64,000 nucleotides of DNA. Source: Bacillota bacterium. Its GTDB lineage: Bacteria; Bacillota; Clostridia; Oscillospirales; Oscillospiraceae. Positions 1 to 64,000 of this stretch are shown piece by piece. The first letter of the stretch is position 1; every line of letters begins with the position of its first letter. The notes under the pieces were generated by a model that saw only the letters and a list, made by a program, of their open reading frames with translations, ran no database searches and was not told the DNA's origin. Both the position numbers and the translations under genes were made by a program. The stretch lies in contig JAETOJ010000001.1 of assembly GCA_021768085.1 (NCBI GenBank), positions 62,001-126,000 of the forward strand. Reading direction: 5' to 3'.

Positions 1-46
1 GGCCGGCGTGGCGGCGTTGACGGCCAAGTATCCCATCTACCGTTGA
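1..46 (+). CDS. C-terminal end of a gene entering from the left, possibly glycine hydroxymethyltransferase
   Basis: Only the last 14 codons are present, read in frame from base 2 and ending AGVAALTAKYPIYR then TGA at 44-46. A C-terminus of the form VxALxxKYPxY is what serine hydroxymethyltransferases (glyA) of Clostridia usually show, so glyA is the best guess. Fourteen residues cannot prove the family. It lies on the same strand as the LURP-one-like gene and rarA that follow. Confidence 0.35.
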   Translation, partial: AGVAALTAKYPIYR

Positions 47-78
47 GAAAAGACTGAATCAGAAAAGAGGAGCTTGGG

Positions 79-546
79 ATGAGGCTCAACTTCAAGCAGC
101 GTTTTTTCTCCTGGCTGGACAGCTACGACATCTACGACGAGGACGGCAACACCGTATTCACCGTGGAGGGCAAGCTGAGCTGGGGCCACTGTCTGCACAT
201 CAACGACGCCTATGGCAGCCACATCGGCACCCTCCAAGAGAAGGTGTTCACCTTCCTGCCCCAGTTTGAGATCTATATCCAGGATCAGTATGTGGGCTGC
301 ATCAAGAAGGAGTTCTCCTTTTTCAAGCCCCAATTCACCATCGACTTCAACGGCTGGCAGGTGGACGGGGCCTGGATGGAGTGGGACTACACCATCTGGG
401 ACGGGCAGCGTCAGGTGGCCTCTATCTCCAAGGAGCTGTTCCACCTGACCGACACCTATCTCATCGACGTGGCCGACCCCGGGGACGCGCTGGGGGCGCT
501 GCTGGTGGTGCTGGCCATCGACGCGGAAAAGTGCTCCCGGAGCTGA
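79..546 (+). CDS. LURP-one-related (YxjI-like) protein
   Basis: This 155-residue protein starts at ATG 79 behind a GAGGAG ribosome site. It is made of short alternating beta strands with repeated 'D-E-D-G-N-x-V-F-x-V' and 'I-x-x-L-x-E-K-V-F' patterns. Those are typical of the LURP-one/YxjI (tubby-like beta-barrel) family. No signal peptide or membrane segment is visible, so it should be cytosolic. The family has no established biochemical role in Firmicutes, although tubby-like folds can bind lipids. It sits 68 bases before rarA and may share its transcript. The family call is fairly secure; the function is unknown. Confidence 0.72.
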   Translation: MRLNFKQRFFSWLDSYDIYDEDGNTVFTVEGKLSWGHCLHINDAYGSHIGTLQEKVFTFLPQFEIYIQDQYVGCIKKEFSFFKPQFTIDFNGWQVDGAWMEWDYTIWDGQRQVASISKELFHLTDTYLIDVADPGDALGALLVVLAIDAEKCSRS

Positions 547-614
547 GAGCATGGGCCGGTTTTTGAGCGTCCTTGGCGTGGACAAGCGCATCATAAGGAA
601 GGGAGGGGCCGCGT

Positions 615-1898
615 ATGTACCAGCCCCTGGCGGATCGCATCCGGCCCCAGACCCTGGACGAGGTGCTGGGTCAGAGCCACATTCTGGGCCAGGACGGCCT
701 GCTGCGCCGGGTGATTGACAGTGGGAAGATCCCCAATATGGTGTTCTACGGCCCCTCTGGAACGGGCAAGACCACCGTGGCCAACATCATCGCCCAGCGG
801 TCAGGCCGCACCCTGCGCCGGCTCAACGCCACCACCGCCTCCCTGGCAGACATCCGGGACGTGATGGAGCAGGTGGGCACCCTGCTGGCCCCCAACGGGG
901 TGCTGCTCTACCTGGACGAGATCCAGTATTTCAATAAAAAGCAGCAGCAGTCCCTGCTGGAGTTCATCGAGAACGGGAAGATCACCCTCATCGCCTCCAC
1001 CACGGAGAACCCCTACTTTACCATCTTCAACGCCATCCTGTCCCGCTCCACGGTGTTTGAGTTCAAGATGCTGACGGCGGACGACCTCCTGCCCGCCGTA
1101 GATCGGGGCATCGCCCTCCAGGCGGAGGAGCTTGGAGTAAAAGCCGTATGCCAGGACGGGGTTCGGGAGCATCTGGCCGCCTCCTGCGGCGGTGACGTGC
1201 GCAAGGCCCTCAACGCCGTGGAGCTGCTGATGACCGCCAGCCGGATCCAGGACGGCATCCTCACCATCACCCTGGACGACGCCAAGCTGGTGGCCCAGCG
1301 CTCCGCCATGCGGTACGACCGGGACGGGGACGACCACTTCGACATTGCCTCCGCCCTGATGAAGTCCCTGCGGGGCTCCGACCCGGACGCCGCGCTGCAC
1401 TATCTGGCCCGCCTGCTGGAGGCGGGGGATATGCTCACCGCCATCCGGCGCCTCCTGTGCTCCGCCAGTGAGGATATCGGCATGGCCTACCCCCAAGCCG
1501 CGTCCATCGTCAAGTCCTGCGTGGACAGCGCCCTCCAGTTGGGGCTGCCGGAGGCCCGGCTGCCTCTGGCCCAGGCGGCCATCCTGCTGGCCACCGCCCC
1601 CAAGTCCAACAGCGTGTGCGCCGCCATCGACGCCGCCCTGGCCGACGTACGGGCGGGGCGCACTGGGGACTACCCCCGGCATTTGCAGAACGTCCACGCC
1701 GACGGCGCGGGCTTTGAGCGGGAGCAGGGCTACCTCTACCCCCACCAGTTCCCAGGGCATTGGGTGGAGCAGCAGTACTTGCCTGATGCCATTCAGGATC
1801 ACGTGTACTACCGGTACGGCCCCAACAAGACGGAGCAGGCCGCCAAGGCGTACTGGGACAGGATCAAGGGCGGCCAGCCGGAAAAGGGGGACGGGTAA
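615..1898 (+). CDS. rarA: Replication-associated recombination protein A (AAA+ ATPase RarA/MgsA)
   Basis: A clamp-loader-like AAA+ ATPase of 427 residues, the normal family length, acting at stalled replication forks. Walker A is GPSGTGKTT at residues 46-54 and Walker B is LYLDEIQ around 98-104. Sensor 1 is in IASTTENP near 128. The C-terminal half carries the MgsA tetramerisation region. The start at 615 follows a GGAAGGGAGGGG ribosome site. The gene ends one base before the DUF951 start, so rarA, the DUF951 gene and hisC probably form one transcript. Recognition is strong; nothing is missing. Confidence 0.95.
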   Translation: MYQPLADRIRPQTLDEVLGQSHILGQDGLLRRVIDSGKIPNMVFYGPSGTGKTTVANIIAQRSGRTLRRLNATTASLADIRDVMEQVGTLLAPNGVLLYLDEIQYFNKKQQQSLLEFIENGKITLIASTTENPYFTIFNAILSRSTVFEFKMLTADDLLPAVDRGIALQAEELGVKAVCQDGVREHLAASCGGDVRKALNAVELLMTASRIQDGILTITLDDAKLVAQRSAMRYDRDGDDHFDIASALMKSLRGSDPDAALHYLARLLEAGDMLTAIRRLLCSASEDIGMAYPQAASIVKSCVDSALQLGLPEARLPLAQAAILLATAPKSNSVCAAIDAALADVRAGRTGDYPRHLQNVHADGAGFEREQGYLYPHQFPGHWVEQQYLPDAIQDHVYYRYGPNKTEQAAKAYWDRIKGGQPEKGDG

Positions 1899-1899
1899 T

Positions 1900-2097
1900 A
1901 TGCCCATGGATATCCACGTTGGCGACATTTTAGAGCTGAAAAAGGCCCACCCCTGCGGCAGCAAGGAGTGGACGGTGCTGCGGGTGGGCATGGACTTTAA
2001 GCTGAAGTGCCGGGGCTGCGGCCACGAGGTCATGACCCCCCGGGCCAAGGCGGAGAAGTCCATCAAAAAAGTGAAGCGGGAGGGCGAGGCCCTATGA
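1900..2097 (+). CDS. DUF951 family small zinc-ribbon-like protein
   Basis: A 65-residue protein that matches the DUF951 family over its whole length. It opens with the diagnostic I-H-V-G-D-I-L-E-L-K-K-x-H-P-C-G and carries Cys19 and Cys37-R-G-Cys40, which could form a small metal site. It begins one base after the rarA stop. Its TGA overlaps the hisC ATG (ATGA at 2094-2097), so the two are translationally coupled. A second in-frame ATG at 1906 could also serve as the start. The molecular role of DUF951 is unknown; a nucleic-acid-binding role is only a guess from its size, charge and cysteines. Confidence 0.85.
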   Translation: MPMDIHVGDILELKKAHPCGSKEWTVLRVGMDFKLKCRGCGHEVMTPRAKAEKSIKKVKREGEAL

Positions 2098-3149
2098 ACC
2101 GATACTGGAGCAGGCGCATCCGGGATATCGTGCCCTACACCCCCGGAGAGCAGCCCCGTGACCGGCAGTTCATCAAGCTGAACACCAACGAGTGCCCCTA
2201 TCCCCCCTCCCCCGCCGTCCTTTCGGCCATCCGACAGGCGGCGGGAGACGATCTGCGTCTCTACCCCGACCCGGAGTGCGCGGATCTGCGCGCCGCCATC
2301 GCGGAGCGGGAGGGACTGAGCCCGGATCAGGTGTTCTGCGGCAACGGCTCAGACGAGATCCTGGCCTTTGCCTTCCAGGCCTTTTTTGACCCGGAGCGGG
2401 AGGTGGTGTTCCCCCGGATTACCTACAGCTTCTACCCCGTCTACACCGATTTCTTCGGCCTGAAGCGGCGGGAGGTTCCCATGAACCCGGACTTCTCGGA
2501 TCCCATCGAGCTGCTGTGCGGGAACAACGGCGGGGTGGTGCTGGCTAACCCCAACGCCCCCACCGGGATCGCTGTGGGGCTGGACACGGTGGAAAAACTG
2601 CTCCAGGCCAACCCGGACGTGGTGGTGATCGTGGACGAGGCCTACATCGACTTCGGAGCGGACAGCGCCGTGGGGCTCATTGACCGCTACCCCAACCTGC
2701 TGGTGATCCAGACCACCTCCAAGTCCCGGGCACTGGCGGGCCTGCGGGTGGGCTGGGCCATGGGGGATCCGGGGCTTATCGACGGCCTGCGCTGCGTGCG
2801 GGACTCCATCAACTCCTACACCGTTGACCGGCTTGCCCAGGCAGGGGCGGCGGCGGCCGTCCGGGACGAGACATATTTCCAGTCCATCCGCCGTCGGGTG
2901 ATGGGCACCCGGACGTGGACGAAAAAGGCCTTAAAGGAGAAGGGCTTTACAGTTCTTACCTCTCAAGCCAACTTTGTCTTTGCCCGCCACCCCGCCCACA
3001 GCGGCAGGGAGCTGGTGGACGGCCTGCGGGCCCGTGGGGTGCTGGTGCGCTGGTGGCCCATCCCGGAGATCGAGCACTGGCTGCGCATCAGCATTGGCAC
3101 AGACGAGGACATGGCGGCGCTGACGGCAGCGCTGGACGAGTTTCTCTAA
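2094..3149 (+). CDS. hisC: Histidinol-phosphate aminotransferase-type PLP enzyme
   Basis: A 351-residue class I/II aminotransferase of the HisC branch. It converts imidazole-acetol phosphate and glutamate to histidinol phosphate in histidine synthesis. The N-terminal L-N-T-N-E-C-P-Y signature is at 29-36, the N-P-N-A-P-T-G substrate loop near 152-158, and the PLP Schiff-base lysine is K210 in TSKSRALAG. ATG 2094 is chosen because it overlaps the upstream stop as ATGA; longer reading frames upstream lie inside the DUF951 gene. No other his genes are nearby. Stand-alone HisC-like enzymes in Clostridia sometimes act on other substrates such as L-threonine phosphate, so exact specificity is open. 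Confidence 0.88.
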   Translation: MNRYWSRRIRDIVPYTPGEQPRDRQFIKLNTNECPYPPSPAVLSAIRQAAGDDLRLYPDPECADLRAAIAEREGLSPDQVFCGNGSDEILAFAFQAFFDPEREVVFPRITYSFYPVYTDFFGLKRREVPMNPDFSDPIELLCGNNGGVVLANPNAPTGIAVGLDTVEKLLQANPDVVVIVDEAYIDFGADSAVGLIDRYPNLLVIQTTSKSRALAGLRVGWAMGDPGLIDGLRCVRDSINSYTVDRLAQAGAAAAVRDETYFQSIRRRVMGTRTWTKKALKEKGFTVLTSQANFVFARHPAHSGRELVDGLRARGVLVRWWPIPEIEHWLRISIGTDEDMAALTAALDEFL

Positions 3150-3165
3150 ATAGACGCGCAAGCGC

Positions 3166-3197
3166 GCCCCGGCCTGGGGACAGGCCGGGGCATTTTT
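3166..3197 (+). terminator. Rho-independent terminator after hisC
   Basis: An 11-bp perfect stem (3166-3176 with 3181-3191, loop GGGA) is followed by a T-rich run from 3193. It closes the rarA-DUF951-hisC transcript and isolates the spoIIGA promoter downstream. Confidence 0.88.
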
Positions 3198-3239
3198 GTG
3201 CCCTTTCGAGACAGGGGTATTTTCCACTGTTCCCTCCCT

Positions 3240-3273
3240 TTGACTTTTTTTGAGGCAGGGGCAGGGCTATAAT
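3240..3273 (+). promoter_or_regulatory. spoIIG-type promoter with 22-bp spacer
   Basis: TTGACT at 3240-3245 and TATAAT at 3268-3273 are separated by 22 bp instead of 17. The Bacillus subtilis spoIIG promoter is known for exactly this 22-bp spacing. There, sigma-A RNA polymerase needs Spo0A~P bound next to the -35. A weak Spo0A-box-like TTCGAGA (6 of 7 on the reverse strand) is at 3205-3211. It drives spoIIGA-sigE. Confidence 0.72.
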
Positions 3274-3305
3274 GGTGGACAGACTTATGAGAGGAGGCCC
3301 GCCCC

Positions 3306-4142
3306 GTGACGGTGGTATACATAGATCTGTTGTTCCTGCTGAACCTCATCGCCAACTATCTGCTGCTGCTGGCGGCGGGGCGGCTGGCGGGGGCGGCGCT
3401 GCGGCGCTGGCGCATCGGCCTGGGGGCGGTTCTGGGGGCGCTGTACGCGGCGCTGATCTTCCTGCCGAGGCTGGAATGGCTGGCCCTGTGGCCCTGTAAG
3501 CTCGTCTCCGGCGTGGCCATGGCTCTCGTCGCCTACAGCGGGGAACAGCATTTGCTGCGAGTGACCGTCCTTTTTTTCGGCGCTTCGGCGGCCCTGGCCG
3601 GGGCAGTGCTGGGGCTGGAGCTGCTGGGCAGCCGATCGCTGACCTTGGCTCATGGGGTGTTCTATTCCAAGCTCGACCTGCGGCTGCTACTGGTGGTGTT
3701 CGCGGCCAGCTACTTTGTGCTGTCCCTGTTCTTTCGCCGGACGGGACAGCACAGCGGGCGAGAGCTGGCCCGACTGGAGGTGGAACTGGAGTCCGGCCGG
3801 CAGGCCCTCACCGCCCTGGTAGACACTGGCCACAGCCTCACCGATCCAGGGGACAACCGCCCCGTAGTGGTAGCAGACGCCCGAGCACTGGCGGGGCTGC
3901 TGCCCGATTGGGCTGATCCTTCTGAGCCCATCCGCTCAGTGGAGCGGTGCCACGCCGCCGGGGGGCGGCAGGCCCGGCTCATCCCCTATCGGGCAGTGGG
4001 TGTGGAGTGCGGAATGCTGCTGGCCCTGCGGGCCCGGGACGTGACGGTGAACGGCAGGCCGCTGGGGCGGTTGCTGGTGGCCCTGTCCCCTACGGCCCTG
4101 GACGACGGAGGCGGATATCAGGCTTTAATAGGAGGAATTTAA
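3306..4142 (+). CDS. spoIIGA: Sporulation sigma-E factor processing peptidase SpoIIGA
   Basis: SpoIIGA is the membrane aspartic protease that cleaves pro-sigma-E in the mother cell once SpoIIR signals from the forespore. The 278-residue protein has an N-terminal half of about five hydrophobic helices (residues 1-140). A C-terminal protease domain has the catalytic D173-T-G motif within [10 protein letters not shown]. Translation starts at GTG 3306, preceded by AGAGGAGGC. It ends one base before the sigE start and the ribosome site of sigE lies in its last codons, so the protease and its substrate are co-translated. The family and synteny with sigE make the call firm. Confidence 0.95.
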
Positions 4143-4143
4143 A

Positions 4144-4866
4144 ATGCTCTTTCTCAATACCTATCTCCGGCTGTGCCGTCTGCTGGAACGGCTGGGGATC
4201 CCACTGTACGGCTCCCTCCACTACATCGGGGGCAGCGACACCCTCCCCGCCCCCCTAACCCGGGAGGAGGAGAGCCGCATGTTGGCCGCCCTGGAGGAGG
4301 AGGACACCAGGCCCGAGGCCCGCTCCCAGCTCATCGAGCACAACCTGCGGCTGGTGGTCTACATCGCCCGGCGGTTTGAGAACACCGGGGTGGGCATCGA
4401 GGATCTGATCTCCATCGGCACCATCGGGCTGATCAAGGCGGTGGAGACCTATAAGCCCGCCAAAAACATCAAGCTGGCCACCTATGCCTCCCGGTGCATT
4501 GAAAACGAGATCCTCATGCACCTGCGGAAAAACGCCAACCGCCGGGGAGAGGTGTCCTTGGACGAGCCGCTGAACACCGACTGGGACGGCAACGAGCTGC
4601 TGCTGTCCGACGTGCTGGGCACCGAGGGGGACAGCATCGAAAAACCCATCGAGGACGATGTGGATCGGGATCTGCTGTTCACCGCCGTCAGCCGACTCTC
4701 CCCCCGGGATCGCACCATCATCACCATGCGCTTCGGACTGGACGGAAGGAAGGAACGCACCCAGAAGGAGGTGGCCGATCAGCTGGGCATCAGTCAGTCC
4801 TATATCTCCCGGCTGGAAAAACGGATCATCGACCGATTAAAAAAGGAAATCCTCCGGATGATGTAA
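4144..4866 (+). CDS. sigE: RNA polymerase sporulation sigma factor sigma-E (pro-form)
   Basis: Mother-cell sigma factor of 240 residues, made as an inactive precursor. The amphipathic pro-sequence (residues 1-28) ends at the conserved cleavage region H-Y-I-G-G-S-D at 26-32, the target of SpoIIGA encoded just upstream. Region 2 contains [10 protein letters not shown] and region 4 the helix-turn-helix [19 protein letters not shown] near the C-terminus. Its ribosome site, AGGAGGAATTT, overlaps the end of spoIIGA. Length and motifs are those of full-length SigE. sigG follows after 234 bases with its own promoter. Confidence 0.97.
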
Positions 4867-4952
4867 CAAGTCGGTTACCAGTAACAGGTCGGTAGCCGAC
4901 GTAAAATCTGTCCGAAACATCAAACTTCCGTAACGCCTTCAAGCTCTTTTTG

Positions 4953-4980
4953 CCTACTTTTTCTCTCGAGAAAAAGCAGG
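4953..4980. repeat. Palindrome between sigE and sigG
   Basis: CCTACTTTTTCTC (4953-4965) pairs with GAGAAAAAGCAGG (4968-4980) over a 2-base loop with a single A/C mismatch. There is no T tract on either strand, so it is a poor terminator. It could be a processing hairpin or a protein site. Otherwise the 4867-5036 gap shows nothing recognisable. Confidence 0.5.
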
Positions 4981-5036
4981 GGGAAAATTCCATCGAAAGC
5001 GGTCTGACGATAAAAAATATCCCCTGCTCCACCACC

Positions 5037-5065
5037 GTATGAAAGCGCGTCCATCGGAAATACTG
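5037..5065 (+). promoter_or_regulatory. Sigma-F/sigma-G-type forespore promoter of sigG
   Basis: GTATG (5037-5041), a 14-bp spacer and GGAAATACTG (5056-5065). The -10 fits the published sigma-F consensus GGnnAnAHTR at every position, and the -35 fits GHATR. The spacer is one base shorter than the usual 15. sigG of B. subtilis is likewise transcribed by sigma-F. It lies about 36 bp before the GTG start. Confidence 0.65.
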
Positions 5066-5100
5066 ATTCTGAATCAATTCCGAACGAGCGAGGTGGCATC

Positions 5101-5871
5101 GTGCAGGGCAAGGTTGAGATCTGCGGCGTCAATACGGCCAAGCTGAAGGTGCTGAAAAGTGAGGAGAGCCTGGAGCTTCTCCGCCGGGCCCGGGCGGGGG
5201 ATATGCAGGCCCGGGAGGAGCTGATTTCCGGCAACCTGCGGCTGGTACTGTCGGTGATCCAAAAGTTTTCCGGCCGAGGGGAGAATGTGGACGACCTGTT
5301 CCAAGTGGGCTGTATCGGCCTGATCAAGGCCATTGACAATTTCAATATCGACATGGATGTGCGCTTTTCCACCTACGGCGTGCCCATGATCGTGGGGGAG
5401 ATCCGGCGCTATCTCCGGGACAACAGCGCCATCCGGGTGTCCCGTTCCGTGCGGGACACCGCCTACCGGGTGCTCCAGGCCAAGGAGAAGTATATTGCGG
5501 AGCACCAGAAGGAGCCCACGGTGGACGAGATCGCCCAGATCCTGGAGCTACGCCGGGAAGACGTGGTAATGGCGCTGGACGCAGTGGTGGATCCGGTGTC
5601 CCTGTTCGAGCCGGTGTACTCCGACGGCGGGGATACGGTGTGCGTCATGGATCAGGTGAAGGACAAGAAAAACACCGACGAGGCGTGGCTGGATCACATC
5701 GCCCTGGGGGACGCCATCAACAAGCTGGATGAGCGGGAGCAGCGGATTCTGGCTCTGCGCTTCTTCCAGGGCAAAACCCAGATGGAGGTGTCCGCCGAGG
5801 TGGGCATATCCCAGGCCCAGGTGTCCCGGCTGGAGAAAAACGCCCTCAACCGCATCCGCAAGGAGCTTTGA
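5101..5871 (+). CDS. sigG: RNA polymerase forespore sigma factor sigma-G
   Basis: Late forespore sigma factor, 256 residues. The N-terminus K-V-E-I-C-G-V-N-T-x-K-L is diagnostic of SigG. Region 2 contains F-Q-V-G-C-I-G-L-I-K-A-I-D-N-F, region 3 lies around residues 120-180, and the C-terminal helix-turn-helix is in V-S-A-E-V-G-I-S-Q-A-Q-V-S-R-L-E. The start is GTG 5101 with AGGTGG a few bases upstream. It is separated from sigE by its own forespore-type promoter and closed by a terminator. There is no pro-sequence, as expected for SigG, which is held in check by anti-sigma factors rather than by processing. Confidence 0.96.
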   Translation: MQGKVEICGVNTAKLKVLKSEESLELLRRARAGDMQAREELISGNLRLVLSVIQKFSGRGENVDDLFQVGCIGLIKAIDNFNIDMDVRFSTYGVPMIVGEIRRYLRDNSAIRVSRSVRDTAYRVLQAKEKYIAEHQKEPTVDEIAQILELRREDVVMALDAVVDPVSLFEPVYSDGGDTVCVMDQVKDKKNTDEAWLDHIALGDAINKLDEREQRILALRFFQGKTQMEVSAEVGISQAQVSRLEKNALNRIRKEL

Positions 5872-5875
5872 CAGA

Positions 5876-5908
5876 AACAACCCCCGGCGGAGCCGGGGGT
5901 TGTTCGTT
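5876..5908. terminator. Bidirectional terminator between sigG and the BMP lipoprotein gene
   Basis: A 13-bp perfect stem, 5876-5888 with 5892-5904, has a GGA loop. T-rich bases follow on the plus strand (TTGTTCGTTCTT) and on the minus strand (TTGTTTCTG). It separates two convergent genes. Confidence 0.82.
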
Positions 5909-5921
5909 CTTATAGGGAATC

Positions 5922-7055
5922 TTACACGATATGCAAGGTCAGGTTAGTCCAAGCCTGCTCCAGGCCGGCCTCGTAGTCGGCGTCCACGGGGATGGAGCCG
6001 CTCTTGACGCCCTCAAACAGCTTGTCATAGTCCTCCTTGGTGAACTTCTCCATAGACCAGGTGGCGGTGGGCAGGCCCACGGCGTCATCCTTGGCGCCCA
6101 GCTTCAGCACGCCGCCGCCGATCTCGTCCCACTTGCCATCATAGGACTTGCCGATGGCCTGCTGAGCGGCCGCGCCGATGCCCTTCATGGCGGAGGTCAC
6201 CACGGTGTCGGAGTCGCCGGACTGATCGGTGTCCACGCCGACCACCGCGCCCTCGTTGGCGGCGCCGGCCGCGGCGGCGGTGATGGAGTTGAACATGGAG
6301 CCGCCGCAGGCAAACACCACCTCGGTGCCCTCGTTATACCAGCCGGAGATCATGCTCTGCAGCTCGGCAGAGGCGCCGTAGTTGCCGCCGTACTGCCAGC
6401 TATACATCATGTCCACCTGCACGCCCAGCTCGGCCGCGGCCGCGTTGGCACCCTGGACATAGCCGTAACCGTAACGGCAGCAGGCGGGGTTGGAGCCGCC
6501 GCCGCCGCCGGAGAAGCCCAGCTTGACGTAGCCCTCCTTCACCACGGCGTAGCCCGCCAGGTAGCCGGCCTGCTCCTCCTGGAACTCCACGCTGGCCACG
6601 TTCTTCAGGGGCTCGCCGTTGGAGCCGGGCAGGGCGTAGTTGTTGTCGATGAATACGAAGTGAACCTCGGGGAACTCCTCGGCGGCCTTGGCCAGAGCCG
6701 TGGCCTGGAGGAAGCCGGCGCACACAACCACCTTGGCGCCGCCCTCGGCGGCCTGCTTCATGGCGTCATAGCGGTCGTCGTCGGTGGCGGCGTCGCCGTT
6801 GGCGGGCTGGTAGTACTTGTAGGACAGCTTGTGCTCGTCGGCGTACAGCTTCACGCCGTCCCAGGTGCCCTGGTTGAAGGACTTGTCCTTCAGCTGGCCC
6901 ACGTCGGTGACGAAGGCCACCTCATACTTGCCGTCGGAGGAGTTCATGGTGTCGGGGATGTCATCCGCGCCCTTTTTGCCGCCGGTCTGGTTGCCGCAGG
7001 CAACCAGACTGAACGCCATGGCCATGGCCAGCAGCATCGCAAGGATCTTTTTCAT
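5922..7055 (-). CDS. BMP-family substrate-binding lipoprotein (PnrA/TmpC-like)
   Basis: A 377-residue secreted lipoprotein. The signal peptide ends at the lipobox L-V-A-C20, with an Asn/Gly-rich linker after it. The mature part is a periplasmic-binding-protein fold of the basic-membrane-protein family (V-A-F-V-T-D-V-G, F-N-Q-G-T-W-D-G, V-F-A-C-G-G-S). Members bind purine nucleosides or related ligands for an ABC importer. No ATPase or permease gene is next to it and a terminator follows immediately, so it is an orphan binding protein that must use components encoded elsewhere. The adjacent deoC on the same strand fits nucleoside use, but the ligand is inferred. Confidence 0.88.
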   Translation of the reverse strand: MKKILAMLLAMAMAFSLVACGNQTGGKKGADDIPDTMNSSDGKYEVAFVTDVGQLKDKSFNQGTWDGVKLYADEHKLSYKYYQPANGDAATDDDRYDAMKQAAEGGAKVVVCAGFLQATALAKAAEEFPEVHFVFIDNNYALPGSNGEPLKNVASVEFQEEQAGYLAGYAVVKEGYVKLGFSGGGGGSNPACCRYGYGYVQGANAAAAELGVQVDMMYSWQYGGNYGASAELQSMISGWYNEGTEVVFACGGSMFNSITAAAAGAANEGAVVGVDTDQSGDSDTVVTSAMKGIGAAAQQAIGKSYDGKWDEIGGGVLKLGAKDDAVGLPTATWSMEKFTKEDYDKLFEGVKSGSIPVDADYEAGLEQAWTNLTLHIV

Positions 7056-7184
7056 TGGAAACCATTCCTTTCTTTTCGTCTGTCCCGGGCAAGGCCAAAG
7101 CCGCCCCCGGAAACGCCTACAAAAAGGCGGGAACTCAACATTGCCTTTGCCGCAATCTTCGCCCCCGCCTCACTGGACAAGCCC

Positions 7185-7213
7185 ATTATATCGCGTCCCG
7201 CCCGAAAACACAA
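7185..7213 (-). promoter_or_regulatory. Sigma-A-type promoter of the BMP lipoprotein gene
   Basis: On the minus strand TTGTGT (7208-7213), a 17-bp spacer and TATAAT (7185-7190). It leaves an untranslated leader of about 120 nt (7056-7178) that is G+C-rich and has small hairpins. I recognise no riboswitch in it. Confidence 0.62.
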
Positions 7214-7265
7214 GGGCTAATTCCACAATCTGTAGAAATTTTTGTTTTTTTGTGGATTTTGCGGA

Positions 7266-7931
7266 TCAATATCCCTGGGCGGCCTGCCCTTTCACCAATT
7301 TGACGATCCGGCTGGTGCCCAGCCGATCCGCGCCTAAAGCCAGGAAGTCCGCGGCGTCCTGGAGGCTGGCGATCCCCCCGGCGGCCTTGATCTTCACGTG
7401 AGGGGCCACGTGGGCCTTGAACAGCGCCACGTCCTCCCGGGTGGCCCCGGCGGCGGAGAAGCCGGTGGAGGTCTTGATGAAATCTGCCCCGCTGTCCGAC
7501 ACAATTTGGCACAGCTTGATCTTCTCCTCGTCGGTGAGCAGGCAGGTCTCAATGATCACCTTCAGCACCAGCCCGCCGCAGGCTGCCTTCACCGCCTTGA
7601 TCTCGGAGAGCAGGTCGTCCCACCGGCCGTCCTTGGCCCAGCCGATGTTGATCACCATGTCGATCTCCCTGGCGCCGTTGGCGATGGCGTCCTTTGCCTC
7701 GAACACCTTGACAGCGGTGGTGGAGTAGCCGTTGGGGAAGCCGATGACGGTGCACACCGGAAGCCTGTCCCCCAGGTAATCCGCCGCTTGCTTCACGTAG
7801 CTGGCGGGAATGCACACGCTGGCGCAGCCGTAGGCGGCCCCGTCGTCGCAGATCTGGCGGATCTCGTCCCAGGTGGCGGTCTGGGTCAGGAGGGTGTGGT
7901 CTACGGCGGCTAATATGGTCTGGTTGTCCAT
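7266..7931 (-). CDS. deoC: Deoxyribose-phosphate aldolase
   Basis: Class I TIM-barrel aldolase that splits 2-deoxyribose 5-phosphate into glyceraldehyde 3-phosphate and acetaldehyde in deoxynucleoside breakdown. The Schiff-base lysine is K153 in FIKTSTGF. The D-H-T-L-L N-terminal motif and V-I-G-F-P-N-G are present. I place the start at ATG 7931, giving 221 residues, because GAGGTG lies 7 bases upstream of it. A longer reading from GTG 7940 would put the start inside that ribosome site. The BMP lipoprotein gene follows on the same strand but has its own promoter. No other deo genes are present here. Confidence 0.94.
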
Positions 7932-7961
7932 TGGTATCACCTCATTACAGTATATAGTCTT

Positions 7962-7990
7962 ATTTTACTATGGACGGGCCAGAAAAGCAA
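7962..7990 (-). promoter_or_regulatory. Sigma-A-type promoter of deoC
   Basis: On the minus strand TTGCTT (7985-7990), 17-bp spacer, TAAAAT (7962-7967). The transcript would start about 25 bases before the deoC ATG. Confidence 0.55.
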
Positions 7991-8025
7991 GACAACGGGC
8001 TGTTTTGGCGCAAAATTTCCCGCCG

Positions 8026-8070
8026 CAACCTGTGGTTGTCAGATTGGACACTGTTTTTGGTTGCGCAACC
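8026..8070. promoter_or_regulatory. Inverted-repeat cluster (GGTTG/CAACC half-sites), candidate operator
   Basis: CAACC-TGT-GGTTG at 8026-8038 is an inverted repeat. GGTTGCGCAACC at 8059-8070 is a perfect 12-bp palindrome overlapping the -35 of the downstream XRE gene. A further GACAAC half-site is near 7991-7996. This is a likely autoregulatory operator; the binding protein is inferred. Confidence 0.5.
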
Positions 8071-8089
8071 TGCTGTTTTTTGCTATGAT
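8061..8089 (+). promoter_or_regulatory. Extended -10 promoter of the repeat-tailed XRE gene
   Basis: TTGCGC (8061-8066), 17-bp spacer and TATGAT (8084-8089) with an upstream TGC. The stretch TTTTTGCTATGATAC is shared exactly with the promoter of the second XRE gene at 9046-9074. Confidence 0.62.
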
Positions 8090-8133
8090 ACCCCTGTCCA
8101 AAGGCGCCGGACAGTTTTTTCGGAGGTATCACA

Positions 8134-8958
8134 ATGGAGTTTCGAGAGCGTTTATTTGAGCTGCGCCGCCAGGCCAGCCTGTCCCAGGAGGAGCTGGCCA
8201 ATCTGCTGGGCGTCACCCGGCAGGCGGTGCAGAAGTGGGAGGCGGGCACGTCTCGCCCGGATATGGATAATCTCACTGCCCTGGCGGACTATTTCCACGT
8301 GTCGCTGGACTATCTGGTGACGGGCCGGGAGGCGTCTGGCTCCCCGCCGCCGCAGGAGTACGAGCCCGCCTCTCCCCCGCCGGCCCCCACCGTGATTCAC
8401 CACTACTACCACGAGGGCTGGCACTACGAATATAAGAGTGAGCGCACCCTGTTCGGCCTGCCCCTGATTCACGTCAACTTCGGCCGCAGGGATCACTGGG
8501 CCCGGGGAATTATCGCCATCGGCAACATCGCCACCGGGTTTGTGGCGTTGGGCGGCGTGGCGGTGGGGCTACTCTCCCTGGGTGGGGTAAGCTTCGGGCT
8601 GCTGCTGGCCCTGGGGGCAGTGGCCCTGGGCGGGGTATCCGTCGGCGGCGTGGCTTTGGGCCTGCTGGCCTGGGGCGGCATCGCCCTGGGCTGGCTGGCG
8701 GTGGGCGGCTGCGCCGTGGGGGTGTACGCCGCCGGGGGCGTGGCAGCGGCCTCCCGGGTGGCGGTGGGCGGCGTGGTGTCCGCGCCCCTGGCCATCGGGC
8801 AGATCGCCGACGGCGCGAAAACCATCCTCGTCCCCCTGGAGGGACTGTCGGACGAGGCGCTGATGGAGGCCCACGCCGCCATCACCGAGGCCTGCCCGGA
8901 CGCGCCCTTCTTTATAACCCGGATCCTGAAATTCTTCGCGTGGGCGGAGCTGCGCTGA
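8134..8958 (+). CDS. XRE-family regulator with a C-terminal glycine-rich pentapeptide-repeat domain
   Basis: A 274-residue protein in three parts. Residues 1-64 form a Cro/CI-type helix-turn-helix (S-Q-E-E-L-A-N-L-L-G-V-T-R-Q-A-V-Q-K-W-E). Residues 65-120 are a Pro/Ser-rich linker, then a Tyr/His-rich stretch. Residues 125-205 carry about fifteen repeats of five residues, G-x-hydrophobic-(A/S)-hydrophobic, with glycine at 125, 130, 135 and on to 155, one 6-residue slip, then 161 to 201. The periodicity suggests a hydrophobic beta-solenoid or membrane-lying sheet rather than ordinary helices. It has its own promoter and terminator and lies upstream of a second XRE gene and an exporter. It probably regulates itself; the sensing role of the tail is unknown. 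Confidence 0.82.
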   Translation: MEFRERLFELRRQASLSQEELANLLGVTRQAVQKWEAGTSRPDMDNLTALADYFHVSLDYLVTGREASGSPPPQEYEPASPPPAPTVIHHYYHEGWHYEYKSERTLFGLPLIHVNFGRRDHWARGIIAIGNIATGFVALGGVAVGLLSLGGVSFGLLLALGAVALGGVSVGGVALGLLAWGGIALGWLAVGGCAVGVYAAGGVAAASRVAVGGVVSAPLAIGQIADGAKTILVPLEGLSDEALMEAHAAITEACPDAPFFITRILKFFAWAELR

Positions 8959-8963
8959 CCCTC

Positions 8964-9000
8964 CCCGGCAGACCGGGAGCACGGTCTGCCGGGTCTTTTT
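8964..9000 (+). terminator. Rho-independent terminator after the repeat-tailed XRE gene
   Basis: A 12-bp perfect stem (8964-8975 with 8982-8993) with a 6-base loop is followed by TCTTTTT. Confidence 0.9.
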
Positions 9001-9045
9001 GTCTTTGATTCTACTATTAGTTGATTTTTTGCAAAATTGCCGCTG

Positions 9046-9074
9046 TTGATTTCAACCATTCTTTTTGCTATGAT
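9046..9074 (+). promoter_or_regulatory. Promoter of the second XRE gene with a -35 inverted repeat
   Basis: TTGATT (9046-9051), 17-bp spacer, extended TGC-TATGAT (9069-9074). GTTGA-TT-TCAAC (9045-9056) is an inverted repeat covering the -35. The same half-site core (GTTG/CAAC) overlaps the -35 of the first XRE promoter. Confidence 0.6.
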
Positions 9075-9103
9075 ACAACCACTAAGCGAAACGAGGTGCT
9101 TTT

Positions 9104-9994
9104 ATGGCAAATGTGTTGAGCGGACGCATTGTGGAACTGCGCAAAGAGCGGGGCCTCACCCAGGAGCAGCTGGGCCAGCTGGTGGGAGTGTCCGCCCAGG
9201 CGGTGAGCAAGTGGGAGAAGGGCGGCGCGCCGGATGTGGAGCTCCTCCCCGCCCTGGCCGACCGGCTGGGCGTCACCATCGACGGCCTGTTCGGCCGGGA
9301 GGGAGGCGAGGCGGTGGACGTCCATCAAACTGCCGCCCGCTGGCTCCACACCGTCCCCGCGGAACAGCGGTTTGACCAGATCTGTCGCCTGTGCTGGACT
9401 TTGGCCAAAAATTTGTTGGATGACATTGATATCCCCGATATCGGCTACCTGGGCCGCGCCGTCATGATGGAGCAGGATCCCGACATGGCCCAGACGTGGG
9501 CCATGAGCCGGGTGTTTCTGGACGGCGGCTTCATGCTGGGCCTCCACGCGGAGGATCTCTCCTTTGCCTCCGTCTGGCCCGAGCCGGCGGACGGCTACGA
9601 CGCCCACTTCGCCCCCATGGAGGACTACCGCGCCCTGTTCGCCGTCCTGGCCCGGCCCGGATGCCTGGAGGTGCTGGAGTATCTGCACAGCAGGCCCTAC
9701 CGCCACTATGTTCCCGAAACGGTGGCCCACGCCCTGTCCCTTCCCGTGGAAGAGGTACAGGCCCTGCTGGACGGACTGCTGGAGCTGAAGATCCTGCAAA
9801 AGACGGAGCTGGAGCTGGTGGAGGGGCTGACCAACTCCTACTCCCGCCGGGAGGAGGATGTGACGCTGGTGCCCTTCCTCTATCTGGCCCGCTGCATGAT
9901 GCAGGCGGGGGGATATCTGTTCAACATCGGCGGAGCGGGAAAGCGTCTGCTCCGGGGCGGCGTGTGGAAAAAAGAAGGAGAGGAAAAGAAATGA
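9104..9994 (+). CDS. XRE-family transcriptional regulator coupled to an ABC exporter
   Basis: A 296-residue regulator. Residues 1-63 hold the helix-turn-helix (T-Q-E-Q-L-G-Q-L-V-G-V-S-A-Q-A-V-S-K-W-E). The rest is a soluble helical domain with a winged-helix-like segment around 200-235 (V-P-E-T-V-A-H-A-L-S-L-P-V-E-E-V). This layout is common in Firmicute regulators that sit in front of drug or peptide exporters. Its stop overlaps the exporter start as ATGA (9991-9994), so both are made together. The C-terminal domain presumably senses a ligand. I do not recognise a named family for that domain. Confidence 0.85.
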   Translation: MANVLSGRIVELRKERGLTQEQLGQLVGVSAQAVSKWEKGGAPDVELLPALADRLGVTIDGLFGREGGEAVDVHQTAARWLHTVPAEQRFDQICRLCWTLAKNLLDDIDIPDIGYLGRAVMMEQDPDMAQTWAMSRVFLDGGFMLGLHAEDLSFASVWPEPADGYDAHFAPMEDYRALFAVLARPGCLEVLEYLHSRPYRHYVPETVAHALSLPVEEVQALLDGLLELKILQKTELELVEGLTNSYSRREEDVTLVPFLYLARCMMQAGGYLFNIGGAGKRLLRGGVWKKEGEEKK

Positions 9995-11709
9995 AACAGA
10001 CAAAGAAAAATTCCGTGGCCCGTCCCTTTTTCCGGGCCTTTTATGAGGGCAACCGGCTGCATTATGCGGTGGGGCTGGCCTTCACGATACTGTCCACTGC
10101 GGTCGGTATCGCCATCTCCTGGGTGCTGGGGGAGGTAATGGATACCATCACGGCCGGGGATCTGGGGCGGCTGCTGCACATTTTCTGGCCGGTACTGGCC
10201 CTGCTGGTGCTCAACCCCGCGCTGGATTTCGGCTATTATGGGAGCCGGGCCGTGTTCATCCACCAGGCCCTGGCGCAGTACAAGGCCCTGGCCTTCCGTC
10301 AGCTGTCGGAAAAGAGCATCAGCGCCTTCTCCCAGGAGAGCACGGGCCGCTACCTGTCCACGCTGACCAATGACGTCACTACCATTGAGACGGACTACCT
10401 GCAAAACTCCTTTGACCTACTCATGTATGCCCTGCTGTTCCTGGGCTCGCTGGCCATGATGTGCTGGTACAGCCCCCTGATGACGCTGTTCTCTATCCTG
10501 TTGAGCGTCCCGCCCATCCTCCTGTCAATCTTCACGGGAAAACCCATGGCAAAGCTGGCCCAGGCCGTCAGCGGAAAGAACGAGGGCTTTATGGCCCAGG
10601 TCAAGGATCTGCTTAACGGCTTTTCCGTCATCAAAAGTTTCAAGGCGGAACGGGAGGCGGAAAAGCTGTTTGAGGCCTCCAGCCGCAAGGTGGAGGAAAC
10701 CAAGCGCCGCCGCCGGTATTTTGAGGGCCTTGTACGTGGCTTGTCCGGCACCTTTGGCTTCCTGTTCCAGTTCGGCATCTTTCTCATTGGCGCGTACCTG
10801 GCTATCCGGGGCGACATCACCGGCGGCACCGTCATCGTATTCGTCAATCTGTCCGGCTATCTGATCCAGTCCATCTCCCAAGTACCCCAGCTCTGGGCCA
10901 GCCGCAAGGCCGCCGCCGGGCTGGTGGAAAAGCTGGCGGAGATCACCGGCGAGCACGCCGCCCGCTCCGGCGAGGCCATCCCGCCGGAGCTGAACCAGGG
11001 TATCACCCTGGAGCACGTCACATTCGGCTATGAGCCGGACAAACCGGTGCTGAAGGATCTATCCCTCAGCCTAAAGCCAGGGAAGAAGTACGCCGTGGTG
11101 GGCGGCTCCGGCTCGGGCAAGTCCACCCTGCTCAACCTGCTCATGGGGGCCTACGATGGCTACAGCGGCTCCATCGCCATCGACGGAAAGGAGCTGCGGG
11201 AGGTGGATCCCGACAGCCTGTACGACCTGATGAGCCTCATTGGCCAGAACGTGTTCCTCTTTGACGACACCATCCGCAACAACATCACCATGTTCCGGGA
11301 CTTCCCCGACGCCCTGGTGAAGGAGGCTGTAAAGCGCTCCGGCCTGCGGGAGCTGCTGGAGCAGCGGGGGGCGGACTACCGCTGCGGGGAAAACGGCACG
11401 GGGCTGTCCGGCGGGGAGCGCCAGCGGGTGTCCATCGCCCGGTGCCTGCTCCGGGGCACGCCGGTGCTGCTGCTGGACGAGGCCACCGCCGCCCTGGACA
11501 ACCAGACCGCCTTCGCCGTCACCGACGCCATCCTTCACTTGGACGGGCTCACCCGGCTGGTGGTGACCCACCGGCTGGACGAGGCGCTGATGATACAGTA
11601 TGACGAGATTCTCGTCCTCCGGGACGGACGCATCCAGGAGCGGGGGGATTACGAAACCCTCATGGCGGAAAAGGGGTATTTCTACTCCCTTTACACCCTG
11701 GCGGCATGA
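9991..11709 (+). CDS. ABC exporter, fused membrane and ATPase domains
   Basis: A 572-residue half-transporter. Six membrane helices lie in residues 20-300, then a nucleotide-binding domain with Walker A V-V-G-G-S-G-S-G-K-S-T (about 368-379), signature L-S-G-G-E-R-Q-R (about 472) and Walker B V-L-L-L-D-E-A-T (about 492). It should work as a homodimer or with a partner, exporting a lipid, peptide or drug. The start ATG 9991 overlaps the regulator stop, so a longer upstream reading is a shadow. No partner half-transporter or biosynthetic gene is adjacent, so the substrate cannot be named. Confidence 0.93.
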   Translation: MKQTKKNSVARPFFRAFYEGNRLHYAVGLAFTILSTAVGIAISWVLGEVMDTITAGDLGRLLHIFWPVLALLVLNPALDFGYYGSRAVFIHQALAQYKALAFRQLSEKSISAFSQESTGRYLSTLTNDVTTIETDYLQNSFDLLMYALLFLGSLAMMCWYSPLMTLFSILLSVPPILLSIFTGKPMAKLAQAVSGKNEGFMAQVKDLLNGFSVIKSFKAEREAEKLFEASSRKVEETKRRRRYFEGLVRGLSGTFGFLFQFGIFLIGAYLAIRGDITGGTVIVFVNLSGYLIQSISQVPQLWASRKAAAGLVEKLAEITGEHAARSGEAIPPELNQGITLEHVTFGYEPDKPVLKDLSLSLKPGKKYAVVGGSGSGKSTLLNLLMGAYDGYSGSIAIDGKELREVDPDSLYDLMSLIGQNVFLFDDTIRNNITMFRDFPDALVKEAVKRSGLRELLEQRGADYRCGENGTGLSGGERQRVSIARCLLRGTPVLLLDEATAALDNQTAFAVTDAILHLDGLTRLVVTHRLDEALMIQYDEILVLRDGRIQERGDYETLMAEKGYFYSLYTLAA

Positions 11710-11711
11710 TA

Positions 11712-11745
11712 AAAGACCGGGCGGCTGGTCAGCCGCCCGGTCTTT
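11712..11745. terminator. Bidirectional terminator between the exporter and the GNAT gene
   Basis: A perfect 15-bp stem (11712-11726 with 11731-11745), loop GGTC, starts with AAA and ends with TTT so that it can work both ways. Its last base is part of the GNAT stop codon. Confidence 0.88.
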
Positions 11746-12218
11746 CACAGCTCTTTTTCCACTAAAATGTACTCGTCCTTCCGCAGACGCTCCCGAAACC
11801 CGGCGCTGACAAACAGGCTTACCGAGGGGTTGTCGATGGCGATATTGTCCACCAGCCGCTTCACGCCGTTTTTCTTTGCGGCGGCGCACAGCAGCTCCAG
11901 CCCTTGCCGCCCATAGCCCTGGCCCCGGTATCGGGCCACTACCAGCACATCGCAGACGTACTCCCCAAAGGTCTCATCACGGTAGTAGGCCGCCTCGCCT
12001 ACCAGCTTCCCATCGCTCTCCCGGCATAGGTAGCGGTAGAACCGTTTCCCCGCCCCGTCCTCCAGCCACCGGGCGTACCAGTCCGCCCAGCGTTCCCGGG
12101 GAAAGTCAATGGCGCCCCCATAGGCGTGATTATAGGCCATGGTTTGCGGATCCGCCAGCAGCTTCTGCCGGAAGGTCAGCTCCTCCAGCTCGGGCCGGTA
12201 CAGTACCACGTTTTCCAT
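11745..12218 (-). CDS. GNAT-family N-acetyltransferase
   Basis: A 157-residue GCN5-related acetyltransferase. The acetyl-CoA pyrophosphate loop is R-Y-R-G-Q-G-Y-G-R-Q-G-L, followed by D-N-I-A-I-D-N-P-S-V-S-L-F-V-S-A-G-F, the usual beta5-beta7 region. The start is ATG 12218, preceded by AAAGGGGGG. It lies 14 bases after the DUF362 ferredoxin gene and is almost certainly co-transcribed with it. The acceptor substrate cannot be deduced. Length and motifs are normal for a single GNAT domain. Confidence 0.9.
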   Translation of the reverse strand: MENVVLYRPELEELTFRQKLLADPQTMAYNHAYGGAIDFPRERWADWYARWLEDGAGKRFYRYLCRESDGKLVGEAAYYRDETFGEYVCDVLVVARYRGQGYGRQGLELLCAAAKKNGVKRLVDNIAIDNPSVSLFVSAGFRERLRKDEYILVEKEL

Positions 12219-12232
12219 ATCGTTTCCCCCCT

Positions 12233-13387
12233 TTAATGATTCAGCAGCCTTGCCACGGCGGTGCGGTGTACGATCATGGCGCCCTCCGGGCAGAACTCCT
12301 GGCAGCAGAAGCAGCGGATGCACGTTTCCCGGTTGATCCGGGGCCTTTTCTTTACCATGGTGATGGCGTCCGCCGGGCACACCCTCCGGCACACCCCGCA
12401 TCCCACGCACTTCTCCGGCCTGATCTGGGGCCGCTGGGCCAGCAGCTTCTCGATCACCGCCCCCTTCACCCTCCTGAGTGGGCTTTTCCCGTCTCCGCGG
12501 AACAGGTGGCTGACGCTGCCGGCGGCCACCAGCTGGAAGTCCGGGATGGCAAAGGCGGCGGGGTCGCCCTCCACCGTCAGCTCCTCCGGCCTGGGCGGGA
12601 TCAGCCCCCGCTCCTGGGCGGCCCGCAGGGTAGGCACCCCTTCCGGGCTCAGGCCGATCAGCTTCGCGCACAGCAGATCTGCCTTGTGGGGGTTGGCCGA
12701 CGCCACCAGCGCCCCCATGTACCGGGGGACGCCACTGCCGGGGCCATTGCCCTCCATGCAGTCCACCGCGTCCACGATGGTGAGTCGTGGCTTGAAATAC
12801 TCGTCCAGATCCACGATCATCCGGGCAAAGTCCATGGGGTCAGGGAAGCGAAAGTGATATTCCGGCTTCACCGTCCCCGGGACGGCCCCAAACAAATTCT
12901 TGGCCCCGCAGGTCATGGCCATCATGCCGTGGGTTTTCAGCTTGCACAGGTCGATGATGGCGTCCGCCCCGTCCAGCCACCCAGTATAGCGGAAGCTACG
13001 GCACACCTTCCCCTCCGGGTAGACGGCCTCCCGCTCCGAGAAGTCCTGGTTGAGCCTGCCGCCGTACCGCTCCACCACCTCCACGCCGCACGCGGCGTAC
13101 ACCCGGTTCACAAAGGCGGCGTTATACAGCCCGCCTGGACTGTCCCCCGCCGTCACCTCCGCCCCCCGCTCTGTCAACAACTCCGTCAGGGCGCACAGCA
13201 CCGCGGGGTGGGTGGTAGCCGCCTGCTCCGGTTTCGCGGCGGTAAGCAGGTTCACCTTTACCGCGATCCGCATACCCGGCCGCACCCAGTCCAGCCCACC
13301 CAGCGGGGCCAGCGCCCGCTCCAGGGCGGCCCGCACCGTCTCGTGCTCATAGTCCCCGCAGGGGGTGATCACCACATCCGGCCCCAT
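12233..13387 (-). CDS. DUF362 protein with two C-terminal 4Fe-4S clusters
   Basis: A 384-residue cytosolic iron-sulfur protein. Residues 1 to about 290 form the DUF362 domain (V-K-V-N-L-L near the start, G-D-S-P-G-G, L-K-T-H). The C-terminus has two ferredoxin motifs, C-V-G-C-G-V-C-R-R-V-C-P and C-I-R-C-F-C-C-Q-E-F-C-P. I start it at ATG 13387, which has GAGGAG nine bases upstream; a longer reading would begin inside the terminator of the previous operon. DUF362 proteins are widespread in anaerobes, but their reaction is not established. An electron-transfer role is inferred from the clusters. Confidence 0.9.
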   Translation of the reverse strand: MGPDVVITPCGDYEHETVRAALERALAPLGGLDWVRPGMRIAVKVNLLTAAKPEQAATTHPAVLCALTELLTERGAEVTAGDSPGGLYNAAFVNRVYAACGVEVVERYGGRLNQDFSEREAVYPEGKVCRSFRYTGWLDGADAIIDLCKLKTHGMMAMTCGAKNLFGAVPGTVKPEYHFRFPDPMDFARMIVDLDEYFKPRLTIVDAVDCMEGNGPGSGVPRYMGALVASANPHKADLLCAKLIGLSPEGVPTLRAAQERGLIPPRPEELTVEGDPAAFAIPDFQLVAAGSVSHLFRGDGKSPLRRVKGAVIEKLLAQRPQIRPEKCVGCGVCRRVCPADAITMVKKRPRINRETCIRCFCCQEFCPEGAMIVHRTAVARLLNH

Positions 13388-13407
13388 GCCGCGCCCTCTC
13401 CTCTCAT

Positions 13408-13441
13408 AAAAAAGGCTGCCGCGCAAGCGGCAGCCTTTTTT
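13408..13441 (-). terminator. Rho-independent terminator after ispH-rpsA
   Basis: A perfect 15-bp stem (13408-13422 with 13427-13441), loop GCAA, has A6 on one side and T6 on the other. It ends the minus-strand operon rpiR-flavoprotein-cmk-plsC-ispH/rpsA. Confidence 0.93.
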
Positions 13442-13452
13442 CACGGTTTGAC

Positions 13453-15408
13453 TTACTCGCCGTCCTCCTCGGGCTCGTCCCCGTCGTCCTCGGCGGGGGC
13501 GTCCTCCAGCAGGGCACGGATGGACAGAGAGACCTTCTTGTTCTCCTCGTCGATGGCGATGATCTTGGCGTCCACCACATCGCCCTCGGCCAACACGTCG
13601 CCGGGCTTCTCAATCCGGTGATCCGCAATCTGGGAGATGTGAATCAAGCCGTCCACGCCGGGGACGATCTCGGCAAAGGCGCCAAAGGTCATCAGCTTCA
13701 CAATGCGCACAGAGGCGGCGTCGCCTACGGCGTACTTATTGGTGAATACCGTCCAGGGTTCCTGGCTATGATCCTTCATGCCCAGGGAGATCTTCTTCTT
13801 CTCCGGGTCAAAGGAGATGACATACACCTCCACGGGGTCGCCCACGGACACCACCTCGGCGGGGGTCTTGATCCGGGACCAAGACAGCTCAGAGATATGC
13901 ACCATACCGTCCACGCCGCCGATGTCCACAAAGGCGCCGTAGGAGGTCAGACTCTTGACGGTGCCACTGTAGTGCTTGCCAACTTCGATGTTATTCCAGA
14001 TCTCAGCGGCGGCGGCAGCCCTGGCCTCGGCGGCCACGGCGCGGATGGAGCCCACCACGCGGCGACGGGCGCGGTTCACCTCGGTGATGCGCAGCTGCAC
14101 CTTCGTCTTGACCATCTCAGACAGGTCGGCGCCCCGGGGCTTGCCGGACTGGGAGGCAGGAATGAACACCCGGATGCCCTTGACGCTGGCCACCAGGCCG
14201 CCCTTGTTCTCCTCGGTGATGACGCCCTCCAGAACGTCCTTGTTCTCCACGGCGTTCTCCACGATCTCCCAGTTCTTGTCGGCGTCCAGGCGCTTCTTGG
14301 ACAGCTTCACCACGCAGTCCCGGTCGCTGACCAGCATGACGATGGCCTGGATCTCGTCGCCCACCTTGACCAGATCCTCCACCTTCACATCGGGGTCGTC
14401 GCTGAATTCGGACAGAGGGATGGTGCCGGGATACTTGACACCCAGCTCCACCTGAATCTCGGTGGGCGTGATAGCCGCAACTGTACCAGTGACCCGATCC
14501 CCCGTATTCAAAATTTTGAACGACTCCTCCAGCATCTCCGCGAAGGACTGTTCAATCTCCATAATTTCGTCGCTCATTTTGTTGTAGACCTCCTTTATTA
14601 TCCACCCCGGCGTGGATGCGCCGGCGGTGATTCCAAGCGTGCCGACCTGGCGGAACCGCTCCCGGTCAATGCCCGTCCCCCGCTCCGTCTGTTCTACCAC
14701 CGGGCATCTGCCCGCGCACAGCTGGGCCAGCCTCCTGGTGTTGGAGCTTTTCGGGTCTCCGATGACAATCATCGCGTCGCATTGAGCAGCCAGTTCCATC
14801 GCCTCTGACTGTCGCCTGGACGTAGCACCACATATTGTATCAAAAAATTCTGCGTTTGTACACACTTTTTTTGCGTTTTCCACGGTTTTTTTCCAGCCCG
14901 CCTCAATGGCCGTAGTTTGGGAGACAAATGTCAGCGGCTGAACGTACAGTTCCGGGGTTTTTGATAGGATGTCTTCCAATTCCTCCCAGTTCAGTGCTGC
15001 GAACCCCCGGGACGTACAGCCCAGAATGCCCACAATCTCCGGGTGGCCGGCCTCACCGATCACCACCGGCGTCCGCCCCCGGGCCTCCGCCTCACGAACG
15101 ATGGCGTGGATGCGGGTGACGTTGGGGCAGGTGGCATCGATCACCCGGCACCCCCGGGCCGCCAGCGCCTCAAACACCCCATCCGGCTCCCCGTGGGCCC
15201 GGATCAGCACCGTGGAACCCTCTGGGGCCTCCTCCGGGCTGTAGATAGTCACCGCCCCCATGTCCTCCAGGCGGCGGATCACGTGATCGTTGTGGGTCAG
15301 GTGGCCCAGCAGGTACACCGGCCCCTCCGCCGCCGCCTGCTCCGCCAGCTCCACCGCCCGGCGCACGCCGTAGCAGAAGCCCGCCGTCTTGGCCAGCCGG
15401 ATGTTCAT
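13453..15408 (-). CDS. ispH: Bifunctional IspH (HMBPP reductase) / ribosomal protein S1 fusion
   Basis: A single 651-residue reading frame. Residues 1-275 are 4-hydroxy-3-methylbut-2-enyl diphosphate reductase, the last step of the MEP isoprenoid pathway. Its cluster cysteines are C12 (GFCYGV), C94 (DATCPN) and the one in TICGAT near 190. From residue 278 on there are four S1 RNA-binding domains and an acidic tail, as in Firmicute S1. This fusion is known from Clostridia. Its ATG overlaps the plsC stop (TTCAT, 15405-15408). Exceptionally, residue M278 is preceded by a near-perfect ribosome site, which would give free S1 of 374 residues. Confidence 0.95.
   Translation of the reverse strand: MNIRLAKTAGFCYGVRRAVELAEQAAAEGPVYLLGHLTHNDHVIRRLEDMGAVTIYSPEEAPEGSTVLIRAHGEPDGVFEALAARGCRVIDATCPNVTRIHAIVREAEARGRTPVVIGEAGHPEIVGILGCTSRGFAALNWEELEDILSKTPELYVQPLTFVSQTTAIEAGWKKTVENAKKVCTNAEFFDTICGATSRRQSEAMELAAQCDAMIVIGDPKSSNTRRLAQLCAGRCPVVEQTERGTGIDRERFRQVGTLGITAGASTPGWIIKEVYNKMSDEIMEIEQSFAEMLEESFKILNTGDRVTGTVAAITPTEIQVELGVKYPGTIPLSEFSDDPDVKVEDLVKVGDEIQAIVMLVSDRDCVVKLSKKRLDADKNWEIVENAVENKDVLEGVITEENKGGLVASVKGIRVFIPASQSGKPRGADLSEMVKTKVQLRITEVNRARRRVVGSIRAVAAEARAAAAAEIWNNIEVGKHYSGTVKSLTSYGAFVDIGGVDGMVHISELSWSRIKTPAEVVSVGDPVEVYVISFDPEKKKISLGMKDHSQEPWTVFTNKYAVGDAASVRIVKLMTFGAFAEIVPGVDGLIHISQIADHRIEKPGDVLAEGDVVDAKIIAIDEENKKVSLSIRALLEDAPAEDDGDEPEEDGE
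14575..14596 (-). promoter_or_regulatory. Internal ribosome binding site and start for free ribosomal protein S1
   Basis: On the minus strand AAAGGAGGT (14588-14596) stands 10 bases before an in-frame ATG (14575-14577) that encodes M278 of the fusion, exactly at the IspH/S1 boundary. Such a strong site inside a coding region is unlikely to be accidental. Confidence 0.7.
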
Positions 15409-15998
15409 GCCTCCTGCCCCTCCAGGGCCCGTATGCGCTCCATCAGGTCGTCCGCGATGCGCTGGTAGTCCTCCGGGGTGGGCTTGCGGCCCTCAAACTC
15501 CGGACGGTAGGCTTCCCCAAATACGATGGTGGTTCTGCGGAAGCGCCGCTTCTTTCGGGGAATGTAGATGGGCACGATGGGCGCACCGGTGCGGGTGGCA
15601 AACAGGGCAGCGCCAGTGCGGGCCTCGGAGTCCTCCCCCTCCTTCACCCGGGTGCCCTGTGGAAACATCAGCAGCTTCTCGCCCCCCCGGAGGATACGCA
15701 TGGCCTCCTTCAGCGCCCCCACGTCAGCCTTGCCCCGCTTGACACCGAAAATGCCCGCCTTTCTCAGCAGAAAACCGATGACGGGCCACTTCATGATCTC
15801 CTCCTTGGCCATCACATGAACCTGCCGCCGCCAGCCCAGGCAGCACACCACGTACAGCGGATCCCCCAGGGTGCTATGGTTGCCGCACAGCAGCGCCGCC
15901 CCCTCGGGCACGTGCTCCAGCCCCACCGCCTTCCAGGGGTGGAGGAGCTTCATGTAGATCCAGACGAACGGATAGAGCACTGCGTATGCCTTATTCAT
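15405..15998 (-). CDS. plsC: 1-acyl-sn-glycerol-3-phosphate acyltransferase
   Basis: A 197-residue membrane-associated acyltransferase that makes phosphatidic acid. The catalytic H41-x4-D46 box is in GNHSTLGD, and the F-P-Q-G-T-R substrate motif is near 110-115. An N-terminal hydrophobic stretch (residues 5-19) anchors it. The start overlaps the end of cmk and its stop overlaps the ispH start (ATGA type), so cmk, plsC and ispH-rpsA are tightly coupled. This cmk-plsC-ispH/S1 order is conserved in many Clostridia. Confidence 0.93.
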   Translation of the reverse strand: MNKAYAVLYPFVWIYMKLLHPWKAVGLEHVPEGAALLCGNHSTLGDPLYVVCCLGWRRQVHVMAKEEIMKWPVIGFLLRKAGIFGVKRGKADVGALKEAMRILRGGEKLLMFPQGTRVKEGEDSEARTGAALFATRTGAPIVPIYIPRKKRRFRRTTIVFGEAYRPEFEGRKPTPEDYQRIADDLMERIRALEGQEA

Positions 15999-16689
15999 GG
16001 GCCTCTCCCCCCGTCAGGTTCAAATGGGCTCGGGCCAGCTCCAGCAGCAGCCGGAGGCTGCCCTCCAGATCCAGCTGGGTGGTGTCCGCCAGCACCGCGT
16101 CGTCCGCCTGCCGCAGGGGGGCGGCCTCCCGCTGGCTGTCCCTCCGATCCCGCTCCAGCACCTCGGCCAGCACCTGGTCGAAGTCCACCTGCTGCCCCCG
16201 CTCCCGCAGCTCCCGGCAGCGGCGCTCCGCCCGGGCCTCCGGCGCGGCGGTGAGGTAGATCTTCAGATCGGCCCCGGGCAGCACCACCGTGCCGATGTCC
16301 CGGCCGTCCATGATCACGTCGTGCTCCCGGGCGGCCCTGCGCTGCATCTCCAGCAGGAAGTCCCGCACCGCCGGGATGGCCGCCGCCTTGGACGCGGCGG
16401 CGGACACCTCGTTGCGCCGGATGGCCTCCGTCACGTCCACCCCGTTGAGGATCATGTGCTGGAGCCCATTCGACCCGTAGCCCATTGTGATGGACAGATC
16501 GGGCAACAGCGCCGCCACCCCATCAGCGTCAGCGGGATCGACACCCCGCTCCAGCGCCGCCAGCCCCACGGTGCGGTAGATGGCCCCGGTGTCCACATAC
16601 AGAAAGCCCAGCTTCTGGGCCAGCGCCTTGGCCAGGGTGGATTTCCCCGCCCCGGAGGGGCCGTCGATGGCAATGCTGCGGTAACTCAT
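15991..16689 (-). CDS. cmk: Cytidylate kinase
   Basis: A 232-residue (d)CMP kinase that phosphorylates CMP and dCMP with ATP. The P-loop is GPSGAGKST at 10-18, followed by the D-T-G-A-I-Y-R substrate motif and D-G-R-D-I-G-T near 130. The lid region R-D-R-R-D-S is present. The length is typical. It begins 15 bases after the flavoprotein stop and overlaps plsC by 8 bases. Confidence 0.96.
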   Translation of the reverse strand: MSYRSIAIDGPSGAGKSTLAKALAQKLGFLYVDTGAIYRTVGLAALERGVDPADADGVAALLPDLSITMGYGSNGLQHMILNGVDVTEAIRRNEVSAAASKAAAIPAVRDFLLEMQRRAAREHDVIMDGRDIGTVVLPGADLKIYLTAAPEARAERRCRELRERGQQVDFDQVLAEVLERDRRDSQREAAPLRQADDAVLADTTQLDLEGSLRLLLELARAHLNLTGGEAHE

Positions 16690-16704
16690 GGCACAACGTC
16701 CTTT

Positions 16705-17958
16705 CTATGATCCGATTGTCCGCTCCGCCGCGGCCAGCCCCGCGGCATGGCCGGTGGCCCAGGCGATTTGCAGATTAAAGCCGCCGGTGTAGCCGTCCAC
16801 ATCCAGCACCTCCCCGGCAAAATACAGCCCCGCCGCCCGTTTGGACTCCATGGTTTTGGGATCCACCTCCCCCACGGCCACGCCGCCGGAGGTGATCACC
16901 GCCTCCTCCACCGGCCGGGGGCCGGACAGGGGGACGGCGAAGTCCTTCAGCGTCTCCAGCAGCGCCCGCCGCTGCTCCTTTCGCAGGTCGTGGGCTTTGG
17001 TGTCCCCCGGCACGCCAGTGCGCTCCACCAGCACAGGGATCAAGCTGCGGGGAACCAGTCCCCCCAGCACGTTGGAATAGTCCTGGTTGGCCCGCGCCCC
17101 AAAGTCTCGCAGCAGGCGGGCATCCAGCGTGCCCTCATCCAGGGCGGGCTTGAGGTCGATGTGGGCGGTATACCGGCTTTGGGCAAAGTTTAGATGGGCG
17201 GAGGCAGACAGAACCAGCGGCCCCGACAGCCCGAAGTGGGTGAACAGCAGCTCCCCCTGCTCCCGGAATGCGGTTTTGCCCTTCCCGTCCTTCACCCGCA
17301 GCCCCACGTTCCGCAAGGACAGCCCCTGGAGCCTGGCGCAGCAGGGAGCCTCCGACTCCAGTGGCACCAGGGAGCCCCGGATGGGGGTGATGGTGTGCCC
17401 TACGGATCGCGCCAGCCCGTAGCCCTCCCCGGTGGAGCCCGTGCGGGGGTAAGACGCCCCGCCGGTGGCCAGCACCACCGCCCCGAAGTCGGACAGCGGC
17501 CCACTCCCCTCCGTGGCGGCGCCGGTCAGCCGCCCGTCCTCCACCGTCAGGCCCGTCAGCCTGTCCCGGCGCAGCTTCACACCCTGGCGGCGCAGCTCAA
17601 AGAACAGTACGTCTACAATGTCTGCTCCCCGGTCGGACACGGGGAATACCCGGTTGCCCCGCTCCGTTTTCAGCGGCACGCCTAACTCCTCAAAAAAAGC
17701 CATGGCGTCCTGGGGGGAAAAGCGACTGAACGCGCCGTACAAAAACCGCCCGTTCCGGGGGATAGAGGCGAGCAACTCCTCCTGGCCGCAGTTGTTGGTG
17801 ACGTTGCAGCGGCCCTTGCCGGTGATATACAGCTTCCGGCCCACCTTCTCGTTGGGCTCCAGCAGCAACACGTCCGCCCCGGCCCGGGCGGCGGTGATGG
17901 CGGCCATCATGCCCGCCGCACCACCACCGGCCACGATCACTCTACTGCTGCGCCCCAT
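16705..17958 (-). CDS. HI0933/YtfP-like NAD(P)/FAD-dependent oxidoreductase
   Basis: A 417-residue flavoprotein of the HI0933 (BaiN-like) family. The dinucleotide-binding motif V-A-G-G-G-A-A-G-M-M-A-A is at residues 9-20. The family-typical V-T-N-N-C and T-G-G-x-S-Y-P-R-T-G-S motifs are in the middle, and G-E-V-L-D-V-D-G-Y-T-G-G-F-N-L-Q is at the C-terminus. Members are found widely beside cmk in Clostridia; their physiological substrate is not settled. It overlaps the rpiR-type regulator gene by 17 bases and leads into cmk. Confidence 0.9.
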   Translation of the reverse strand: MGRSSRVIVAGGGAAGMMAAITAARAGADVLLLEPNEKVGRKLYITGKGRCNVTNNCGQEELLASIPRNGRFLYGAFSRFSPQDAMAFFEELGVPLKTERGNRVFPVSDRGADIVDVLFFELRRQGVKLRRDRLTGLTVEDGRLTGAATEGSGPLSDFGAVVLATGGASYPRTGSTGEGYGLARSVGHTITPIRGSLVPLESEAPCCARLQGLSLRNVGLRVKDGKGKTAFREQGELLFTHFGLSGPLVLSASAHLNFAQSRYTAHIDLKPALDEGTLDARLLRDFGARANQDYSNVLGGLVPRSLIPVLVERTGVPGDTKAHDLRKEQRRALLETLKDFAVPLSGPRPVEEAVITSGGVAVGEVDPKTMESKRAAGLYFAGEVLDVDGYTGGFNLQIAWATGHAAGLAAAERTIGS

Positions 17959-18817
17959 ATTCCACCTTTTCGTAGACCTGGTACTCGTCCCAGATCTGCT
18001 CCAGCCGCTGGAAGGTGGCGGTAACCTCGTCGGACTTCTTCCGCCCCACCGCCACGATTAGCGCGTTGATCACCGACAGAGGGGCCACCAGCGAGTCGGC
18101 AAAGGAGACCATGTCGCTCTTGGCCAGCAGCCGGTAGTTGGCCGTGTCGTACAGGGGGGACAGCTCGCTGTCAGTGATGGCCACCACCGTGGCCCCCTGA
18201 TCCCGGGCGAACTCCAGGGCCCGCACGGAGCGGGTGGAATACCGGGGGAAGCTGATGCCAATCACCACGTCCCCCTCCCCTACCCGGAGCAGCTGCTCAA
18301 ACATGTCGCTGGCCAGGCTGGCCTGCACCTGGCACACGTTGTCAAAGATCAGCTTGAAATAGAAGGTGAGGAAGTCGGCCAGCGCCGTGGACGAGCGCGC
18401 CCCCAAAATGTAAATTCTCCGGGCCTTCACAATGGCCTCCACCGCGGCGGTGAAGTCCTCCCGGCTCAGCTCCGCCAGCGACATCCGCAGCTTTTCAATG
18501 TCCGCCTGCACCACCTTCTCCAGCACGTCCTGGGTGCCCAGCCGGTCGTAGGACACCTCGATGCGCTGCACGGTGGTGAGCTTGGAGCGGATCATCTCCT
18601 GCATGGCCTTCTGCATGGCGGGATAGCCGTCATAGCCCAGCTCGGCGGCAAAGCGCACCACGGTGGATTCGCTGATCTTCACCGTCTGGCCCAGCTTGGC
18701 CGCCGTCATGAAGGCGGCCTTGTCGTAGTTTTCCAGGATGTAGCGTCCGATGAGCTTCTGCCCCTTGGAAAAGCTGCCCATCCTGCTCTGAATGGTGCTC
18801 AAAATATCACGGCTCAT
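17942..18817 (-). CDS. MurR/RpiR-family transcriptional regulator
   Basis: A 291-residue regulator. The N-terminal HTH_6 domain covers residues 1-77 (K-I-S-E-S-T-V-V-R-F-A-A-E-L-G-Y-D-G-Y). A SIS sugar-phosphate-binding domain is at about 120-260 (I-L-G-A-R-S-S-T-A-L-A, G-I-S-F-P-R-Y-S-T). I take ATG 18817 as the start; a longer frame lacks a ribosome site. RpiR proteins sense sugar phosphates, but no sugar gene is beside it. It heads the flavoprotein-cmk-plsC-ispH/rpsA operon, so its own promoter may set expression of essential genes. Confidence 0.9.
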   Translation of the reverse strand: MSRDILSTIQSRMGSFSKGQKLIGRYILENYDKAAFMTAAKLGQTVKISESTVVRFAAELGYDGYPAMQKAMQEMIRSKLTTVQRIEVSYDRLGTQDVLEKVVQADIEKLRMSLAELSREDFTAAVEAIVKARRIYILGARSSTALADFLTFYFKLIFDNVCQVQASLASDMFEQLLRVGEGDVVIGISFPRYSTRSVRALEFARDQGATVVAITDSELSPLYDTANYRLLAKSDMVSFADSLVAPLSVINALIVAVGRKKSDEVTATFQRLEQIWDEYQVYEKVEYGAQQ

Positions 18818-18897
18818 AGCGTGTACCCTACCCTGCTCGTTTTCTCTTTCCCCGGGCGAAATGACAGCAAGCCGCGCCGCATTTCGCCAGTGCACCT

Positions 18898-18926
18898 ATC
18901 ATAACGGTTCGCGCCGAAAAAAGCAA
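18898..18926 (-). promoter_or_regulatory. Sigma-A-type promoter of the rpiR operon
   Basis: On the minus strand TTGCTT (18921-18926), 17-bp spacer, TATGAT (18898-18903), about 80 bases before the regulator ATG. Confidence 0.6.
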
Positions 18927-18948
18927 GTGGTTTTGCACGTTTTCCCGC

Positions 18949-19641
18949 TCAAACTTGCAAACTCTCCCGCTCCTCCGCCGTCAGGATCCGCCACCTGCCC
19001 GGCTTCAGATCCCCCAGTGCCAGGCTCCCCTCCCGCACCCGGAGCAGCCGATTCACCCGCAGCCCCGCCGCGGCGCACATACGGCGCACCTGCCGGTTTT
19101 TGCCCTGATGGATCACCACGGTGAGGGCGTTTTTCCCGGTGCGCTCCACCCGGTCGGCGGTCAGCACGTCCCCCCCGTCCTCCACCGGGGCGGACAGGAT
19201 GGGCAGCGCCCGCGGGATGTCGCCGGACACCCAGACGCGGTACTCCTTCTCCACCCCGTGGGAGGGGTGGGTGAGCCGTTGGGTCAGCGCCCCGTCGTCT
19301 GTGAGCAGCAGCAGGCCCTCCGAGTCCATGTCCAACCGGCCCACCGGCCACACCCGGGCGGGGCAGTCCGCCACCAGCTGGGCCGCTGTTTTCCGCCCCT
19401 TCTCGTCAGACAGGGTGGTGACGTAGCCCCGAGGCTTGTGGAGCATGATGTACGTGTGGACAGCGGGGGTGGACAGCGGCGCGCCGTCCACCTCAATCCG
19501 ATCCCGGCCGGGGTCGGCCCTGTCCCCCAGCGCCGCCGGCCGGCCGTTTACCATCACTCGGCCGGCCAGGATGTATTCCTCCGCCCGGCGGCGGGAGCAG
19601 ATCCCCGCCGCCGACAGCAGCTTTTGCAGCCTCTCCTCCAT
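18949..19641 (-). CDS. rluB: RsuA/RluB-family rRNA pseudouridine synthase
   Basis: A 230-residue pseudouridine synthase. Residues 1-46 are the S4 RNA-binding domain. The catalytic aspartate is D104 in G-R-L-D-M-D-S-E-G-L-L. The motif H-K-P-R-G-Y-V-T-T at 68-76 is typical of the RsuA/RluB/E/F group. It probably modifies 23S rRNA like B. subtilis RluB, which also lies downstream of scpAB and a dac gene. The exact target base is inferred. It follows the carboxypeptidase gene by 18 bases on the same strand. Confidence 0.9.
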   Translation of the reverse strand: MEERLQKLLSAAGICSRRRAEEYILAGRVMVNGRPAALGDRADPGRDRIEVDGAPLSTPAVHTYIMLHKPRGYVTTLSDEKGRKTAAQLVADCPARVWPVGRLDMDSEGLLLLTDDGALTQRLTHPSHGVEKEYRVWVSGDIPRALPILSAPVEDGGDVLTADRVERTGKNALTVVIHQGKNRQVRRMCAAAGLRVNRLLRVREGSLALGDLKPGRWRILTAEERESLQV

Positions 19642-19659
19642 GCCGCCCGCTCCTCTCCG

Positions 19660-20769
19660 TCAATTCTGTCCGCGCCCGCCCAGCAACGCCCGCGCCTTCT
19701 CCCAAAACGTCAGGGGCTCCCGCACATCCAGCCCCGCGCCGCTCTGGCTCACCAGAGGCATCTCGGCGATGACCTCCCCGCCCAGCCGCCAGCGGATCGC
19801 CCCCAGCTGCACCCCCGGGGACAGAGGGGCGGAGGCACTTTGCAGCAGCTCCACCTCCCGCACCGGCTTCTCCCCCTCCTTCAAGGGATAGCCCAGCTCT
19901 GCCTGGGTCACCACCGGCATAGTGGGGATGAGGCTGCCCTCCACCGCCACCGCGCCCGTTACCTCCTCCGCCCCGCACAGCACCTGCCGGGGGTAGGTCT
20001 GGAAGCCGTAGTCCAACAGTTTCCGGTGGTCGTTCCAGTCGTCTCCATCGTTGAGGGTAACGCAGATCAGGGTCTGGCCGTCCCGGGTGGCGGCGGACAC
20101 CAGGGTGCGGCCCGCCTTTTCGGTGAACCCGGTTTTCATGCCTACGCAGCCCTCATAGCGCCGGAGCAGTTTGTTGTGGTTCACAAACGTCCTTGTTCCG
20201 ATGGTAATGGATCCGGTGGCGCAGATCTCCGCCACCGTCTCATTCTTTAGGCACGCCCGGGCCAGCAGCGCCATGTCGTAGGGGGTGGAGTGGTGGTTCT
20301 CATGATCCAGCCCGCTGGGGTTGGCGAAGGAGCTGTCCTTCATCCCCAGCTCCGCCGCCTTCTCGTTCATCAGGGCCGCGAACTCCGCCTCGCTGCCCGC
20401 CGTGTGGCAGGCAATTACCATGGCCGCGTCGTTCCCCGACTGGAGCAGCAACCCGTACAGCAGGCCCCGCAGCGTGATCTCCTCCCCCGCCTTCAGGTAG
20501 ATGGACGAGCCCTCGCTGCCCAGCCACTCCCCCTTGACGGCGATCACCTCGTCCAGATCCCCGGCCCGCTCCACCGCCACCAGCGCGGTGAGCAGCTTGG
20601 TGGTGCTGGCGATGAGCCGGGGGGTGTGGGCGTCGTGCTCATACAGCACCCGGCCGCTCTCCGCGTCCATCAGAACGGCGCCCGCGGCCCGGTCGCCCAC
20701 CCCATACGCCGGGGAAATCAGCAGGGCCGTCATGGCCAGCCCGCACAGCAACCCAGTCAATTTCTTCAT
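19660..20769 (-). CDS. dacF: D-alanyl-D-alanine carboxypeptidase, likely sporulation type
   Basis: A 369-residue low-molecular-weight penicillin-binding protein that trims the terminal D-Ala of peptidoglycan stem peptides. The signal peptide covers residues 1-23. The active-site motifs are S55-T-T-K58, S111-G-N113 and K-T-G near 216. A C-terminal PBP5-type beta domain follows. It has a sigma-F/sigma-G-type promoter and lies downstream of the spore gene gerW, which supports a DacF-like role in spore cortex formation. The dacF name rests on that context; DacA or DacB-like alternatives cannot be excluded. Confidence 0.88.
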   Translation of the reverse strand: MKKLTGLLCGLAMTALLISPAYGVGDRAAGAVLMDAESGRVLYEHDAHTPRLIASTTKLLTALVAVERAGDLDEVIAVKGEWLGSEGSSIYLKAGEEITLRGLLYGLLLQSGNDAAMVIACHTAGSEAEFAALMNEKAAELGMKDSSFANPSGLDHENHHSTPYDMALLARACLKNETVAEICATGSITIGTRTFVNHNKLLRRYEGCVGMKTGFTEKAGRTLVSAATRDGQTLICVTLNDGDDWNDHRKLLDYGFQTYPRQVLCGAEEVTGAVAVEGSLIPTMPVVTQAELGYPLKEGEKPVREVELLQSASAPLSPGVQLGAIRWRLGGEVIAEMPLVSQSGAGLDVREPLTFWEKARALLGGRGQN

Positions 20770-20777
20770 AAAAGGTC

Positions 20778-20805
20778 ACTCCCATCCGAATGATCAGATG
20801 GGAGT
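20778..20805 (-). other. Leader hairpin between gerW and dacF
   Basis: A 9-bp perfect stem (20778-20786 with 20797-20805) lies between the forespore promoter and the dacF start. On the minus strand it is followed by GACCTTTT, so it may be a weak terminator for gerW read-through or a 5' stabilising hairpin. Confidence 0.5.
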
Positions 20806-20834
20806 AGTATGGCCTTTGAAAACCGTCCTTATCC
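20805..20834 (-). promoter_or_regulatory. Sigma-F/sigma-G-type promoter of dacF
   Basis: On the minus strand GGATA (20830-20834), 15-bp spacer and GGCCATACTA (20805-20814). It fits the sigma-F -10 GGnnAnAHTR fully and, read as sigma-G, gives GGATA-N18-CATACTA, also a full match to GHATR-N18-CATnHTA. Confidence 0.68.
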
Positions 20835-20841
20835 CGCGGGG

Positions 20842-21249
20842 TTACAGGGGCTGATCCCCGGCCTCCCCGGCGGTCTTCTTGTCGATATAGCCGGTGACCT
20901 TCTCAAACATCTCGGGCACCAGATCCACCACCCGACTTACCGTATCTCCCGGCGGGGGAGCCACGGGCAACAGCCGCACCGAGCCGTCCTTCACAATGAG
21001 GAACGCGATGGGCATCACGTTTACCCCGGCCCCCGCGCCGCCGCCGAAGTTCTTGGATACATTCTGGGTCTTGCCGAAGTCGGAGCCGCCGGTGGCGAAG
21101 CCAAAGGACAGCTTGGACACCGGGATCAGGGTCACCCCGTCCTGGGTGACGATGGGCTGGCCCACCACGGTGTTGGCATCCACCATCTCCCGGATCTTGT
21201 TCATGGTGGTCTGGAGCACTTCGTTGATGGGATGGTTGGTTTCACTCAT
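20842..21249 (-). CDS. gerW: Spore protein GerW (YtfJ family)
   Basis: A 135-residue forespore protein needed for full germination in B. subtilis. The family core is D-A-N-T-V-V-G-Q-P-I, then I-P-V-S-K-L-S-F-G-F-A-T-G-G-S-D-F and a Gly/Ala-rich turn G-G-G-A-G-A-G. The C-terminus is amphipathic. It overlaps the DUF2953 gene by 8 bases. The pair corresponds to ytfI-ytfJ of B. subtilis, which supports both assignments. Confidence 0.93.
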   Translation of the reverse strand: MSETNHPINEVLQTTMNKIREMVDANTVVGQPIVTQDGVTLIPVSKLSFGFATGGSDFGKTQNVSKNFGGGAGAGVNVMPIAFLIVKDGSVRLLPVAPPPGDTVSRVVDLVPEMFEKVTGYIDKKTAGEAGDQPL

Positions 21250-21877
21250 GACTCATAGCCTCCTGTTTTGTTCTGGTGGGTTTCCCGCTTCTGATCCAGG
21301 TGATCAACGCTTTCACCCCATAGCGTACGCCCAGCGTCACAATCTGCCCCACGGTCAGGGTGAGGGCCGCCGTCAGCTCCACCCCGGGCTGGGCGCGGTC
21401 ATAGTCTATGCCTACCTGGAAGGAATGGCGCTTTACCTTAAAATTATTGTCCAAAATGGGCCAGATCATTCCCAGCGCGGCGTTGGCCTGCCCGTAGCCC
21501 AGGGCGATGGCGGCGGGGTCGCTGCCGCCCCAGATCAGCTGGAGATCCAGGTCGTCGATGCGGATCTTCCGCTTCAGCGCCCCACAGGCCTGTCCCGCCA
21601 CCGGCAAAAGCTGCATCAGCCGGGACAGGGTGCCGGGCTGGCCCTCCTTGGGCTCCTTCTTGTGCTGTTCCGCCACGGCGGGCGGCTCTTTTTTCTTCTT
21701 TTCCTTTTTGGGCTTCTTTTTTTTCGGCCTGGTGGGCAGCATCTGGAGCTTCAACGGCCCCGCCAGCACCCAGACGAACAGCCCCTCCGCCCCATAGCGC
21801 ACCCGCCCCCCCAGCCGGATCAGGGAGAGCAGCCACAGCACCGCCAGGACGATCAGCAGCACCTTGAGGAACGTCAT
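21242..21877 (-). CDS. DUF2953 domain protein (YtfI-like)
   Basis: A 211-residue protein with one N-terminal membrane helix (residues 3-22). A very lysine-rich segment follows (about 50-75). The C-terminal DUF2953 region contains D-D-L-D-L-Q-L-I-W-G-G-S-D-P-A-A and P-I-L-D-N-N-F. The family is tied to sporulation by its constant neighbour gerW. It overlaps scpB by 4 bases upstream and gerW by 8 bases downstream. No biochemical activity is known. Confidence 0.88.
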   Translation of the reverse strand: MTFLKVLLIVLAVLWLLSLIRLGGRVRYGAEGLFVWVLAGPLKLQMLPTRPKKKKPKKEKKKKEPPAVAEQHKKEPKEGQPGTLSRLMQLLPVAGQACGALKRKIRIDDLDLQLIWGGSDPAAIALGYGQANAALGMIWPILDNNFKVKRHSFQVGIDYDRAQPGVELTAALTLTVGQIVTLGVRYGVKALITWIRSGKPTRTKQEAMSHE

Positions 21878-22500
21878 TCCGACCCCTCCCCCTCCGGCGG
21901 CGGGGCCTCCTCCGGCTCCTCTGTCTCCGCCTGCTGGAGGCGCTGGAGGGCGGATTCCAGCTGCATGGTGAGCTGGGCCTCCTCCTGGGTGGCCGAGGGC
22001 AGCTCGGGCAGGTCGTCCAGCGACGCCAGCCCGAAGGAGCGCAGGAAGGTTTTTGTCGTCTTAAACTGCATGGGGCGCCCCGGCACCGACAGACGCCCCG
22101 CCTCACAGATCAGCTCCCGCTCCAGCAGCAGGCCCACGGTGTAGGAGCTGTCCACCCCCCGGATCTGCTCGATGTAGGCCCGGGTCACCGGCTGGAAGTA
22201 GGCGATGATGGCCAGCACCTCCAGGGCGGGCTGGGACAGCTTGGCCGGCCTGCGGTTTTCCAGGGTCTTGCGGATGTACGCCGCCTGCTCCGGCGCGGAG
22301 CACATCTGCCAGCTGGCCTCCAGATGTACCAGCCGGATGCCCCGGCGCTCATAGCTATAGTAGTCCGCCAGCCGCTGGCACACGCTGTCCACCGTGTCCC
22401 GATCCTGCCCCAGGGTCAGGCAGATCCGCTCCACGGGCACCGGATCCCCGGCGGCAAAGAGGATGCCCTCGATGGCGCTCTCCAGTTCTTTCAGATCCAT
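21874..22500 (-). CDS. scpB: Segregation and condensation protein B
   Basis: A 208-residue subunit of the SMC-ScpAB condensin complex, which organises and separates chromosomes. Two winged-helix domains are visible. Motifs are I-E-G-I-L-F-A-A-G-D-P-V near the start and L-S-Q-P-A-L-E-V-L-A-I-I-A-Y-F-Q-P-V-T-R in the second domain. The C-terminus is Glu/Pro-rich. It follows scpA on the same strand after a 119-base gap. Its end overlaps the DUF2953 gene. Confidence 0.96.
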   Translation of the reverse strand: MDLKELESAIEGILFAAGDPVPVERICLTLGQDRDTVDSVCQRLADYYSYERRGIRLVHLEASWQMCSAPEQAAYIRKTLENRRPAKLSQPALEVLAIIAYFQPVTRAYIEQIRGVDSSYTVGLLLERELICEAGRLSVPGRPMQFKTTKTFLRSFGLASLDDLPELPSATQEEAQLTMQLESALQRLQQAETEEPEEAPPPEGEGSE

Positions 22501-22545
22501 GTTAGGCGTTCCCCCTTTCGACAGCCCTGTTCAAACTCGCACACC

Positions 22546-22567
22546 GGGCCGCCGGGGACGGCGGCCC
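22546..22567. repeat. G+C-rich palindrome between scpA and scpB
   Basis: GGGCCGCC (22546-22553) and GGCGGCCC (22560-22567) flank GGGGAC. There is no T tract. It resembles dispersed palindromic units of high-G+C Clostridia, but no second copy was seen in this window. Confidence 0.4.
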
Positions 22568-22619
22568 CTACATATGTCTCCAACGGCCCGTTGTTGCCGC
22601 AAAGTCCGCCCGAACTCGT

Positions 22620-23420
22620 TTAATAGCTCTCCACCGTCACATCGATCTCCCCCGGCCCGTCGTCTACGGTGCTGGTGACGGTGCAGTCCTCCGCCGTCCC
22701 CGCCAGGTGGATCCGGTTGGCCTTACACAGCTCCAGAATGGCCAGGAACGTGGCCACCACCTCGGAGCGGCTGCGGCTGGTCTTGAACAGCGCCCGGAAC
22801 CGGGCCACGCCGAACTGCACCAGCCTGTCCAGGATGGAGCGGGCCTTGTCCGCCACCGGGTAGGGCTCCCGGCCCACGATGCCCTCGAAGGCGGCGGCGG
22901 GGGGCGGCAGCCTGCTGTCCGTCCGGGCCAGCACCGAGCGGATGGCGGACAGCAAGTCCCCCCGGTCGTGGACGTAACGGTAGGTGTTGTCCGCCTTCAC
23001 CGGCTCGGGGGGCTTGGCCAGGTAGTCCCGGCCGAACTCGTACCGCCCGGACAGCGGCCCGGTGACGTCCTTGATCTTCACATAGGTCTCCTGGGATTTG
23101 TGCTCCTCCAGGGCGGCCATCAGCTCCTCCATCTCGCTCATGGCCACCTCGTCGTCGATGGACAGCAGCATCCTTGTTTTAATGTAGACCAGATGGGCGG
23201 CCATGGTGACGAACTCGCTGGCCACCTCCAGGTTCAGCTTCTCCCGCCGGGCCATCCAGTCCAGGTACTGATCCAGCAGGTCGGAGATCACGATGTCCCG
23301 GATCTCGATCTTGTTTTTGCTCAGCAGGTGGAGGATCAGATCCAGGGGGCCGTCGAAGTCCTCCATGTCCTCCTGCTTGGCCTTCACCACCTTGTCCAGG
23401 TGGTAGATGGGGGCTTCCAT
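22620..23420 (-). CDS. scpA: Segregation and condensation protein A (kleisin)
   Basis: A 266-residue kleisin that bridges the SMC heads. The N-terminal domain has F-D-G-P-L-D-L-I-L-H-L-L and I-E-I-R-D-I-V-I-S-D-L-L-D-Q-Y, and the C-terminal winged helix has V-V-A-T-F-L-A-I-L-E-L. It starts at ATG 23420 behind GGGAGGGG and has its own extended -10 promoter. scpB follows. Confidence 0.96.
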   Translation of the reverse strand: MEAPIYHLDKVVKAKQEDMEDFDGPLDLILHLLSKNKIEIRDIVISDLLDQYLDWMARREKLNLEVASEFVTMAAHLVYIKTRMLLSIDDEVAMSEMEELMAALEEHKSQETYVKIKDVTGPLSGRYEFGRDYLAKPPEPVKADNTYRYVHDRGDLLSAIRSVLARTDSRLPPPAAAFEGIVGREPYPVADKARSILDRLVQFGVARFRALFKTSRSRSEVVATFLAILELCKANRIHLAGTAEDCTVTSTVDDGPGEIDVTVESY

Positions 23421-23447
23421 GGCGCCCCTCCCTTCTATAATAGGGAT

Positions 23448-23476
23448 ATTATAGCAAATTTTTCGTAAAAAAACAA
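23448..23476 (-). promoter_or_regulatory. Extended -10 promoter of scpA
   Basis: On the minus strand TTGTTT (23471-23476), 17-bp spacer, TGC-TATAAT (-10 at 23448-23453), 27 bases before the scpA ATG. Confidence 0.68.
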
Positions 23477-23553
23477 GGGTGCGTCATTGGCTTGTGTGCA
23501 ATAAACTGGAATTTGTCAATACAGCCTAAAACTTGTAGTTCATAAGAAATACC

Positions 23554-23964
23554 TTATCTCTGCAGGAAAATAAGTACAATGTTAATGAGGATGAGAATGT
23601 GTAAAATTGTATGATACAAATCAGGTATTAACTTCGTATCACTTGCCGGAATGAACCGAACAGTATCGCTGAAGCATTCATTATATCCCTTTAACTTTTT
23701 TTCTGACACTCCAAAAATGGTAAAGTACCAATGGCAGAAAAATTGAACAATTATCCAACATGACAAAACGAACAGCAAAAACCATTTCCCAACAGGATAT
23801 ACTGCATGATATAAAACCACTCCGGTAGTAAAAAGGCACAGCACTACAAATTCTGCACTCTTAATTCCAACTCCCTTTGACAATATCCATTTACTTGTCT
23901 TATATGATTTTATGCAGCCAAAAAACCATATCCAAAGAGCAAGCTGAGCAACCAAACTTATCAT
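23554..23964 (-). CDS. Low-G+C integral membrane protein of unknown function
   Basis: A 136-residue protein with about four hydrophobic helices: residues 2-17, 28-50, 56-76 and 118-134. A short charged loop, S-E-K-K-L-K-G-Y-N, lies between helices 3 and 4. ATG 23964 has AGGAGAG six bases upstream. I recognise no family. The gene and its flanks (about 23440-24010) are clearly A+T-rich and use codons such as ATA, AAA and TTA, unlike the roughly 63% G+C surroundings. This suggests acquisition by transfer. It sits between rnc and scpA on the same strand. Confidence 0.7.
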   Translation of the reverse strand: MISLVAQLALWIWFFGCIKSYKTSKWILSKGVGIKSAEFVVLCLFTTGVVLYHAVYPVGKWFLLFVLSCWIIVQFFCHWYFTIFGVSEKKLKGYNECFSDTVRFIPASDTKLIPDLYHTILHILILINIVLIFLQR

Positions 23965-24023
23965 TACAATCTCTCCTGATTTTTTGCTGAATTTAGCCAA
24001 CTCAACAAATTCCGATCTACCGC

Positions 24024-24695
24024 TCACCCGTTCAGCTTCTCCAGCGCCGCCTTGGCCGCCATCTGCTCCGCTTCCTTCTTCGTCCGGCCCGCCCCCGCGC
24101 CGATGACCTTCCCGTCCACCGACGCCTCCATCTCGAAGCTGCGGCAGTGGTCGGGGCCGCTCTCCCGCACCAGGCGGTAGCTCACCGCCGCCCCCGGCGT
24201 GCGCTGCACCAGCTCCTGGAGGGCGGTCTTGTAGTCCCGGTCGGCGGCCTTCTCCTGCTCCTTGTCCAGAATCAGCTTGCGGATGATGGGCCGCACCGCC
24301 TCCATCCCCCCGTCCAGGTAGACGGCGGCCAGCATGGCCTCGGTGGCGTCCGCCAGGATGGAGGGCCGCTCCCGGCCGCCCCCGGCATCCTCCCCCTTGC
24401 CCAGCCGGAGATAGCGCCCCAGCCCCAACACCTTGGCCACCTCGTGGAGGCTCCCCTCGCACACCAGGGCCGCCCGGGTACGGGTCAGTTCCCCCTCGGG
24501 CATATCCGGGTGCTCGTGGAACAGGCAGTCCGCCACCACCACGCCCAGCACCGAGTCCCCCAAAAACTCCAGCCGCTCGTTGCTGGTCAGCCCCTGGCCC
24601 CGGTGCTCGTTGGCGTAGGAGCTGTGGGTCATGGCGTGCTCCAGCAGCCCCCGATCCCGGAACCGGTAGCCCAATTTTTTCTCCAGCCTGTCCAT
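24024..24695 (-). CDS. rnc: Ribonuclease III
   Basis: A double-strand-specific endonuclease that processes rRNA and some mRNAs, 223 residues. The catalytic signature N-E-R-L-E-F-L-G-D-S-V-L-G is near residues 39-51. A second acidic site is in L-A-D-A-T-E-A-M-L-A-A. A C-terminal double-stranded-RNA-binding domain ends in G-R-T-K-K-E-A-E-Q-M-A-A-K-A-A-L. I prefer ATG 24695, six bases after GGAGGG; ATG 24701 directly abuts that ribosome site. It is downstream of acpP, as in many Firmicutes. Confidence 0.95.
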   Translation of the reverse strand: MDRLEKKLGYRFRDRGLLEHAMTHSSYANEHRGQGLTSNERLEFLGDSVLGVVVADCLFHEHPDMPEGELTRTRAALVCEGSLHEVAKVLGLGRYLRLGKGEDAGGGRERPSILADATEAMLAAVYLDGGMEAVRPIIRKLILDKEQEKAADRDYKTALQELVQRTPGAAVSYRLVRESGPDHCRSFEMEASVDGKVIGAGAGRTKKEAEQMAAKAALEKLNG

Positions 24696-24722
24696 GCTCA
24701 TCCCTCCATCCGCGGATCACAG

Positions 24723-24750
24723 AAAAAGCCCCGCCTCAGCGGGACTTTTT
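24723..24750 (-). terminator. Terminator between acpP and rnc
   Basis: A 12-bp stem (24723-24734 with 24739-24750) has one G-T pair and a CTCA loop, ending in T5. acpP is expected to be expressed far above rnc, and this partial stop would allow it. Confidence 0.8.
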
Positions 24751-24767
24751 CACGGTCTTCCCAACGC

Positions 24768-25001
24768 TCAGAGATCCAGATGATCCTGCATATACTTATA
24801 CAAGTCGCCCACGGTGACGATGGCCTCGATCTCCTCGGCCTCCATCTCCTCCATGCCGAACTCCTCCTCCAGCGCCATGGACAGATCCACCAGATCCACG
24901 GAATCGGCCCCCAGGTCGTCCACAAAAGCGGTGTCGGCGTTGACAGCGTTGGGTTCTACGCCGAACTGGTCGGCGATCAGCTTGCACAGTTTTTCAAACA
25001 T
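24768..25001 (-). CDS. acpP: Acyl carrier protein
   Basis: A 77-residue acidic four-helix carrier for fatty acid synthesis. The phosphopantetheine serine is S34 in L-G-A-D-S-V-D-L. The common D-S-L-D box is therefore D-S-V-D here, a conservative change. Start ATG 25001 follows AAAGGAG. It has its own strong promoter although plsX precedes it on the same strand, and a terminator follows, consistent with high expression. Confidence 0.96.
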   Translation of the reverse strand: MFEKLCKLIADQFGVEPNAVNADTAFVDDLGADSVDLVDLSMALEEEFGMEEMEAEEIEAIVTVGDLYKYMQDHLDL

Positions 25002-25039
25002 AATTACAGCAGCTCCTTTATGTGGCTTTGAACACATAC

Positions 25040-25068
25040 ATAATAGGGGCTTTGGCCCTCTGTGTCAA
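25040..25068 (-). promoter_or_regulatory. Strong sigma-A promoter of acpP
   Basis: On the minus strand TTGACA (25063-25068), 17-bp spacer, TATTAT (25040-25045). Confidence 0.78.
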
Positions 25069-25085
25069 GTGGCTTTTGACATTTT

Positions 25086-25102
25086 TTTGGGAACGTCCCA
25101 AA
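25086..25102. repeat. Palindrome upstream of the acpP promoter
   Basis: TTTGGGA-ACG-TCCCAAA is a perfect 7-bp inverted repeat between the plsX stop and the acpP -35. It is flanked by A/T on the wrong side for a terminator, so it may be a regulator site or a processing hairpin. It does not match the FapR consensus. Confidence 0.5.
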
Positions 25103-25108
25103 TCCGCC

Positions 25109-26152
25109 CTATTCCCCGCCCTTTGCCGCCGGCTTCACCGGCAGGCGCATATGTTCGATGTTCTCCGTGATATCCTCGATCATGCCGGAGCGGGTGAACT
25201 CCACCGCCTGCCGGATGGCGTTCTTCATGGCGGTGCCGTTGGACGACCCGTGGGCCTTGATCACTGGCTTGGCGATGCCCACCAGCGCCGTCCCCCCCAC
25301 CTCGTTGGAGTCCAGCAGCTTCTTGAAGTCCCGGATGCCGTCCTTCACCAGCAGGGCGGCAATCTTGCTGCGCAGGTTGCGCAGGAACATCTTCTTGATC
25401 TCCTTGGCCAGGAACAGCCCCGCCCCCTCCATGGTCTTGAGGAAGATGTTGCCGGAGTAGCCGTCCGCCACAATGACGTCCACGGCCCCCTCCACCGCCT
25501 CCCGGGCCTCCACATTGCCCACGAAATTGATCCGGCCCTCGTCCCCCGCCTTCTTCAGCAGGACATACGCCTCCTGCTGGAGCGCCGTGCCCTTGGAGGG
25601 CTCCGCGCCGATGTTCAGCAGGCCTACCCGGGGCTCCGGGCGGCCCAGCACCTGCTCCGCATAGTAGCTGCCCATAAAGGCGAATTGCAGCAGAAACTCC
25701 GGCGTACCCTCGGCAGTGGCCCCGCAGTCCACCAGGACGGCCCCGCCGCCCCCCGTAGGCACCACTGGAGCCATGGCCGCCCGGCGGATCCCCTTGATCC
25801 GCTTCACCAACAGCGTGGCCCCCGCCAGCAGCGCCCCGGTGGAGCCGGCGGACACAAAGGCATCCCCCTCGCCGTTCTTCACCAGGTTTAGCCCCACTGT
25901 CAGGGACGAGTCCTTCTTCTCCTTAAACGCCGTGGCGGGGTTATCGCACATCTCCACCACCTGATCCGCGTGGGTGATGGACAGACCCTGGGGCAGCTCG
26001 TCCACCCCTTCGGCGTGGAGGGCGTTGAGGATCTCCTCCCCGCGGCCCACCAGCACCACCTCCACGCCATACTCCTTGATCGCCTGCAAGGCCCCCTGCA
26101 CCGGGGCCTGGGGGGCGTTGTCCCCGCCCATGGCGTCCACGATAATCCGCAT
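25109..26152 (-). CDS. plsX: Phosphate acyltransferase PlsX
   Basis: A 347-residue enzyme that converts acyl-ACP and phosphate to acyl-phosphate, the acyl donor for glycerophospholipid synthesis. Typical motifs are D-A-M-G-G-D-N-A-P at 6-14, S-A-G-S-T-G-A-L-L-A-G near 100 and V-D-C-G-A. It lies between trmFO and acpP. The plsX-acpP-rnc order is conserved in Firmicutes. Fatty acid regulation through FapR was looked for and not found. Confidence 0.96.
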   Translation of the reverse strand: MRIIVDAMGGDNAPQAPVQGALQAIKEYGVEVVLVGRGEEILNALHAEGVDELPQGLSITHADQVVEMCDNPATAFKEKKDSSLTVGLNLVKNGEGDAFVSAGSTGALLAGATLLVKRIKGIRRAAMAPVVPTGGGGAVLVDCGATAEGTPEFLLQFAFMGSYYAEQVLGRPEPRVGLLNIGAEPSKGTALQQEAYVLLKKAGDEGRINFVGNVEAREAVEGAVDVIVADGYSGNIFLKTMEGAGLFLAKEIKKMFLRNLRSKIAALLVKDGIRDFKKLLDSNEVGGTALVGIAKPVIKAHGSSNGTAMKNAIRQAVEFTRSGMIEDITENIEHMRLPVKPAAKGGE

Positions 26153-26165
26153 ACCGTCGGCCTCC

Positions 26166-27473
26166 TTATAATCTCTCTTTCAGTCCGTCGATGACGGCCA
26201 GCGCCCGCCGGGACAGGGCGGCGTTCTTCTCCCGCTTGCCCTTCACTTTATGATCCAGCGGGGGCATGATCCCGAAGTTCACGTTCATAGGCTGGAAGTC
26301 CCCGATCCCCTCCCGGCTCACGTACAGCGCCAGCGCTCCGGTGGCCGTCTCCTGGGGAAAGTCCAGTGGTTCCTGGCCCAGCAGCCGCCGGGCCAGCTCC
26401 ACCCCCGCCAGAAAGCCCGACGCGGTGGACTCCACATAGCCCTCCACCCCGGTGATCTGGCCCGCGAAGGTGATCCGCTCGTTCCCTCGCACCCGGTAGT
26501 ACCGATCCAGCAGCCGGGGGGAGTTCAAGTAGGTGTTGCGGTGCATCACCCCATAGCGCACGTACTCCGCATGTTTCAGCGCCGGGATCAGGGAGAACAC
26601 CCGCTTTTGCTCCCCCCACTTCAGGTGAGTCTGGAAGCCCACCAGGTTATACAGCGTCCCCAACCCGTTGTCCCGGCGCAGCTGCACCACCGCATAGGGC
26701 TCCCGCCCGGTCTTGGGGTCGGGCAGGCCCTTGGGCTTCAGCGGCCCAAAGGCCAGGGTCTGCACCCCCCGCCGGGCCATGACCTCCACCGGCATACAGC
26801 CCTCGAACACGTTTTTGTCCTCGAAGCCGTGTACTTCCGCCTCCTGGGCGGTGCACAGCTCCTTCCAGAAGGTCAGGTACTCCTCCTCGGACAGGGCGCA
26901 GTTGATGTAATCTGCCGTCCCCTTGTCGTACCGGGAGGCGAACCAGGCGTGCTCCATGTCGATGCTGTCAAAGGTGACGATGGGGGCCGCCGCGTCGTAG
27001 AAGTTGAGGTAGCTGTTCTCCGGCAGCAGTCCTGCGACGGCCTCCGACAAAGCGTCCGAGGTCAGCGGCCCGGAGGCGATCACCACCTCCCCCTCCGGGA
27101 TGGACGTGACCTCTCCCTCCACCAAGGTGATGCGGGGGTGGGCGCGGATGGCGTCCGTGACGGCGGCGGAGAAGCCCTCCCGATCCACCGCCAGGGCGCC
27201 GCCGGCCTCCACCCGGGTCTGGTCGGCGCAGCGCAGGATCAGCGAGCCGCACCGGCGCAGCTCCTCCTTCAGCAGCCCCGCGGCATTCTCCAGCTGGTCG
27301 GAGCGCAGGGAGTTGGAGCACACCAGCTCGGCAAAGCCGGAGCTGTGGTGGGCAGGGGTCATCTTTTGGGGCTTCATCTCCCGGAGGGTGACGGCAATCC
27401 CCCGCTGGGCAAGCTGCCACGCGGCCTCGCACCCGGCAAGGCCCGCGCCGATGACGGTGACATTTGTGGACAT
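26166..27473 (-). CDS. trmFO: Folate- and FAD-dependent tRNA (uracil-54-C5)-methyltransferase
   Basis: A 435-residue flavoenzyme that makes ribothymidine at position 54 of tRNA from methylene-tetrahydrofolate. The FAD-binding motif is G-A-G-L-A-G-C-E-A-A near residues 9-18. Family motifs include S-N-S-L-R-S-D near 53 and N-V-N-F-G-I near the end. Its ATG overlaps the stop of a 71-residue XRE gene (TAATG at 27471-27475), so both are made from one message. plsX follows after 13 bases. Confidence 0.95.
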   Translation of the reverse strand: MSTNVTVIGAGLAGCEAAWQLAQRGIAVTLREMKPQKMTPAHHSSGFAELVCSNSLRSDQLENAAGLLKEELRRCGSLILRCADQTRVEAGGALAVDREGFSAAVTDAIRAHPRITLVEGEVTSIPEGEVVIASGPLTSDALSEAVAGLLPENSYLNFYDAAAPIVTFDSIDMEHAWFASRYDKGTADYINCALSEEEYLTFWKELCTAQEAEVHGFEDKNVFEGCMPVEVMARRGVQTLAFGPLKPKGLPDPKTGREPYAVVQLRRDNGLGTLYNLVGFQTHLKWGEQKRVFSLIPALKHAEYVRYGVMHRNTYLNSPRLLDRYYRVRGNERITFAGQITGVEGYVESTASGFLAGVELARRLLGQEPLDFPQETATGALALYVSREGIGDFQPMNVNFGIMPPLDHKVKGKREKNAALSRRALAVIDGLKERL

Positions 27474-27688
27474 TACATTCTCTCCCTGTGGTCGGAGCGG
27501 CCCACCAGATAATCAAGTGAGACATCGAAAAAGTCGGCCAAGACAATCAAATTATCCAGCGTTGGCTTCCGTCCACCACTTTCGTAGTATTGGTATACAC
27601 GGATTTTAACACCCAGAAAATCCGCCATCTCCTGCTGCGTCTTTCCCGCTTCCTTTCGTTGCTCTTGAATCCGCTCAGAAAGTTTCAT
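27473..27688 (-). CDS. Small XRE-family regulator coupled to trmFO
   Basis: A 71-residue single-domain Cro/CI-type regulator: E-A-G-K-T-Q-Q-E-M-A-D-F-L-G-V forms the first half of the helix-turn-helix. The C-terminus L-A-D-F-F-D-V-S-L-D-Y-L-V-G-R is typical. I start it at ATG 27688 (GGGGA upstream); an earlier reading has no ribosome site. It overlaps trmFO by one base. Upstream, a divergent gene has a promoter that holds a perfect 21-bp palindrome, the obvious operator candidate. Its C-terminus resembles the truncated XRE gene in front of ybeY at the window end. Confidence 0.9.
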   Translation of the reverse strand: MKLSERIQEQRKEAGKTQQEMADFLGVKIRVYQYYESGGRKPTLDNLIVLADFFDVSLDYLVGRSDHRERM

Positions 27689-27706
27689 AAAAATTTCCCC
27701 ACACTC

Positions 27707-27735
27707 TTGACACGCACCCAAGGTGCGTGTATAAT
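27707..27735 (+). promoter_or_regulatory. Consensus sigma-A promoter with an internal 21-bp palindromic operator
   Basis: TTGACA (27707-27712), 17-bp spacer, TATAAT (27730-27735): a full consensus promoter. ACACGCACC-CAA-GGTGCGTGT (27710-27730) is a perfect 9-bp inverted repeat lying between and touching both hexamers. A protein bound there would block transcription of the gene at 27777. Confidence 0.8.
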
Positions 27736-27776
27736 AATCTTACCGCACAAATAGTGCAGAACGGAGTTGACATATT

Positions 27777-28034
27777 ATGACCGACGCAATGGATGCCTTG
27801 TTCCTCTACGCCCAGGAGCACCGGATCCGTCCCCTCCTGGACGAGGAGCCCGAATTCTATAGCGTGGTAACGTGCATGGAACGGCAGGACAAATCCCTCC
27901 GCGCCCTGCTGGACGAAGCCACAAAAGAACGTTTCGACAAATTCCTTGACGAACAGGCCCTTCTTGACCTGTTCAGCGAACGCGCCGCCTTCCGCGCCGG
28001 GTTCCAGATCGCCATGGAATTGTCCGCAAGGTGA
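27777..28034 (+). CDS. Small helical protein of unknown function (DUF6809-like)
   Basis: An 85-residue, mostly helical acidic protein. ATG 27777 follows GGAG. The pattern L-R-A-L-L-D-E-x5-F-D-K-F-L-D-E followed by A-A-F-R-A-G-F-Q-I-A-M-E-L resembles small Firmicute proteins often found in phages and mobile elements (DUF6809 type). I am not certain of the family. It is divergent from the XRE-trmFO pair and controlled by a palindrome-bearing consensus promoter. Its stop codon lies inside the arm of a long inverted repeat. Confidence 0.65.
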   Translation: MTDAMDALFLYAQEHRIRPLLDEEPEFYSVVTCMERQDKSLRALLDEATKERFDKFLDEQALLDLFSERAAFRAGFQIAMELSAR

Positions 28035-28123
28035 CGGCTGGCTGGGGGTCGAACGGAGAACCAGCCCTCAGCGCCCCGTAGCCCTGGGCTGGTTCGTAGA
28101 GAGGCCCCCAGCCAGCCGTCACC
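28030..28123. repeat. 94-bp composite inverted repeat (REP/MITE-like)
   Basis: Outer arms 28030-28048 and 28105-28123 are perfect 19-bp inverted repeats. Inner arms AACCAGCCC (28059-28067) and GGGCTGGTT (28086-28094) are perfect 9-bp repeats. The left arm contains the TGA of the preceding gene. No T tract follows, so it is not a simple terminator. Confidence 0.72.
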
Positions 28124-28151
28124 CCTCCCGTGGTTAGGGCCGCGTCCATCG

Positions 28152-30476
28152 TTAAGCCTTCTTTTTGGCGGTGGTGGTTTTCTTGGTAGTGGTAGTCTTT
28201 TTCGTCGTGGTTTTCTTGGCGGTTGTCGCCTTTTTTGCCGTGGTTTTCTTGGCCGTGGACGCGGTTTTCTTCGCCGCCGTCTTTTTCGCGGCGGGCTTCT
28301 TCTCCGCGCCCTCACCCTCGGCGGCGGCGTCGGTTTTCTTCTTGTACCCGCCCCGCTTGTCCTCCGGGGTAAAGTTGGAGCACTCCGGATTGATGCAGAA
28401 GGGCCGCTTGAATCCCCGTCCGGACAGCTTAAACATGGTCTGGCCGCACACCGGGCAGTTGTCCTTGACGGGCACGTCCCAGGTCATGAAGTCGCACTTT
28501 TTCCGCTCGTCCTTGCTGTTCAGGTGCTCGCAGCAGGAATAGGTATACTGCTTGCCGGATTTTTTGCTCACACCGGTGCGCTTCACCAGACGGCTGCCGC
28601 ACTTGGGGCACTTCCCGGGCAGCTCCACCACCAGCGGCTTGGTGAAGGTGCACTCCGGCCAGCCGGGGCAGGCCAGGAACCGCCCAAACCGCCCGGACTT
28701 GATCACCATCTGCCGGCCGCACAGGTCGCACACCTCCTCGGATACCTCGTCGGGCACCTTGATCCGCTCCCCGTCCAGCTCGGTCTCCGCCTTTTTCAGC
28801 TCCGCGTCGAAGCCGGTGTAGAACTCGCCCAGAACGTCCTTCCAGGCCGCCTCCCCCGTCTCCACCTTGTCCAAGCGGCTCTCCATCTGGGCGGTGAAGT
28901 CCGCGTCCACGATGTCGGGGAATTTGTCCTTCATCAGCCCCGTGACAACCTCGCCCAGCGGCGTGGGGCGCAGGTACTTGCCCTCCTTCACCACGTACTC
29001 CCGGCTGGTGATGGTGGAGATGGTGGGGGCGTAGGTAGACGGGCGGCCCACCCCCCGCTCCTCCAGCGCCTTGATCAGGGTAGCCTCGGTGAACCGGGCG
29101 GGGGGCTGGGTAAAGTGCTGGGCGGGGGCGAGACCGTTGAGCTTCAGCGCCTCCCCCTCCTTCAGATCGGGGAGAGGGGATTGGGGGGCCTCGTCATCCT
29201 CGTCCCGGCTCTCCTCGTACACGGCAGTGAAGCCGGAGAACTTGATGGACGAGTGGCTGGCCCGGAAGCGGTAGCCTGCGGACTCCACCTCGATGGACAC
29301 GCTGTCGTACACCGCCCCCGCCATCTGGCAGGCCAGAAAGCGGCTCCAGATCAGCTTGTAGAGGCGGTACTGCTCGGAGGTGAGGCTCTTTTTCAGATCC
29401 TCCGGCGTCAGGTTCACGTCGGAGGGCCGGATGGCCTCGTGGGCATCCTGGGCGTTGCTCTTGGCCTTGAAGCGCCGGGTTTTCTCCGGGTAATACTGCT
29501 TGCCGTACCGGGAGAGGATAAAGGTTTTCGCCGCCGCCAGCGCCTCCTCGGACAGGCGCAGGGAGTCGGTACGCATATAGGTGATGAGGCCCACGGTGCC
29601 CACGCCCTCGATGTCCACGCCCTCGTAGAGCTGCTGGGCAATGGACATGGTACGCCGGGGGGTCATGTTCAGCTTCCGGGAGGCCTCCTGCTGGAGGGTG
29701 GAGGTGATGAAGGGGGGCGCGGGGGCGCGGTTCTTGTCCTGCCGCTTCACGTTCGTCACCGTGAAGGGCGCGCCCTGCACCGCGGCAGTGACGGCCTTCA
29801 CCTCGTCCTCGCTGGACAGCTCCATCCGCTTTTCCTTCCCGTAGAACTCCGCCTTGAACTGCCCCAGATTGGGGGCAATCCGGGCCAGATCCGCGGTGAG
29901 CGACCAGTATTCCTTGGGCACGAAGGCGCGGATCTCCTCCTCCCGCTCCACGGCCAGCCGGGTAGCCACGGACTGCACCCGCCCCGCCGACAGACCCCGG
30001 CGGATCTTCTTCCACAGCAGGGGGGACAGCTCATAGCCCACGATCCGATCCAGCACCCGCCGGGCCTGCTGGGCGTCCACCAGATCCTGATCGATGTCCC
30101 GGGGGTTGGCGATGGACTCCCGCACCACCTTCTGGGTGATCTCGTTGAAAGTCACCCGGCAAGTCTTTTCCTTGGGCACCTCCAGCACGCTTTGCAGGTG
30201 CCAAGAGATAGCCTCCCCCTCCCGGTCAGGGTCGGTGGCCAGGTAGACCTTGTCGCTGGCCTTGGCGGCCTTGCGCAGATCCCGGATTATGTCCGCCTTG
30301 TCCTTGATGTTCTGGTACTCCGGCTCAAAGGTGGCCACGTCCACCCCCAGGGTGCTCTTGGGCAGATCCCGTATGTGCCCCATGGAGGCTTTGACCTCAA
30401 AGCCGGGGCCCAGGTATTTCCCGATGGTTTTCGCCTTGGCGGGCGACTCCACAATCACCAAATTCGTCTTTGCCAT
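28152..30476 (-). CDS. topA: DNA topoisomerase I
   Basis: A type IA topoisomerase of 774 residues that relaxes negative supercoils. The N-terminal Toprim motif is V-E-S-P-A-K-A-K-T-I-G-K. The active-site tyrosine is in T-Y-M-R-T-D-S. Three Cys4 zinc-finger segments lie in the C-terminal third (C-D-L-C-G, C-P-K-C-G, C-P-V-C-G). The last 60 or so residues are an unusual Lys/Ala/Thr-only tail, histone-H1-like. ATG 30476 is the conserved start, but TTG 30482 has better spacing to GGAG. It follows dprA by 9 bases, as in many Firmicutes. Confidence 0.96.
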   Translation of the reverse strand: MAKTNLVIVESPAKAKTIGKYLGPGFEVKASMGHIRDLPKSTLGVDVATFEPEYQNIKDKADIIRDLRKAAKASDKVYLATDPDREGEAISWHLQSVLEVPKEKTCRVTFNEITQKVVRESIANPRDIDQDLVDAQQARRVLDRIVGYELSPLLWKKIRRGLSAGRVQSVATRLAVEREEEIRAFVPKEYWSLTADLARIAPNLGQFKAEFYGKEKRMELSSEDEVKAVTAAVQGAPFTVTNVKRQDKNRAPAPPFITSTLQQEASRKLNMTPRRTMSIAQQLYEGVDIEGVGTVGLITYMRTDSLRLSEEALAAAKTFILSRYGKQYYPEKTRRFKAKSNAQDAHEAIRPSDVNLTPEDLKKSLTSEQYRLYKLIWSRFLACQMAGAVYDSVSIEVESAGYRFRASHSSIKFSGFTAVYEESRDEDDEAPQSPLPDLKEGEALKLNGLAPAQHFTQPPARFTEATLIKALEERGVGRPSTYAPTISTITSREYVVKEGKYLRPTPLGEVVTGLMKDKFPDIVDADFTAQMESRLDKVETGEAAWKDVLGEFYTGFDAELKKAETELDGERIKVPDEVSEEVCDLCGRQMVIKSGRFGRFLACPGWPECTFTKPLVVELPGKCPKCGSRLVKRTGVSKKSGKQYTYSCCEHLNSKDERKKCDFMTWDVPVKDNCPVCGQTMFKLSGRGFKRPFCINPECSNFTPEDKRGGYKKKTDAAAEGEGAEKKPAAKKTAAKKTASTAKKTTAKKATTAKKTTTKKTTTTKKTTTAKKKA

Positions 30477-30485
30477 ATCCAAATC

Positions 30486-31730
30486 TTACTCCATTTTCAA
30501 TTTCACGGCGGCCTGAAACCGCTTGCCGCCCACGCCGGTCACCAGCTGATCCACTTCCAGCAGCGTCAGGGCGGACAGCACCCGCCGGGCGGGGATCTGG
30601 GTGCGCTCCACCAGATCGTCCGTCCCCAAGGGGCCATCCTTTAGGGCCAGCAGCAGCTCCCGCTGATCGTCGGTCAGCCTATCCTTACAGTCCGCCCACC
30701 GAAGATATTCCACCTTTTCTCCGGCAGGGGTTTCTTTTTTGCGCTCGGCCGGGGCCTTGGAGGCAACCGACCCCGCCGGGGGCTCCTCCGGCTCGGGCAG
30801 GCGCTGCTCCGCCGCGTACCGGCTCAGGGGATCCGCCCGCAGGATCTTGCCCGGGAACCGCTGTTCAAATTCACACAACACGTCGTCCGCGCTGAGGATC
30901 AGCTTGGCGCAGTTCAGCTGGATCAGACGGTTGGTGCCCTCGCTCATGGGCGCGTCGATGGGGCCGGGGACGGCGAATACCTCCCGGTTCTGATCCAGGG
31001 CGTGGCCCACCGTCAGCAGGGTGCCGCCGGCCCGGGCACTCTCCACGGCGATGACGCCCACCGACAGGCCGCTGAGGATCCGGTTGCGGACGGGGAAATG
31101 GCTGCCTTTATGCTCCGTCCCCGGCGGGTACTCGGAGAACAGCGCCCCCACCGTCGCCACGTCCTCATACAGTTCCCGGTGGAACCAGGGGTAGATCCGA
31201 TCCAGCCCGCCGGCGATGACGGACACCACCGGCCCGCCCGCCTTCAGCGCGCCCCGCACCGCGGTGGCGTCAATGCCCTCCGCCATGCCGGATACGATGA
31301 GTGCGCCCCGGCGGCTCAGCTCCCCGGACAGCCGGGAGGCCACGTCGATGCCGTAGGGGGTGGCCTTCCGGGCGCCCACCATGGCGATGGCCACCTCCTC
31401 GTCAAAGGCGAACTGCTTCCCCTTCCAGTACAGCACCAGAGGCGGCTGGGCGATGGCCTTCAGCCGCTCCGGGTAGGTAGCGTCCTGAAAGGTCAACAGG
31501 CGGATACCCAGCCGATCGCAGTCCCCCAAGATCCGATCCGCCCCGTCCAGCGACTTGTTCATCAAGGAGCGGACAGCCTCCCCACTCAACCCACCCAGGG
31601 TCTCAAAGGCCCCCCGGTCGGCAGCGTGTATCTGCTCCGGGCTGCCGAACCGCTCCAGCAGCCGCACGCTGGTCTGTCCTCGGATCCCTCGGCGCTGGGT
31701 GAGCCAGATCCAATGCTTCAGGTTTGACAT
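30486..31730 (-). CDS. dprA: DNA processing protein DprA
   Basis: A 414-residue protein that loads RecA on single-stranded DNA during natural transformation. It has an N-terminal SAM-like domain and then the Rossmann-fold domain with S-G-M-A-E-G-I-D-A-x-A and G-G-L-D. The Arg-binding motif F-P-x-R-N-R-I-L-S-G-L and G-G-T-L-L-T-V-G-x-A-L are also present. The C-terminal winged helix (DML1-like) is joined by a Pro/Lys-rich linker. dprA-topA is a conserved pair. No other competence gene is in the window. Confidence 0.95.
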   Translation of the reverse strand: MSNLKHWIWLTQRRGIRGQTSVRLLERFGSPEQIHAADRGAFETLGGLSGEAVRSLMNKSLDGADRILGDCDRLGIRLLTFQDATYPERLKAIAQPPLVLYWKGKQFAFDEEVAIAMVGARKATPYGIDVASRLSGELSRRGALIVSGMAEGIDATAVRGALKAGGPVVSVIAGGLDRIYPWFHRELYEDVATVGALFSEYPPGTEHKGSHFPVRNRILSGLSVGVIAVESARAGGTLLTVGHALDQNREVFAVPGPIDAPMSEGTNRLIQLNCAKLILSADDVLCEFEQRFPGKILRADPLSRYAAEQRLPEPEEPPAGSVASKAPAERKKETPAGEKVEYLRWADCKDRLTDDQRELLLALKDGPLGTDDLVERTQIPARRVLSALTLLEVDQLVTGVGGKRFQAAVKLKME

Positions 31731-31757
31731 GGCGTCCTTCCTCTCCCTGTTTTTTCG

Positions 31758-32525
31758 TCAATCGTCCCGGGCCATCTCCCACAACACCACCGACGCCGCC
31801 ACGGCGGCGTTCAGCGACTCACACCTGGGGGACATGGGAATTTTGATGGTCTTTTCGCACAGCGCCAGGGCGGCGTCTGACACCCCCCGGCCCTCGCTGC
31901 CGATGATCACTGCCGCCTGTCTCAGCGGGACGCGGCGCACGTCCTCCGTGTCCTCTCGCAGGGCAGTGGCATACAGCGGGACACACGCCCGGGCCAGCCC
32001 CTCCGCCGCCTGCTCCAGTGGGCACTCGTACACCGGCAGGCGGAACACCGCCCCCATGGTAGCCCGCACCGTCTTGGGGTTCCAGGGGTCGGCACAGCCG
32101 TTACACAGGATCAACCCGTCCGCCCCAAAGGCGTCGGCAGTGCGCCAGACCGTGCCCACGTTGCCGGGATCCTGCACCCCGTCCAGCACCAGCCACCGCT
32201 GTCCCTTCAGCTCCTCCGGCAGGGCAAGGGGCCCTCCCTGACACACAAATACAATTCCTTGGGGGCTCTCGGTGTCGGCGATGGAGGCCAGCAGGCTGTC
32301 CGCCACCTCCACCACCCGCACCCCGGGGGGCAGCTCCGGCAGCGGCACGCCGGGGGCGGCGATCACCGTCTCCAGCTTCGCACCCCAGCGCAAGGCCTCC
32401 CCCAGCAGCTTAGGGCCCTCGGCAGCAAAGGCCCCCTCCTCCCGGCGGAAGGAGCGGCGGCTGTTCAGCTTCCGCACCCGGGCCAGCAGGGGGTTGGCCC
32501 GGCTGGTGATCACGTCCCGCTCCAA
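31758..32525 (-). CDS. SpoU/TrmH-family RNA 2'-O-methyltransferase
   Basis: A 255-residue SPOUT methyltransferase. The N-terminal substrate-binding domain covers residues 1-95. The knotted catalytic domain has V-Q-D-P-G-N-V-G-T near 115, G-S-E-G-R-G-V near 215 and I-P-M-S-P-R-C-E-S-L-N-A-A-V-A near 232. The start appears to be TTG at 32525 with AAGGGGG upstream. It probably methylates 23S rRNA or tRNA ribose; the exact base is unknown. The gene lies just downstream of a promoter and hairpin unit (32556-32832). Confidence 0.9.
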   Translation of the reverse strand: MERDVITSRANPLLARVRKLNSRRSFRREEGAFAAEGPKLLGEALRWGAKLETVIAAPGVPLPELPPGVRVVEVADSLLASIADTESPQGIVFVCQGGPLALPEELKGQRWLVLDGVQDPGNVGTVWRTADAFGADGLILCNGCADPWNPKTVRATMGAVFRLPVYECPLEQAAEGLARACVPLYATALREDTEDVRRVPLRQAAVIIGSEGRGVSDAALALCEKTIKIPMSPRCESLNAAVAASVVLWEMARDD

Positions 32526-32546
32526 GGCCGGCGTCCCCCTTTCAAT

Positions 32547-32765
32547 TCAATGCGCAAAAGCATACCGGCAGGCGCGCCGGTATGCTTTTGGGACAGATTC
32601 TAAATCCAGCGGCTTCTTCGCGAGGAATTGTCTTGCCATCGCATATGCCACTGCGTCAGTGGTCGAATCGCATTCGCGTCCACATACTTGCACGCATACG
32701 TTTACGTGCTGACTTTCCCCTTCTCTCAGGAGGCGCCCTCTACCGTCTCGTTGCCCCTCTGACAT
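32547..32765 (-). CDS. Possible small gene or structured RNA upstream of the RNA methyltransferase
   Basis: A 72-codon frame begins at ATG 32765 behind AGAGGT and a strong promoter (32804-32832), and ends in a hairpin. The peptide has four cysteines near its middle (C-V-Q-V-C-G-R-E-C plus flanks) and a basic C-terminus; no family is recognised. Codon use (GTA, GGA, TTA, AGA) is unlike the neighbours. The RNA itself holds strong small stems, for example CCACTG-ACG-CAGTGG around 32651-32665. A non-coding RNA of about 240 nt is therefore an equal alternative. Confidence 0.35.
   Translation of the reverse strand: MSEGQRDGRGRLLREGESQHVNVCVQVCGRECDSTTDAVAYAMARQFLAKKPLDLESVPKAYRRACRYAFAH
32556..32589. 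terminator. Hairpin at the end of the 32.5-32.8 kb unit
   Basis: A 14-bp perfect stem (32556-32569 with 32576-32589) with a 6-base loop ends in TTTT on both strands. The T run is short, so it may terminate only partly and allow read-through into the methyltransferase gene. Confidence 0.6.
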
Positions 32766-32803
32766 GGATACCTCTTTTTGGAAAAGACACGGTTAGCTCA
32801 CGT

Positions 32804-32832
32804 ATTATACCACGTCCATTTTTAAATATCAA
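32804..32832 (-). promoter_or_regulatory. Near-consensus sigma-A promoter
   Basis: On the minus strand TTGATA (32827-32832), 17-bp spacer, TATAAT (32804-32809). It drives the small unit at 32547-32765 and probably the RNA methyltransferase gene. Confidence 0.75.
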
Positions 32833-32946
32833 GTTCAAATAAAATCAGCCATCACGTCAAACCACGCCAAATCACATCAAATATATTTACCCCCGGTTTT
32901 TCTGGCTCTGACCCCTATTTTTCTTTTGTAAAATCCCGCGGTTTTC

Positions 32947-32975
32947 TTGCTTTTTCCCCGGTAATCTGCTACACT
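32947..32975 (+). promoter_or_regulatory. Promoter of the aconitase-family hydratase gene
   Basis: TTGCTT (32947-32952), 17-bp spacer, TACACT (32970-32975). It lies in the A+T-rich gap between two divergent units, about 42 bases before the ATG. The rest of the gap (32833-32946) shows nothing else recognisable. Confidence 0.55.
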
Positions 32976-33017
32976 AAAATATAATTTGTCAATTCTCCAA
33001 AGAAAGGTACTTACAGT

Positions 33018-35240
33018 ATGGTTACAATACAGAATACGCCCGTCCGCTGGCAGGACGGCCACTTTCTCCCCGCCGGCGCGGACCGGGGCGGAGAGGGCAC
33101 CATGGCCCGCTCCATCCTTATGGCCCACAACACCTCCGACGAGCCGGGCCATCTGGCCCTTCGGTTCGATGCCATGGCCTCCCACGACATCACCTACGTG
33201 GGCATCATCCAGACCGCCCGGGCCTCCGGCATGACCGAGTTCCCCCTGCCTTACGTGCTCACCAACTGCCACAACTCCCTTTGCGCCGTGGGCGGCACCA
33301 TCAATGAGGACGACCACGTGTTCGGCCTGTCCGCCGCCAAAAAGTACGGCGGCGAGTTCGTCCCCGCCCATCAGGCTGTCATCCACTCCTATATGCGGGA
33401 GCGGTACGCCGCCCCGGGCAAGATGATCCTGGGCTCCGACTCCCATACCCGTTACGGCGCCTATGGCTGCATGGGCGTCGGCGAGGGCGGCCCGGAGCTG
33501 GCCCGGCAGCTTCTGCGCAAAACCTACGACATCGCCTGGCCCAAAATCATCGCCGTCTACCTCACCGGAACCCCCCGGCCCGGCGTGGGGCCCCAGGACG
33601 TGGCCCTGGCCCTGGTGGGGGCCACCTTCAAGAGCGGCGCGGTAAAAAACGCCGTGCTGGAGTTCTTTGGCCCCGGCGTGGCCAACCTCTCCATGGACTA
33701 CCGCTCCGGCATCGACGTGATGACCACCGAGACCACCTGCCTGTCCTCCGTCTGGCAGACGGACGAGCAGACCAGAACCGCCCTGGCCCTGCTGGGCCGG
33801 GTGGACGGCTACCGGGAAATGGCCCCGGCGGAAGGCGCCTGCTACGACGGCCTCGTCACCGTGGACCTGGACAAGGTGGAGCCCATGATCGCCCTGCCCT
33901 TCCACCCCTCCAACGCCTACCCCATCCGGGAGTTCAAGGCCAATATGGCCGATCTCCTCCACCAGGTGGACAACGACGCGGCGGAGCAGCTGGGCGTGAA
34001 AAACGCCCCCTCCCTGCTGCGCAAGGCCATCGACGGCAAGTTCCGGGTGGATCAGGGCGTCATCGCCGGCTGTTCCGGCGGCACCTTCCAGAACCTGAAG
34101 CGGGCCGCCGAAATTCTGAAGGACTGCTCCACCGGCTCCGACGCCTTCTGGCTGTCCTGCTACCCCGGCTCCATGCCCATCAACCTGGAGCTCACCCGGA
34201 ACGGCGCCATCACCCAGCTGATGGCGGCGGGGGCGTCCATCCGCTCCTGCTTCTGCGGGCCCTGCTTCGGGGCCGGGGACGTGCCCGCCAACGGGGCCTT
34301 CTCCATCCGCCACTCCACCCGCAACTTCCCCAACCGGGAGGGCTCCAAGCCCGGGAATGGCCAGATCTCCTATGTAGCCCTGATGGACGCCCGCTCCATC
34401 GCCGCCACCGCCCGGATGGGCGGCGTCCTCACCGGCGCGGACGAGCTGCCCCCTGAAATCCTCCCTGCCGACCGACCCGACGAGCACTGGGTCTATGACG
34501 ACCATCCCTACCAGTCCCGAGTCTACTTCGGCGTGGGCCGCCCCCAGCCCGAGGCGGAGCTGGTGTTCGGCCCCAACATCGCCGACTGGCCGGAGCAGAT
34601 CCCCCTGCCGGACAACCTGCTGCTGACGGTGTGCTCCGCCATCTACGACCCAGTAACCACCACCGACGAGCTCATCCCCTCCGGGGAGACCTCCTCCTAC
34701 CGCTCCAACCCCCTGCTGCTGTCTGAGTTCGCCCTGTCCCGGAAGGATCCCCAGTACGTCCCCCGGGCCAAGGCCGTCCAGACGGCGGAGCGCCTGCGCC
34801 GCGCCGACCCCGCCGATCCCGAGGTGAAGAAGGCCCTGGGGCATTTCGATCCCGTCCACACCGGCCTGGGCTCCCTGATCATGGCCCTGAAGCCCGGAGA
34901 CGGCTCCGCCCGGGAGCAGGCCGCCTCCTGCCAGCGGGTCTTAGGGGGCTGCGCCAACATCGCCGAGGAGTACGCCACCAAGCGGTACCGCTCCAACGTG
35001 GTGAACTGGGGGATGCTACCCTTTGTGGCGACGGATCTGAAGAAGCTGGATCTCCAGCCCGGAGATCAGGTGTATCTCCCGGGGATCCGCGCCCTGCTGG
35101 AGGGGGACGGCGAAGCCATCACCGCCGCAATTCTGCGGCGCGGCGGCGAAACCCCCGTCACCCTGTCCCTGCCCGGCCTCACCCGGGAGGAACGGGACAT
35201 CATTCTGGCGGGCTGCCTCATCAACTATTATGCACAATGA
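33018..35240 (+). CDS. Aconitase-superfamily hydratase (YbhJ-like)
   Basis: A 740-residue iron-sulfur hydratase in one chain, with an aconitase N-terminal three-domain part and a C-terminal swivel-like part. The motif G-S-D-S-H-T-R-Y-G is present. Likely cluster ligands are C352 (GCSGG) and C413-G-P-C416 in CFCGPCFG. Its sequence differs from classical AcnA/AcnB and LeuC. It matches the less-studied group that includes E. coli YbhJ, so the substrate is uncertain. It is a single-gene unit with its own promoter and terminator; no citrate- or leucine-pathway genes are adjacent. Confidence 0.88.
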   Translation: MVTIQNTPVRWQDGHFLPAGADRGGEGTMARSILMAHNTSDEPGHLALRFDAMASHDITYVGIIQTARASGMTEFPLPYVLTNCHNSLCAVGGTINEDDHVFGLSAAKKYGGEFVPAHQAVIHSYMRERYAAPGKMILGSDSHTRYGAYGCMGVGEGGPELARQLLRKTYDIAWPKIIAVYLTGTPRPGVGPQDVALALVGATFKSGAVKNAVLEFFGPGVANLSMDYRSGIDVMTTETTCLSSVWQTDEQTRTALALLGRVDGYREMAPAEGACYDGLVTVDLDKVEPMIALPFHPSNAYPIREFKANMADLLHQVDNDAAEQLGVKNAPSLLRKAIDGKFRVDQGVIAGCSGGTFQNLKRAAEILKDCSTGSDAFWLSCYPGSMPINLELTRNGAITQLMAAGASIRSCFCGPCFGAGDVPANGAFSIRHSTRNFPNREGSKPGNGQISYVALMDARSIAATARMGGVLTGADELPPEILPADRPDEHWVYDDHPYQSRVYFGVGRPQPEAELVFGPNIADWPEQIPLPDNLLLTVCSAIYDPVTTTDELIPSGETSSYRSNPLLLSEFALSRKDPQYVPRAKAVQTAERLRRADPADPEVKKALGHFDPVHTGLGSLIMALKPGDGSAREQAASCQRVLGGCANIAEEYATKRYRSNVVNWGMLPFVATDLKKLDLQPGDQVYLPGIRALLEGDGEAITAAILRRGGETPVTLSLPGLTREERDIILAGCLINYYAQ

Positions 35241-35243
35241 CTT

Positions 35244-35280
35244 ACAAGCGGCGGAGTATCCCTCCGCCGCTTGTGTTGTT
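35244..35280 (+). terminator. Rho-independent terminator after the hydratase gene
   Basis: A 13-bp perfect stem (35244-35256 with 35262-35274) is followed by GTTGTT. Confidence 0.85.
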
Positions 35281-35363
35281 TGCCCTCCTGTGGTATCATG
35301 GTTCCATCGGGATCCTTGCACCCCGGCATGGAGGATACCTTTTATATGGAACAGGAGGTTGAA

Positions 35364-36239
35364 ATGAAAACGAAAAGGAAGTCCACCGCTCTTATCCGCG
35401 TGTTCCCTGTCCTGCTGCTGTCCCTGTTTCTGCTGAGCCCCACCGCCTATGCCGACATAGGCCCCAAACCGGAGGTAACCATCACCGTCATCAACGCCCC
35501 GGAGGGGGCGCTCTACCTGGATCTGCTGGCGGAGGGAGAGGCCAGCAAAGCTCCCTACCCCAACTCCTTGGATGAGTGCGACTCCGCCATTCTGGACAAT
35601 CTGCGCTCCCTGGAGGGGAACGGCTGGGTGCTGGCCTATACCACCGGCGTGTCCAACCGCCCCCCTGTCTTTGGCGATGTACGTCCCAAGGAGGATGGGA
35701 GCTGGCGCTTCTCCTATGTGGGCCTGCCCGAGACTTTCCGAGTAGCCGCCGCCACGGCGGACGAGGCCAAAGCCGTGGAAGCGCCCTATACCCGGGATTT
35801 TGTCAGTCATATTGTCTATGACTGGCAGGCCAACACGGTGCGCGAGGCCATGCCCGCGCCTCTGCGGTTCCTGGCCCGGCTGGCCGCTACCCTGATCCCC
35901 ACCCTGCTCATTGAGGGCATCATCTTCTGGCTGTTCGGCTTCCGGGACAGACGCAGCTGGATCGTGTTTCTGGCCGTCAACGTTGCCACCCAGCTGGCCC
36001 TGCACCTGGTCACAGGGGCGGCGCTGTCCATGGCTGGCTGGCATTTCCTCAACTACTTCCTCACCATCATCCTCCAGGAGCTGGTGATCTGGGCGGTGGA
36101 AGCGGTCGTTTTTGCCCGTCTGATCCAAGAGCACGACCGTTACCAGCGCGTGGGCTGCGCCGTGCTGGCCAACATCGCCAGCTTCGTGCTGGGCTACTTC
36201 CCCCTCCACCTGCTGTATGATTTTCTCAGGAGCCTGTGA
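35364..36239 (+). CDS. Exported multi-pass membrane protein, function unknown
   Basis: A 291-residue protein. The signal-like hydrophobic segment is at residues 8-30 (ending T-A-Y-A-D-I-G-P-K-P). An extracytoplasmic domain of about 130 residues follows, then four or five membrane helices between about 165 and 285. ATG 35364 is chosen for the strong AGGAGGTTGAA upstream. The A-D-I-G-P-K-P start of the mature domain recurs in unnamed Clostridia membrane proteins. I recognise no named family. It is monocistronic with a terminator; a weak promoter (TTGTGT-N17-TATCAT, 35271-35299) overlaps the preceding terminator. Confidence 0.8.
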   Translation: MKTKRKSTALIRVFPVLLLSLFLLSPTAYADIGPKPEVTITVINAPEGALYLDLLAEGEASKAPYPNSLDECDSAILDNLRSLEGNGWVLAYTTGVSNRPPVFGDVRPKEDGSWRFSYVGLPETFRVAAATADEAKAVEAPYTRDFVSHIVYDWQANTVREAMPAPLRFLARLAATLIPTLLIEGIIFWLFGFRDRRSWIVFLAVNVATQLALHLVTGAALSMAGWHFLNYFLTIILQELVIWAVEAVVFARLIQEHDRYQRVGCAVLANIASFVLGYFPLHLLYDFLRSL

Positions 36240-36245
36240 TCAAAA

Positions 36246-36288
36246 GGCACCCCTCCGGCCGAACGAACCGGAGGGGCGCCCTTTCTTT
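36246..36288. terminator. Bidirectional terminator between the membrane protein gene and ribU
   Basis: A 13-bp stem (36246-36258 with 36268-36280) with one mismatch is followed by CTTTCTTTT on the plus strand and TTTTG on the minus strand. Confidence 0.82.
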
Positions 36289-36293
36289 TCGCT

Positions 36294-37016
36294 TTACCGC
36301 ATCCGCAGCAGCCGCTCGATGTGCTTATACAGCAGGAAGGTGATGATGGAATCCGCCACGCCCTTGAGCAGGTTGAAGGGTGCCACGGCAAACAGCACCA
36401 ATGTATTCACGCTGGTGATGGCGGGATTGATATCGGTGCCCATGCCGATGATCACGTCCAGCGGCATATCGTACAGCACGGAAAAGGCAGGGATCAGGTA
36501 GACCGCGTTGAACAGGCTGCCCACCACCGTGATGCACACGGTGCCCACGGCCATGCCGATGACGGCGCCCTTCTTGGTCTTATTGGCGAAGTACGCCACC
36601 GAGGCGGGCAGGATCAGGGCGCAGCCCACCACAAAGTTGGCCAGATCGCCCACAAAGGCGGTGGAGGTGCCCTTCAGGAACAGCTTGAGCACCACCTTCA
36701 GAAACTCGCACACCACCCCGGCCAGCGGACCCATGGAGAAGGAGCAAATGAGCACCGGGATCTCGCTGAAGTCGATCTCATAAAAGGCCGGGGCGAAGGG
36801 CAGGGGGAACTCCAGATACATCAGCACGGCGGCGATGGCGGCAAAGATGCCCACATAGGCCACTCGGCGGGCAGGGGACTGCTTCACCGGCTTGAGCCAC
36901 AGCTTCTCCAGCAGCAAGGCCACCACAAAGATGCCCGCGAACACCAACAGGCACATCAGCAGGAACATCACGTTCTCCTGCACCGCCGCCCACAGCTTCG
37001 ACAGATTTTCCAACAT
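36294..37016 (-). CDS. ribU: Riboflavin ECF transporter S component RibU
   Basis: A 240-residue membrane protein with six or seven helices that captures riboflavin for a shared ECF energy module. Family motifs are visible in A-A-I-A-A-V-L-M-Y-L-E-F-P-L-P and Y-E-I-D-F-S-E-I-P-V-L-I. An extra N-terminal helix (residues 15-37) is present. ATG 37016 follows AGGAGGTTTTTGTT. An FMN riboswitch lies in its leader, which independently supports the substrate. The EcfA/A'/T genes are not in this window. Confidence 0.94.
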   Translation of the reverse strand: MLENLSKLWAAVQENVMFLLMCLLVFAGIFVVALLLEKLWLKPVKQSPARRVAYVGIFAAIAAVLMYLEFPLPFAPAFYEIDFSEIPVLICSFSMGPLAGVVCEFLKVVLKLFLKGTSTAFVGDLANFVVGCALILPASVAYFANKTKKGAVIGMAVGTVCITVVGSLFNAVYLIPAFSVLYDMPLDVIIGMGTDINPAITSVNTLVLFAVAPFNLLKGVADSIITFLLYKHIERLLRMR

Positions 37017-37097
37017 AACAAAAACCTCCTGAAATAGTCTGAAACGCCTGAAAAGACTGTCTTCCAGGCGCAACACTACCTCAAGAGGGGCCGCGCG

Positions 37098-37206
37098 TCT
37101 TCTTCCATCCGGACTATAACCGTTGGTTCCGGAGTTTCACCGAATCCACCGCTTTCGCGGGTTGCGGACTGTACCGCCAGTGGGGACTTTCACCCCGCCC
37201 TGAAGA
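37098..37206 (-). promoter_or_regulatory. FMN riboswitch (RFN element) controlling ribU
   Basis: Read on the minus strand, the 109-nt element has the closing stem TCTTC...GAAGA. It also has the core motifs GGGCGGGGTGAAAGTCCCC, CGGTA-CAGTCCGC, GGATTCGGTGAAACTCCGG and AACGGTTATAGTCCGGATG. These are the conserved helices P1-P6 of FMN riboswitches. About 80 nt separate it from the ribU start. No U-run terminator is obvious there, and a CCTC stretch could pair with the AGGAGG site, so control may be translational. Confidence 0.95.
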
Positions 37207-37231
37207 CACTCATTCACTTGTTCCGTGCCCT

Positions 37232-37260
37232 ATTATAGGCCCAACCAACAAAAATTGCAA
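37232..37260 (-). promoter_or_regulatory. Promoter of the FMN riboswitch-ribU transcript
   Basis: On the minus strand TTGCAA (37255-37260), 17-bp spacer, TATAAT (37232-37237). Transcription would begin about 20 bases before the riboswitch. Confidence 0.72.
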
Positions 37261-37316
37261 GCCCCTTTTTTGTCGCTTTCTGTCGAAATTTTTGAAACTA
37301 ACGTTCTACTTTTCCC

Positions 37317-37345
37317 TTGACGGAACCGGGGCAATATAGTACAAT
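37317..37345 (+). promoter_or_regulatory. Promoter of the SLOG-family gene
   Basis: TTGACG (37317-37322), 17-bp spacer, TACAAT (37340-37345), 30 bases before the ATG. Confidence 0.72.
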
Positions 37346-37375
37346 CGTACTAATCAGAGGAAGGGAGGGAGCGCC

Positions 37376-37915
37376 ATGGCCATGGAACCTGGACGCACCT
37401 GCTGCTTCACCGGCCACCGTCCAGAAAAGCTGCCCTGGGGCCTGGACGAGGCCGACCCCCGCTGCGCCGCCCTGAAGGACGGACTGCGTCGGGAAATTGA
37501 GGGGCTGTATCGCCGGGGCTTCCGCCACTTCATCTCCGGCATGGCCATGGGCTGCGACCTCTACTTTGCCGAAGCTGCCCTGGAGCTGCGGGACAGCCTC
37601 CCCGGCCTCACAGTGGAGGGAGCGGTGCCCTGCCCCACCCAGGCGGATCGCTGGCCGGAGACGCTGCGCCATCGCTGGCGGGAGCTGCTGGATCGCTGCG
37701 ACCTGGAGACGGTGGTGCAGCAGCACTATGACCGCTACTGTATGCACCGCCGGGATCGGTATCTGGTGGATCGGGCGTCGGCGGTGCTGGCGGTGTTTGA
37801 CGGCACGCCCGGGGGCACCCAGTACACCCTGAACTACGCCATGGACAAGGGGCTGGAGATCCTTCTGCTGGATCCCCTCCGCCCAGAGGCTCCCGCCGTG
37901 CGGCTGACGCTGTAA
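37376..37915 (+). CDS. SLOG-family (YpsA/DUF1273-like) protein
   Basis: A 179-residue Rossmann-like protein. The nucleotide-binding motif is C-F-T-G-H-R-P-E-K-L at 10-19 and the second is I-S-G-M-A-M-G-C-D near 53-61. The fold C-terminus has D-G-T-P-G-G-T near 142. The family is related to DprA and LOG proteins and to B. subtilis YpsA, which affects cell division. Relatives are proposed to bind NAD- or ADP-ribose-like ligands. Start ATG 37376 has GGGAGG upstream. It is a single-gene unit. Confidence 0.85.
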   Translation: MAMEPGRTCCFTGHRPEKLPWGLDEADPRCAALKDGLRREIEGLYRRGFRHFISGMAMGCDLYFAEAALELRDSLPGLTVEGAVPCPTQADRWPETLRHRWRELLDRCDLETVVQQHYDRYCMHRRDRYLVDRASAVLAVFDGTPGGTQYTLNYAMDKGLEILLLDPLRPEAPAVRLTL

Positions 37916-37934
37916 AACTTCCACCCATAAATCA

Positions 37935-37965
37935 GGCCCCCCGGCTTTCGCCGGGAGGCCATTCT
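37935..37965. terminator. Bidirectional terminator between the SLOG gene and guaB
   Basis: An 11-bp stem (37935-37945 with 37950-37960) with one mismatch and a TTTC loop. T-rich sequence follows on the plus strand; the guaB gene converges from the other side. Confidence 0.75.
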
Positions 37966-37967
37966 CT

Positions 37968-39507
<1,540 letters not shown>

Positions 39508-39511
<4 letters not shown>

Positions 39512-40434
39512 GGACAACCAACTACAACGTCATTTTTCGGCACTTTTGCCCATGAGAACTGCCGGACAAGCTCTTGCGCTGTGACTTTTTCCGGCCTGTC
39601 CAGCAACCCCGCGTAGCAGGCCAGCATCCCGGTGAGCTCCTGGGGTGTGTACCGCTCCCGCAGGGCACCCATGTCCAGATCCCGATCCCGCTTGGCCAGC
39701 CGCCGCCCGTCGGAAGCCAGCAGTAAGGGCGTATGGAAGAACCGGGGCGGCTCATAGCCCAGCACCTGGTGGAGCCATGCCTGCCGGGGGGCAGAGCACA
39801 GCAGATCCCGCCCCCGCACCACGTGATTCACTCCCATTAGCCCGTCGTCCACTACCACCGCCAGTTGGTAAGCAAATACCCCGTCGGAGCGCCGGACGAT
39901 AAAGTCCCCGCAGTCCCGGGCCAGGTTTTCGGTGTACGTCCCGCAGTTGCCGTCCTCCACAGTGACCGCCAGATCCGGGCATCGCACCCGCCACGCCGGA
40001 CGGCGGCCCTGCCGCTCCAGCGTCACCCGCTCCGCTTGCGTCAGGTGGAAGCACTTCCCGGAGTACACCACCGCCCCGTCGTCCCGGTGGGGGGCGGACG
40101 CCGCCATCCGCTCCGTCCGGGAGCAGTAGCAGGGGTAGAGCAGCCCCTTCTCCCCCAGCACCTGGAACGCCTCCTCGTAATAGGCCGTGCGACAGCTTTG
40201 CATATAGTCCGGCTCCAGGCCGCCCTCGTCCCAGTCCAGCCCCAGCCACCGCAGATCCTCCATGAGCTGGGCAGCAAGCTCAGGGCTTGTCCGCTGCGTG
40301 TCCAGATCCTCAATCCGCAGCACCAGCTCCCCCCCGCCGCTGCGCGCGTCCAACCAGGCCAGCAGCGCCGCCAGCAGGTTGCCCAGGTGCATCCGCCCGC
40401 TGGGGGTGGGGGCAAACCGTCCCCGCACACCCAT
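39508..40434 (-). CDS. gluQ: Glutamyl-Q tRNA(Asp) synthetase
   Basis: A 308-residue paralogue of glutamyl-tRNA synthetase lacking the anticodon-binding domain. It attaches glutamate to queuosine of tRNA(Asp). The HIGH-like motif is in P-S-G-R-M-H-L-G-N near 11-19 and the KMSKS-like one is L-A-K-R-D-R-D. A zinc-type Cys cluster (C-Y-C near 104) is present. The catalytic core is complete, and the length fits GluQ rather than GltX. It ends just inside the guaB promoter and follows the radical SAM gene. Confidence 0.92.
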
Positions 40435-40449
40435 GCGCCCTCCCCCCTA

Positions 40450-41340
40450 TCAATCAAAAAATGTGAGCTGCCGATCCCCGTAACCCAGGGTGGCCGCCCG
40501 AACGATAGCCTTCATGTCGTATAGGATCCCGCGCTCCCGGCAGGCGGAGGTGAAGCTCTCCCACAGCGTTCCCGCCCGGGGGCTGGTGCACCAGTAGCGC
40601 TCCCCAAACTGCCGCAGGTAGCGCTCCTTCAGCCCCTGGCCGGGGAAAGCCCGTTCCAGCCCATCCAGGAAATACTCCCGCTGGCCCTGCCGCATGGTGA
40701 GGCCGAAGGCGGGGTAGATAAACCGCGCCCCTGCCCGGGCCGCTCCCTCCACCACCGCCAGCACCCCTTCGTCGCTGTCCTCCAGGAAGGGCAGCACCGG
40801 CATGAGCAGTGCCCCGGCGAACAACCCTGCCCCACTCAGCTCCTTCAGCGCCGCCAGCCGGCGGCTGGGAGCGGGGGCGTTGGGCTCGATTTTAGCCGCC
40901 AGGGCGTCGTCCGCCGTGGTGACGGTGAGCTTGCAGATCACCGGGGAATGGCTTTGAATGGAGGTCAGAATGTCGATGTCCCGCGCGATCAGGTCACTTT
41001 TGGTGGCGATGGCCGTGCCGCAGTCATAGGCGTCGATGAGCTCCAGAGCGTGACGGGTGAGCTGTAATTCCTCCTCAAAGGGGTTGTAGGGGTCGCTCAT
41101 GGCCCCCATGCCGATGAACGCGGGCCGCACCTTCCGGGCCAGATCGTCCCGGAGAATCCGCAGGGCGTCCTCCTTGACCCGCACCGTGTCAAATCCCTCG
41201 ATCCGGTAGCAGTCGCTGCGGCTGTCGCAGTACAGGCAGCCATGGCAGCACCCCCGGTAGAGGTTCATGGTGTGATCGGTGCCGAACCATTCGGTGGATC
41301 GGCTGCGGTGGAGCAGATGCTTGGCAGGTACGGTTTCCAC
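40450..41340 (-). CDS. Radical SAM protein of the SPL-like (Rv2578c) family
   Basis: A 296-residue radical SAM enzyme. The cluster motif is C31-x3-C35-x2-C38 in G-C-C-H-G-C-L-Y-C, followed by D-S-R-S-D-C-Y. G-M-G-A-M-S-D-P-Y-N-P-F-E near residue 80 is typical of the spore-photoproduct-lyase-like group. The reaction is not known for this branch. I prefer GTG 41340 with AGAGGGGAG upstream, since longer readings run into the ftsZ hairpin. Despite the sporulating host it lacks full SPL similarity, so I do not call it splB. Confidence 0.82.
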   Translation of the reverse strand: METVPAKHLLHRSRSTEWFGTDHTMNLYRGCCHGCLYCDSRSDCYRIEGFDTVRVKEDALRILRDDLARKVRPAFIGMGAMSDPYNPFEEELQLTRHALELIDAYDCGTAIATKSDLIARDIDILTSIQSHSPVICKLTVTTADDALAAKIEPNAPAPSRRLAALKELSGAGLFAGALLMPVLPFLEDSDEGVLAVVEGAARAGARFIYPAFGLTMRQGQREYFLDGLERAFPGQGLKERYLRQFGERYWCTSPRAGTLWESFTSACRERGILYDMKAIVRAATLGYGDRQLTFFD

Positions 41341-41366
41341 GGCGCTCTCCCCTCTGATGCTCACAA

Positions 41367-41396
41367 CCCCCTCCCAGGCCCAGGCCCGGGAGGGGG
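41367..41396 (-). terminator. Hairpin downstream of ftsZ
   Basis: A 9-bp perfect stem (41367-41375 with 41388-41396) encloses further GGCC pairing. The minus-strand tail is G-T-rich rather than a T run, so termination may be weak. Confidence 0.6.
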
Positions 41397-41402
41397 TGCT
41401 CC

Positions 41403-42572
41403 TCACTTCTTATTAAAGATCCGGAAGATATCGTCGAAGGGATCCGCCTCCGGGGGCTCCGCCGCCGCGCTGGACAGGGGCTTGGGGGGCATGACGGCCC
41501 CCACCCCAGCGGGCACGCAGTCGGGCTTATCCTCCTTTTCTCTGACGGGCCCTGGCTGGGGCGCCGCAGGCTTAGCCTCCTGCTTGACCTCCTCCAGGCC
41601 GGGCACCGGATTGTCCACCTCGCCAAAACCGGTGGCGATGACGGTGACCCGCAGCTCATCCTCCAGGGTGTCGTCGAAGGCGGTTCCCATCATGAACAGG
41701 GCGTCAGGGTCGGCCACCTGCTTAACCATCTCAGCGGCCAGCTCCACCTCCTCCAGCCCCATGTCCATGGGCCCGGTGATGTTGACAATAATGCCCTTGG
41801 CCCCCTGGATGGAGGTCTCCAGCAGAGGGCTGTTGATGGCAATGCGGGTGGCGTCCTCCGCCTTGTTCTTGCCGGAGCCCCGGCCCACGCCCATGTGGGC
41901 CAGCCCCGCATCCTTCATCACAGCGGTGACGTCGGCAAAGTCCAGGTTGATAAGACCGGTGGTTTTGATGAGGTCGGAGATGGACTGCACCGCCTGGCGC
42001 AGCACGTCGTCGGCAATGGCGAAAGCGTTGGCAAAGGTGATCTTCTCGTCGGTGGCGTACTGGAGCCTGTCGTTGGGGATGATCACCAGGGAGTCCACCT
42101 TCTGGCGCAACTCCTCAATGCCCTTGGCAGCCTGCTCCATGCGGCGGCGGCCCTCAAAGTTGAAGGGCTTGGTGACCACACCCACGGTGAGGATACCCTT
42201 CTCCTTGGCGATCTCCGCCACCACCGGGGCCGCGCCGGTGCCGGTGCCGCCCCCCATGCCGGCGGTGACGAACACCATGTCCGCCCCCTCCAGCAGGGCG
42301 GTGATCTGCTCTTTGCTCTCCCGGGCAGACTCCCGGCCCACCTCGGGATTGGCTCCGGCGCCCTTGCCGCCGGTGAGCTTCTCCCCGATGGCCAGCTTCT
42401 GGGTGGCCTCGGACGCGTTGAGGCACTGCCGGTCGGTGTTTACCGCGATGAATTCCACGCCCTGCATCCCGGCCCGTACCATGCGGTTTACCACATTATT
42501 GCCGCCGCCGCCAACCCCGATGACCTTCAGGACATCATCGTTCTTCGCGGCGGAATCCATTACAAACGCCAT
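41403..42572 (-). CDS. ftsZ: Cell division protein FtsZ
   Basis: The tubulin-like GTPase that forms the division ring, 389 residues. The GTP-binding signature is [10 protein letters not shown] near residue 105. The T7 loop N-L-D-F-A-D-V is near 205. After a Pro/Glu-rich linker, a C-terminal peptide [10 protein letters not shown] should bind FtsA/SepF-type partners. I choose ATG 42572 (GGAGG upstream) over the TTG two codons earlier. It has its own promoter although ftsQ is upstream on the same strand; ftsA is absent from the cluster. Confidence 0.97.
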
Positions 42573-42639
42573 AGCCAAGTCCTCCTATGTAAAACAGATA
42601 GAATGCGCACCATTCAGATGAAGTGCCTATATTTTATTC

Positions 42640-42668
42640 ATTGTACCCTTTTTTCCCGAGGCGGTCAA
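42640..42668 (-). promoter_or_regulatory. Promoter of ftsZ
   Basis: On the minus strand TTGACC (42663-42668), 17-bp spacer, TACAAT (42640-42645), leaving a leader of about 60 nt. Confidence 0.72.
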
Positions 42669-42708
42669 TAGAAATTTTGGGTGCGGGAAAATTTTTCCTG
42701 CTCCTTTG

Positions 42709-43473
42709 TCACGCTCCGGGCTTAAAATTGACCTTTCCCTCCGTGATTGTCAGATCCAACGTCCCCGCCACCCCCTCGGGCAGCTTCCCGCTGTCCAGCG
42801 CCGCCTGGGTCAGGTTCAGGTAATAGCCGTAATCCCCGCCTCGGGGCAGCTTCACCCGGTAGATCCCCCAGTCCAGGGTCATGGAGGTGGCGGCGGAGCA
42901 GTCCAGGGCAGCGCACTGGCTCAGCAACCCCCGGCTCTCCAGCTCGGACAGCAGCTCCCCCACGTAGCGCAGAGTGGCCTCTTCCCCCTCCGCCGCCTGG
43001 ATCATGCCTCCGGCATAGGGTCCCACCGCCGTCAAGCCGGTGATCTGAATGACGTCCACGCCGCCGTTGTCCTTTTCCAACAGCTTGCCCTGGGCGGACG
43101 CCAACCAGCGGCCCTCGGCGGACTCCACCGATGCCGCCGCCACCCGCTCCGTCACAGACAATACCACCCCGTCGGGCAGCGCCTTGCGGATGGACACGCT
43201 CTCCACATAGGGCAGCTGGGCGCAGATAGACGCCGATACCCGGCTCCGGGGCAGCGTAATAAGATTGTCCCCCATCTGAATCCCCGACGCTTTGATGACC
43301 TCCGCGGCGGTGTAACGGGCGTTGCCCGTCACCTCCACGGAGTTCACTCGGAAGAATACCACGCAGGCCAGCACCACAGCCGCCGCCACCAACAGGACGG
43401 ACAGGAGCTTATAGAGTCCGCTGAACCGGCCCCGGCGCCGTTTGCTCCGGGGGTGTCTGCGCTGTCGTGCCAC
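42709..43473 (-). CDS. ftsQ: Cell division protein FtsQ/DivIB
   Basis: A 254-residue bitopic divisome protein. It has a basic cytoplasmic N-terminus, one membrane helix at about 20-43, then a POTRA domain beginning V-N-S-V-E-V-T-G-N-A-R-Y. GTG 43473 is favoured because GGAGG lies 8 bases before it; ATG 43479 touches that site. It sits between murA and ftsZ, the usual position in Clostridia. The sequence is divergent, as is normal for FtsQ. Confidence 0.9.
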   Translation of the reverse strand: MARQRRHPRSKRRRGRFSGLYKLLSVLLVAAAVVLACVVFFRVNSVEVTGNARYTAAEVIKASGIQMGDNLITLPRSRVSASICAQLPYVESVSIRKALPDGVVLSVTERVAAASVESAEGRWLASAQGKLLEKDNGGVDVIQITGLTAVGPYAGGMIQAAEGEEATLRYVGELLSELESRGLLSQCAALDCSAATSMTLDWGIYRVKLPRGGDYGYYLNLTQAALDSGKLPEGVAGTLDLTITEGKVNFKPGA

Positions 43474-43498
43474 GGGCATCACCTCCGATCTTCTGTGT

Positions 43499-44755
43499 CT
43501 ATTCCTCTCGGCGCTCCACTGACGCGCCCAAGGCCTGGAGCATCCCCTCCAGCCCCTCGTAGCCCCGGTCAATGTGCCGCAGGCCGGACAGCACGGTGGT
43601 TCCTTCCGCGCCTAAGGCCGCCACGGCCAGCGCCCCGCCGCCCCGCAGGTCGGTGGCCTCCACCCTGGCTCCCCGGAGCTGCTCCACCCCCCGCACCAGG
43701 GCCACCCGCCCCTCGGTGGTGATGTCCGCCCCCATACGGATAAGCTCAGGCACATGGCGATAGCGGCTGTCGAACATGGTCTCCACAAAGAGGGTGCACC
43801 CCTGAGACGCCGCCAGCGCCGCCATGACAGGGGCCTGGGCGTCGGTGGGGAAACCGGGATAGGGGGCAGTGCGGATGGTGGGCACACCCTTCAGAGGCAC
43901 CGCCCTGTCCCGAACCAGCTCCACGTACTCCAGCCGGCTCTCCACCCCGCACCCGGACTGGTGGAACACGGATAAAACGGTGGCCAGATGCCGCCAGTCC
44001 ACCCCCCTCAGCCGCACCCGCCCTCCAGCGGCGGCCGCGGCGGACAGCAGGGTGGCCGCCACAATCCGATCTCCCATGACAGTGTATTCCCCGCCGGACA
44101 GGGCGTGGCCCCCCTCCACCGTGACGGTGGAGCTGCCCGCCCCCCGGACGTTTGCCCCCAGCTGGTTCAGAAAGCTCTGGAGATCCCCGATCTCTGGCTC
44201 CCGGGCGGCATTGGTGATGGTGGTGGGGCCGTCCGCCCCCACGGCGCACAGCATGGCGTTCTCCGTAGCCCCCACACTGGGCATGGCAAGCTGGATCTCG
44301 CCCCCTCGGGGCCGCCCCTGGCAGTGGATGCCCCGATTCTCCGTCACCTCGCACCCCAGGGCGCGGATGGCGGACAGATGCAGATCGATGGGCCTGGGGC
44401 CCAGCTCGCATCCTCCGGGATAGGTCAGGTGGGCCTCCCCCATCCGGGCCAGCAGCGGGCCCAGAAAGATGATGGACGAACGCATGGCCCGCATCTGCTC
44501 CTCGGAGATGGAGCAGCCGGTTGCCCCGGCAGGATCTACGGTGATGATGTGGCCCTCCTGCTCCACCCGGCAGCCCAGGCGGCGCAGGATGGACAGGGCG
44601 GCGTCCACGTCTGTAAGCCGGGGGCAGTTGTGGAGCGTCACCGGCCCCCGGGCCAGCAGGCAGGCCGCTAAAATGGGCAGCACGCTGTTCTTCGCCCCGT
44701 GGACGGCCAATTCGCCCTTTAGGGGGCCGCCCCCCCGAATATACATCACGCTCAT
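43499..44755 (-). CDS. murA: UDP-N-acetylglucosamine 1-carboxyvinyltransferase
   Basis: The first committed enzyme of peptidoglycan precursor synthesis, 418 residues. K22-N23 in G-A-K-N-S and the active-site cysteine C116 in P-G-G-C-E-L-G-P-R-P are present, the latter being the fosfomycin target. T-D-A-Q-A-P near 305 is also conserved. ATG 44755 follows GGGGAGG. It lies between murG and ftsQ. Firmicutes often have a second murA elsewhere. Confidence 0.96.
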   Translation of the reverse strand: MSVMYIRGGGPLKGELAVHGAKNSVLPILAACLLARGPVTLHNCPRLTDVDAALSILRRLGCRVEQEGHIITVDPAGATGCSISEEQMRAMRSSIIFLGPLLARMGEAHLTYPGGCELGPRPIDLHLSAIRALGCEVTENRGIHCQGRPRGGEIQLAMPSVGATENAMLCAVGADGPTTITNAAREPEIGDLQSFLNQLGANVRGAGSSTVTVEGGHALSGGEYTVMGDRIVAATLLSAAAAAGGRVRLRGVDWRHLATVLSVFHQSGCGVESRLEYVELVRDRAVPLKGVPTIRTAPYPGFPTDAQAPVMAALAASQGCTLFVETMFDSRYRHVPELIRMGADITTEGRVALVRGVEQLRGARVEATDLRGGGALAVAALGAEGTTVLSGLRHIDRGYEGLEGMLQALGASVERREE

Positions 44756-44815
44756 GGCAAAGCCTCCCCATAGAAAGAGATTTCCCCCCATTCTATGCGG
44801 ATGGCCCTTCCGCCG

Positions 44816-45931
44816 TTATTTTTGGATGAGTTCCATTAGATTTTCATAGATTTTCCCCGCCGCGTCCGGGGCCGCCAGCTCCTTCAGTGCCCGACCCATG
44901 GCCGCCCGGCGGCTGCCGTCCGCCAGCAGCTCCAGTGCTCTGCGGTACAGCCCCTCGCCGGTGCAGTCTTTCTCCTCTACCAGCTCCACCCCGCCCCGAT
45001 CCGCCAGCACCTTGGCATTCTTGTACTGGTGGTTAGCCGCCACAAAGGGGGAGGGCACCAGGATGGCTGGCTTGCCCAGGGCGGTGAGCTCCCCGATGGT
45101 GGACGCGCCCGCCCGGCAGATCACCAGATCCGCCGCCGCCATCACCACAGGCATATTGTCGATGTAGGGGCGGATCTCCTGAGCGGATACCTCAATCCCC
45201 CGTTTTTTCAGCTCGCCGGGCATCTCGTCGATGTCCCGGCCGGCGGCGTGGATGTAGTGGAACCGTCGCCCCTCCGCCGCCCAGCGCTCCACGAAGTCCA
45301 CCGTGCGGGCGCTCATGTGCCCCGCCCCCTGGGAACCCCAGAAGGAGATCACCAGGGGCTGGCTGTCCGTCAGCCCCAGCTCCAGCCGGGCCCGCTCCCG
45401 ATCCAGGGTGAAGAACTCCCCCCGCACCGGGGTGCCGGTGACCGCCACCCGCTTGGCCTCCTTATAATAGTCCGCCGCCTCGGGGAAGCCCACCATCACC
45501 AGATCCACCTTGTTGGCCAGCGCCCGGGTGGTCAGCCCCGGGTAGGCGTTGGACTCGTGGATGGCGCAGGGGATACGTCGCTTCGCCGCCTCGTGGACGG
45601 CGGGATAGGAGGCGTACCCCCCGGTGCCCACCACCAGGTCGGGCTTGAACTGCTTCACAATGGCCGCCGCCTCCCGCTGACCCACGGGGAGCTTGACGGC
45701 GCTTTTCAGGTTGTGCTTCACATGGGCCCAGCTCCAGGTGCGCTCGAAGGTGGACACCTTCACCGTCTTGATGGGATAGCCCGCCTGGGACACCAGCCGC
45801 TGCTCCATCCCCTTCTCCGCCCCCACGAACAGGATCTCACAGCCGGGGTGGTGCTGCTCAAACTGCTGGGCCACCGCCAGGGCCGGGTTCACGTGGCCCG
45901 CCGAGCCGCCGCAGGTAAAAATCACTTTCAC
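44816..45931 (-). CDS. murG: UDP-GlcNAc:lipid I GlcNAc transferase MurG
   Basis: A 371-residue peripheral membrane GT-B enzyme that makes lipid II. The N-terminal glycine loop reads G-G-S-A-G-H (8-13) instead of the usual G-G-T-G-G-H, a mild variant. The second G loop is in F-W-G-S-Q-G-A. The donor-site motif is C-R-A-G-A-S-T-I-G-E-L near 265, and P-S-P-F-V-A-A-N-H-Q follows. It lies between ftsW and murA. Confidence 0.96.
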   Translation of the reverse strand: MKVIFTCGGSAGHVNPALAVAQQFEQHHPGCEILFVGAEKGMEQRLVSQAGYPIKTVKVSTFERTWSWAHVKHNLKSAVKLPVGQREAAAIVKQFKPDLVVGTGGYASYPAVHEAAKRRIPCAIHESNAYPGLTTRALANKVDLVMVGFPEAADYYKEAKRVAVTGTPVRGEFFTLDRERARLELGLTDSQPLVISFWGSQGAGHMSARTVDFVERWAAEGRRFHYIHAAGRDIDEMPGELKKRGIEVSAQEIRPYIDNMPVVMAAADLVICRAGASTIGELTALGKPAILVPSPFVAANHQYKNAKVLADRGGVELVEEKDCTGEGLYRRALELLADGSRRAAMGRALKELAAPDAAGKIYENLMELIQK

Positions 45932-45944
45932 AGGCCCTTTCCTC

Positions 45945-47180
45945 CTACTCCGCCTTGGGGGCGGCGATCTGTCTGGATACGCTCAGCACAATTCCCATCT
46001 CCCCCAGGGTGATCATCAGCGCCGTGCCGCCGTAGCTGAAGAAGGGCAGGGAGATGCCCGTGGGGGGCAGGAAGCCGGTCACCACGCCGATGTTGAAAAA
46101 CACCTGGAAGGCAAACAGGGACATGATGCCCACGATCAACAGGGTGCCGAACCGATCCCGGGCGTGGAGGGCCAGCCAGAACCCCCGGATGATCAGCAAG
46201 GCGAACAGGGCCATCAGCACCACCGCCCCCACCAGCCCCATCTCCTCGCACCAGATGGAGAAGATATAGTCGTTGTGCTCCTCCGGGAGGAACATATATT
46301 TCTGCCTGCTGTTGCCCAGCCCCACGCCTAAGAGCCCGCCGGAGCCGATGGCGATCCGGCCCTGCAAGGGCTGGTAGCCGTTTCCCAGGGGATCTACAGA
46401 GGGATCGTGCCAGATGTCAATCCGGGCCTTCATATAGTCCGTTTGGGTGATGATAAACCAGAGCGCAGCCCCTACCAGCGCCCCGCCGGCGGCAAACCAG
46501 CCCAGCCGGATGCCCGCCGCGAACAGCACAGCACCCGCCCCCATCACCACCAGAACCATGGCCGACATATGCTTTTGCAGGGCGATGACCCCCAGCACCG
46601 CCACCAGGGCCGCGCCGTAGGGGAGCAGCTCCAGGAATCCGATCCTGTCCAACCGCTCGCAGGTGCGCCCCAGCAGGGTGCGCCGGTTCCATTTCTTCTC
46701 CAGCGGCGGGCCCAGCTGGCTGTTCCGCTTGGACAGTCCGGCGGCAAAGTACAGGATGATGCCCACCTTGGCAATCTCCGAGGGCTGGAACCGGATGGGG
46801 CCCAGCTTGATCCACCGCGTTACGCCGCCGCCGGAGCGCCCCAGGGGGGTGAGCACCAGCAGCATCAGCACGATGGACGCGCCCAGCACAAAGACGGACA
46901 TCCAGCGGAACTGCTGGTAGTCGATCCTGGAGATGATGAACATGGCCACCACGCCCAGCGCCGCGAACCTGGCCTGCCGTATGAAATAGTACAGCGGGTC
47001 GCCCCCGGTGTCGGTGACGTTGGGGGACAGGTTATACATGGCGGAGGGGAAGGAGGCGGACAGCAGCGTGATCAGCCCGACGCCCGTCAGCAGCATCACC
47101 AGCGCCAGGAAGGGCAGGTCGATGGGCCCCCGGGCCAGCTTCTGTTCGATGGTCAGATCTCGTTTGGCTTTTCTGGCCAT
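45945..47180 (-). CDS. ftsW: SEDS glycosyltransferase FtsW
   Basis: A 411-residue polytopic peptidoglycan polymerase (about ten helices) that works with the cluster's transpeptidase at the septum. The family signature lies in G-L-L-G-V-G-L-G-N-S-R-Q-K and E-E-H-N-D-Y-I-F-S. P-T-G-I-S-L-P-F-F-S-Y-G-G-T near the end is diagnostic. ATG 47180 is used; a GTG three codons earlier is possible. Where murD would normally lie upstream there is instead a 135-base gap with a dispersed hairpin repeat. Confidence 0.95.
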   Translation of the reverse strand: MARKAKRDLTIEQKLARGPIDLPFLALVMLLTGVGLITLLSASFPSAMYNLSPNVTDTGGDPLYYFIRQARFAALGVVAMFIISRIDYQQFRWMSVFVLGASIVLMLLVLTPLGRSGGGVTRWIKLGPIRFQPSEIAKVGIILYFAAGLSKRNSQLGPPLEKKWNRRTLLGRTCERLDRIGFLELLPYGAALVAVLGVIALQKHMSAMVLVVMGAGAVLFAAGIRLGWFAAGGALVGAALWFIITQTDYMKARIDIWHDPSVDPLGNGYQPLQGRIAIGSGGLLGVGLGNSRQKYMFLPEEHNDYIFSIWCEEMGLVGAVVLMALFALLIIRGFWLALHARDRFGTLLIVGIMSLFAFQVFFNIGVVTGFLPPTGISLPFFSYGGTALMITLGEMGIVLSVSRQIAAPKAE

Positions 47181-47217
47181 GGGACTCACCCCTTTCGTCG
47201 AAGCAAAGTCCGCTCAA

Positions 47218-47304
47218 CTTCGTTTCCGCCTGCGGCGAAAACTGCGTTCGCTCCCTTGCTTCTCCTCTCCCCACAAAGCCAAAGGACGGCTTTGCGGGGG
47301 CCCC
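47218..47304 (-). repeat. Dispersed hairpin repeat, copy A
   Basis: About 87 bp closely similar to the inverted segment 57291-57381. It holds a large stem (CCCCACAAAGCC with GGCTTTGCGGGG) and a smaller TTCCGCC/GGCGAAA stem. It fills the gap between mraY and ftsW. Confidence 0.75.
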
Positions 47305-47315
47305 AATTTTAACGT

Positions 47316-48302
47316 CTAAATTGCGTACCGATACATCACGCCCACAAAGGCCAGCAGGCAGAAGGCAATGGTGATCCCCGTGAAGGTGAGCACGATGCGC
47401 ACCTCGCTCCAACCCCCCAGCTCCAAATGGTGGTGGAGGGGGGCCATGCGGAAGATCCGCTTGCCGTGGGTGAGCTTGAAGTAGCCCACCTGGATGATGT
47501 CGCTCATGGTCTCCGCGATGTAGACGATCCCCACCAGCACCAGCACCAACGGCACGTCCAGGGCAAAGGCCATGGCGCACACCGCGCCGCCTAAAAACAG
47601 GGAGCCCGTGTCCCCCATGAACACCTTGGCGGGGTGAAAGTTATACAGCAGGAAGCCCAGCAGCCCCCCGCCCAGCGCCCCGGCGAACACGCCTACCGCC
47701 CCCATCTCCCACCACTTGGACAGGACAGCGAAGAACACGCACACCGCCAGCGTCACCGAGCCCGCCAGCCCGTCCAGCCCGTCGGTGAGGTTGACGGCGT
47801 TGACGCAGCCCACCATGACGAAGGCGGCGAACACCAGATACACCCCCCAGGTCAGGGTCAGCTCCACGTTGAAGAAGGGCACGTACAGGGTGGGGGACAA
47901 AATCCCCTGCCACCGCAGCAGGGCCAGGAAGGCGATGGCCGCCGCCAGCTGAAGCAGGAACTTCCAGCCGGCGGTGAGGCCGGTGTTCTCGTGCTTGCGG
48001 ATCTTGGCGTAGTCGTCCACAAAGCCGATGGCCCCGCACACCAGGGCGAAGGCCAGCACAAACAGCGCCTGCCAGTTCCCCGCCGCCATGTCCCGCCAGC
48101 CGAAGGCCGCCACAGCGATCACCACCGCCACAATGAACATGATCCCCCCCATGGTGGGGGTGCCCTCCTTGTTTTTGTGCCAGTTGGGGCCGATCTCTTT
48201 GATGGACTGGCCCGCGTGCAGGGCCCGCAGGGCGGGTATGAGCACCCATCCCACCGCCGCCGAGATCGCGAACGCGGCCAGCGCCGCCAACAGTATCCGC
48301 AT
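47316..48302 (-). CDS. mraY: Phospho-N-acetylmuramoyl-pentapeptide transferase
   Basis: A 328-residue polytopic enzyme (ten helices) that makes lipid I. Conserved acidic motifs are F-V-D-D-Y-A-K near 102 and N-L-T-D-G-L-D-G-L near 180. The loop M-G-D-T-G-S-L is followed by the histidine motif P-L-H-H-H-L-E-L near 295. It follows the Mur-ligase-like remnant by 33 bases and is followed by the dispersed repeat, then ftsW. Confidence 0.97.
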   Translation of the reverse strand: MRILLAALAAFAISAAVGWVLIPALRALHAGQSIKEIGPNWHKNKEGTPTMGGIMFIVAVVIAVAAFGWRDMAAGNWQALFVLAFALVCGAIGFVDDYAKIRKHENTGLTAGWKFLLQLAAAIAFLALLRWQGILSPTLYVPFFNVELTLTWGVYLVFAAFVMVGCVNAVNLTDGLDGLAGSVTLAVCVFFAVLSKWWEMGAVGVFAGALGGGLLGFLLYNFHPAKVFMGDTGSLFLGGAVCAMAFALDVPLVLVLVGIVYIAETMSDIIQVGYFKLTHGKRIFRMAPLHHHLELGGWSEVRIVLTFTGITIAFCLLAFVGVMYRYAI

Positions 48303-48335
48303 GGTTTTCCCTCCAACTCTCTTTTCCTTTGTGTC

Positions 48336-48866
48336 TCACTGTTCCAGCCGGGCCGCCGCCTCCTTCAGCGGCACCCCCAGGGCCAGCGCCCCCGCCAGGG
48401 CCGCCAGGTGGTCGTACAGCCGGGGCTCCTCCCCCGCGCTCACCCGCACCCGCAGCAGCTCCGTGCCCGCCAGAGCCTCGAACTCCAGCCGATCCCCCCG
48501 CAGGCGGACGTTCTTCGCCGTCAGATCCGCCTGGGGCCTGCCGTCGGAGTAAGCATACACCTCGCCGCCTCCCGCGGCGGCGAACCGTCTTCCCTCCGGG
48601 TCGTCCAGGCCCACCACCGTCACCCCTGCCCGGCGGGACAGCTCCCACCGGGCGGCGGCGCAGCCGCTCAGCCCCCCGGGGGACGGGGGCAGGTCATAGT
48701 TTTCCACCACCACCGCCCGGCAGCGTCCCTCATAGAACGCCGCCTGACAGGGGGTAAGCTCCACCACCGGGTTGGGCAGCAGGCGGCGCAGGAGCTGGGC
48801 CGTCATCGTCCCGCCCCGACCTACCACCGCCACCGGCGCCTCCCTACTGCCGCTGATCGTCGCCAT
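48336..48866 (-). CDS. Degenerate Mur-ligase-like protein (catalytically dead remnant?)
   Basis: A 176-residue protein in the position where murE/murF normally stand. Residues 12-26 align with the Mur ligase P-loop, but G-T-N-G-K-T-T reads G-R-G-G-T-M-T (16-22), so the catalytic lysine is lost. Further on, V-V-G-L-D-D-P-E-G corresponds to the N-A-D-D-P motif of MurE. L-Y-D-H-L-A-A-L-A-G-A-L-A-L-G-V matches the end of the central domain. The UDP-sugar-binding N-domain and the C-terminal domain are missing. It overlaps the transpeptidase gene by 23 bases and is otherwise an intact frame, so it may have a non-catalytic role. Confidence 0.72.
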   Translation of the reverse strand: MATISGSREAPVAVVGRGGTMTAQLLRRLLPNPVVELTPCQAAFYEGRCRAVVVENYDLPPSPGGLSGCAAARWELSRRAGVTVVGLDDPEGRRFAAAGGGEVYAYSDGRPQADLTAKNVRLRGDRLEFEALAGTELLRVRVSAGEEPRLYDHLAALAGALALGVPLKEAAARLEQ

Positions 48867-51273
48867 AGTTAATACTGCTCACAAATCGCACCTCCACTAC
48901 CGTGCCCAGGGCCACCATGGCCCCTTCATCAATGGATTGGCTGGCCCACACCACGTCGGGGTCGTTGTAGTCTACCACACCAGTGGCCCGCATAAAGAGG
49001 CCCAGCTCCTCCAGCTTATTCTTGGTCTGGGTGGGCGTCAGCCCCACCAGGCTGGGCACCGCCACCTGCTCCGTGGGCGCGTCCTCCCCCAGATAGAGCA
49101 CCACCGTGGAGCCGCCGGGGATGGACGCCCCCGCCGCCGGCACCTGTCCCTGCACAATGCTGCCCGTGCCCACCGTACGGCACTCAAAGCCCGCCTTTTG
49201 CAGATTGCCCTTGGCCACCGTCAGCTCCTGGCCGGTCACCTTGGGCATTGGGGTGTCCGGTCCGGCCAGCTCGCCGTCGGAATACTGCCGCTCGATGCCC
49301 ATGTAGTCCAGAATGCCCGCGATGAGCTGGCCCGCCATGGGGGCGGCGATATTGCCGCCGCTGATATAGGTACCCGCCGCCGTCACATTGGATCCGGGGG
49401 CAGAACGCTTGGGGGTGTCGTACACCACCAGCGCCAGCAGCTCGGGATCGTCCGCCGGGGCAAAGCCCATGAAGGAGCACATCACGTCGTCGTTGTTGGG
49501 GTCAATGTTCTTGATGGCGATGTTCTCTGAGGTGCCCGTCTTGCCGCCGATGCGGTAGCCGTTCTGGCTGGCGTTGTGACCCGATCCGTTGGCCACCACG
49601 CTCTCCAGGATGCCCCGCACCTTATCCGACGTGTCCTCGCTGATCACCTGGCGCACCTCGGTGGTCTCATGGTAGAACACAGTGTTCCCATCCCCGTCGG
49701 CGATGGACTGCACCACATAGGGCTGGAGCAGGTGCCCGCCGTTGATGACGGAGGCGAAGGCCATGATCATCTGAAGCGGGGTGACGGCGAAGGTCTGCCC
49801 GAAGGAGGCGGAGGCAATGGACTGCACGCCGGTGGGGCCTTTGAAGGTCTCCTCCTTCCAAAACTGCTGCGTCCCCTCCCCCGCCAGGTCGATGCCAGTG
49901 CTGTCAAAGAGGCCGAAGTCCTCGAAATACTTCCACATGGTATCCGCGCCCAGCCCAAGGCCGATCTTCATCAGCGCCACGTTGCAGGAGTTCTCCACCG
50001 CCTGGGTGAGGGTCTGATCCAGATGGCCCGACTTTTTGTGGCAGTGGGTGGGCTTCAGCCCCGGCCCCGCCGACATGGAGCCGCCGCAGTAGAAGTGGTC
50101 GTTCATGGAAACGGTGCCCTCCTCCAACGCCATCGCCACGGTGATGGGCTTGAACACGGAGCCCGGCTCGTAGGCGTCCGCCAGGGCGCGGTTTCTCATC
50201 TGCTTATCCCAGGCGGCCTTCCACGCGTCGCCGTACTCCTCGCTGTCCTCCCCTTTCTCCGCCGCCACCTCCGCCAGATCCTGCTGTAGATCCTCGTTGA
50301 GGATCTTGGAGTAGTTGTTGGGGTCGAAATCTGGGCTGCTGGCCATGGCCAGCACCGCCCCGGTCTTGGGGTTGATCACCAGGCCGAAGGCCCCGTTCTG
50401 CACGTCGTAGGTCTCGATGCCCTCCTCCAGGGTCTGCTCCAGCATGGCCTGGATCCGCTCGTCCAGGGTGAGGGTCACGTCGCAGCCGTCCTCCGCGTCG
50501 AAGATCATCTCGTAGCCGGAGATCATCTCCATATTTGCGCCGTTCTTGGAGGTCACCACCCGGCCCAGCTCGCCGGACAGCACGTCCTCGTACACCGCCT
50601 CGATGCCCTGGGCGCCCACCTTCCGGTCGCCGCTGTTCTCGTTCTGGGACAGATAGCCCAGCACGTGGGAGCCCACCGAGGAGAAGGGGTAGTACCGCTT
50701 GCTGGAGGGGGTGGGATAGAGCAGGCCGGTGATCCGGTTCTTGCTGGTGAAGGTTCGGACCTTTTCCGCGTCCTCCTCCTCCATCTCGGTCTCCAGCTCG
50801 ATCCAGCCGTTGTCGATCTTCTCCATCTGCTTCCAGAGCCAGTCCTCGTCATAGTCGAAGGTCTCCACCAGCCAATCCACAATGAGCTTCCGCCGGTCGT
50901 AGAGGGCCTGCTTGTAGGCGTCCGGATCCAGCTTCCCCTCCTTGTCCTTGTAGTTCTCCTTCTCCACCGAGTTGTAGAGATCCAGGGGGGACAGGATCAG
51001 CTTGTAGACCGTGGCGGACATGGCCATGGTGCGGCCCTCCCGGTCGTAGATGGCCCCCCGGTTGGCGTTGACGGAGATGCTCTTGGTCTGCTGGATGGCG
51101 GCCTTCTCCTCCCACTGGGCGTGCTCCACGATCTGGAGCTTATAGAGCTGCCCCACCAGGGGGATAAACAGCCCGATCCCCAGCGCCAGCATCAGGGCGA
51201 TGGTGCGCCGGAACAGGCTGCGGTTGCTCCGGCCGTGGTCGCGGCTGCGGGACGTTCGTTTGGGATCCTGCAT
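48844..51273 (-). CDS. ftsI: Class B penicillin-binding transpeptidase with PASTA domains (FtsI/PBP2B/SpoVD type)
   Basis: An 809-residue septal peptidoglycan cross-linking enzyme. An N-terminal membrane anchor is at about 24-45. The dimerisation domain has an unusually charged insert (about 110-170). The transpeptidase motifs are S372-V-F-K375, S-C-N and K578-T-G. Two PASTA domains occupy the last 140 residues. The dcw position indicates a division PBP. SpoVD, its sporulation paralogue, has the same layout, and I cannot tell whether this organism has one or both. ftsL precedes it. Confidence 0.94.
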   Translation of the reverse strand: MQDPKRTSRSRDHGRSNRSLFRRTIALMLALGIGLFIPLVGQLYKLQIVEHAQWEEKAAIQQTKSISVNANRGAIYDREGRTMAMSATVYKLILSPLDLYNSVEKENYKDKEGKLDPDAYKQALYDRRKLIVDWLVETFDYDEDWLWKQMEKIDNGWIELETEMEEEDAEKVRTFTSKNRITGLLYPTPSSKRYYPFSSVGSHVLGYLSQNENSGDRKVGAQGIEAVYEDVLSGELGRVVTSKNGANMEMISGYEMIFDAEDGCDVTLTLDERIQAMLEQTLEEGIETYDVQNGAFGLVINPKTGAVLAMASSPDFDPNNYSKILNEDLQQDLAEVAAEKGEDSEEYGDAWKAAWDKQMRNRALADAYEPGSVFKPITVAMALEEGTVSMNDHFYCGGSMSAGPGLKPTHCHKKSGHLDQTLTQAVENSCNVALMKIGLGLGADTMWKYFEDFGLFDSTGIDLAGEGTQQFWKEETFKGPTGVQSIASASFGQTFAVTPLQMIMAFASVINGGHLLQPYVVQSIADGDGNTVFYHETTEVRQVISEDTSDKVRGILESVVANGSGHNASQNGYRIGGKTGTSENIAIKNIDPNNDDVMCSFMGFAPADDPELLALVVYDTPKRSAPGSNVTAAGTYISGGNIAAPMAGQLIAGILDYMGIERQYSDGELAGPDTPMPKVTGQELTVAKGNLQKAGFECRTVGTGSIVQGQVPAAGASIPGGSTVVLYLGEDAPTEQVAVPSLVGLTPTQTKNKLEELGLFMRATGVVDYNDPDVVWASQSIDEGAMVALGTVVEVRFVSSINYGDDQRQ

Positions 51274-51379
51274 AGGGGTTTACCTCCACAAATATGGGAA
51301 AGAGGGGCGCGGGAAACGTATCATTTCTCGCGCCCCGGCGTCTCTGTCTATGGCAAGTTTATGTGCCCCGCCTGTCCGC

Positions 51380-51952
51380 TTATGACAGCAGATTTGCCAG
51401 ATACTGCTCCGCCCTCTGGAGCAGGGCAGAAAGGCCCTCCCCTGCCCCGTCGTAATACACCACGCTGTCCGGCTCGGACAGATCCAGATAGACCGTCTGC
51501 CCCGCCCGACCCCGCACCATGGAGCCGTTGGACAGAAACTGCTTCTCAATGGCCTCCAGATCGAAGATCAGCTCATACTTGGCTTGGAGCGTCCGGCCCT
51601 CGTCCTGGAGATCGGCCAGCTCGCCCCGCAGCTCCACCATGTCGTTGTTGGCCACCGCCAGCTGGGCGATGCTCACCACCAGCAGCAAGGTGCACACCAG
51701 CACGGCAAATCCCCCCACCACGGCGAAGGGCGCCACGGCGGTCTGGGTGCGCACCTGTACGTCGGGCCGACGGGCCGGACGGCGGCGGGGCTGGATGGAC
51801 GGGCGGACGGCAGGCGACCGACGGCGGACGGTATTGCCGTGAATCCGCTCCCGGCGGGCAGGCTCCGCCCGCAGGGGCTCCTGCTCCACCTCGGGCTGAT
51901 AGGCCACGTTGCCGCTGGTGCGGTATCTTCTGTTTCTCCTCTGCTCTGCCAT
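51380..51952 (-). CDS. ftsL: FtsL-like divisome protein
   Basis: A 190-residue bitopic protein. The N-terminus (1-70) is cytoplasmic and very arginine-rich. One membrane helix is at about 76-100, followed by a leucine-zipper-like coiled coil (M-V-E-L-R-G-E-L-A-D-L-Q-D-E) and a short extracellular tail. FtsL is recognised by topology and by its place between rsmH and the transpeptidase gene rather than by conserved residues. ATG 51952 has AAAGGAG upstream, a little far. It is longer than usual FtsL (about 120) because of the basic N-terminus. Confidence 0.85.
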   Translation of the reverse strand: MAEQRRNRRYRTSGNVAYQPEVEQEPLRAEPARRERIHGNTVRRRSPAVRPSIQPRRRPARRPDVQVRTQTAVAPFAVVGGFAVLVCTLLLVVSIAQLAVANNDMVELRGELADLQDEGRTLQAKYELIFDLEAIEKQFLSNGSMVRGRAGQTVYLDLSEPDSVVYYDGAGEGLSALLQRAEQYLANLLS

Positions 51953-52012
51953 GGGACACGTCTCCTTTGTGTGGCCCCCTGCTTCCCGCCGCACACCCGC
52001 GGGGTTCGGGGT

Positions 52013-52945
52013 TTATAGCTTTTCCGCGATTCGCAGCTTGGCGCTGCGGGCGCGGGGGTTTTCGTTCAGTTCCTCCTCAGAGGCTGTGATGGGCCGCTTG
52101 CCCACCAGCTTCACCCTGGGGGTCTTGCCGCACACGCACACCGGGAAATCCGGCGGGCAGGTGCAGCCCCTGGCCCAATCAGCGAAAGCGGCTTTCACCA
52201 GCCGATCCTCCAGGGAGTGAAACGAGATGACGGCCAGCCGACCCCCGGGATTCAGCAGGGGCAGGACGCCATCCAGCAGCCGCTCCACCTCGCCCAGCTC
52301 GTCGTTCACCGCGATGCGGATGGCCTGGAAGGAGCGCTTGGCGGGGTGCTGCTTCTCCCGCCGGGCCTTGGCGGGCATGGCGGCGCGGATGAGCTCCGCC
52401 AGCTCCCCGGTGGTCTCGATAGGGCGCTCCTCCCGCCGCCGGACGATGGCGGCGGCGATGGGGCCGGAGTACCGCTCCTCCCCGTACTGCCAGAGGATAC
52501 GGCGCAGCTCCTCATAATCCCAGCTGTTCACCACATCCCGGGCGGTGAGGAGGGTGGACTGATCCATGCGCATATCCAACGGCGCGTCCTGGAGGTAGGA
52601 GAACCCCCGGCTGCCGTCGTCCAGCTGGGGGGAGGACACCCCGAAGTCAAACAGCATCCCATCCACCCCGGCAATGCCCAGCCGGGAGAGGATGTCGGGT
52701 AACTCTCCAAAGTTCCCCCGCACCAGGGTCACCCGATCCATCAGCTCCCCAAACCGGGCGGGGGCGGCATCCAGGGCAGCCTTGTCCCGGTCGATGGCGA
52801 TAAGCCGCCCCTTTATGAGCCGCGCTGCGATCTCCCGAGCGTGACCTGCCCGGCCCAAGGTGCCGTCCACGTAGATCCCGTCGGGGTGGATATTCAAACC
52901 GTCCAGGCACTCGTTCAACAGCACCGGCTTGTGGGTGTATTCCAT
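52013..52945 (-). CDS. rsmH: 16S rRNA (cytosine-1402-N4)-methyltransferase
   Basis: A 310-residue SAM-dependent methyltransferase acting on 16S rRNA in the decoding centre. The N-terminal signature H-K-P-V-L-L-N-E-C is followed by the SAM loop D-G-T-L-G-R-A-G-H. D-F-G-V-S-S-P-Q-L-D is the catalytic motif, and R-L-A-V-I-S-F-H-S-L-E-D-R is C-terminal. It starts one base after the mraZ stop, the standard mraZ-rsmH pair. Confidence 0.97.
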   Translation of the reverse strand: MEYTHKPVLLNECLDGLNIHPDGIYVDGTLGRAGHAREIAARLIKGRLIAIDRDKAALDAAPARFGELMDRVTLVRGNFGELPDILSRLGIAGVDGMLFDFGVSSPQLDDGSRGFSYLQDAPLDMRMDQSTLLTARDVVNSWDYEELRRILWQYGEERYSGPIAAAIVRRREERPIETTGELAELIRAAMPAKARREKQHPAKRSFQAIRIAVNDELGEVERLLDGVLPLLNPGGRLAVISFHSLEDRLVKAAFADWARGCTCPPDFPVCVCGKTPRVKLVGKRPITASEEELNENPRARSAKLRIAEKL

Positions 52946-52946
52946 A

Positions 52947-53363
52947 TCAAATCCCCAGGTTCTTCATCAGGTTGGCGATGGTTTCGGGGTTGAGCTGCTG
53001 GCGGGTCTTGGCCTTCCAGTTCTCCGCGCTCCAGATCTGGGCCCGGTCGTTGTTGCCCGTCACCACCACGTCCTTGTCGATCTTGGCGTAATCCTTCAGG
53101 TAGGAGGGGATCTGGAACCGCCATTGCTTGTCCACCTCGCACAGTTGTGCGCTGGCAAAGAACAGATCCATGGCCGCCGCATCGGTGGTGGACAGCTCGG
53201 ACACCCTGGCCCGGAGCTTGTCCCACGTCTCCATGGGGTAGAGCGTCAGATTCTCCTTCACCCCCACCGCCAAGTAAAAGGCGGTGCCTAACTTGTCTCG
53301 CAGCTTGGAGGGCACGATGAGACGGCCGGCGGCGTCAATGCTGTGTTCATAGGTGCCGGTCAT
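52947..53363 (-). CDS. mraZ: Transcriptional regulator MraZ
   Basis: A 138-residue AbrB-fold DNA-binding protein with two tandem SpoVT/AbrB-like repeats (D-A-A-G-R-L-I-V-P-S-K-L-R and its second half near residue 90). It forms a ring that binds phased short direct repeats in front of the dcw operon and represses it. Four TGGAG repeats lie in its leader. It is the first gene of the cluster; its own promoter is at 53428-53456. Confidence 0.96.
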   Translation of the reverse strand: MTGTYEHSIDAAGRLIVPSKLRDKLGTAFYLAVGVKENLTLYPMETWDKLRARVSELSTTDAAAMDLFFASAQLCEVDKQWRFQIPSYLKDYAKIDKDVVVTGNNDRAQIWSAENWKAKTRQQLNPETIANLMKNLGI

Positions 53364-53371
53364 CTCTTTCC

Positions 53372-53417
53372 CTCCAATCTACTCCATGAAATAGATAATT
53401 TCCTCCATTTCACTCCA
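53372..53417 (-). promoter_or_regulatory. Phased TGGAG direct repeats, probable MraZ operator
   Basis: On the minus strand TGGAG occurs at 53372-53376, 53382-53386, 53403-53407 and 53413-53417, that is with periods of 10, 21 and 10 bp. MraZ operators elsewhere are TGGGN-like repeats with a 10-bp period located between promoter and gene, as here. Confidence 0.68.
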
Positions 53418-53427
53418 TTGTGCTCTC

Positions 53428-53456
53428 AGTATACTCTACCCCCCAGGAAAAAGCAA
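53428..53456 (-). promoter_or_regulatory. Promoter of the mraZ (dcw) operon
   Basis: On the minus strand TTGCTT (53451-53456), 17-bp spacer, TATACT (53428-53433). The TGGAG boxes lie directly downstream of the start point. Confidence 0.68.
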
Positions 53457-53581
53457 GAACTTTTTTCCGTCCGAATTGGCTTTTTTTGGCTATTATAAAC
53501 CATTTGTTCGCACAAACATTTGTTTTATGCAGTCTCGATCCATCCGTTCCGGTCCGCCCTTTTTCTGAAATTGTGCGCAAA

Positions 53582-53613
53582 AAAGCCCGCCGTGTCCATA
53601 CACGACGGGCTTT
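53582..53613 (-). terminator. Terminator after the coiled-coil protein operon
   Basis: A 14-bp stem (53582-53595 with 53600-53613) with one mismatch is followed on the minus strand by T6. It ends transcription of the uvrC-rsmD-coaD-coiled-coil unit before the dcw promoter. Between 53457 and 53581 I see no gene. Confidence 0.8.
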
Positions 53614-53652
53614 CCTCTATTTTTGTTGTCCCATATTTTGGGTCTTATACTA

Positions 53653-53807
53653 ATTCTTCATAAAACGGTGAAACCGTTTTATGGGGCCGCGGCACGCGGC
53701 CCCACGGCGAAGCCGTCAAGAATGTTGTCAATACTTTTCTTGGCGCGACGCAGGCGCGGCGGCGCGAAGCGCCGCGATAAAAAGGTTTTAACCTTTTTAT
53801 CAAGAAA
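53653..53807. repeat. Cluster of five perfect hairpins in two TTCTT/AAGAA-bounded modules
   Basis: Stems: 53659-53669/53673-53683 (11 bp), 53683-53691/53695-53703 (9 bp), 53704-53708/53712-53716 (5 bp), 53759-53765/53769-53775 (7 bp) and 53776-53787/53790-53801 (12 bp). The last two are enclosed by TTTCTTG (53736-53742) and CAAGAAA (53801-53807). No coding potential is seen; it is a mobile palindromic element or RNA-processing site. Confidence 0.72.
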
Positions 53808-53812
53808 CAGTA

Positions 53813-54334
53813 TTACTCATCGGCCTCGGCGTCGTACATCCTGCTGCCCCCGGAGGAGGAGCCCCCGCCCCCAGTAGAACCCATACCGGAGCGGAACTGG
53901 TTGTGCACCTGACGCATCTCCGCGTGGGCAGCAGCCAGGGCATCCTCCGTGCGGCGCAACAGATCTACGCAGTACTCATTAGTCTCTCGGCAGGTTTTTT
54001 TGGCCTCCTCCTCGGCGTGGGCCACGATCTCCCGGGCCTTTTGCCGGGCCTGGTTCATCACGGGGGCCTCGCTCACCATCTGGTTGGCCTCGATCTCGGC
54101 CCGCTTGCGGATCTCCTCCGCCTCCCGCTTGGCCGTGGCGATATACTCGTTCCGGGCGCTGAGGATCTTCCGGGCCTCGGCCAGATCCACCGGAAGCTGC
54201 TTCTTGGCGTCCTCAATGAGATCCAGCGCCTTATCCCGGTCGATCACACACTTGTCCCCACTGAACGCAGCGTTCTTCGCCTCGTCAATCATGTCGAACA
54301 GCATATCCAGCAGTTCGTCTACGGCAGTCGCCAT
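53813..54334 (-). CDS. Coiled-coil protein of the DivIVA/V-ATPase-H-like type
   Basis: A 173-residue protein. From residue 1 to about 145 it is helical and rich in Ala/Glu/Arg, with heptads such as A-K-R-E-A-E-E-I-R-K-R-A-E-I-E-A-N. The tail S-T-G-G-G-G-S-S-S-G-G is flexible. Start ATG 54334 is preceded by AAAGGAG. It follows coaD on the same strand. In Clostridia such genes beside coaD are often annotated as ATPase-like or DivIVA-like. The function is unknown; cytoskeletal or polar scaffolding is a guess. Confidence 0.75.
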   Translation of the reverse strand: MATAVDELLDMLFDMIDEAKNAAFSGDKCVIDRDKALDLIEDAKKQLPVDLAEARKILSARNEYIATAKREAEEIRKRAEIEANQMVSEAPVMNQARQKAREIVAHAEEEAKKTCRETNEYCVDLLRRTEDALAAAHAEMRQVHNQFRSGMGSTGGGGSSSGGSRMYDAEADE

Positions 54335-54379
54335 ATCTTGGGTCCTCTCCTTTATCAATGGGTTGCAAACGGGAAACGG

Positions 54380-54880
54380 TCAGCCCTCCTGGGGGGCGGC
54401 ACCCGCCACCTTGGCGCGTACCTCCTCGATGATCTGCCGGGGCACAAAGTCGGACAGATCCGCCCCGTACCGGGCCATCTCCTTCACCACCGTGGAGCTG
54501 AGGAAGGCATATTTGGGCCGAGTATACAAAAACACCGTGTCCAGCTTGGCGTTCAGCTTGGCATTGATCATGGCCATCTGGATCTCCGACTCGTAGTCGG
54601 ACACCGCCCGCAGCCCCTTTACCAGCACTCGGGAGCGGTTCTTCCGGGCATACTCCGCCACCAGCTCCCGGGAGCAGTCCACTTTTACGTTGGGCAAATC
54701 CTCCGTTACCCGCCGGATCAGCTCCACTCGCTCCTCCGGGGAGAATAGGCCGGAATCCTTGGCGGAATTTACGCTGACGCACACGATCAGCTCATCAAAA
54801 ATGGCGGCGGCCCGCTTAATGACGTCCAGGTGGCCCAGGGTCACCGGGTCGAAGCTGCCGGGGTAGATGGCGCGTCTCAT
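54380..54880 (-). CDS. coaD: Phosphopantetheine adenylyltransferase
   Basis: A 166-residue nucleotidyltransferase in coenzyme A synthesis. It joins 4'-phosphopantetheine and ATP to dephospho-CoA. The motif G-S-F-D-P-V-T-L-G-H (8-17) is diagnostic, and R-G-L-R-A-type binding residues appear as K-G-L-R-A-V-S-D-Y near 88. S-S-T-V-V-K-E is C-terminal. It overlaps rsmD by 4 bases, the usual Firmicute pair. Confidence 0.97.
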   Translation of the reverse strand: MRRAIYPGSFDPVTLGHLDVIKRAAAIFDELIVCVSVNSAKDSGLFSPEERVELIRRVTEDLPNVKVDCSRELVAEYARKNRSRVLVKGLRAVSDYESEIQMAMINAKLNAKLDTVFLYTRPKYAFLSSTVVKEMARYGADLSDFVPRQIIEEVRAKVAGAAPQEG

Positions 54881-55428
54881 GGGCTTGTCCTCCTGCGGTA
54901 CAGGGTGAATTTGATCTTCCCATAGCGGTACTCCCTCCCCTTCTCATAGGGGGTGGGAAGCTCCGGCAAGCGGTGATCCGCCGGACTTTCGCAAACCATT
55001 ATACCATGTTCTACCACAATGTCAATCGCCGCAATGAGCTCCAGTGCCCGTTCCAGGTTCCCCGAGGCGTAAGGGGGATCCAGGAATACCAGCCCGTACT
55101 TCTCCCGGCACCGGTTGAGATAGGCGGCGAAATCCTTCCCGTGGCAGGCGCAACGTCCCTCAAAGCCGCAGGTGCGGATATTTTTCCGCACCACCTCCAG
55201 CGCCTTGGGGGCGCTGTCCACAAAGTCGCAGAAGGCCGCCCCCCGGCTCAGGCACTCAATGCCCAGCTGGCCGGTACCGGCAAACAGATCCAGCACCCGC
55301 CTGCCCTCGATGTCAAACTGGATGGCGCTGAACAGCCCCTCCTTCACCCGGTCGGTGGTGGGCCGGGTGTCCAGCCCGGGCAGCTCCGCCAGCCGCCGCC
55401 CCCGGGCGGTCCCCGTGATCACTCTCAT
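54877..55428 (-). CDS. rsmD: 16S rRNA (guanine-966-N2)-methyltransferase
   Basis: A 183-residue methyltransferase. The SAM-binding motif is V-L-D-L-F-A-G-T-G-Q-L-G-I-E near 46-59, and the catalytic F-L-D-P-P-Y is near 116. The N-terminal R-V-I-T-G-T-A-R-G-R-R-L is the family hallmark. Its start overlaps the end of uvrC and its stop overlaps coaD. Confidence 0.95.
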   Translation of the reverse strand: MRVITGTARGRRLAELPGLDTRPTTDRVKEGLFSAIQFDIEGRRVLDLFAGTGQLGIECLSRGAAFCDFVDSAPKALEVVRKNIRTCGFEGRCACHGKDFAAYLNRCREKYGLVFLDPPYASGNLERALELIAAIDIVVEHGIMVCESPADHRLPELPTPYEKGREYRYGKIKFTLYRRRTSP

Positions 55429-57272
55429 GGCGTTTCCTCCTGTTCTGTCTCCGCCTGCCCGGGGTGGAAGTGCAGATAGACCGCCTGAGCGGTATTCCTC
55501 GGCACCACCGCCGTCAGCTCCTCCAGCGAGGCCGCCCGTACCGCCTTCACGCTCTTGAACGCCTTCAAAAGTTGGGCCTTCCGGGCAGGTCCCACCCCGG
55601 GGACGCCGTCCAGCGCCGAGCCCTTCAGATGCCCCGCCTGCTGCTGCCGGTGGAACTCAATGGCAAAACGGTGGGTCTCCTCCTGGATGCGGCCGATCAT
55701 GGCGAACAGGGCCTGGTTGGACTGGATGCCGATCTCCCGGCCGTCCCCGGCCTGGAGGGCCCGGGTGCGGTGGCGGTTGTCCTTCACCATGCCATAGGCC
55801 GGGATGTCGCCTAAGCCCAGCTTGTCCAGCGCCTCCCGGGCCGCCCTCACCTGCCCCGCGCCACCGTCGATGAGCAGCAGGTCGGGCCTGTCGGCAAATT
55901 TTTCGTCCCCGTCCAGCCAGCGCCGGAACCGCCGCTCCACCACCTGCTCCATGGAGGCGTAGTCGTCGGCGTGGGGCATATCCTTCAGCTTGAAATGGCG
56001 GTAGTCCCGCTTCAGCGGCCTGCCGTCGATGTGGACGGTCATAGACGCCACAATATCCGAGCTGCCCGTGTTGGAGATGTCGAAGGCCTCGACCCGGTGG
56101 GGCGGCTCCTCCAGCCCCAGCAGAACACCCAGGGCCTCGGTGAGCTTGGAACGGCGCTCCTCCGCCGTGGTGGCCCGGAGCACCTCCTCGGCGGCGTTCT
56201 CGTTGGCCAGGCGCACCAGCTCCATCTTGGCCCCCCGCTGGGGGGTGAGCACCTCTACCTTTCGGCCCACCGCCTCGGTGAGCATCCGGGCCAGCTCCAC
56301 CTGCTCGTCGATGTCGCAGGGGAGCAGGATCTGCCGGGGGAGCTGGCCCCGCCCGCCGTAATATTGGGCCGCCAGGGTGGAGACGGTGGTTTGCTCATCC
56401 TCCATGGGAATGCCCAGCAGCTCCCAGTCCTTGGCCGCCAGCTCGCCGCCGATATAGTGCAGCACCACAAAGCAGCTCTTGGCCTCCCCCCGATGGTAGC
56501 CCACCACGTCGGTGTCCGCCAGGGATCCCGCCACCGCCTTCTGCCGGGTGGACAGCAGTTGGATGGCCCGTATGCGATCCCGGAGCTGGGCGGCCTTCTC
56601 AAACCGCAGCTCCTCCGCCGCCAGATCCATCTCCGCCGTCAGTTCGTCCACCACCTCGTCCAGCCGCCCCTCCAGCAGCCGCACCGCCTGGTCGATGGAG
56701 CGCTTGTACTGGGACTGATCCATCTCGGGGCGGCAGTAGCCATCGCACACACCCATGTGGAAGTTGAGGCAGGGCCGCTCCTTCCCGATGTCCTTGGGGA
56801 ACTTCCGGCGGCAGGCGGGCAGGCGCAGGGCCTCCCGCAGGGCGTCGATGATCCCCTGGCTGGCAAACCGGGAGCCGTAGGGGCCGAAATACCGCGCCCC
56901 GTCGTCCTCCGCACGGGCGGCCAGGGAAAATCTCGGGTAGTCCCCCGGGGACAGCCGGATGTAGGGGAAGCCCTTGCTGTCCTTGAGCAGAATATTATAT
57001 CGGGGCTGGTGCCGCTTGATGAGGGCGCACTCCAGCACCAGGGCCTCGAATTCCGACTGCACCACGATCACGTCGAAGTGGTCGATCTGACTCACCATGG
57101 CCCGGGTCTTTTCGTTGTGCCGGGACTGATCCTGGAAATACTGGCTCACCCGGTTTTTCAGCGCCTTTGCCTTGCCCACGTAGATGACCTCGCTGGCGGC
57201 GTTCTGCATGATGTATACACCGGGCTTCAGCGGCAGCGCGTGGGCCTTGTCCCGCAGTTCATCGAATGTCAA
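55425..57272 (-). CDS. uvrC: Excinuclease ABC subunit C
   Basis: A 615-residue nuclease that makes the dual incision in nucleotide-excision repair. The GIY-YIG domain (residues 14-90) has G-V-Y-I-M and I-Y-V-G-K-A-K-A-L-K-N-R-V. A UVR domain is near 200-235 and an RNase-H-like endonuclease domain with E-A-F-D-I-S-N near 390. The C-terminal tandem helix-hairpin-helix is present. Length and order are complete. It leads into rsmD. Confidence 0.97.
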   Translation of the reverse strand: MTFDELRDKAHALPLKPGVYIMQNAASEVIYVGKAKALKNRVSQYFQDQSRHNEKTRAMVSQIDHFDVIVVQSEFEALVLECALIKRHQPRYNILLKDSKGFPYIRLSPGDYPRFSLAARAEDDGARYFGPYGSRFASQGIIDALREALRLPACRRKFPKDIGKERPCLNFHMGVCDGYCRPEMDQSQYKRSIDQAVRLLEGRLDEVVDELTAEMDLAAEELRFEKAAQLRDRIRAIQLLSTRQKAVAGSLADTDVVGYHRGEAKSCFVVLHYIGGELAAKDWELLGIPMEDEQTTVSTLAAQYYGGRGQLPRQILLPCDIDEQVELARMLTEAVGRKVEVLTPQRGAKMELVRLANENAAEEVLRATTAEERRSKLTEALGVLLGLEEPPHRVEAFDISNTGSSDIVASMTVHIDGRPLKRDYRHFKLKDMPHADDYASMEQVVERRFRRWLDGDEKFADRPDLLLIDGGAGQVRAAREALDKLGLGDIPAYGMVKDNRHRTRALQAGDGREIGIQSNQALFAMIGRIQEETHRFAIEFHRQQQAGHLKGSALDGVPGVGPARKAQLLKAFKSVKAVRAASLEELTAVVPRNTAQAVYLHFHPGQAETEQEETP

Positions 57273-57290
57273 AGAGAGTCACCTCCTGCA

Positions 57291-57381
57291 CTGGAGCCCC
57301 GCAAAGCCGACCTTCAGGCTTTGTGGGGAAAGGAGCCGCAGCGAAATGAGCGAGCTTTCGCCGCAAGGCGGAAGCGAGGGA
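57291..57381 (+). repeat. Dispersed hairpin repeat, copy B
   Basis: Its reverse complement closely matches 47218-47304. A 12-bp stem (CCCCGCAAAGCC with GGCTTTGTGGGG) and a CTTTCGCC/GGCGGAAG stem are visible. It lies in the gap between the uvrC start and the HPr gene stop. Confidence 0.75.
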
Positions 57382-57418
57382 TATGGAGCTTGCGGCGACG
57401 CCGTCGCGCTTCTTATGA

Positions 57419-57446
57419 AAAAAGCGCCGCATCCGCGGCGCTTTTT
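57419..57446 (-). terminator. Terminator after the HPr gene
   Basis: A perfect 12-bp stem (57419-57430 with 57435-57446), loop ATCC, has A5 and T5 ends. On the minus strand it follows the HPr stop and isolates uvrC. Confidence 0.88.
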
Positions 57447-57462
57447 GTTACTCAGCAGTGAG

Positions 57463-57726
57463 TCACTCGGAAAACTCGGAGTTAATCAGTTCCACCAGGG
57501 CATTGATGGCGGCCTCCTCATCTGGGCCGTCGGCAATGAGGTTGATGGCCGTGCCCTTCACGATGCCCAAGGACAGCACCCCCAGCAGGCTCTTGGCGTT
57601 CACGCGGCGGTCTTCCTTCTCCACCCAGATGGAGCTTTTGAACTCGTTGGCTTTCTGAATAAAAAACGTGGCCGGACGGGCGTGCAGGCCGACCTGGTTG
57701 TTTACCGTAGTCTCTTTCATGAACAT
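57463..57726 (-). CDS. ptsH: HPr-family phosphocarrier protein
   Basis: An 87-residue PTS carrier. The phosphorylated histidine is H15 in V-G-L-H-A-R-P-A and the HPr-kinase serine is S46 in N-A-K-S-L-L-G-V. Both regulatory sites are intact, so it can act in sugar uptake and in CcpA-type repression. Start ATG 57726 has GGAGGGG 7 bases upstream. It has its own promoter and terminator, with no ptsI adjacent, which is usual in Clostridia. Confidence 0.94.
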   Translation of the reverse strand: MFMKETTVNNQVGLHARPATFFIQKANEFKSSIWVEKEDRRVNAKSLLGVLSLGIVKGTAINLIADGPDEEAAINALVELINSEFSE

Positions 57727-57800
57727 GAGCGTTCCCCTCCATCATAAAAGTTTCGGCTCTGGACAGCTCCTGCCCCCGCCCCGAATCTTTGTACGCTGAT

Positions 57801-57830
57801 AGGATACCAAATTTAGCCCCCAAACGTCAA
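57801..57830 (-). promoter_or_regulatory. Promoter of the HPr gene
   Basis: On the minus strand TTGACG (57825-57830), 18-bp spacer, TATCCT (57801-57806), with a leader of about 65 nt. Confidence 0.6.
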
Positions 57831-57884
57831 GAGCATTTTCACCAAATTCTCGCAGACTCTTTCGGTAAAACCGCCTACAATTTA

Positions 57885-60269
57885 CTATTTCAGCGTGGCT
57901 ACCGTCACCCCATCCTCGCCCTCTCCGTACACGCCTGGCCGGTACTCCTTTACGTAACGGCTCTTTTTCAAATGCTCCCGCACCGCCTTGCGCAGCGCCC
58001 CGGTGCCCTTGCCGTGGATGATGGTCACCGTCTCCAGCTTGCCCATGAGGGCGTTGTCCAGAAACAGATCCACTGCGCCGATGGCCTCGTCCACCATCAT
58101 GCCCCGCAGATCCAACTCCGCCTTGGCGGCGGAGGCCCGGAAGGGTCGGCTCACCGAGGCGGCCCGGGCCTTGTCCCTGGCACTCTGCTTTTTCCGGGCG
58201 GTGATGTCCTCCAGCACCCGCACCTCCTCCTGCTTGGCCTTCAGCTTCAAAATGCCCGCCTGGAGCTGGAGGGTGCCGTCCTTGTTCACCCCGACGACCT
58301 CCGCCTGGGTGCCCATTTTGATCAGCTCCACCGTGTCGCCCAGCACCGCGTCCCGAGTGGGGGGCGGGGGCGGCAGCTCCTCTTTTTGTCCGCCCAGGGC
58401 GGCGTCCGCCTCGTTCAGCTTCCGGCGCAGCTCAGCCCGCTCCTCGTTGTCGTCGATCCACTCCCGGCTCTGCTCCTGGCGGCGGCGCATCTCATTGAGC
58501 TCCTTGAAGGTCTGATCCGCCGCGTCCCGGGCCTGCTCGATGATGGCCCGGGCCTCCGCCTGGGCCTTCTCAGTGGCCTTCCGCCGCTCCTCCTCGATCC
58601 GCTGGCGGTACTGTTCCGCCTGTGAGCGGGCCTCCTCCATCTCCCGGCGCAGCTGGGCGGCCTGCTCCTTCTCCTTCTCCATGGCCTGGCGCTGGATATC
58701 CAACTGGCTGAGCACGTCCTCAAAACGCACATTTTCCGCGTCGATGCGGTCGGCGGCCTTCTGGATGATATAGTCGGGCAGACCCAGCCGGCGTGAGATG
58801 GCGAAGGCGTTGGATTTGCCCGGTATGCCGATGAGCACCCGGTAGGTGGGGGCCAAGGTCTCCACGTCGAACTCACAGGAGGCGTTTTCCACCCCCCTGG
58901 TGGTCATGGCGTACACCTTCAGCTCGGCGTAATGGGTGGTGGCGGCCACATGGGCCCCCATGGCCCGGGCGGACTCGATGATGGCGGCGGCCAAGGCCGC
59001 GCCCTCCACCGGGTCGGTACCCGCCCCCAGCTCGTCGAACAGGATCAGCGTTCCGTCGTCCGCCTGCTCCAGGATGGCCACGATGTTGGTCATGTGGGAG
59101 GAGAAGGTGGACAGGGACTGGTCGATGGACTGCTCGTCCCCGATGTCCGCCAGCACGGCGGAGCACACCTTCACCATGGAACCGTCCGCCGCCGGGATGT
59201 GCAGCCCGCACTGGGCCATCAGGGTGAGCAGGCCCAGGGTTTTCAGCGTCACTGTCTTGCCGCCGGTGTTGGGGCCGGTGATCACCAAGGTGTCGAACCC
59301 CCCGCCCAGCTTCAAATCGTTGCGGACGGCGGTCTTGGGATCCAGCAGGGGGTGGCGGGCCCGGCGCAGCTCGATGTGATCCCCCAGGGCGGGCTCCATG
59401 GCCCCCATGGCGGAGGACAGCTTGGCCCGGGCAAAGATACAGTCCAGGGACACCAGGGTCTGATAGTCGTCCTCGATGTCGGTCTTGAAGCCGGCGCAGT
59501 CGGCAGACAGCTCCGCTAAAATGCGCTCGATCTCCTTCTGCTCCTTGACCTGGAGCTCCCGCAGCTCGTTGTTGGCGTTCACCACCCCCATGGGCTCGAT
59601 GAAGAACGTCCCTCCCGAGCCGGACACGTCGTGGACAAGGCCGGGGATCTCGTTCTTGTGCTCGCTCTTGACGGGCACCACGTACCGCCCGCCCCGCATG
59701 GTGATGATGGCGTCCTGCAAATATTTGGACTGGTTGGAGGAGATGAGCCGGTTCAGCACATCCCGCACCTTGCCCGCCGCCGCCCGGATGTGCCGCCGGA
59801 TGTCGGCCAGCTCCGGGGAGGCGGCGTCGGCGATCTCCTCCTCGCTGAGGATGGAGCCGGTGATCTTGTCCTCCAAAAAGCGGTTGGCGGTGAGGCTCTC
59901 GAAGTAGCCGTCCAAGACGGTTTTGACCTCCCCGTTCCCGGAGCCGTACTCCCGGACGTTTCGGGCACAGCGCAGTACCTGGGCGATGTCCAGCAGCTCC
60001 CGGGTATTCAGCGTGCCCCCCCGATCCGCCCGCTGGAGGGCCGCCGCCACCGGGCGGATGCCCGACAGGGACGGGGTGCCGTGCTTCACCAGCAGGTCAA
60101 AGGCGGCGGAGGTCTGCTTTTGCAGGCGGTTCACGTCGTTTTGTACGGGGATGGGCCGCAGCGCCAGACAGCGCTCCTTGCCCTCCTCGGTCACCGCCTC
60201 ATTGGCCAGCAGGGCCAGCACCCGGGGCAGCTCCAGGGTTTCAATAGATTTTTCAAACAGCTGTGTCAT
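57885..60269 (-). CDS. mutS2: Endonuclease MutS2
   Basis: A 794-residue MutS paralogue without the mismatch-recognition domain. The core and clamp helices come first. The ATPase Walker A is G-P-N-T-G-G-K-T near 337, with D-E-L-G-A-G-T-D-P near 415. A long coiled coil (about 510-620) is followed by the C-terminal Smr nuclease domain (L-D-L-R-G and I-H-G-K-G-T-G-A-L-R). In B. subtilis MutS2 senses collided ribosomes. It is followed by the HPr gene and preceded by recO. Confidence 0.97.
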   Translation of the reverse strand: MTQLFEKSIETLELPRVLALLANEAVTEEGKERCLALRPIPVQNDVNRLQKQTSAAFDLLVKHGTPSLSGIRPVAAALQRADRGGTLNTRELLDIAQVLRCARNVREYGSGNGEVKTVLDGYFESLTANRFLEDKITGSILSEEEIADAASPELADIRRHIRAAAGKVRDVLNRLISSNQSKYLQDAIITMRGGRYVVPVKSEHKNEIPGLVHDVSGSGGTFFIEPMGVVNANNELRELQVKEQKEIERILAELSADCAGFKTDIEDDYQTLVSLDCIFARAKLSSAMGAMEPALGDHIELRRARHPLLDPKTAVRNDLKLGGGFDTLVITGPNTGGKTVTLKTLGLLTLMAQCGLHIPAADGSMVKVCSAVLADIGDEQSIDQSLSTFSSHMTNIVAILEQADDGTLILFDELGAGTDPVEGAALAAAIIESARAMGAHVAATTHYAELKVYAMTTRGVENASCEFDVETLAPTYRVLIGIPGKSNAFAISRRLGLPDYIIQKAADRIDAENVRFEDVLSQLDIQRQAMEKEKEQAAQLRREMEEARSQAEQYRQRIEEERRKATEKAQAEARAIIEQARDAADQTFKELNEMRRRQEQSREWIDDNEERAELRRKLNEADAALGGQKEELPPPPPTRDAVLGDTVELIKMGTQAEVVGVNKDGTLQLQAGILKLKAKQEEVRVLEDITARKKQSARDKARAASVSRPFRASAAKAELDLRGMMVDEAIGAVDLFLDNALMGKLETVTIIHGKGTGALRKAVREHLKKSRYVKEYRPGVYGEGEDGVTVATLK

Positions 60270-60302
60270 AGTCTTGTTCCTCTAATGTAGGTTCGGGGCC
60301 CG

Positions 60303-61073
60303 TCAGGACGGCGCCCCCATAGGTTTATACGTGATGGATTTGTAGAAGTCCAACGTCCGGAAGCCCCGCTCCAGCCGGGTCATGAGATAGGCCTCCGAGG
60401 CGTCCCCTAAGCGCTTCATGCCCTCCCCATCCAGCCGGAAGGACAGCAGCCGCTTCCGGGGGCCCCACACCACGTGCCGCAGGGCGGCCAGCGCCGAGTC
60501 GGTGAGCGGCATGGACACCCCCTCCCCCAACCTGTCCCGGCAGGCGGCGCAGTGAACGGTGCCCTCCCCCAGGTGGATGTGGGGCTCCACCGGCTTCTCC
60601 CGGAAGCACACCCCGCACCGCTCCAGCTGGGGCTCATACCCCGCCAGCGCCATGGCCCGCCACTCGAAGGCGGTCTTGACCTGGGCCGGGGGCGTCGGCA
60701 GCTTATCCAGGGCGTGAAGGCAGTTCAGCGTCACCGACAGCAGGCCGGGATCGGGCTGGCCCTCCTCCGCCAGCGCCTCGGTGACCTCCGCCAGGTAGCT
60801 GGCCAGGGACAGCTTTTCCAGATCCGTCCGAACCCCCTCGAACAGCCGCTCCGACGCCGTCTCCTTCACCGACCACATCTCCCGGAACTCATACAGGGTG
60901 AACTCCCCCCAGGCCAGCAGCTGGCAGGCGGCGGCAATGGGGCTGTCCTTCTTCCGGCACCCCCGGGCGGACACGGTGAGTTTGCCCTCCTGTTCCGTCA
61001 GCAGGGTGAGGATTTTATCCGATTCCTTGTAGTTCACCTCGCGCAGCACGAGGGCGTTGGTAGTCAAGTGCAT
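60303..61073 (-). CDS. recO: DNA repair protein RecO
   Basis: A 256-residue mediator that helps RecA load on SSB-coated DNA. The N-terminal OB fold contains V-L-R-E-V-N-Y-K-E-S-D-K-I-L-T-L-L-T. A C-terminal zinc site has C-G-V-C and C-A-A-C near 150-180. Start ATG 61073 follows AGGAG. It lies downstream of the small yqzL gene, as in Bacillus. Confidence 0.95.
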   Translation of the reverse strand: MHLTTNALVLREVNYKESDKILTLLTEQEGKLTVSARGCRKKDSPIAAACQLLAWGEFTLYEFREMWSVKETASERLFEGVRTDLEKLSLASYLAEVTEALAEEGQPDPGLLSVTLNCLHALDKLPTPPAQVKTAFEWRAMALAGYEPQLERCGVCFREKPVEPHIHLGEGTVHCAACRDRLGEGVSMPLTDSALAALRHVVWGPRKRLLSFRLDGEGMKRLGDASEAYLMTRLERGFRTLDFYKSITYKPMGAPS

Positions 61074-61115
61074 AACAACGCTCCTATGTACGCCCCGGTG
61101 CGGGGCATGTTCAAG

Positions 61116-61295
61116 TCAATACATCCACTCCAGGCCGCCGGGGGCGATGCTCTGCCGGCTGGGGGGAAAGGCCAGCGGGCCTGTTCCTCCTGTGGGCTCC
61201 GGCCGGTCGGGGGCGGGCTTCTCCCCGTTCCGGCTCATCAGCCAGGCCTCCGGCATCCCGGTCGTCCAAAACAGATTCCAAAGCTCCGTATTCAT
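61116..61295 (-). CDS. yqzL: YqzL family small protein
   Basis: A 59-residue protein starting at ATG 61295 with an AGGAGG site seven bases upstream. Its N-terminus, L-W-N-L-F-W-T-T-G-M-P-E-A-W-L-M, matches the YqzL pattern (W-x-L-F-x-x-T-G-x-x-x-x-Y-L). YqzL genes sit immediately upstream of recO in Firmicutes, as this one does. The C-terminal half is Pro/Gly-rich. Function unknown. Confidence 0.78.
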   Translation of the reverse strand: MNTELWNLFWTTGMPEAWLMSRNGEKPAPDRPEPTGGTGPLAFPPSRQSIAPGGLEWMY

Positions 61296-61310
61296 TGCCG
61301 TCCCTCCTGT

Positions 61311-61403
61311 CTGTCCACGTTGATGGCATGGATGGAGGAAGTGCCTCTCTCACCGCCAGAGGCGGGAGAGAGGCTCATCTGTCCACGCTGATAGCATGGA
61401 CGG
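61311..61403. repeat. Direct repeat pair flanking a hairpin
   Basis: The 25-mers at 61311-61335 and 61379-61403 are identical at 22 positions. Between them GCCTCTCTC (61343-61351) pairs with GAGAGAGGC (61366-61374). It fills the gap between yqzL and the DUF3267 gene. Confidence 0.6.
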
Positions 61404-61444
61404 GAGCGCGGCGTTTATGACAGGGAAATTTTGCGTGCGTTTGA

Positions 61445-62089
61445 TCAAGCCCCAGTGGGCCGCTCAAAGGCCACAAGGCCCAGTTCATAAGGGTGATCGC
61501 AGTACACCGCCTCGCCTTGGGGCCGATAGGCCAGCAGCTTCAGGATGATGCAGAAGTCCCCGCCACCGCCCAGAATCATCAGCATGGACAAGTACAGCAG
61601 CAGGCTCACCCCCGTGTAGACGGCCACGATCCCCAGCCCAAAGCCCAGTATTAGGGTGGGCATGGCGGAACCCAGCAGGTACTGCCCCTTTTTCATGGGC
61701 TCGGCGCAGGTGCAGTAGGGGGACAGCACCGCCCAGACGATACCGAACTCGATAGAGCGAAAGCCGCTGGGGGCGTACAGTCCCCACACCAGCCCGTGGA
61801 TCCCCTCGTGGGCCACCAGCAAGGCAATCAACAATACCAGCAGTAACAGCATATCCGTCAGGGACGGCTCGTTCAGGCTTCCATTCACCATCAGATACCA
61901 GATGGCAACCGCCAGCGCAAAGGGGAACATCACCAACATGGCCAGAATGTTGGCCTTTACCACGCCGATGGTCAGGTTGTGGGCCGTCCAGCCCTGCCCC
62001 TCCATGTCCGCCACCAGCGCCTCGAAGCGGGCCTTGCGGCGCAGCTCGGCCTTGGTGAGCTTGCGCTCTTTTTTCTCTTTCTGTTTCAT
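61445..62089 (-). CDS. DUF3267 membrane metalloprotease-like protein
   Basis: A 214-residue membrane protein. It has a highly basic N-terminus (residues 1-25) and about four helices. The zinc-protease motif A-H-E-G-I-H-G-L is in the third (near 93-100). This HExxH plus the surrounding topology is the hallmark of DUF3267. A proteolytic role in the membrane is likely but unproven. It follows the small XRE gene by 41 bases on the same strand, so the two probably form one operon under the palindromes at 62374-62460. Confidence 0.85.
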   Translation of the reverse strand: MKQKEKKERKLTKAELRRKARFEALVADMEGQGWTAHNLTIGVVKANILAMLVMFPFALAVAIWYLMVNGSLNEPSLTDMLLLLVLLIALLVAHEGIHGLVWGLYAPSGFRSIEFGIVWAVLSPYCTCAEPMKKGQYLLGSAMPTLILGFGLGIVAVYTGVSLLLYLSMLMILGGGGDFCIILKLLAYRPQGEAVYCDHPYELGLVAFERPTGA

Positions 62090-62130
62090 ACTCCGTCCTC
62101 CCCGGCTTCCGTTTCATTCCAATGGGGCTG

Positions 62131-62376
62131 CTACTCCTCCCCTTCCGCGGGATCCGGTACCCATTCCATAATGTCGCCGGGCTGGCACTCCAGCAGGCGG
62201 CAAATGGCGTCAAGCGGTATCGGCCCGATGGGCTTTCCCTGCCGTATATATTGCAATGCCGACTCATTCAAAAGTTTTTCCTGTCTGAGCCTCGTCGTAG
62301 TATATCCATGATTTCTCAATTCAGAAAGCACGTCCATCCTGTATTTCAGCAAACAAACCCGCCCCTTCATATACAT
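62131..62376 (-). CDS. Small Cro/CI-type regulator
   Basis: An 81-residue DNA-binding protein of the HTH_26 type: Y-R-M-D-V-L-S-E-L-R-N-H-G-Y-T-T-T-R-L-R is the first part and P-L-D-A-I-C-R-L-L-E-C-Q-P-G-D the last helix. The start is uncertain: ATG 62376 lacks a clear ribosome site, and a start nearer K-Y-R-M (GGGGCGGG upstream) is possible. It lies between era and the DUF3267 gene, and the gap before it holds three palindromic copies of one half-site. Confidence 0.85.
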   Translation of the reverse strand: MYMKGRVCLLKYRMDVLSELRNHGYTTTRLRQEKLLNESALQYIRQGKPIGPIPLDAICRLLECQPGDIMEWVPDPAEGEE

Positions 62377-62460
62377 GATAATTCATGCGAAAGTGCACAA
62401 TTTCCCGCACGATATTTCATGTATTTTGCCTCTTGTTTTTACATGATATATCATGTAAAA
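62374..62460. promoter_or_regulatory. Operator array: 24-bp perfect palindrome and two related sites
   Basis: TTTTACATGATA/TATCATGTAAAA (62437-62460) is a perfect 24-bp palindrome. CATGA-TAAT-TCATG (62374-62387) overlaps the start of the XRE gene, and a TTCATGTA half-site is at 62416-62423. All share the core TCATG/CATGA. Binding by the adjacent regulator is inferred. Confidence 0.7.
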
Positions 62461-62479
62461 TATCATTATCCGCCCCGCC

Positions 62480-63373
62480 TCAGTCCTCCGTATAGCCGAA
62501 GTTCTGGATGGCCGCCGGGTTGTCCCGCCAGTTCTCCTTCACCTTCACCCACGTCTCCAGATACACCTTGGCCCCCATGAAGGCCTCCATGTCCTGCCGG
62601 GCCTGGGTGCTGATCTGTTTCAGCATGGCCCCGCCCTTGCCGATGATGATCCCCTTGTGGGACGCCTTCTCACAGTAGATGGTCACGTGGCAGTCGATGA
62701 TGTCGTTGTCTCGCTGGGAAAATTTCGTCACCTCCACCGCCGTGCCGTGGGGGATCTCCTTGTCCAACTCCCGCAGCAGCTTCTCCCGGACGATCTCCGC
62801 CATGATCTGCCGCTCCGGCTGATCCGTCACCGCCCCGTCGGGGAACAGCTGGGGCCCCTCGGGCAGCCAGCCGCCCAGCACCTCCAGCAGCTCGTCCACA
62901 CCCTCCCCGGTCTTGGCGGAAATGGGCACCACCGCGTCCCAATCGTGGGCCGCTCCGTAGACCGCCATCACCGCCAGCAGCTTCTCCTTCTCCACCGTGT
63001 CGATCTTGTTGATCACCAGCGCGGCGGGGGCCCCCAGGGCCTTGATGCGGTCGATGAGCTCCTGCTCCGGGGGGCCGATGTGATCCACCGGCTCCACCAG
63101 CAGCATCACCCCGTCCACATCCGCCACGGATTGGCGCACTACTTTCACCATGTAGTCGCCCAGCCGGGTGCGGGCCTTGTGGAGCCCCGGCGTGTCCACA
63201 AACACGAACTGGCTGTCCCCCCGGTTGAGGACGGCACAGATCCGGTTCCGCGTGGTCTGGGGCTTGGGGGAGACGATGGCGATCTTCTCCCCCGCCAGGG
63301 TGTTGGTCAGGGTGGACTTGCCCACGTTGGGCCGTCCGCAGATGGTGATGATGCCGCTTTTCTTAATGTCCAT
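62480..63373 (-). CDS. era: GTPase Era
   Basis: A 297-residue GTPase for 16S rRNA maturation and 30S assembly. G1 is G-R-P-N-V-G-K-S-T (13-21), G3 D-T-P-G and G4 N-K-I-D. The C-terminal KH domain has H-K-G-I-I-I-G-K-G-G-A-M-L-K near 230-243. It follows ybeY by 41 bases, the usual ybeY-era order. Confidence 0.97.
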   Translation of the reverse strand: MDIKKSGIITICGRPNVGKSTLTNTLAGEKIAIVSPKPQTTRNRICAVLNRGDSQFVFVDTPGLHKARTRLGDYMVKVVRQSVADVDGVMLLVEPVDHIGPPEQELIDRIKALGAPAALVINKIDTVEKEKLLAVMAVYGAAHDWDAVVPISAKTGEGVDELLEVLGGWLPEGPQLFPDGAVTDQPERQIMAEIVREKLLRELDKEIPHGTAVEVTKFSQRDNDIIDCHVTIYCEKASHKGIIIGKGGAMLKQISTQARQDMEAFMGAKVYLETWVKVKENWRDNPAAIQNFGYTED

Positions 63374-63414
63374 AGGTGATCCTCAACTTTCTTGAGCATT
63401 TTTGTGTTCGTACT

Positions 63415-63906
63415 TTAGTCTCGCTCCAGACTCAGCTCCGCCATGACGGCCTCCTCCCGCGCCCGCATCTGAGCCTTCATAGGCCCCTCGTCCAGGTGGT
63501 CGTAGCCCAGCAGGTGGAGCACGGAGTGAACCGCTAAGTAGGCCAGCTCCCGCCTCGTGGAATGGCCGAACTCCTCCGCCTGGGCGGCGGCCCGCTCCAG
63601 GGAGATGCACATATCGCCCAGGGGCACCAGGCCGGTGGCGGGGTCGGCGTCCGCCCGGGACGGCTTGTCCCCCGGGGCCAGGTCGAACATGGGGAAGGAC
63701 AGCACATCGGTGGAGGCGTCCACCCCCCGCGTATCCAGGTTAATCTGATGAATGCCCGCGTCATCGGTGAGCAAAACGTCAATCTCGCAGGGAGCCTCCA
63801 CCCCTTCCGCGTCCAGGGCCGTGCAGATCGCCTCTTTCAGAAGGGGGCACAGGCCCTCGTCCACGCCGTCAACGTCGGCGGAGAATATGATGTTGTGGTT
63901 TGGCAT
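63415..63906 (-). CDS. ybeY: Endoribonuclease YbeY
   Basis: A 163-residue zinc-dependent RNase for 16S rRNA 3'-end maturation and ribosome quality control. The metal motif H-S-V-L-H-L-L-G-Y-D-H is near 130-140. Its ATG overlaps the stop of the XRE gene entering from the right (TAATG), exactly like the XRE-trmFO junction at 27473. Confidence 0.96.
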   Translation of the reverse strand: MPNHNIIFSADVDGVDEGLCPLLKEAICTALDAEGVEAPCEIDVLLTDDAGIHQINLDTRGVDASTDVLSFPMFDLAPGDKPSRADADPATGLVPLGDMCISLERAAAQAEEFGHSTRRELAYLAVHSVLHLLGYDHLDEGPMKAQMRAREEAVMAELSLERD

Positions 63907-64000
63907 TACCGGTTGACCTCCCGCTTGTCCGTGCGGCCCATGAGCCAGTCTACCGATACATCGTAAAAATCCGCGAGTTTGATAAGCGTATCATAGTGGG
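63906..64000 (-). CDS. C-terminal part of an XRE-family regulator, cut by the window edge
   Basis: The last 31 residues are visible, ending L-I-K-L-A-D-F-Y-D-V-S-V-D-W-L-M-G-R-T-D, which is the end of a Cro/CI-type helix-turn-helix domain. The stop overlaps the ybeY start by one base. The N-terminal half lies outside the window. Confidence 0.82.
   Translation of the reverse strand, partial: HYDTLIKLADFYDVSVDWLMGRTDKREVNR

Follow-up and report, generated by a model that had tools for sequence, protein, structure and literature searches.

A putative MurE-derived pseudoenzyme in the dcw cluster of an Oscillospiraceae genus

Introduction

MurT of the MurT-GatD pair is a Mur-ligase-derived protein in another role, which keeps the ATP-binding P-loop and has GatD as its partner. 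In the passages of one account that treat plant proteins, MurE homologues are a peripheral component of the chloroplast RNA polymerase, and the function of the angiosperm-type MurE is distinct from peptidoglycan synthesis (PMC12681378). In Bordetella pertussis, MurG is reported to bind MurE-MurF, and the sections of the report that deal with this interaction propose a scaffolded complex (PMC6420597). Literature searches on MurE or Mur ligase pseudoenzymes and catalytically inactive paralogs, and on murE, division and cell wall in Oscillospir- taxa, found nothing on a protein of the kind described here.

This protein, 176 residues long and encoded in a dcw cluster, resembles each of these systems in part. 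With the dcw MurE of sister genera (UDP-MurNAc-L-Ala-D-Glu:diamino acid ligase) it shares its slot, the central-domain fold and a sheet with an AD(L)TAKN-type hairpin; unlike that enzyme, it has no working P-loop and no UDP-binding or C-terminal domain, and it has lost catalytic-motif columns. PAP11, the MurE-like chloroplast RNA polymerase subunit (PDB 8r6s and 9epc, both Foldseek matches of our model), uses the MurE fold as a structural subunit and appears to be the best analogue seen; it is, however, a plant protein whose contact is made partly via the C-terminal domain, as far as the relevant passages go (PMC12681378), whereas the pseudoenzyme has lost that domain and stays in dcw. The B. 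pertussis MurE-MurF differs in being catalytically active, and the sections describing it show no dead Mur subunit (PMC6420597). The likeness to MurT extends to a fold match (6fqb) of the model of a related remnant, g114 below, but the MurT-like gene of the genome studied here, as read, lies outside the dcw cluster.

Results

The window analysed is a 64,000-nucleotide stretch of an Oscillospiraceae genome, and its positions are used throughout. The pseudoenzyme is encoded on the minus strand (48336..48866) by an intact frame of 176 codons with an ATG start, and is characterised below by its frame, orthologues, fold and selection. The end of the transpeptidase (PBP) gene (48844..51273, minus strand, from the open reading frame list) overlaps its start by 23 bp, and mraY (47316..48302, minus strand, from the same list and a family model) lies 33 bp downstream, an arrangement that the preliminary description of this locus had correctly noted. 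The dcw gene order reads mraZ-mraW-ftsL-pbp-(pseudoenzyme)-mraY-ftsW-murG-murA-ftsQ-ftsZ, where gene names are our reading of the frames and family models were run only for mraY and the Mur ligases. Outside this slot, the window genome (90.6% complete) encodes six Mur_ligase_M proteins, which we read as MurC, MurD, two MurE-like proteins (MurE1 and MurE2), MurF and MurT.

The short form is present at full length and free of stops in 39 of the 42 genomes of the genus (g1), the window genome included, and the pseudoenzyme is therefore not a chance frame. The other 38 aligned orthologues are 58-95% identical to the window protein. The three remaining genomes comprise G037, where the locus is cut at a contig end, G032, in which no contig could be used for this region, and G013 (94% complete), where pbp and mraY are 30 bp apart and the slot is empty, so that the pseudoenzyme is dispensable in G013.

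By sequence the protein is barely recognisable: Pfam gives no match, and the NCBIfam matches are weak, the best being to MurF (E 8e-4; 18.5 bits, with the cut-off at 288.6). Structure prediction nevertheless bears out the Mur-like character first proposed from the order of its motifs. The AlphaFold2 model (pLDDT 86.6, pTM 0.85) has 93 Foldseek matches in the PDB at E<=1e-3, of which the best 50 are Mur ligases, plastid RNA polymerase chains including the MurE-like PAP11, or cyanophycin synthetase; the best among those listed is 4cvm, a MurF (E 4e-11, TM 0.80 over the query). The predicted fold is that of the central ATPase domain of Mur ligases. The UDP-binding and C-terminal domains had been described as missing, and indeed their columns are 13% and 1% present in g1 and Pfam matches neither.

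Position and descent identify the protein as a MurE orthologue. It occupies the pbp-murE-mraY slot and is closer to dcw MurE than to the Mur ligases of its own genome: a search of that genome with the pseudoenzyme returns only itself at E<=1e-3, while dcw MurEs of the same family match it at 8e-6 to 4e-12. Since sister genera have MurE beside the PBP, an origin from MurF, the best weak NCBIfam match, is ruled out. In sister genera and in the members of other families that we looked at, the slot mostly contains a full-length MurE, and the 176-residue protein is the positional descendant of dcw murE.

The preliminary description had read the P-loop as degenerate, and the alignments agree: residues 16-22 (48801..48821, minus strand) are GRGGTMT, and the loop is also one residue short when aligned to MurE. 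Its lysine is missing in 38 of the 39 aligned g1 orthologues, the exception being locus L030 (G012), GRGKTET, where the lysine is present and the loop spacing is wrong. Judged by its sequence, the pseudoenzyme thus lacks the GxxGK(T/S) loop of a Mur ligase enzyme. The remaining catalytic columns, numbered on the MurE of genome G094, carry residues to which catalytic roles are ascribed; the lysine of the K225 column is carbamylated in MurE. K225, the DNPR residues N408 and R410 and the GKGHE residues K460, H462 and E463 are kept in none of the 39 g1 rows, and H211 is gone together with K225 and the C-terminal domain; of the loop, T120 persists in 38 rows, and E183 persists in 33. Across all degenerate forms (see below), the intact residue at H353, N408, H462 and E463 occurs in 0 of 49 rows, as against 47, 50, 49 and 50 of 50 intact dcw MurEs and all 22 MurE1 sequences. 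H187 was removed from the list of lost catalytic columns, the MurE1 sequences having that histidine in 0 of 22 as well.

Selection was estimated by simple Nei-Gojobori counts on high-GC sequence, with pairs that are not independent. On this basis the median dN/dS in g1 is 0.40 for the pseudoenzyme (624 pairs with 0.05<dS<1, the highest at 0.66), level with the neighbouring PBP fragment (0.405, 656 pairs), and 0.206 for MraY (683 pairs). By region, dN/dS is 0.17 in a three-stranded sheet module, defined from the secondary structure of the model (residues 103-143; 48438..48560, minus strand), 0.40-0.49 in other parts and 0.77 in the N-terminal tail; over 434 pairs the sheet has 0.174 (codon bootstrap 0.094-0.294) and the rest 0.455 (0.359-0.564). 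Within this most constrained part, the hairpin YSDGRPQADLTAKNV (residues 106-120; 48507..48551, minus strand) is the lowest-dN 15-codon window of the pseudoenzyme by codon counts, with a dN of 0.014 at a dS of 1.07. Because synonymous change there is so high, a nucleotide-level element under the hairpin is ruled out. A protein with the fold of an enzyme, without its catalytic residues and kept by purifying selection is a pseudoenzyme, and the 176-residue protein appears to be one; the earlier view of a maintained, non-catalytic relative thus holds up on its intact frames, its dN/dS of about 0.40 and the near absence of amino-acid change in its hairpin.

In the sister clade, intact MurEs show a different distribution of constraint, with dN/dS of 0.364 in the sheet and 0.275 in the P-loop region (90 pairs), the latter region standing at 0.47 in the pseudoenzyme. 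Their lowest-dN windows start near 175, 346 and 204, which we take to be active-site segments, and reach a minimum dN of 0.041; the hairpin window (dN 0.205, dS 0.864, 59 pairs) ranks only 159 of 481. The strongest constraint has thus shifted from the catalytic segments to the hairpin. Within g1, mean identity at the hairpin columns is 0.58 in seven MurE1 sequences and 0.98 in the 39 pseudoenzymes, and in the six genomes that have both it is 0.57 for MurE1 and 0.98 for the pseudoenzymes, so that MurE1 of the genus shows no conserved hairpin of this kind. In MurE1 of other lineages, the A and D of ADL are present in 77% of 22.

A survey of dcw clusters for the short protein and its P-loop, as had been proposed for this locus, found degenerate dcw MurEs beyond the genus. 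Of 89 genera of the family, 80 retain an intact MurE at this position; the other nine comprise seven with a degenerate form (g1, g118, g54, g114, g83, g41 and g74), one with an empty slot (g69) and one that is uninformative, its locus being cut (g78). These counts come from one or two genomes per genus, scored by motifs, with the P-loop waived for g133 (locus cut) and g7 taken as intact at 410 residues. The draw of 400 genomes held at least 106 genera, against 89 in the census; 11 genomes less than 80% complete were dropped, as were 5 of 80 without a mraY match and four more that were left aside (G090 for its contig edge; G178, G179 and G180 as repeats). The degenerate genera were first spotted as short frames (g114, g41, g74, g83), as the best full-length match (g118) or by the census (g54).

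The degenerate forms make up a graded series, of 490 (g54), 463 (g118), 377 and 354 (g74), 326 (g83) and 217-223 (g41) residues, down to 176-192 in g114 and about 176 in g1. From longest to shortest, their Mur_ligase_M scores are 131.5, 80.4, 37, 19.1, 33.1, 13.3, none and none, compared with 180 bits for an intact one, and thus fall with length except that the 354-residue form scores below the 326-residue form. In every degenerate group, the core (30 conserved columns within 237-326 of the G094 MurE) has 96-100% of its columns present and agrees with the intact consensus at 56-93%; for the middle region, the corresponding values are 40-93% and 18-57%. MurE1, as a catalytic control, is 55% identical over the core and 66% over the middle, the opposite pattern to the remnants. 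D240, D241, A265, D266, F281, A283, Y303 and L306 are the commonest residue in every one of the seven groups, and by these alignments the three-stranded sheet module is the best-kept part of each degenerate form. The g114 remnant of G158, also 176 residues, has a predicted fold like that of the g1 protein (pLDDT 88.4, pTM 0.86), in a model that is not independent of g1, whose rows were in the alignment behind it.

Outside g1, the core is better kept in three of four single pairs, including one at 0.27 against 0.54 for the rest. For G158/G228 (g114) dN/dS is 0.51 in the core and 1.13 elsewhere; G118/G205 (g74), at 0.75 and 0.91, is near neutral throughout, and G118/G346, at 0.15 and 0.19, shows hardly any core effect.

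The longest form, the 490-residue dcw MurE at 960-2432 of locus L167 (G098, g54), keeps the P-loop, H211 and K225 and has DDPR for DNPR and GKGCK for GKGHE. It may be either an early dead stage or a ligase of changed specificity; with the P-loop lysine, H211 and K225 retained, its 'dead' status is an inference.

Every genome with a degenerate slot that was searched for a MurE1-type gene has one elsewhere, a set that covers all seven genera and includes all six short-form g1 genomes searched; G013 has MurE1 without the pseudoenzyme. Among genomes with an intact dcw MurE, 1 of 43 checked by coordinates also has a MurE1-type gene (G121, g77; loci L204 and L210), possibly an early stage before degeneration of the dcw copy. 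A Fisher test of MurE1 against slot state ignores kinship, and we give it no weight. In a quick tree supported by SH-aLRT only, a branch with support of 100 separates a clade of 52 dcw MurEs from MurE1, which falls outside in three groups (of 5, 8 and 9), the group of 9 adjoining the dcw clade (97). Since MurE1 lies outside the dcw clade of this tree, its origin as a recent copy of dcw MurE is rejected, and either horizontal gain or ancient paralogy may have been its source. In G113 (g69; loci L159 and L207), nothing occupies the dcw murE slot, and a MurE that belongs to the MurE1 groups lies on another contig, apparently a replacement that left no remnant.

Degeneration of dcw MurE occurred more than once. 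A tree of MraY and PBP requires four changes, a number that stays the same from the 5% to the 95% point of 200 bootstrap trees, and its well-supported branches alone force two. A single ancestral loss in all seven groups is rejected by the AU test (p=0.004), also without g54 (p=0.0076), whereas one origin for g114 and g83/g41/g74 together is not (p=0.093), these last two groupings having been picked after the tree was seen. At least two origins are thus firm, and four is our best estimate.

Discussion

We think it somewhat probable, on sequence comparison, that the pseudoenzyme was kept as a protein-docking module after catalysis moved to MurE1, a distantly related MurE encoded elsewhere in the genome. 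The dcw copy has lost catalytic-motif residues, both the UDP-binding and the C-terminal domain and a large share of the central domain's middle, and what is left is predicted to form a compact module. The dcw MurE would have had two jobs, ligation and docking, of which MurE1 would have taken over only the ligase reaction; the old dcw gene, still beside the PBP and MraY genes, would then have been pared down to docking. As docking surface we suggest the hairpin and sheet, and as their target a second protein of the cytoplasmic machinery for wall precursors or division, with MraY, the PBP tail, FtsW, MurG, MurF or MurE1 as candidate partners. A scaffold role is plausible because the conserved part stands away from the MurE catalytic sequence motifs; a link between the PBP and MraY in particular may be one form of it. 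The preliminary description had the maintained, non-catalytic character right, and its MurNAc-peptide sensor is disfavoured; it missed the dcw MurE identity, the second MurE and the recurrence in other genera. Several observations count against docking: G013 manages without the gene and g69 lost the dcw copy without a remnant; constraint is weak in the g114 pair and in G118/G205, and G118/G346 has no core effect; over the core, MurE1 (55%) is as near the dcw consensus as are the g41 (56%) and g1 (60%) remnants; and the hairpin is partly common to MurE1 of other lineages.

That the protein is a slowly decaying relic without present function, whose core survives only because a compact domain loses it last, seems to us unlikely. 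The empty slot of G013, the graded sizes and the dN/dS values close to one in the non-core parts of g114 and G118/G205 are what such a relic would show, but it accords poorly with full-length frames in 39 of 42 genomes at identities down to 58%, with no pair above 0.66, and with a hairpin dN below that of the lowest window of intact sister MurEs. We give still less credence to a regulatory subunit that forms a heteromer with a live Mur ligase (MurE1, MurF or MurT) and alters its activity. A dead Mur-fold protein would be a natural partner for one, and MurE1 is present in all six short-form genomes searched; nothing, however, favours a Mur partner over MraY, PBP or MurG, and G013 keeps MurE1 without the pseudoenzyme.

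Binding of nucleotide or UDP-MurNAc-peptide by a ligand sensor is very unlikely, even though the P-loop strand and helix are kept in the model and T120 and E183 persist in most g1 rows: the P-loop region is relaxed relative to intact MurE, its lysine is almost always gone, and the UDP domain, H211, K225, the C-terminal domain and most substrate motifs are lost or changed. Least credible is a translated spacer that serves solely to couple translation of PBP and MraY. In its favour, the first in-frame start and the PBP stop overlap in 34 of 38 orthologous loci and in the window; against it, constraint acts on the protein alongside high synonymous change, and G013 and g69 manage without any insert.

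The docking account could be taken further, and we offer this extension tentatively: MurE of this group may have a hidden second function in the sheet and hairpin, split off several times by distant-MurE replacement, each time leaving behind a dedicated subunit without catalytic activity that would arrange the wall-precursor machinery beside MraY and the septal transpeptidase. In effect, the locus appears to offer a natural separation of functions in a cell-wall enzyme that is essential and has been studied intensively. Should the module dock on a partner, it would point to a surface by which MurE may join a precursor complex. Such a question is difficult to address with an active enzyme that the cell cannot do without, and a small, dispensable protein makes it testable.

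Two minor features of these genomes may be recorded. MurE1 and MurE2 are close neighbours on one contig in G003, G013 and G031, and lie on different contigs in G000. In the window, the MurA and FtsQ frames share 74 bp (43499-43572) if the first start codons are used, and the FtsQ start is possibly further in.
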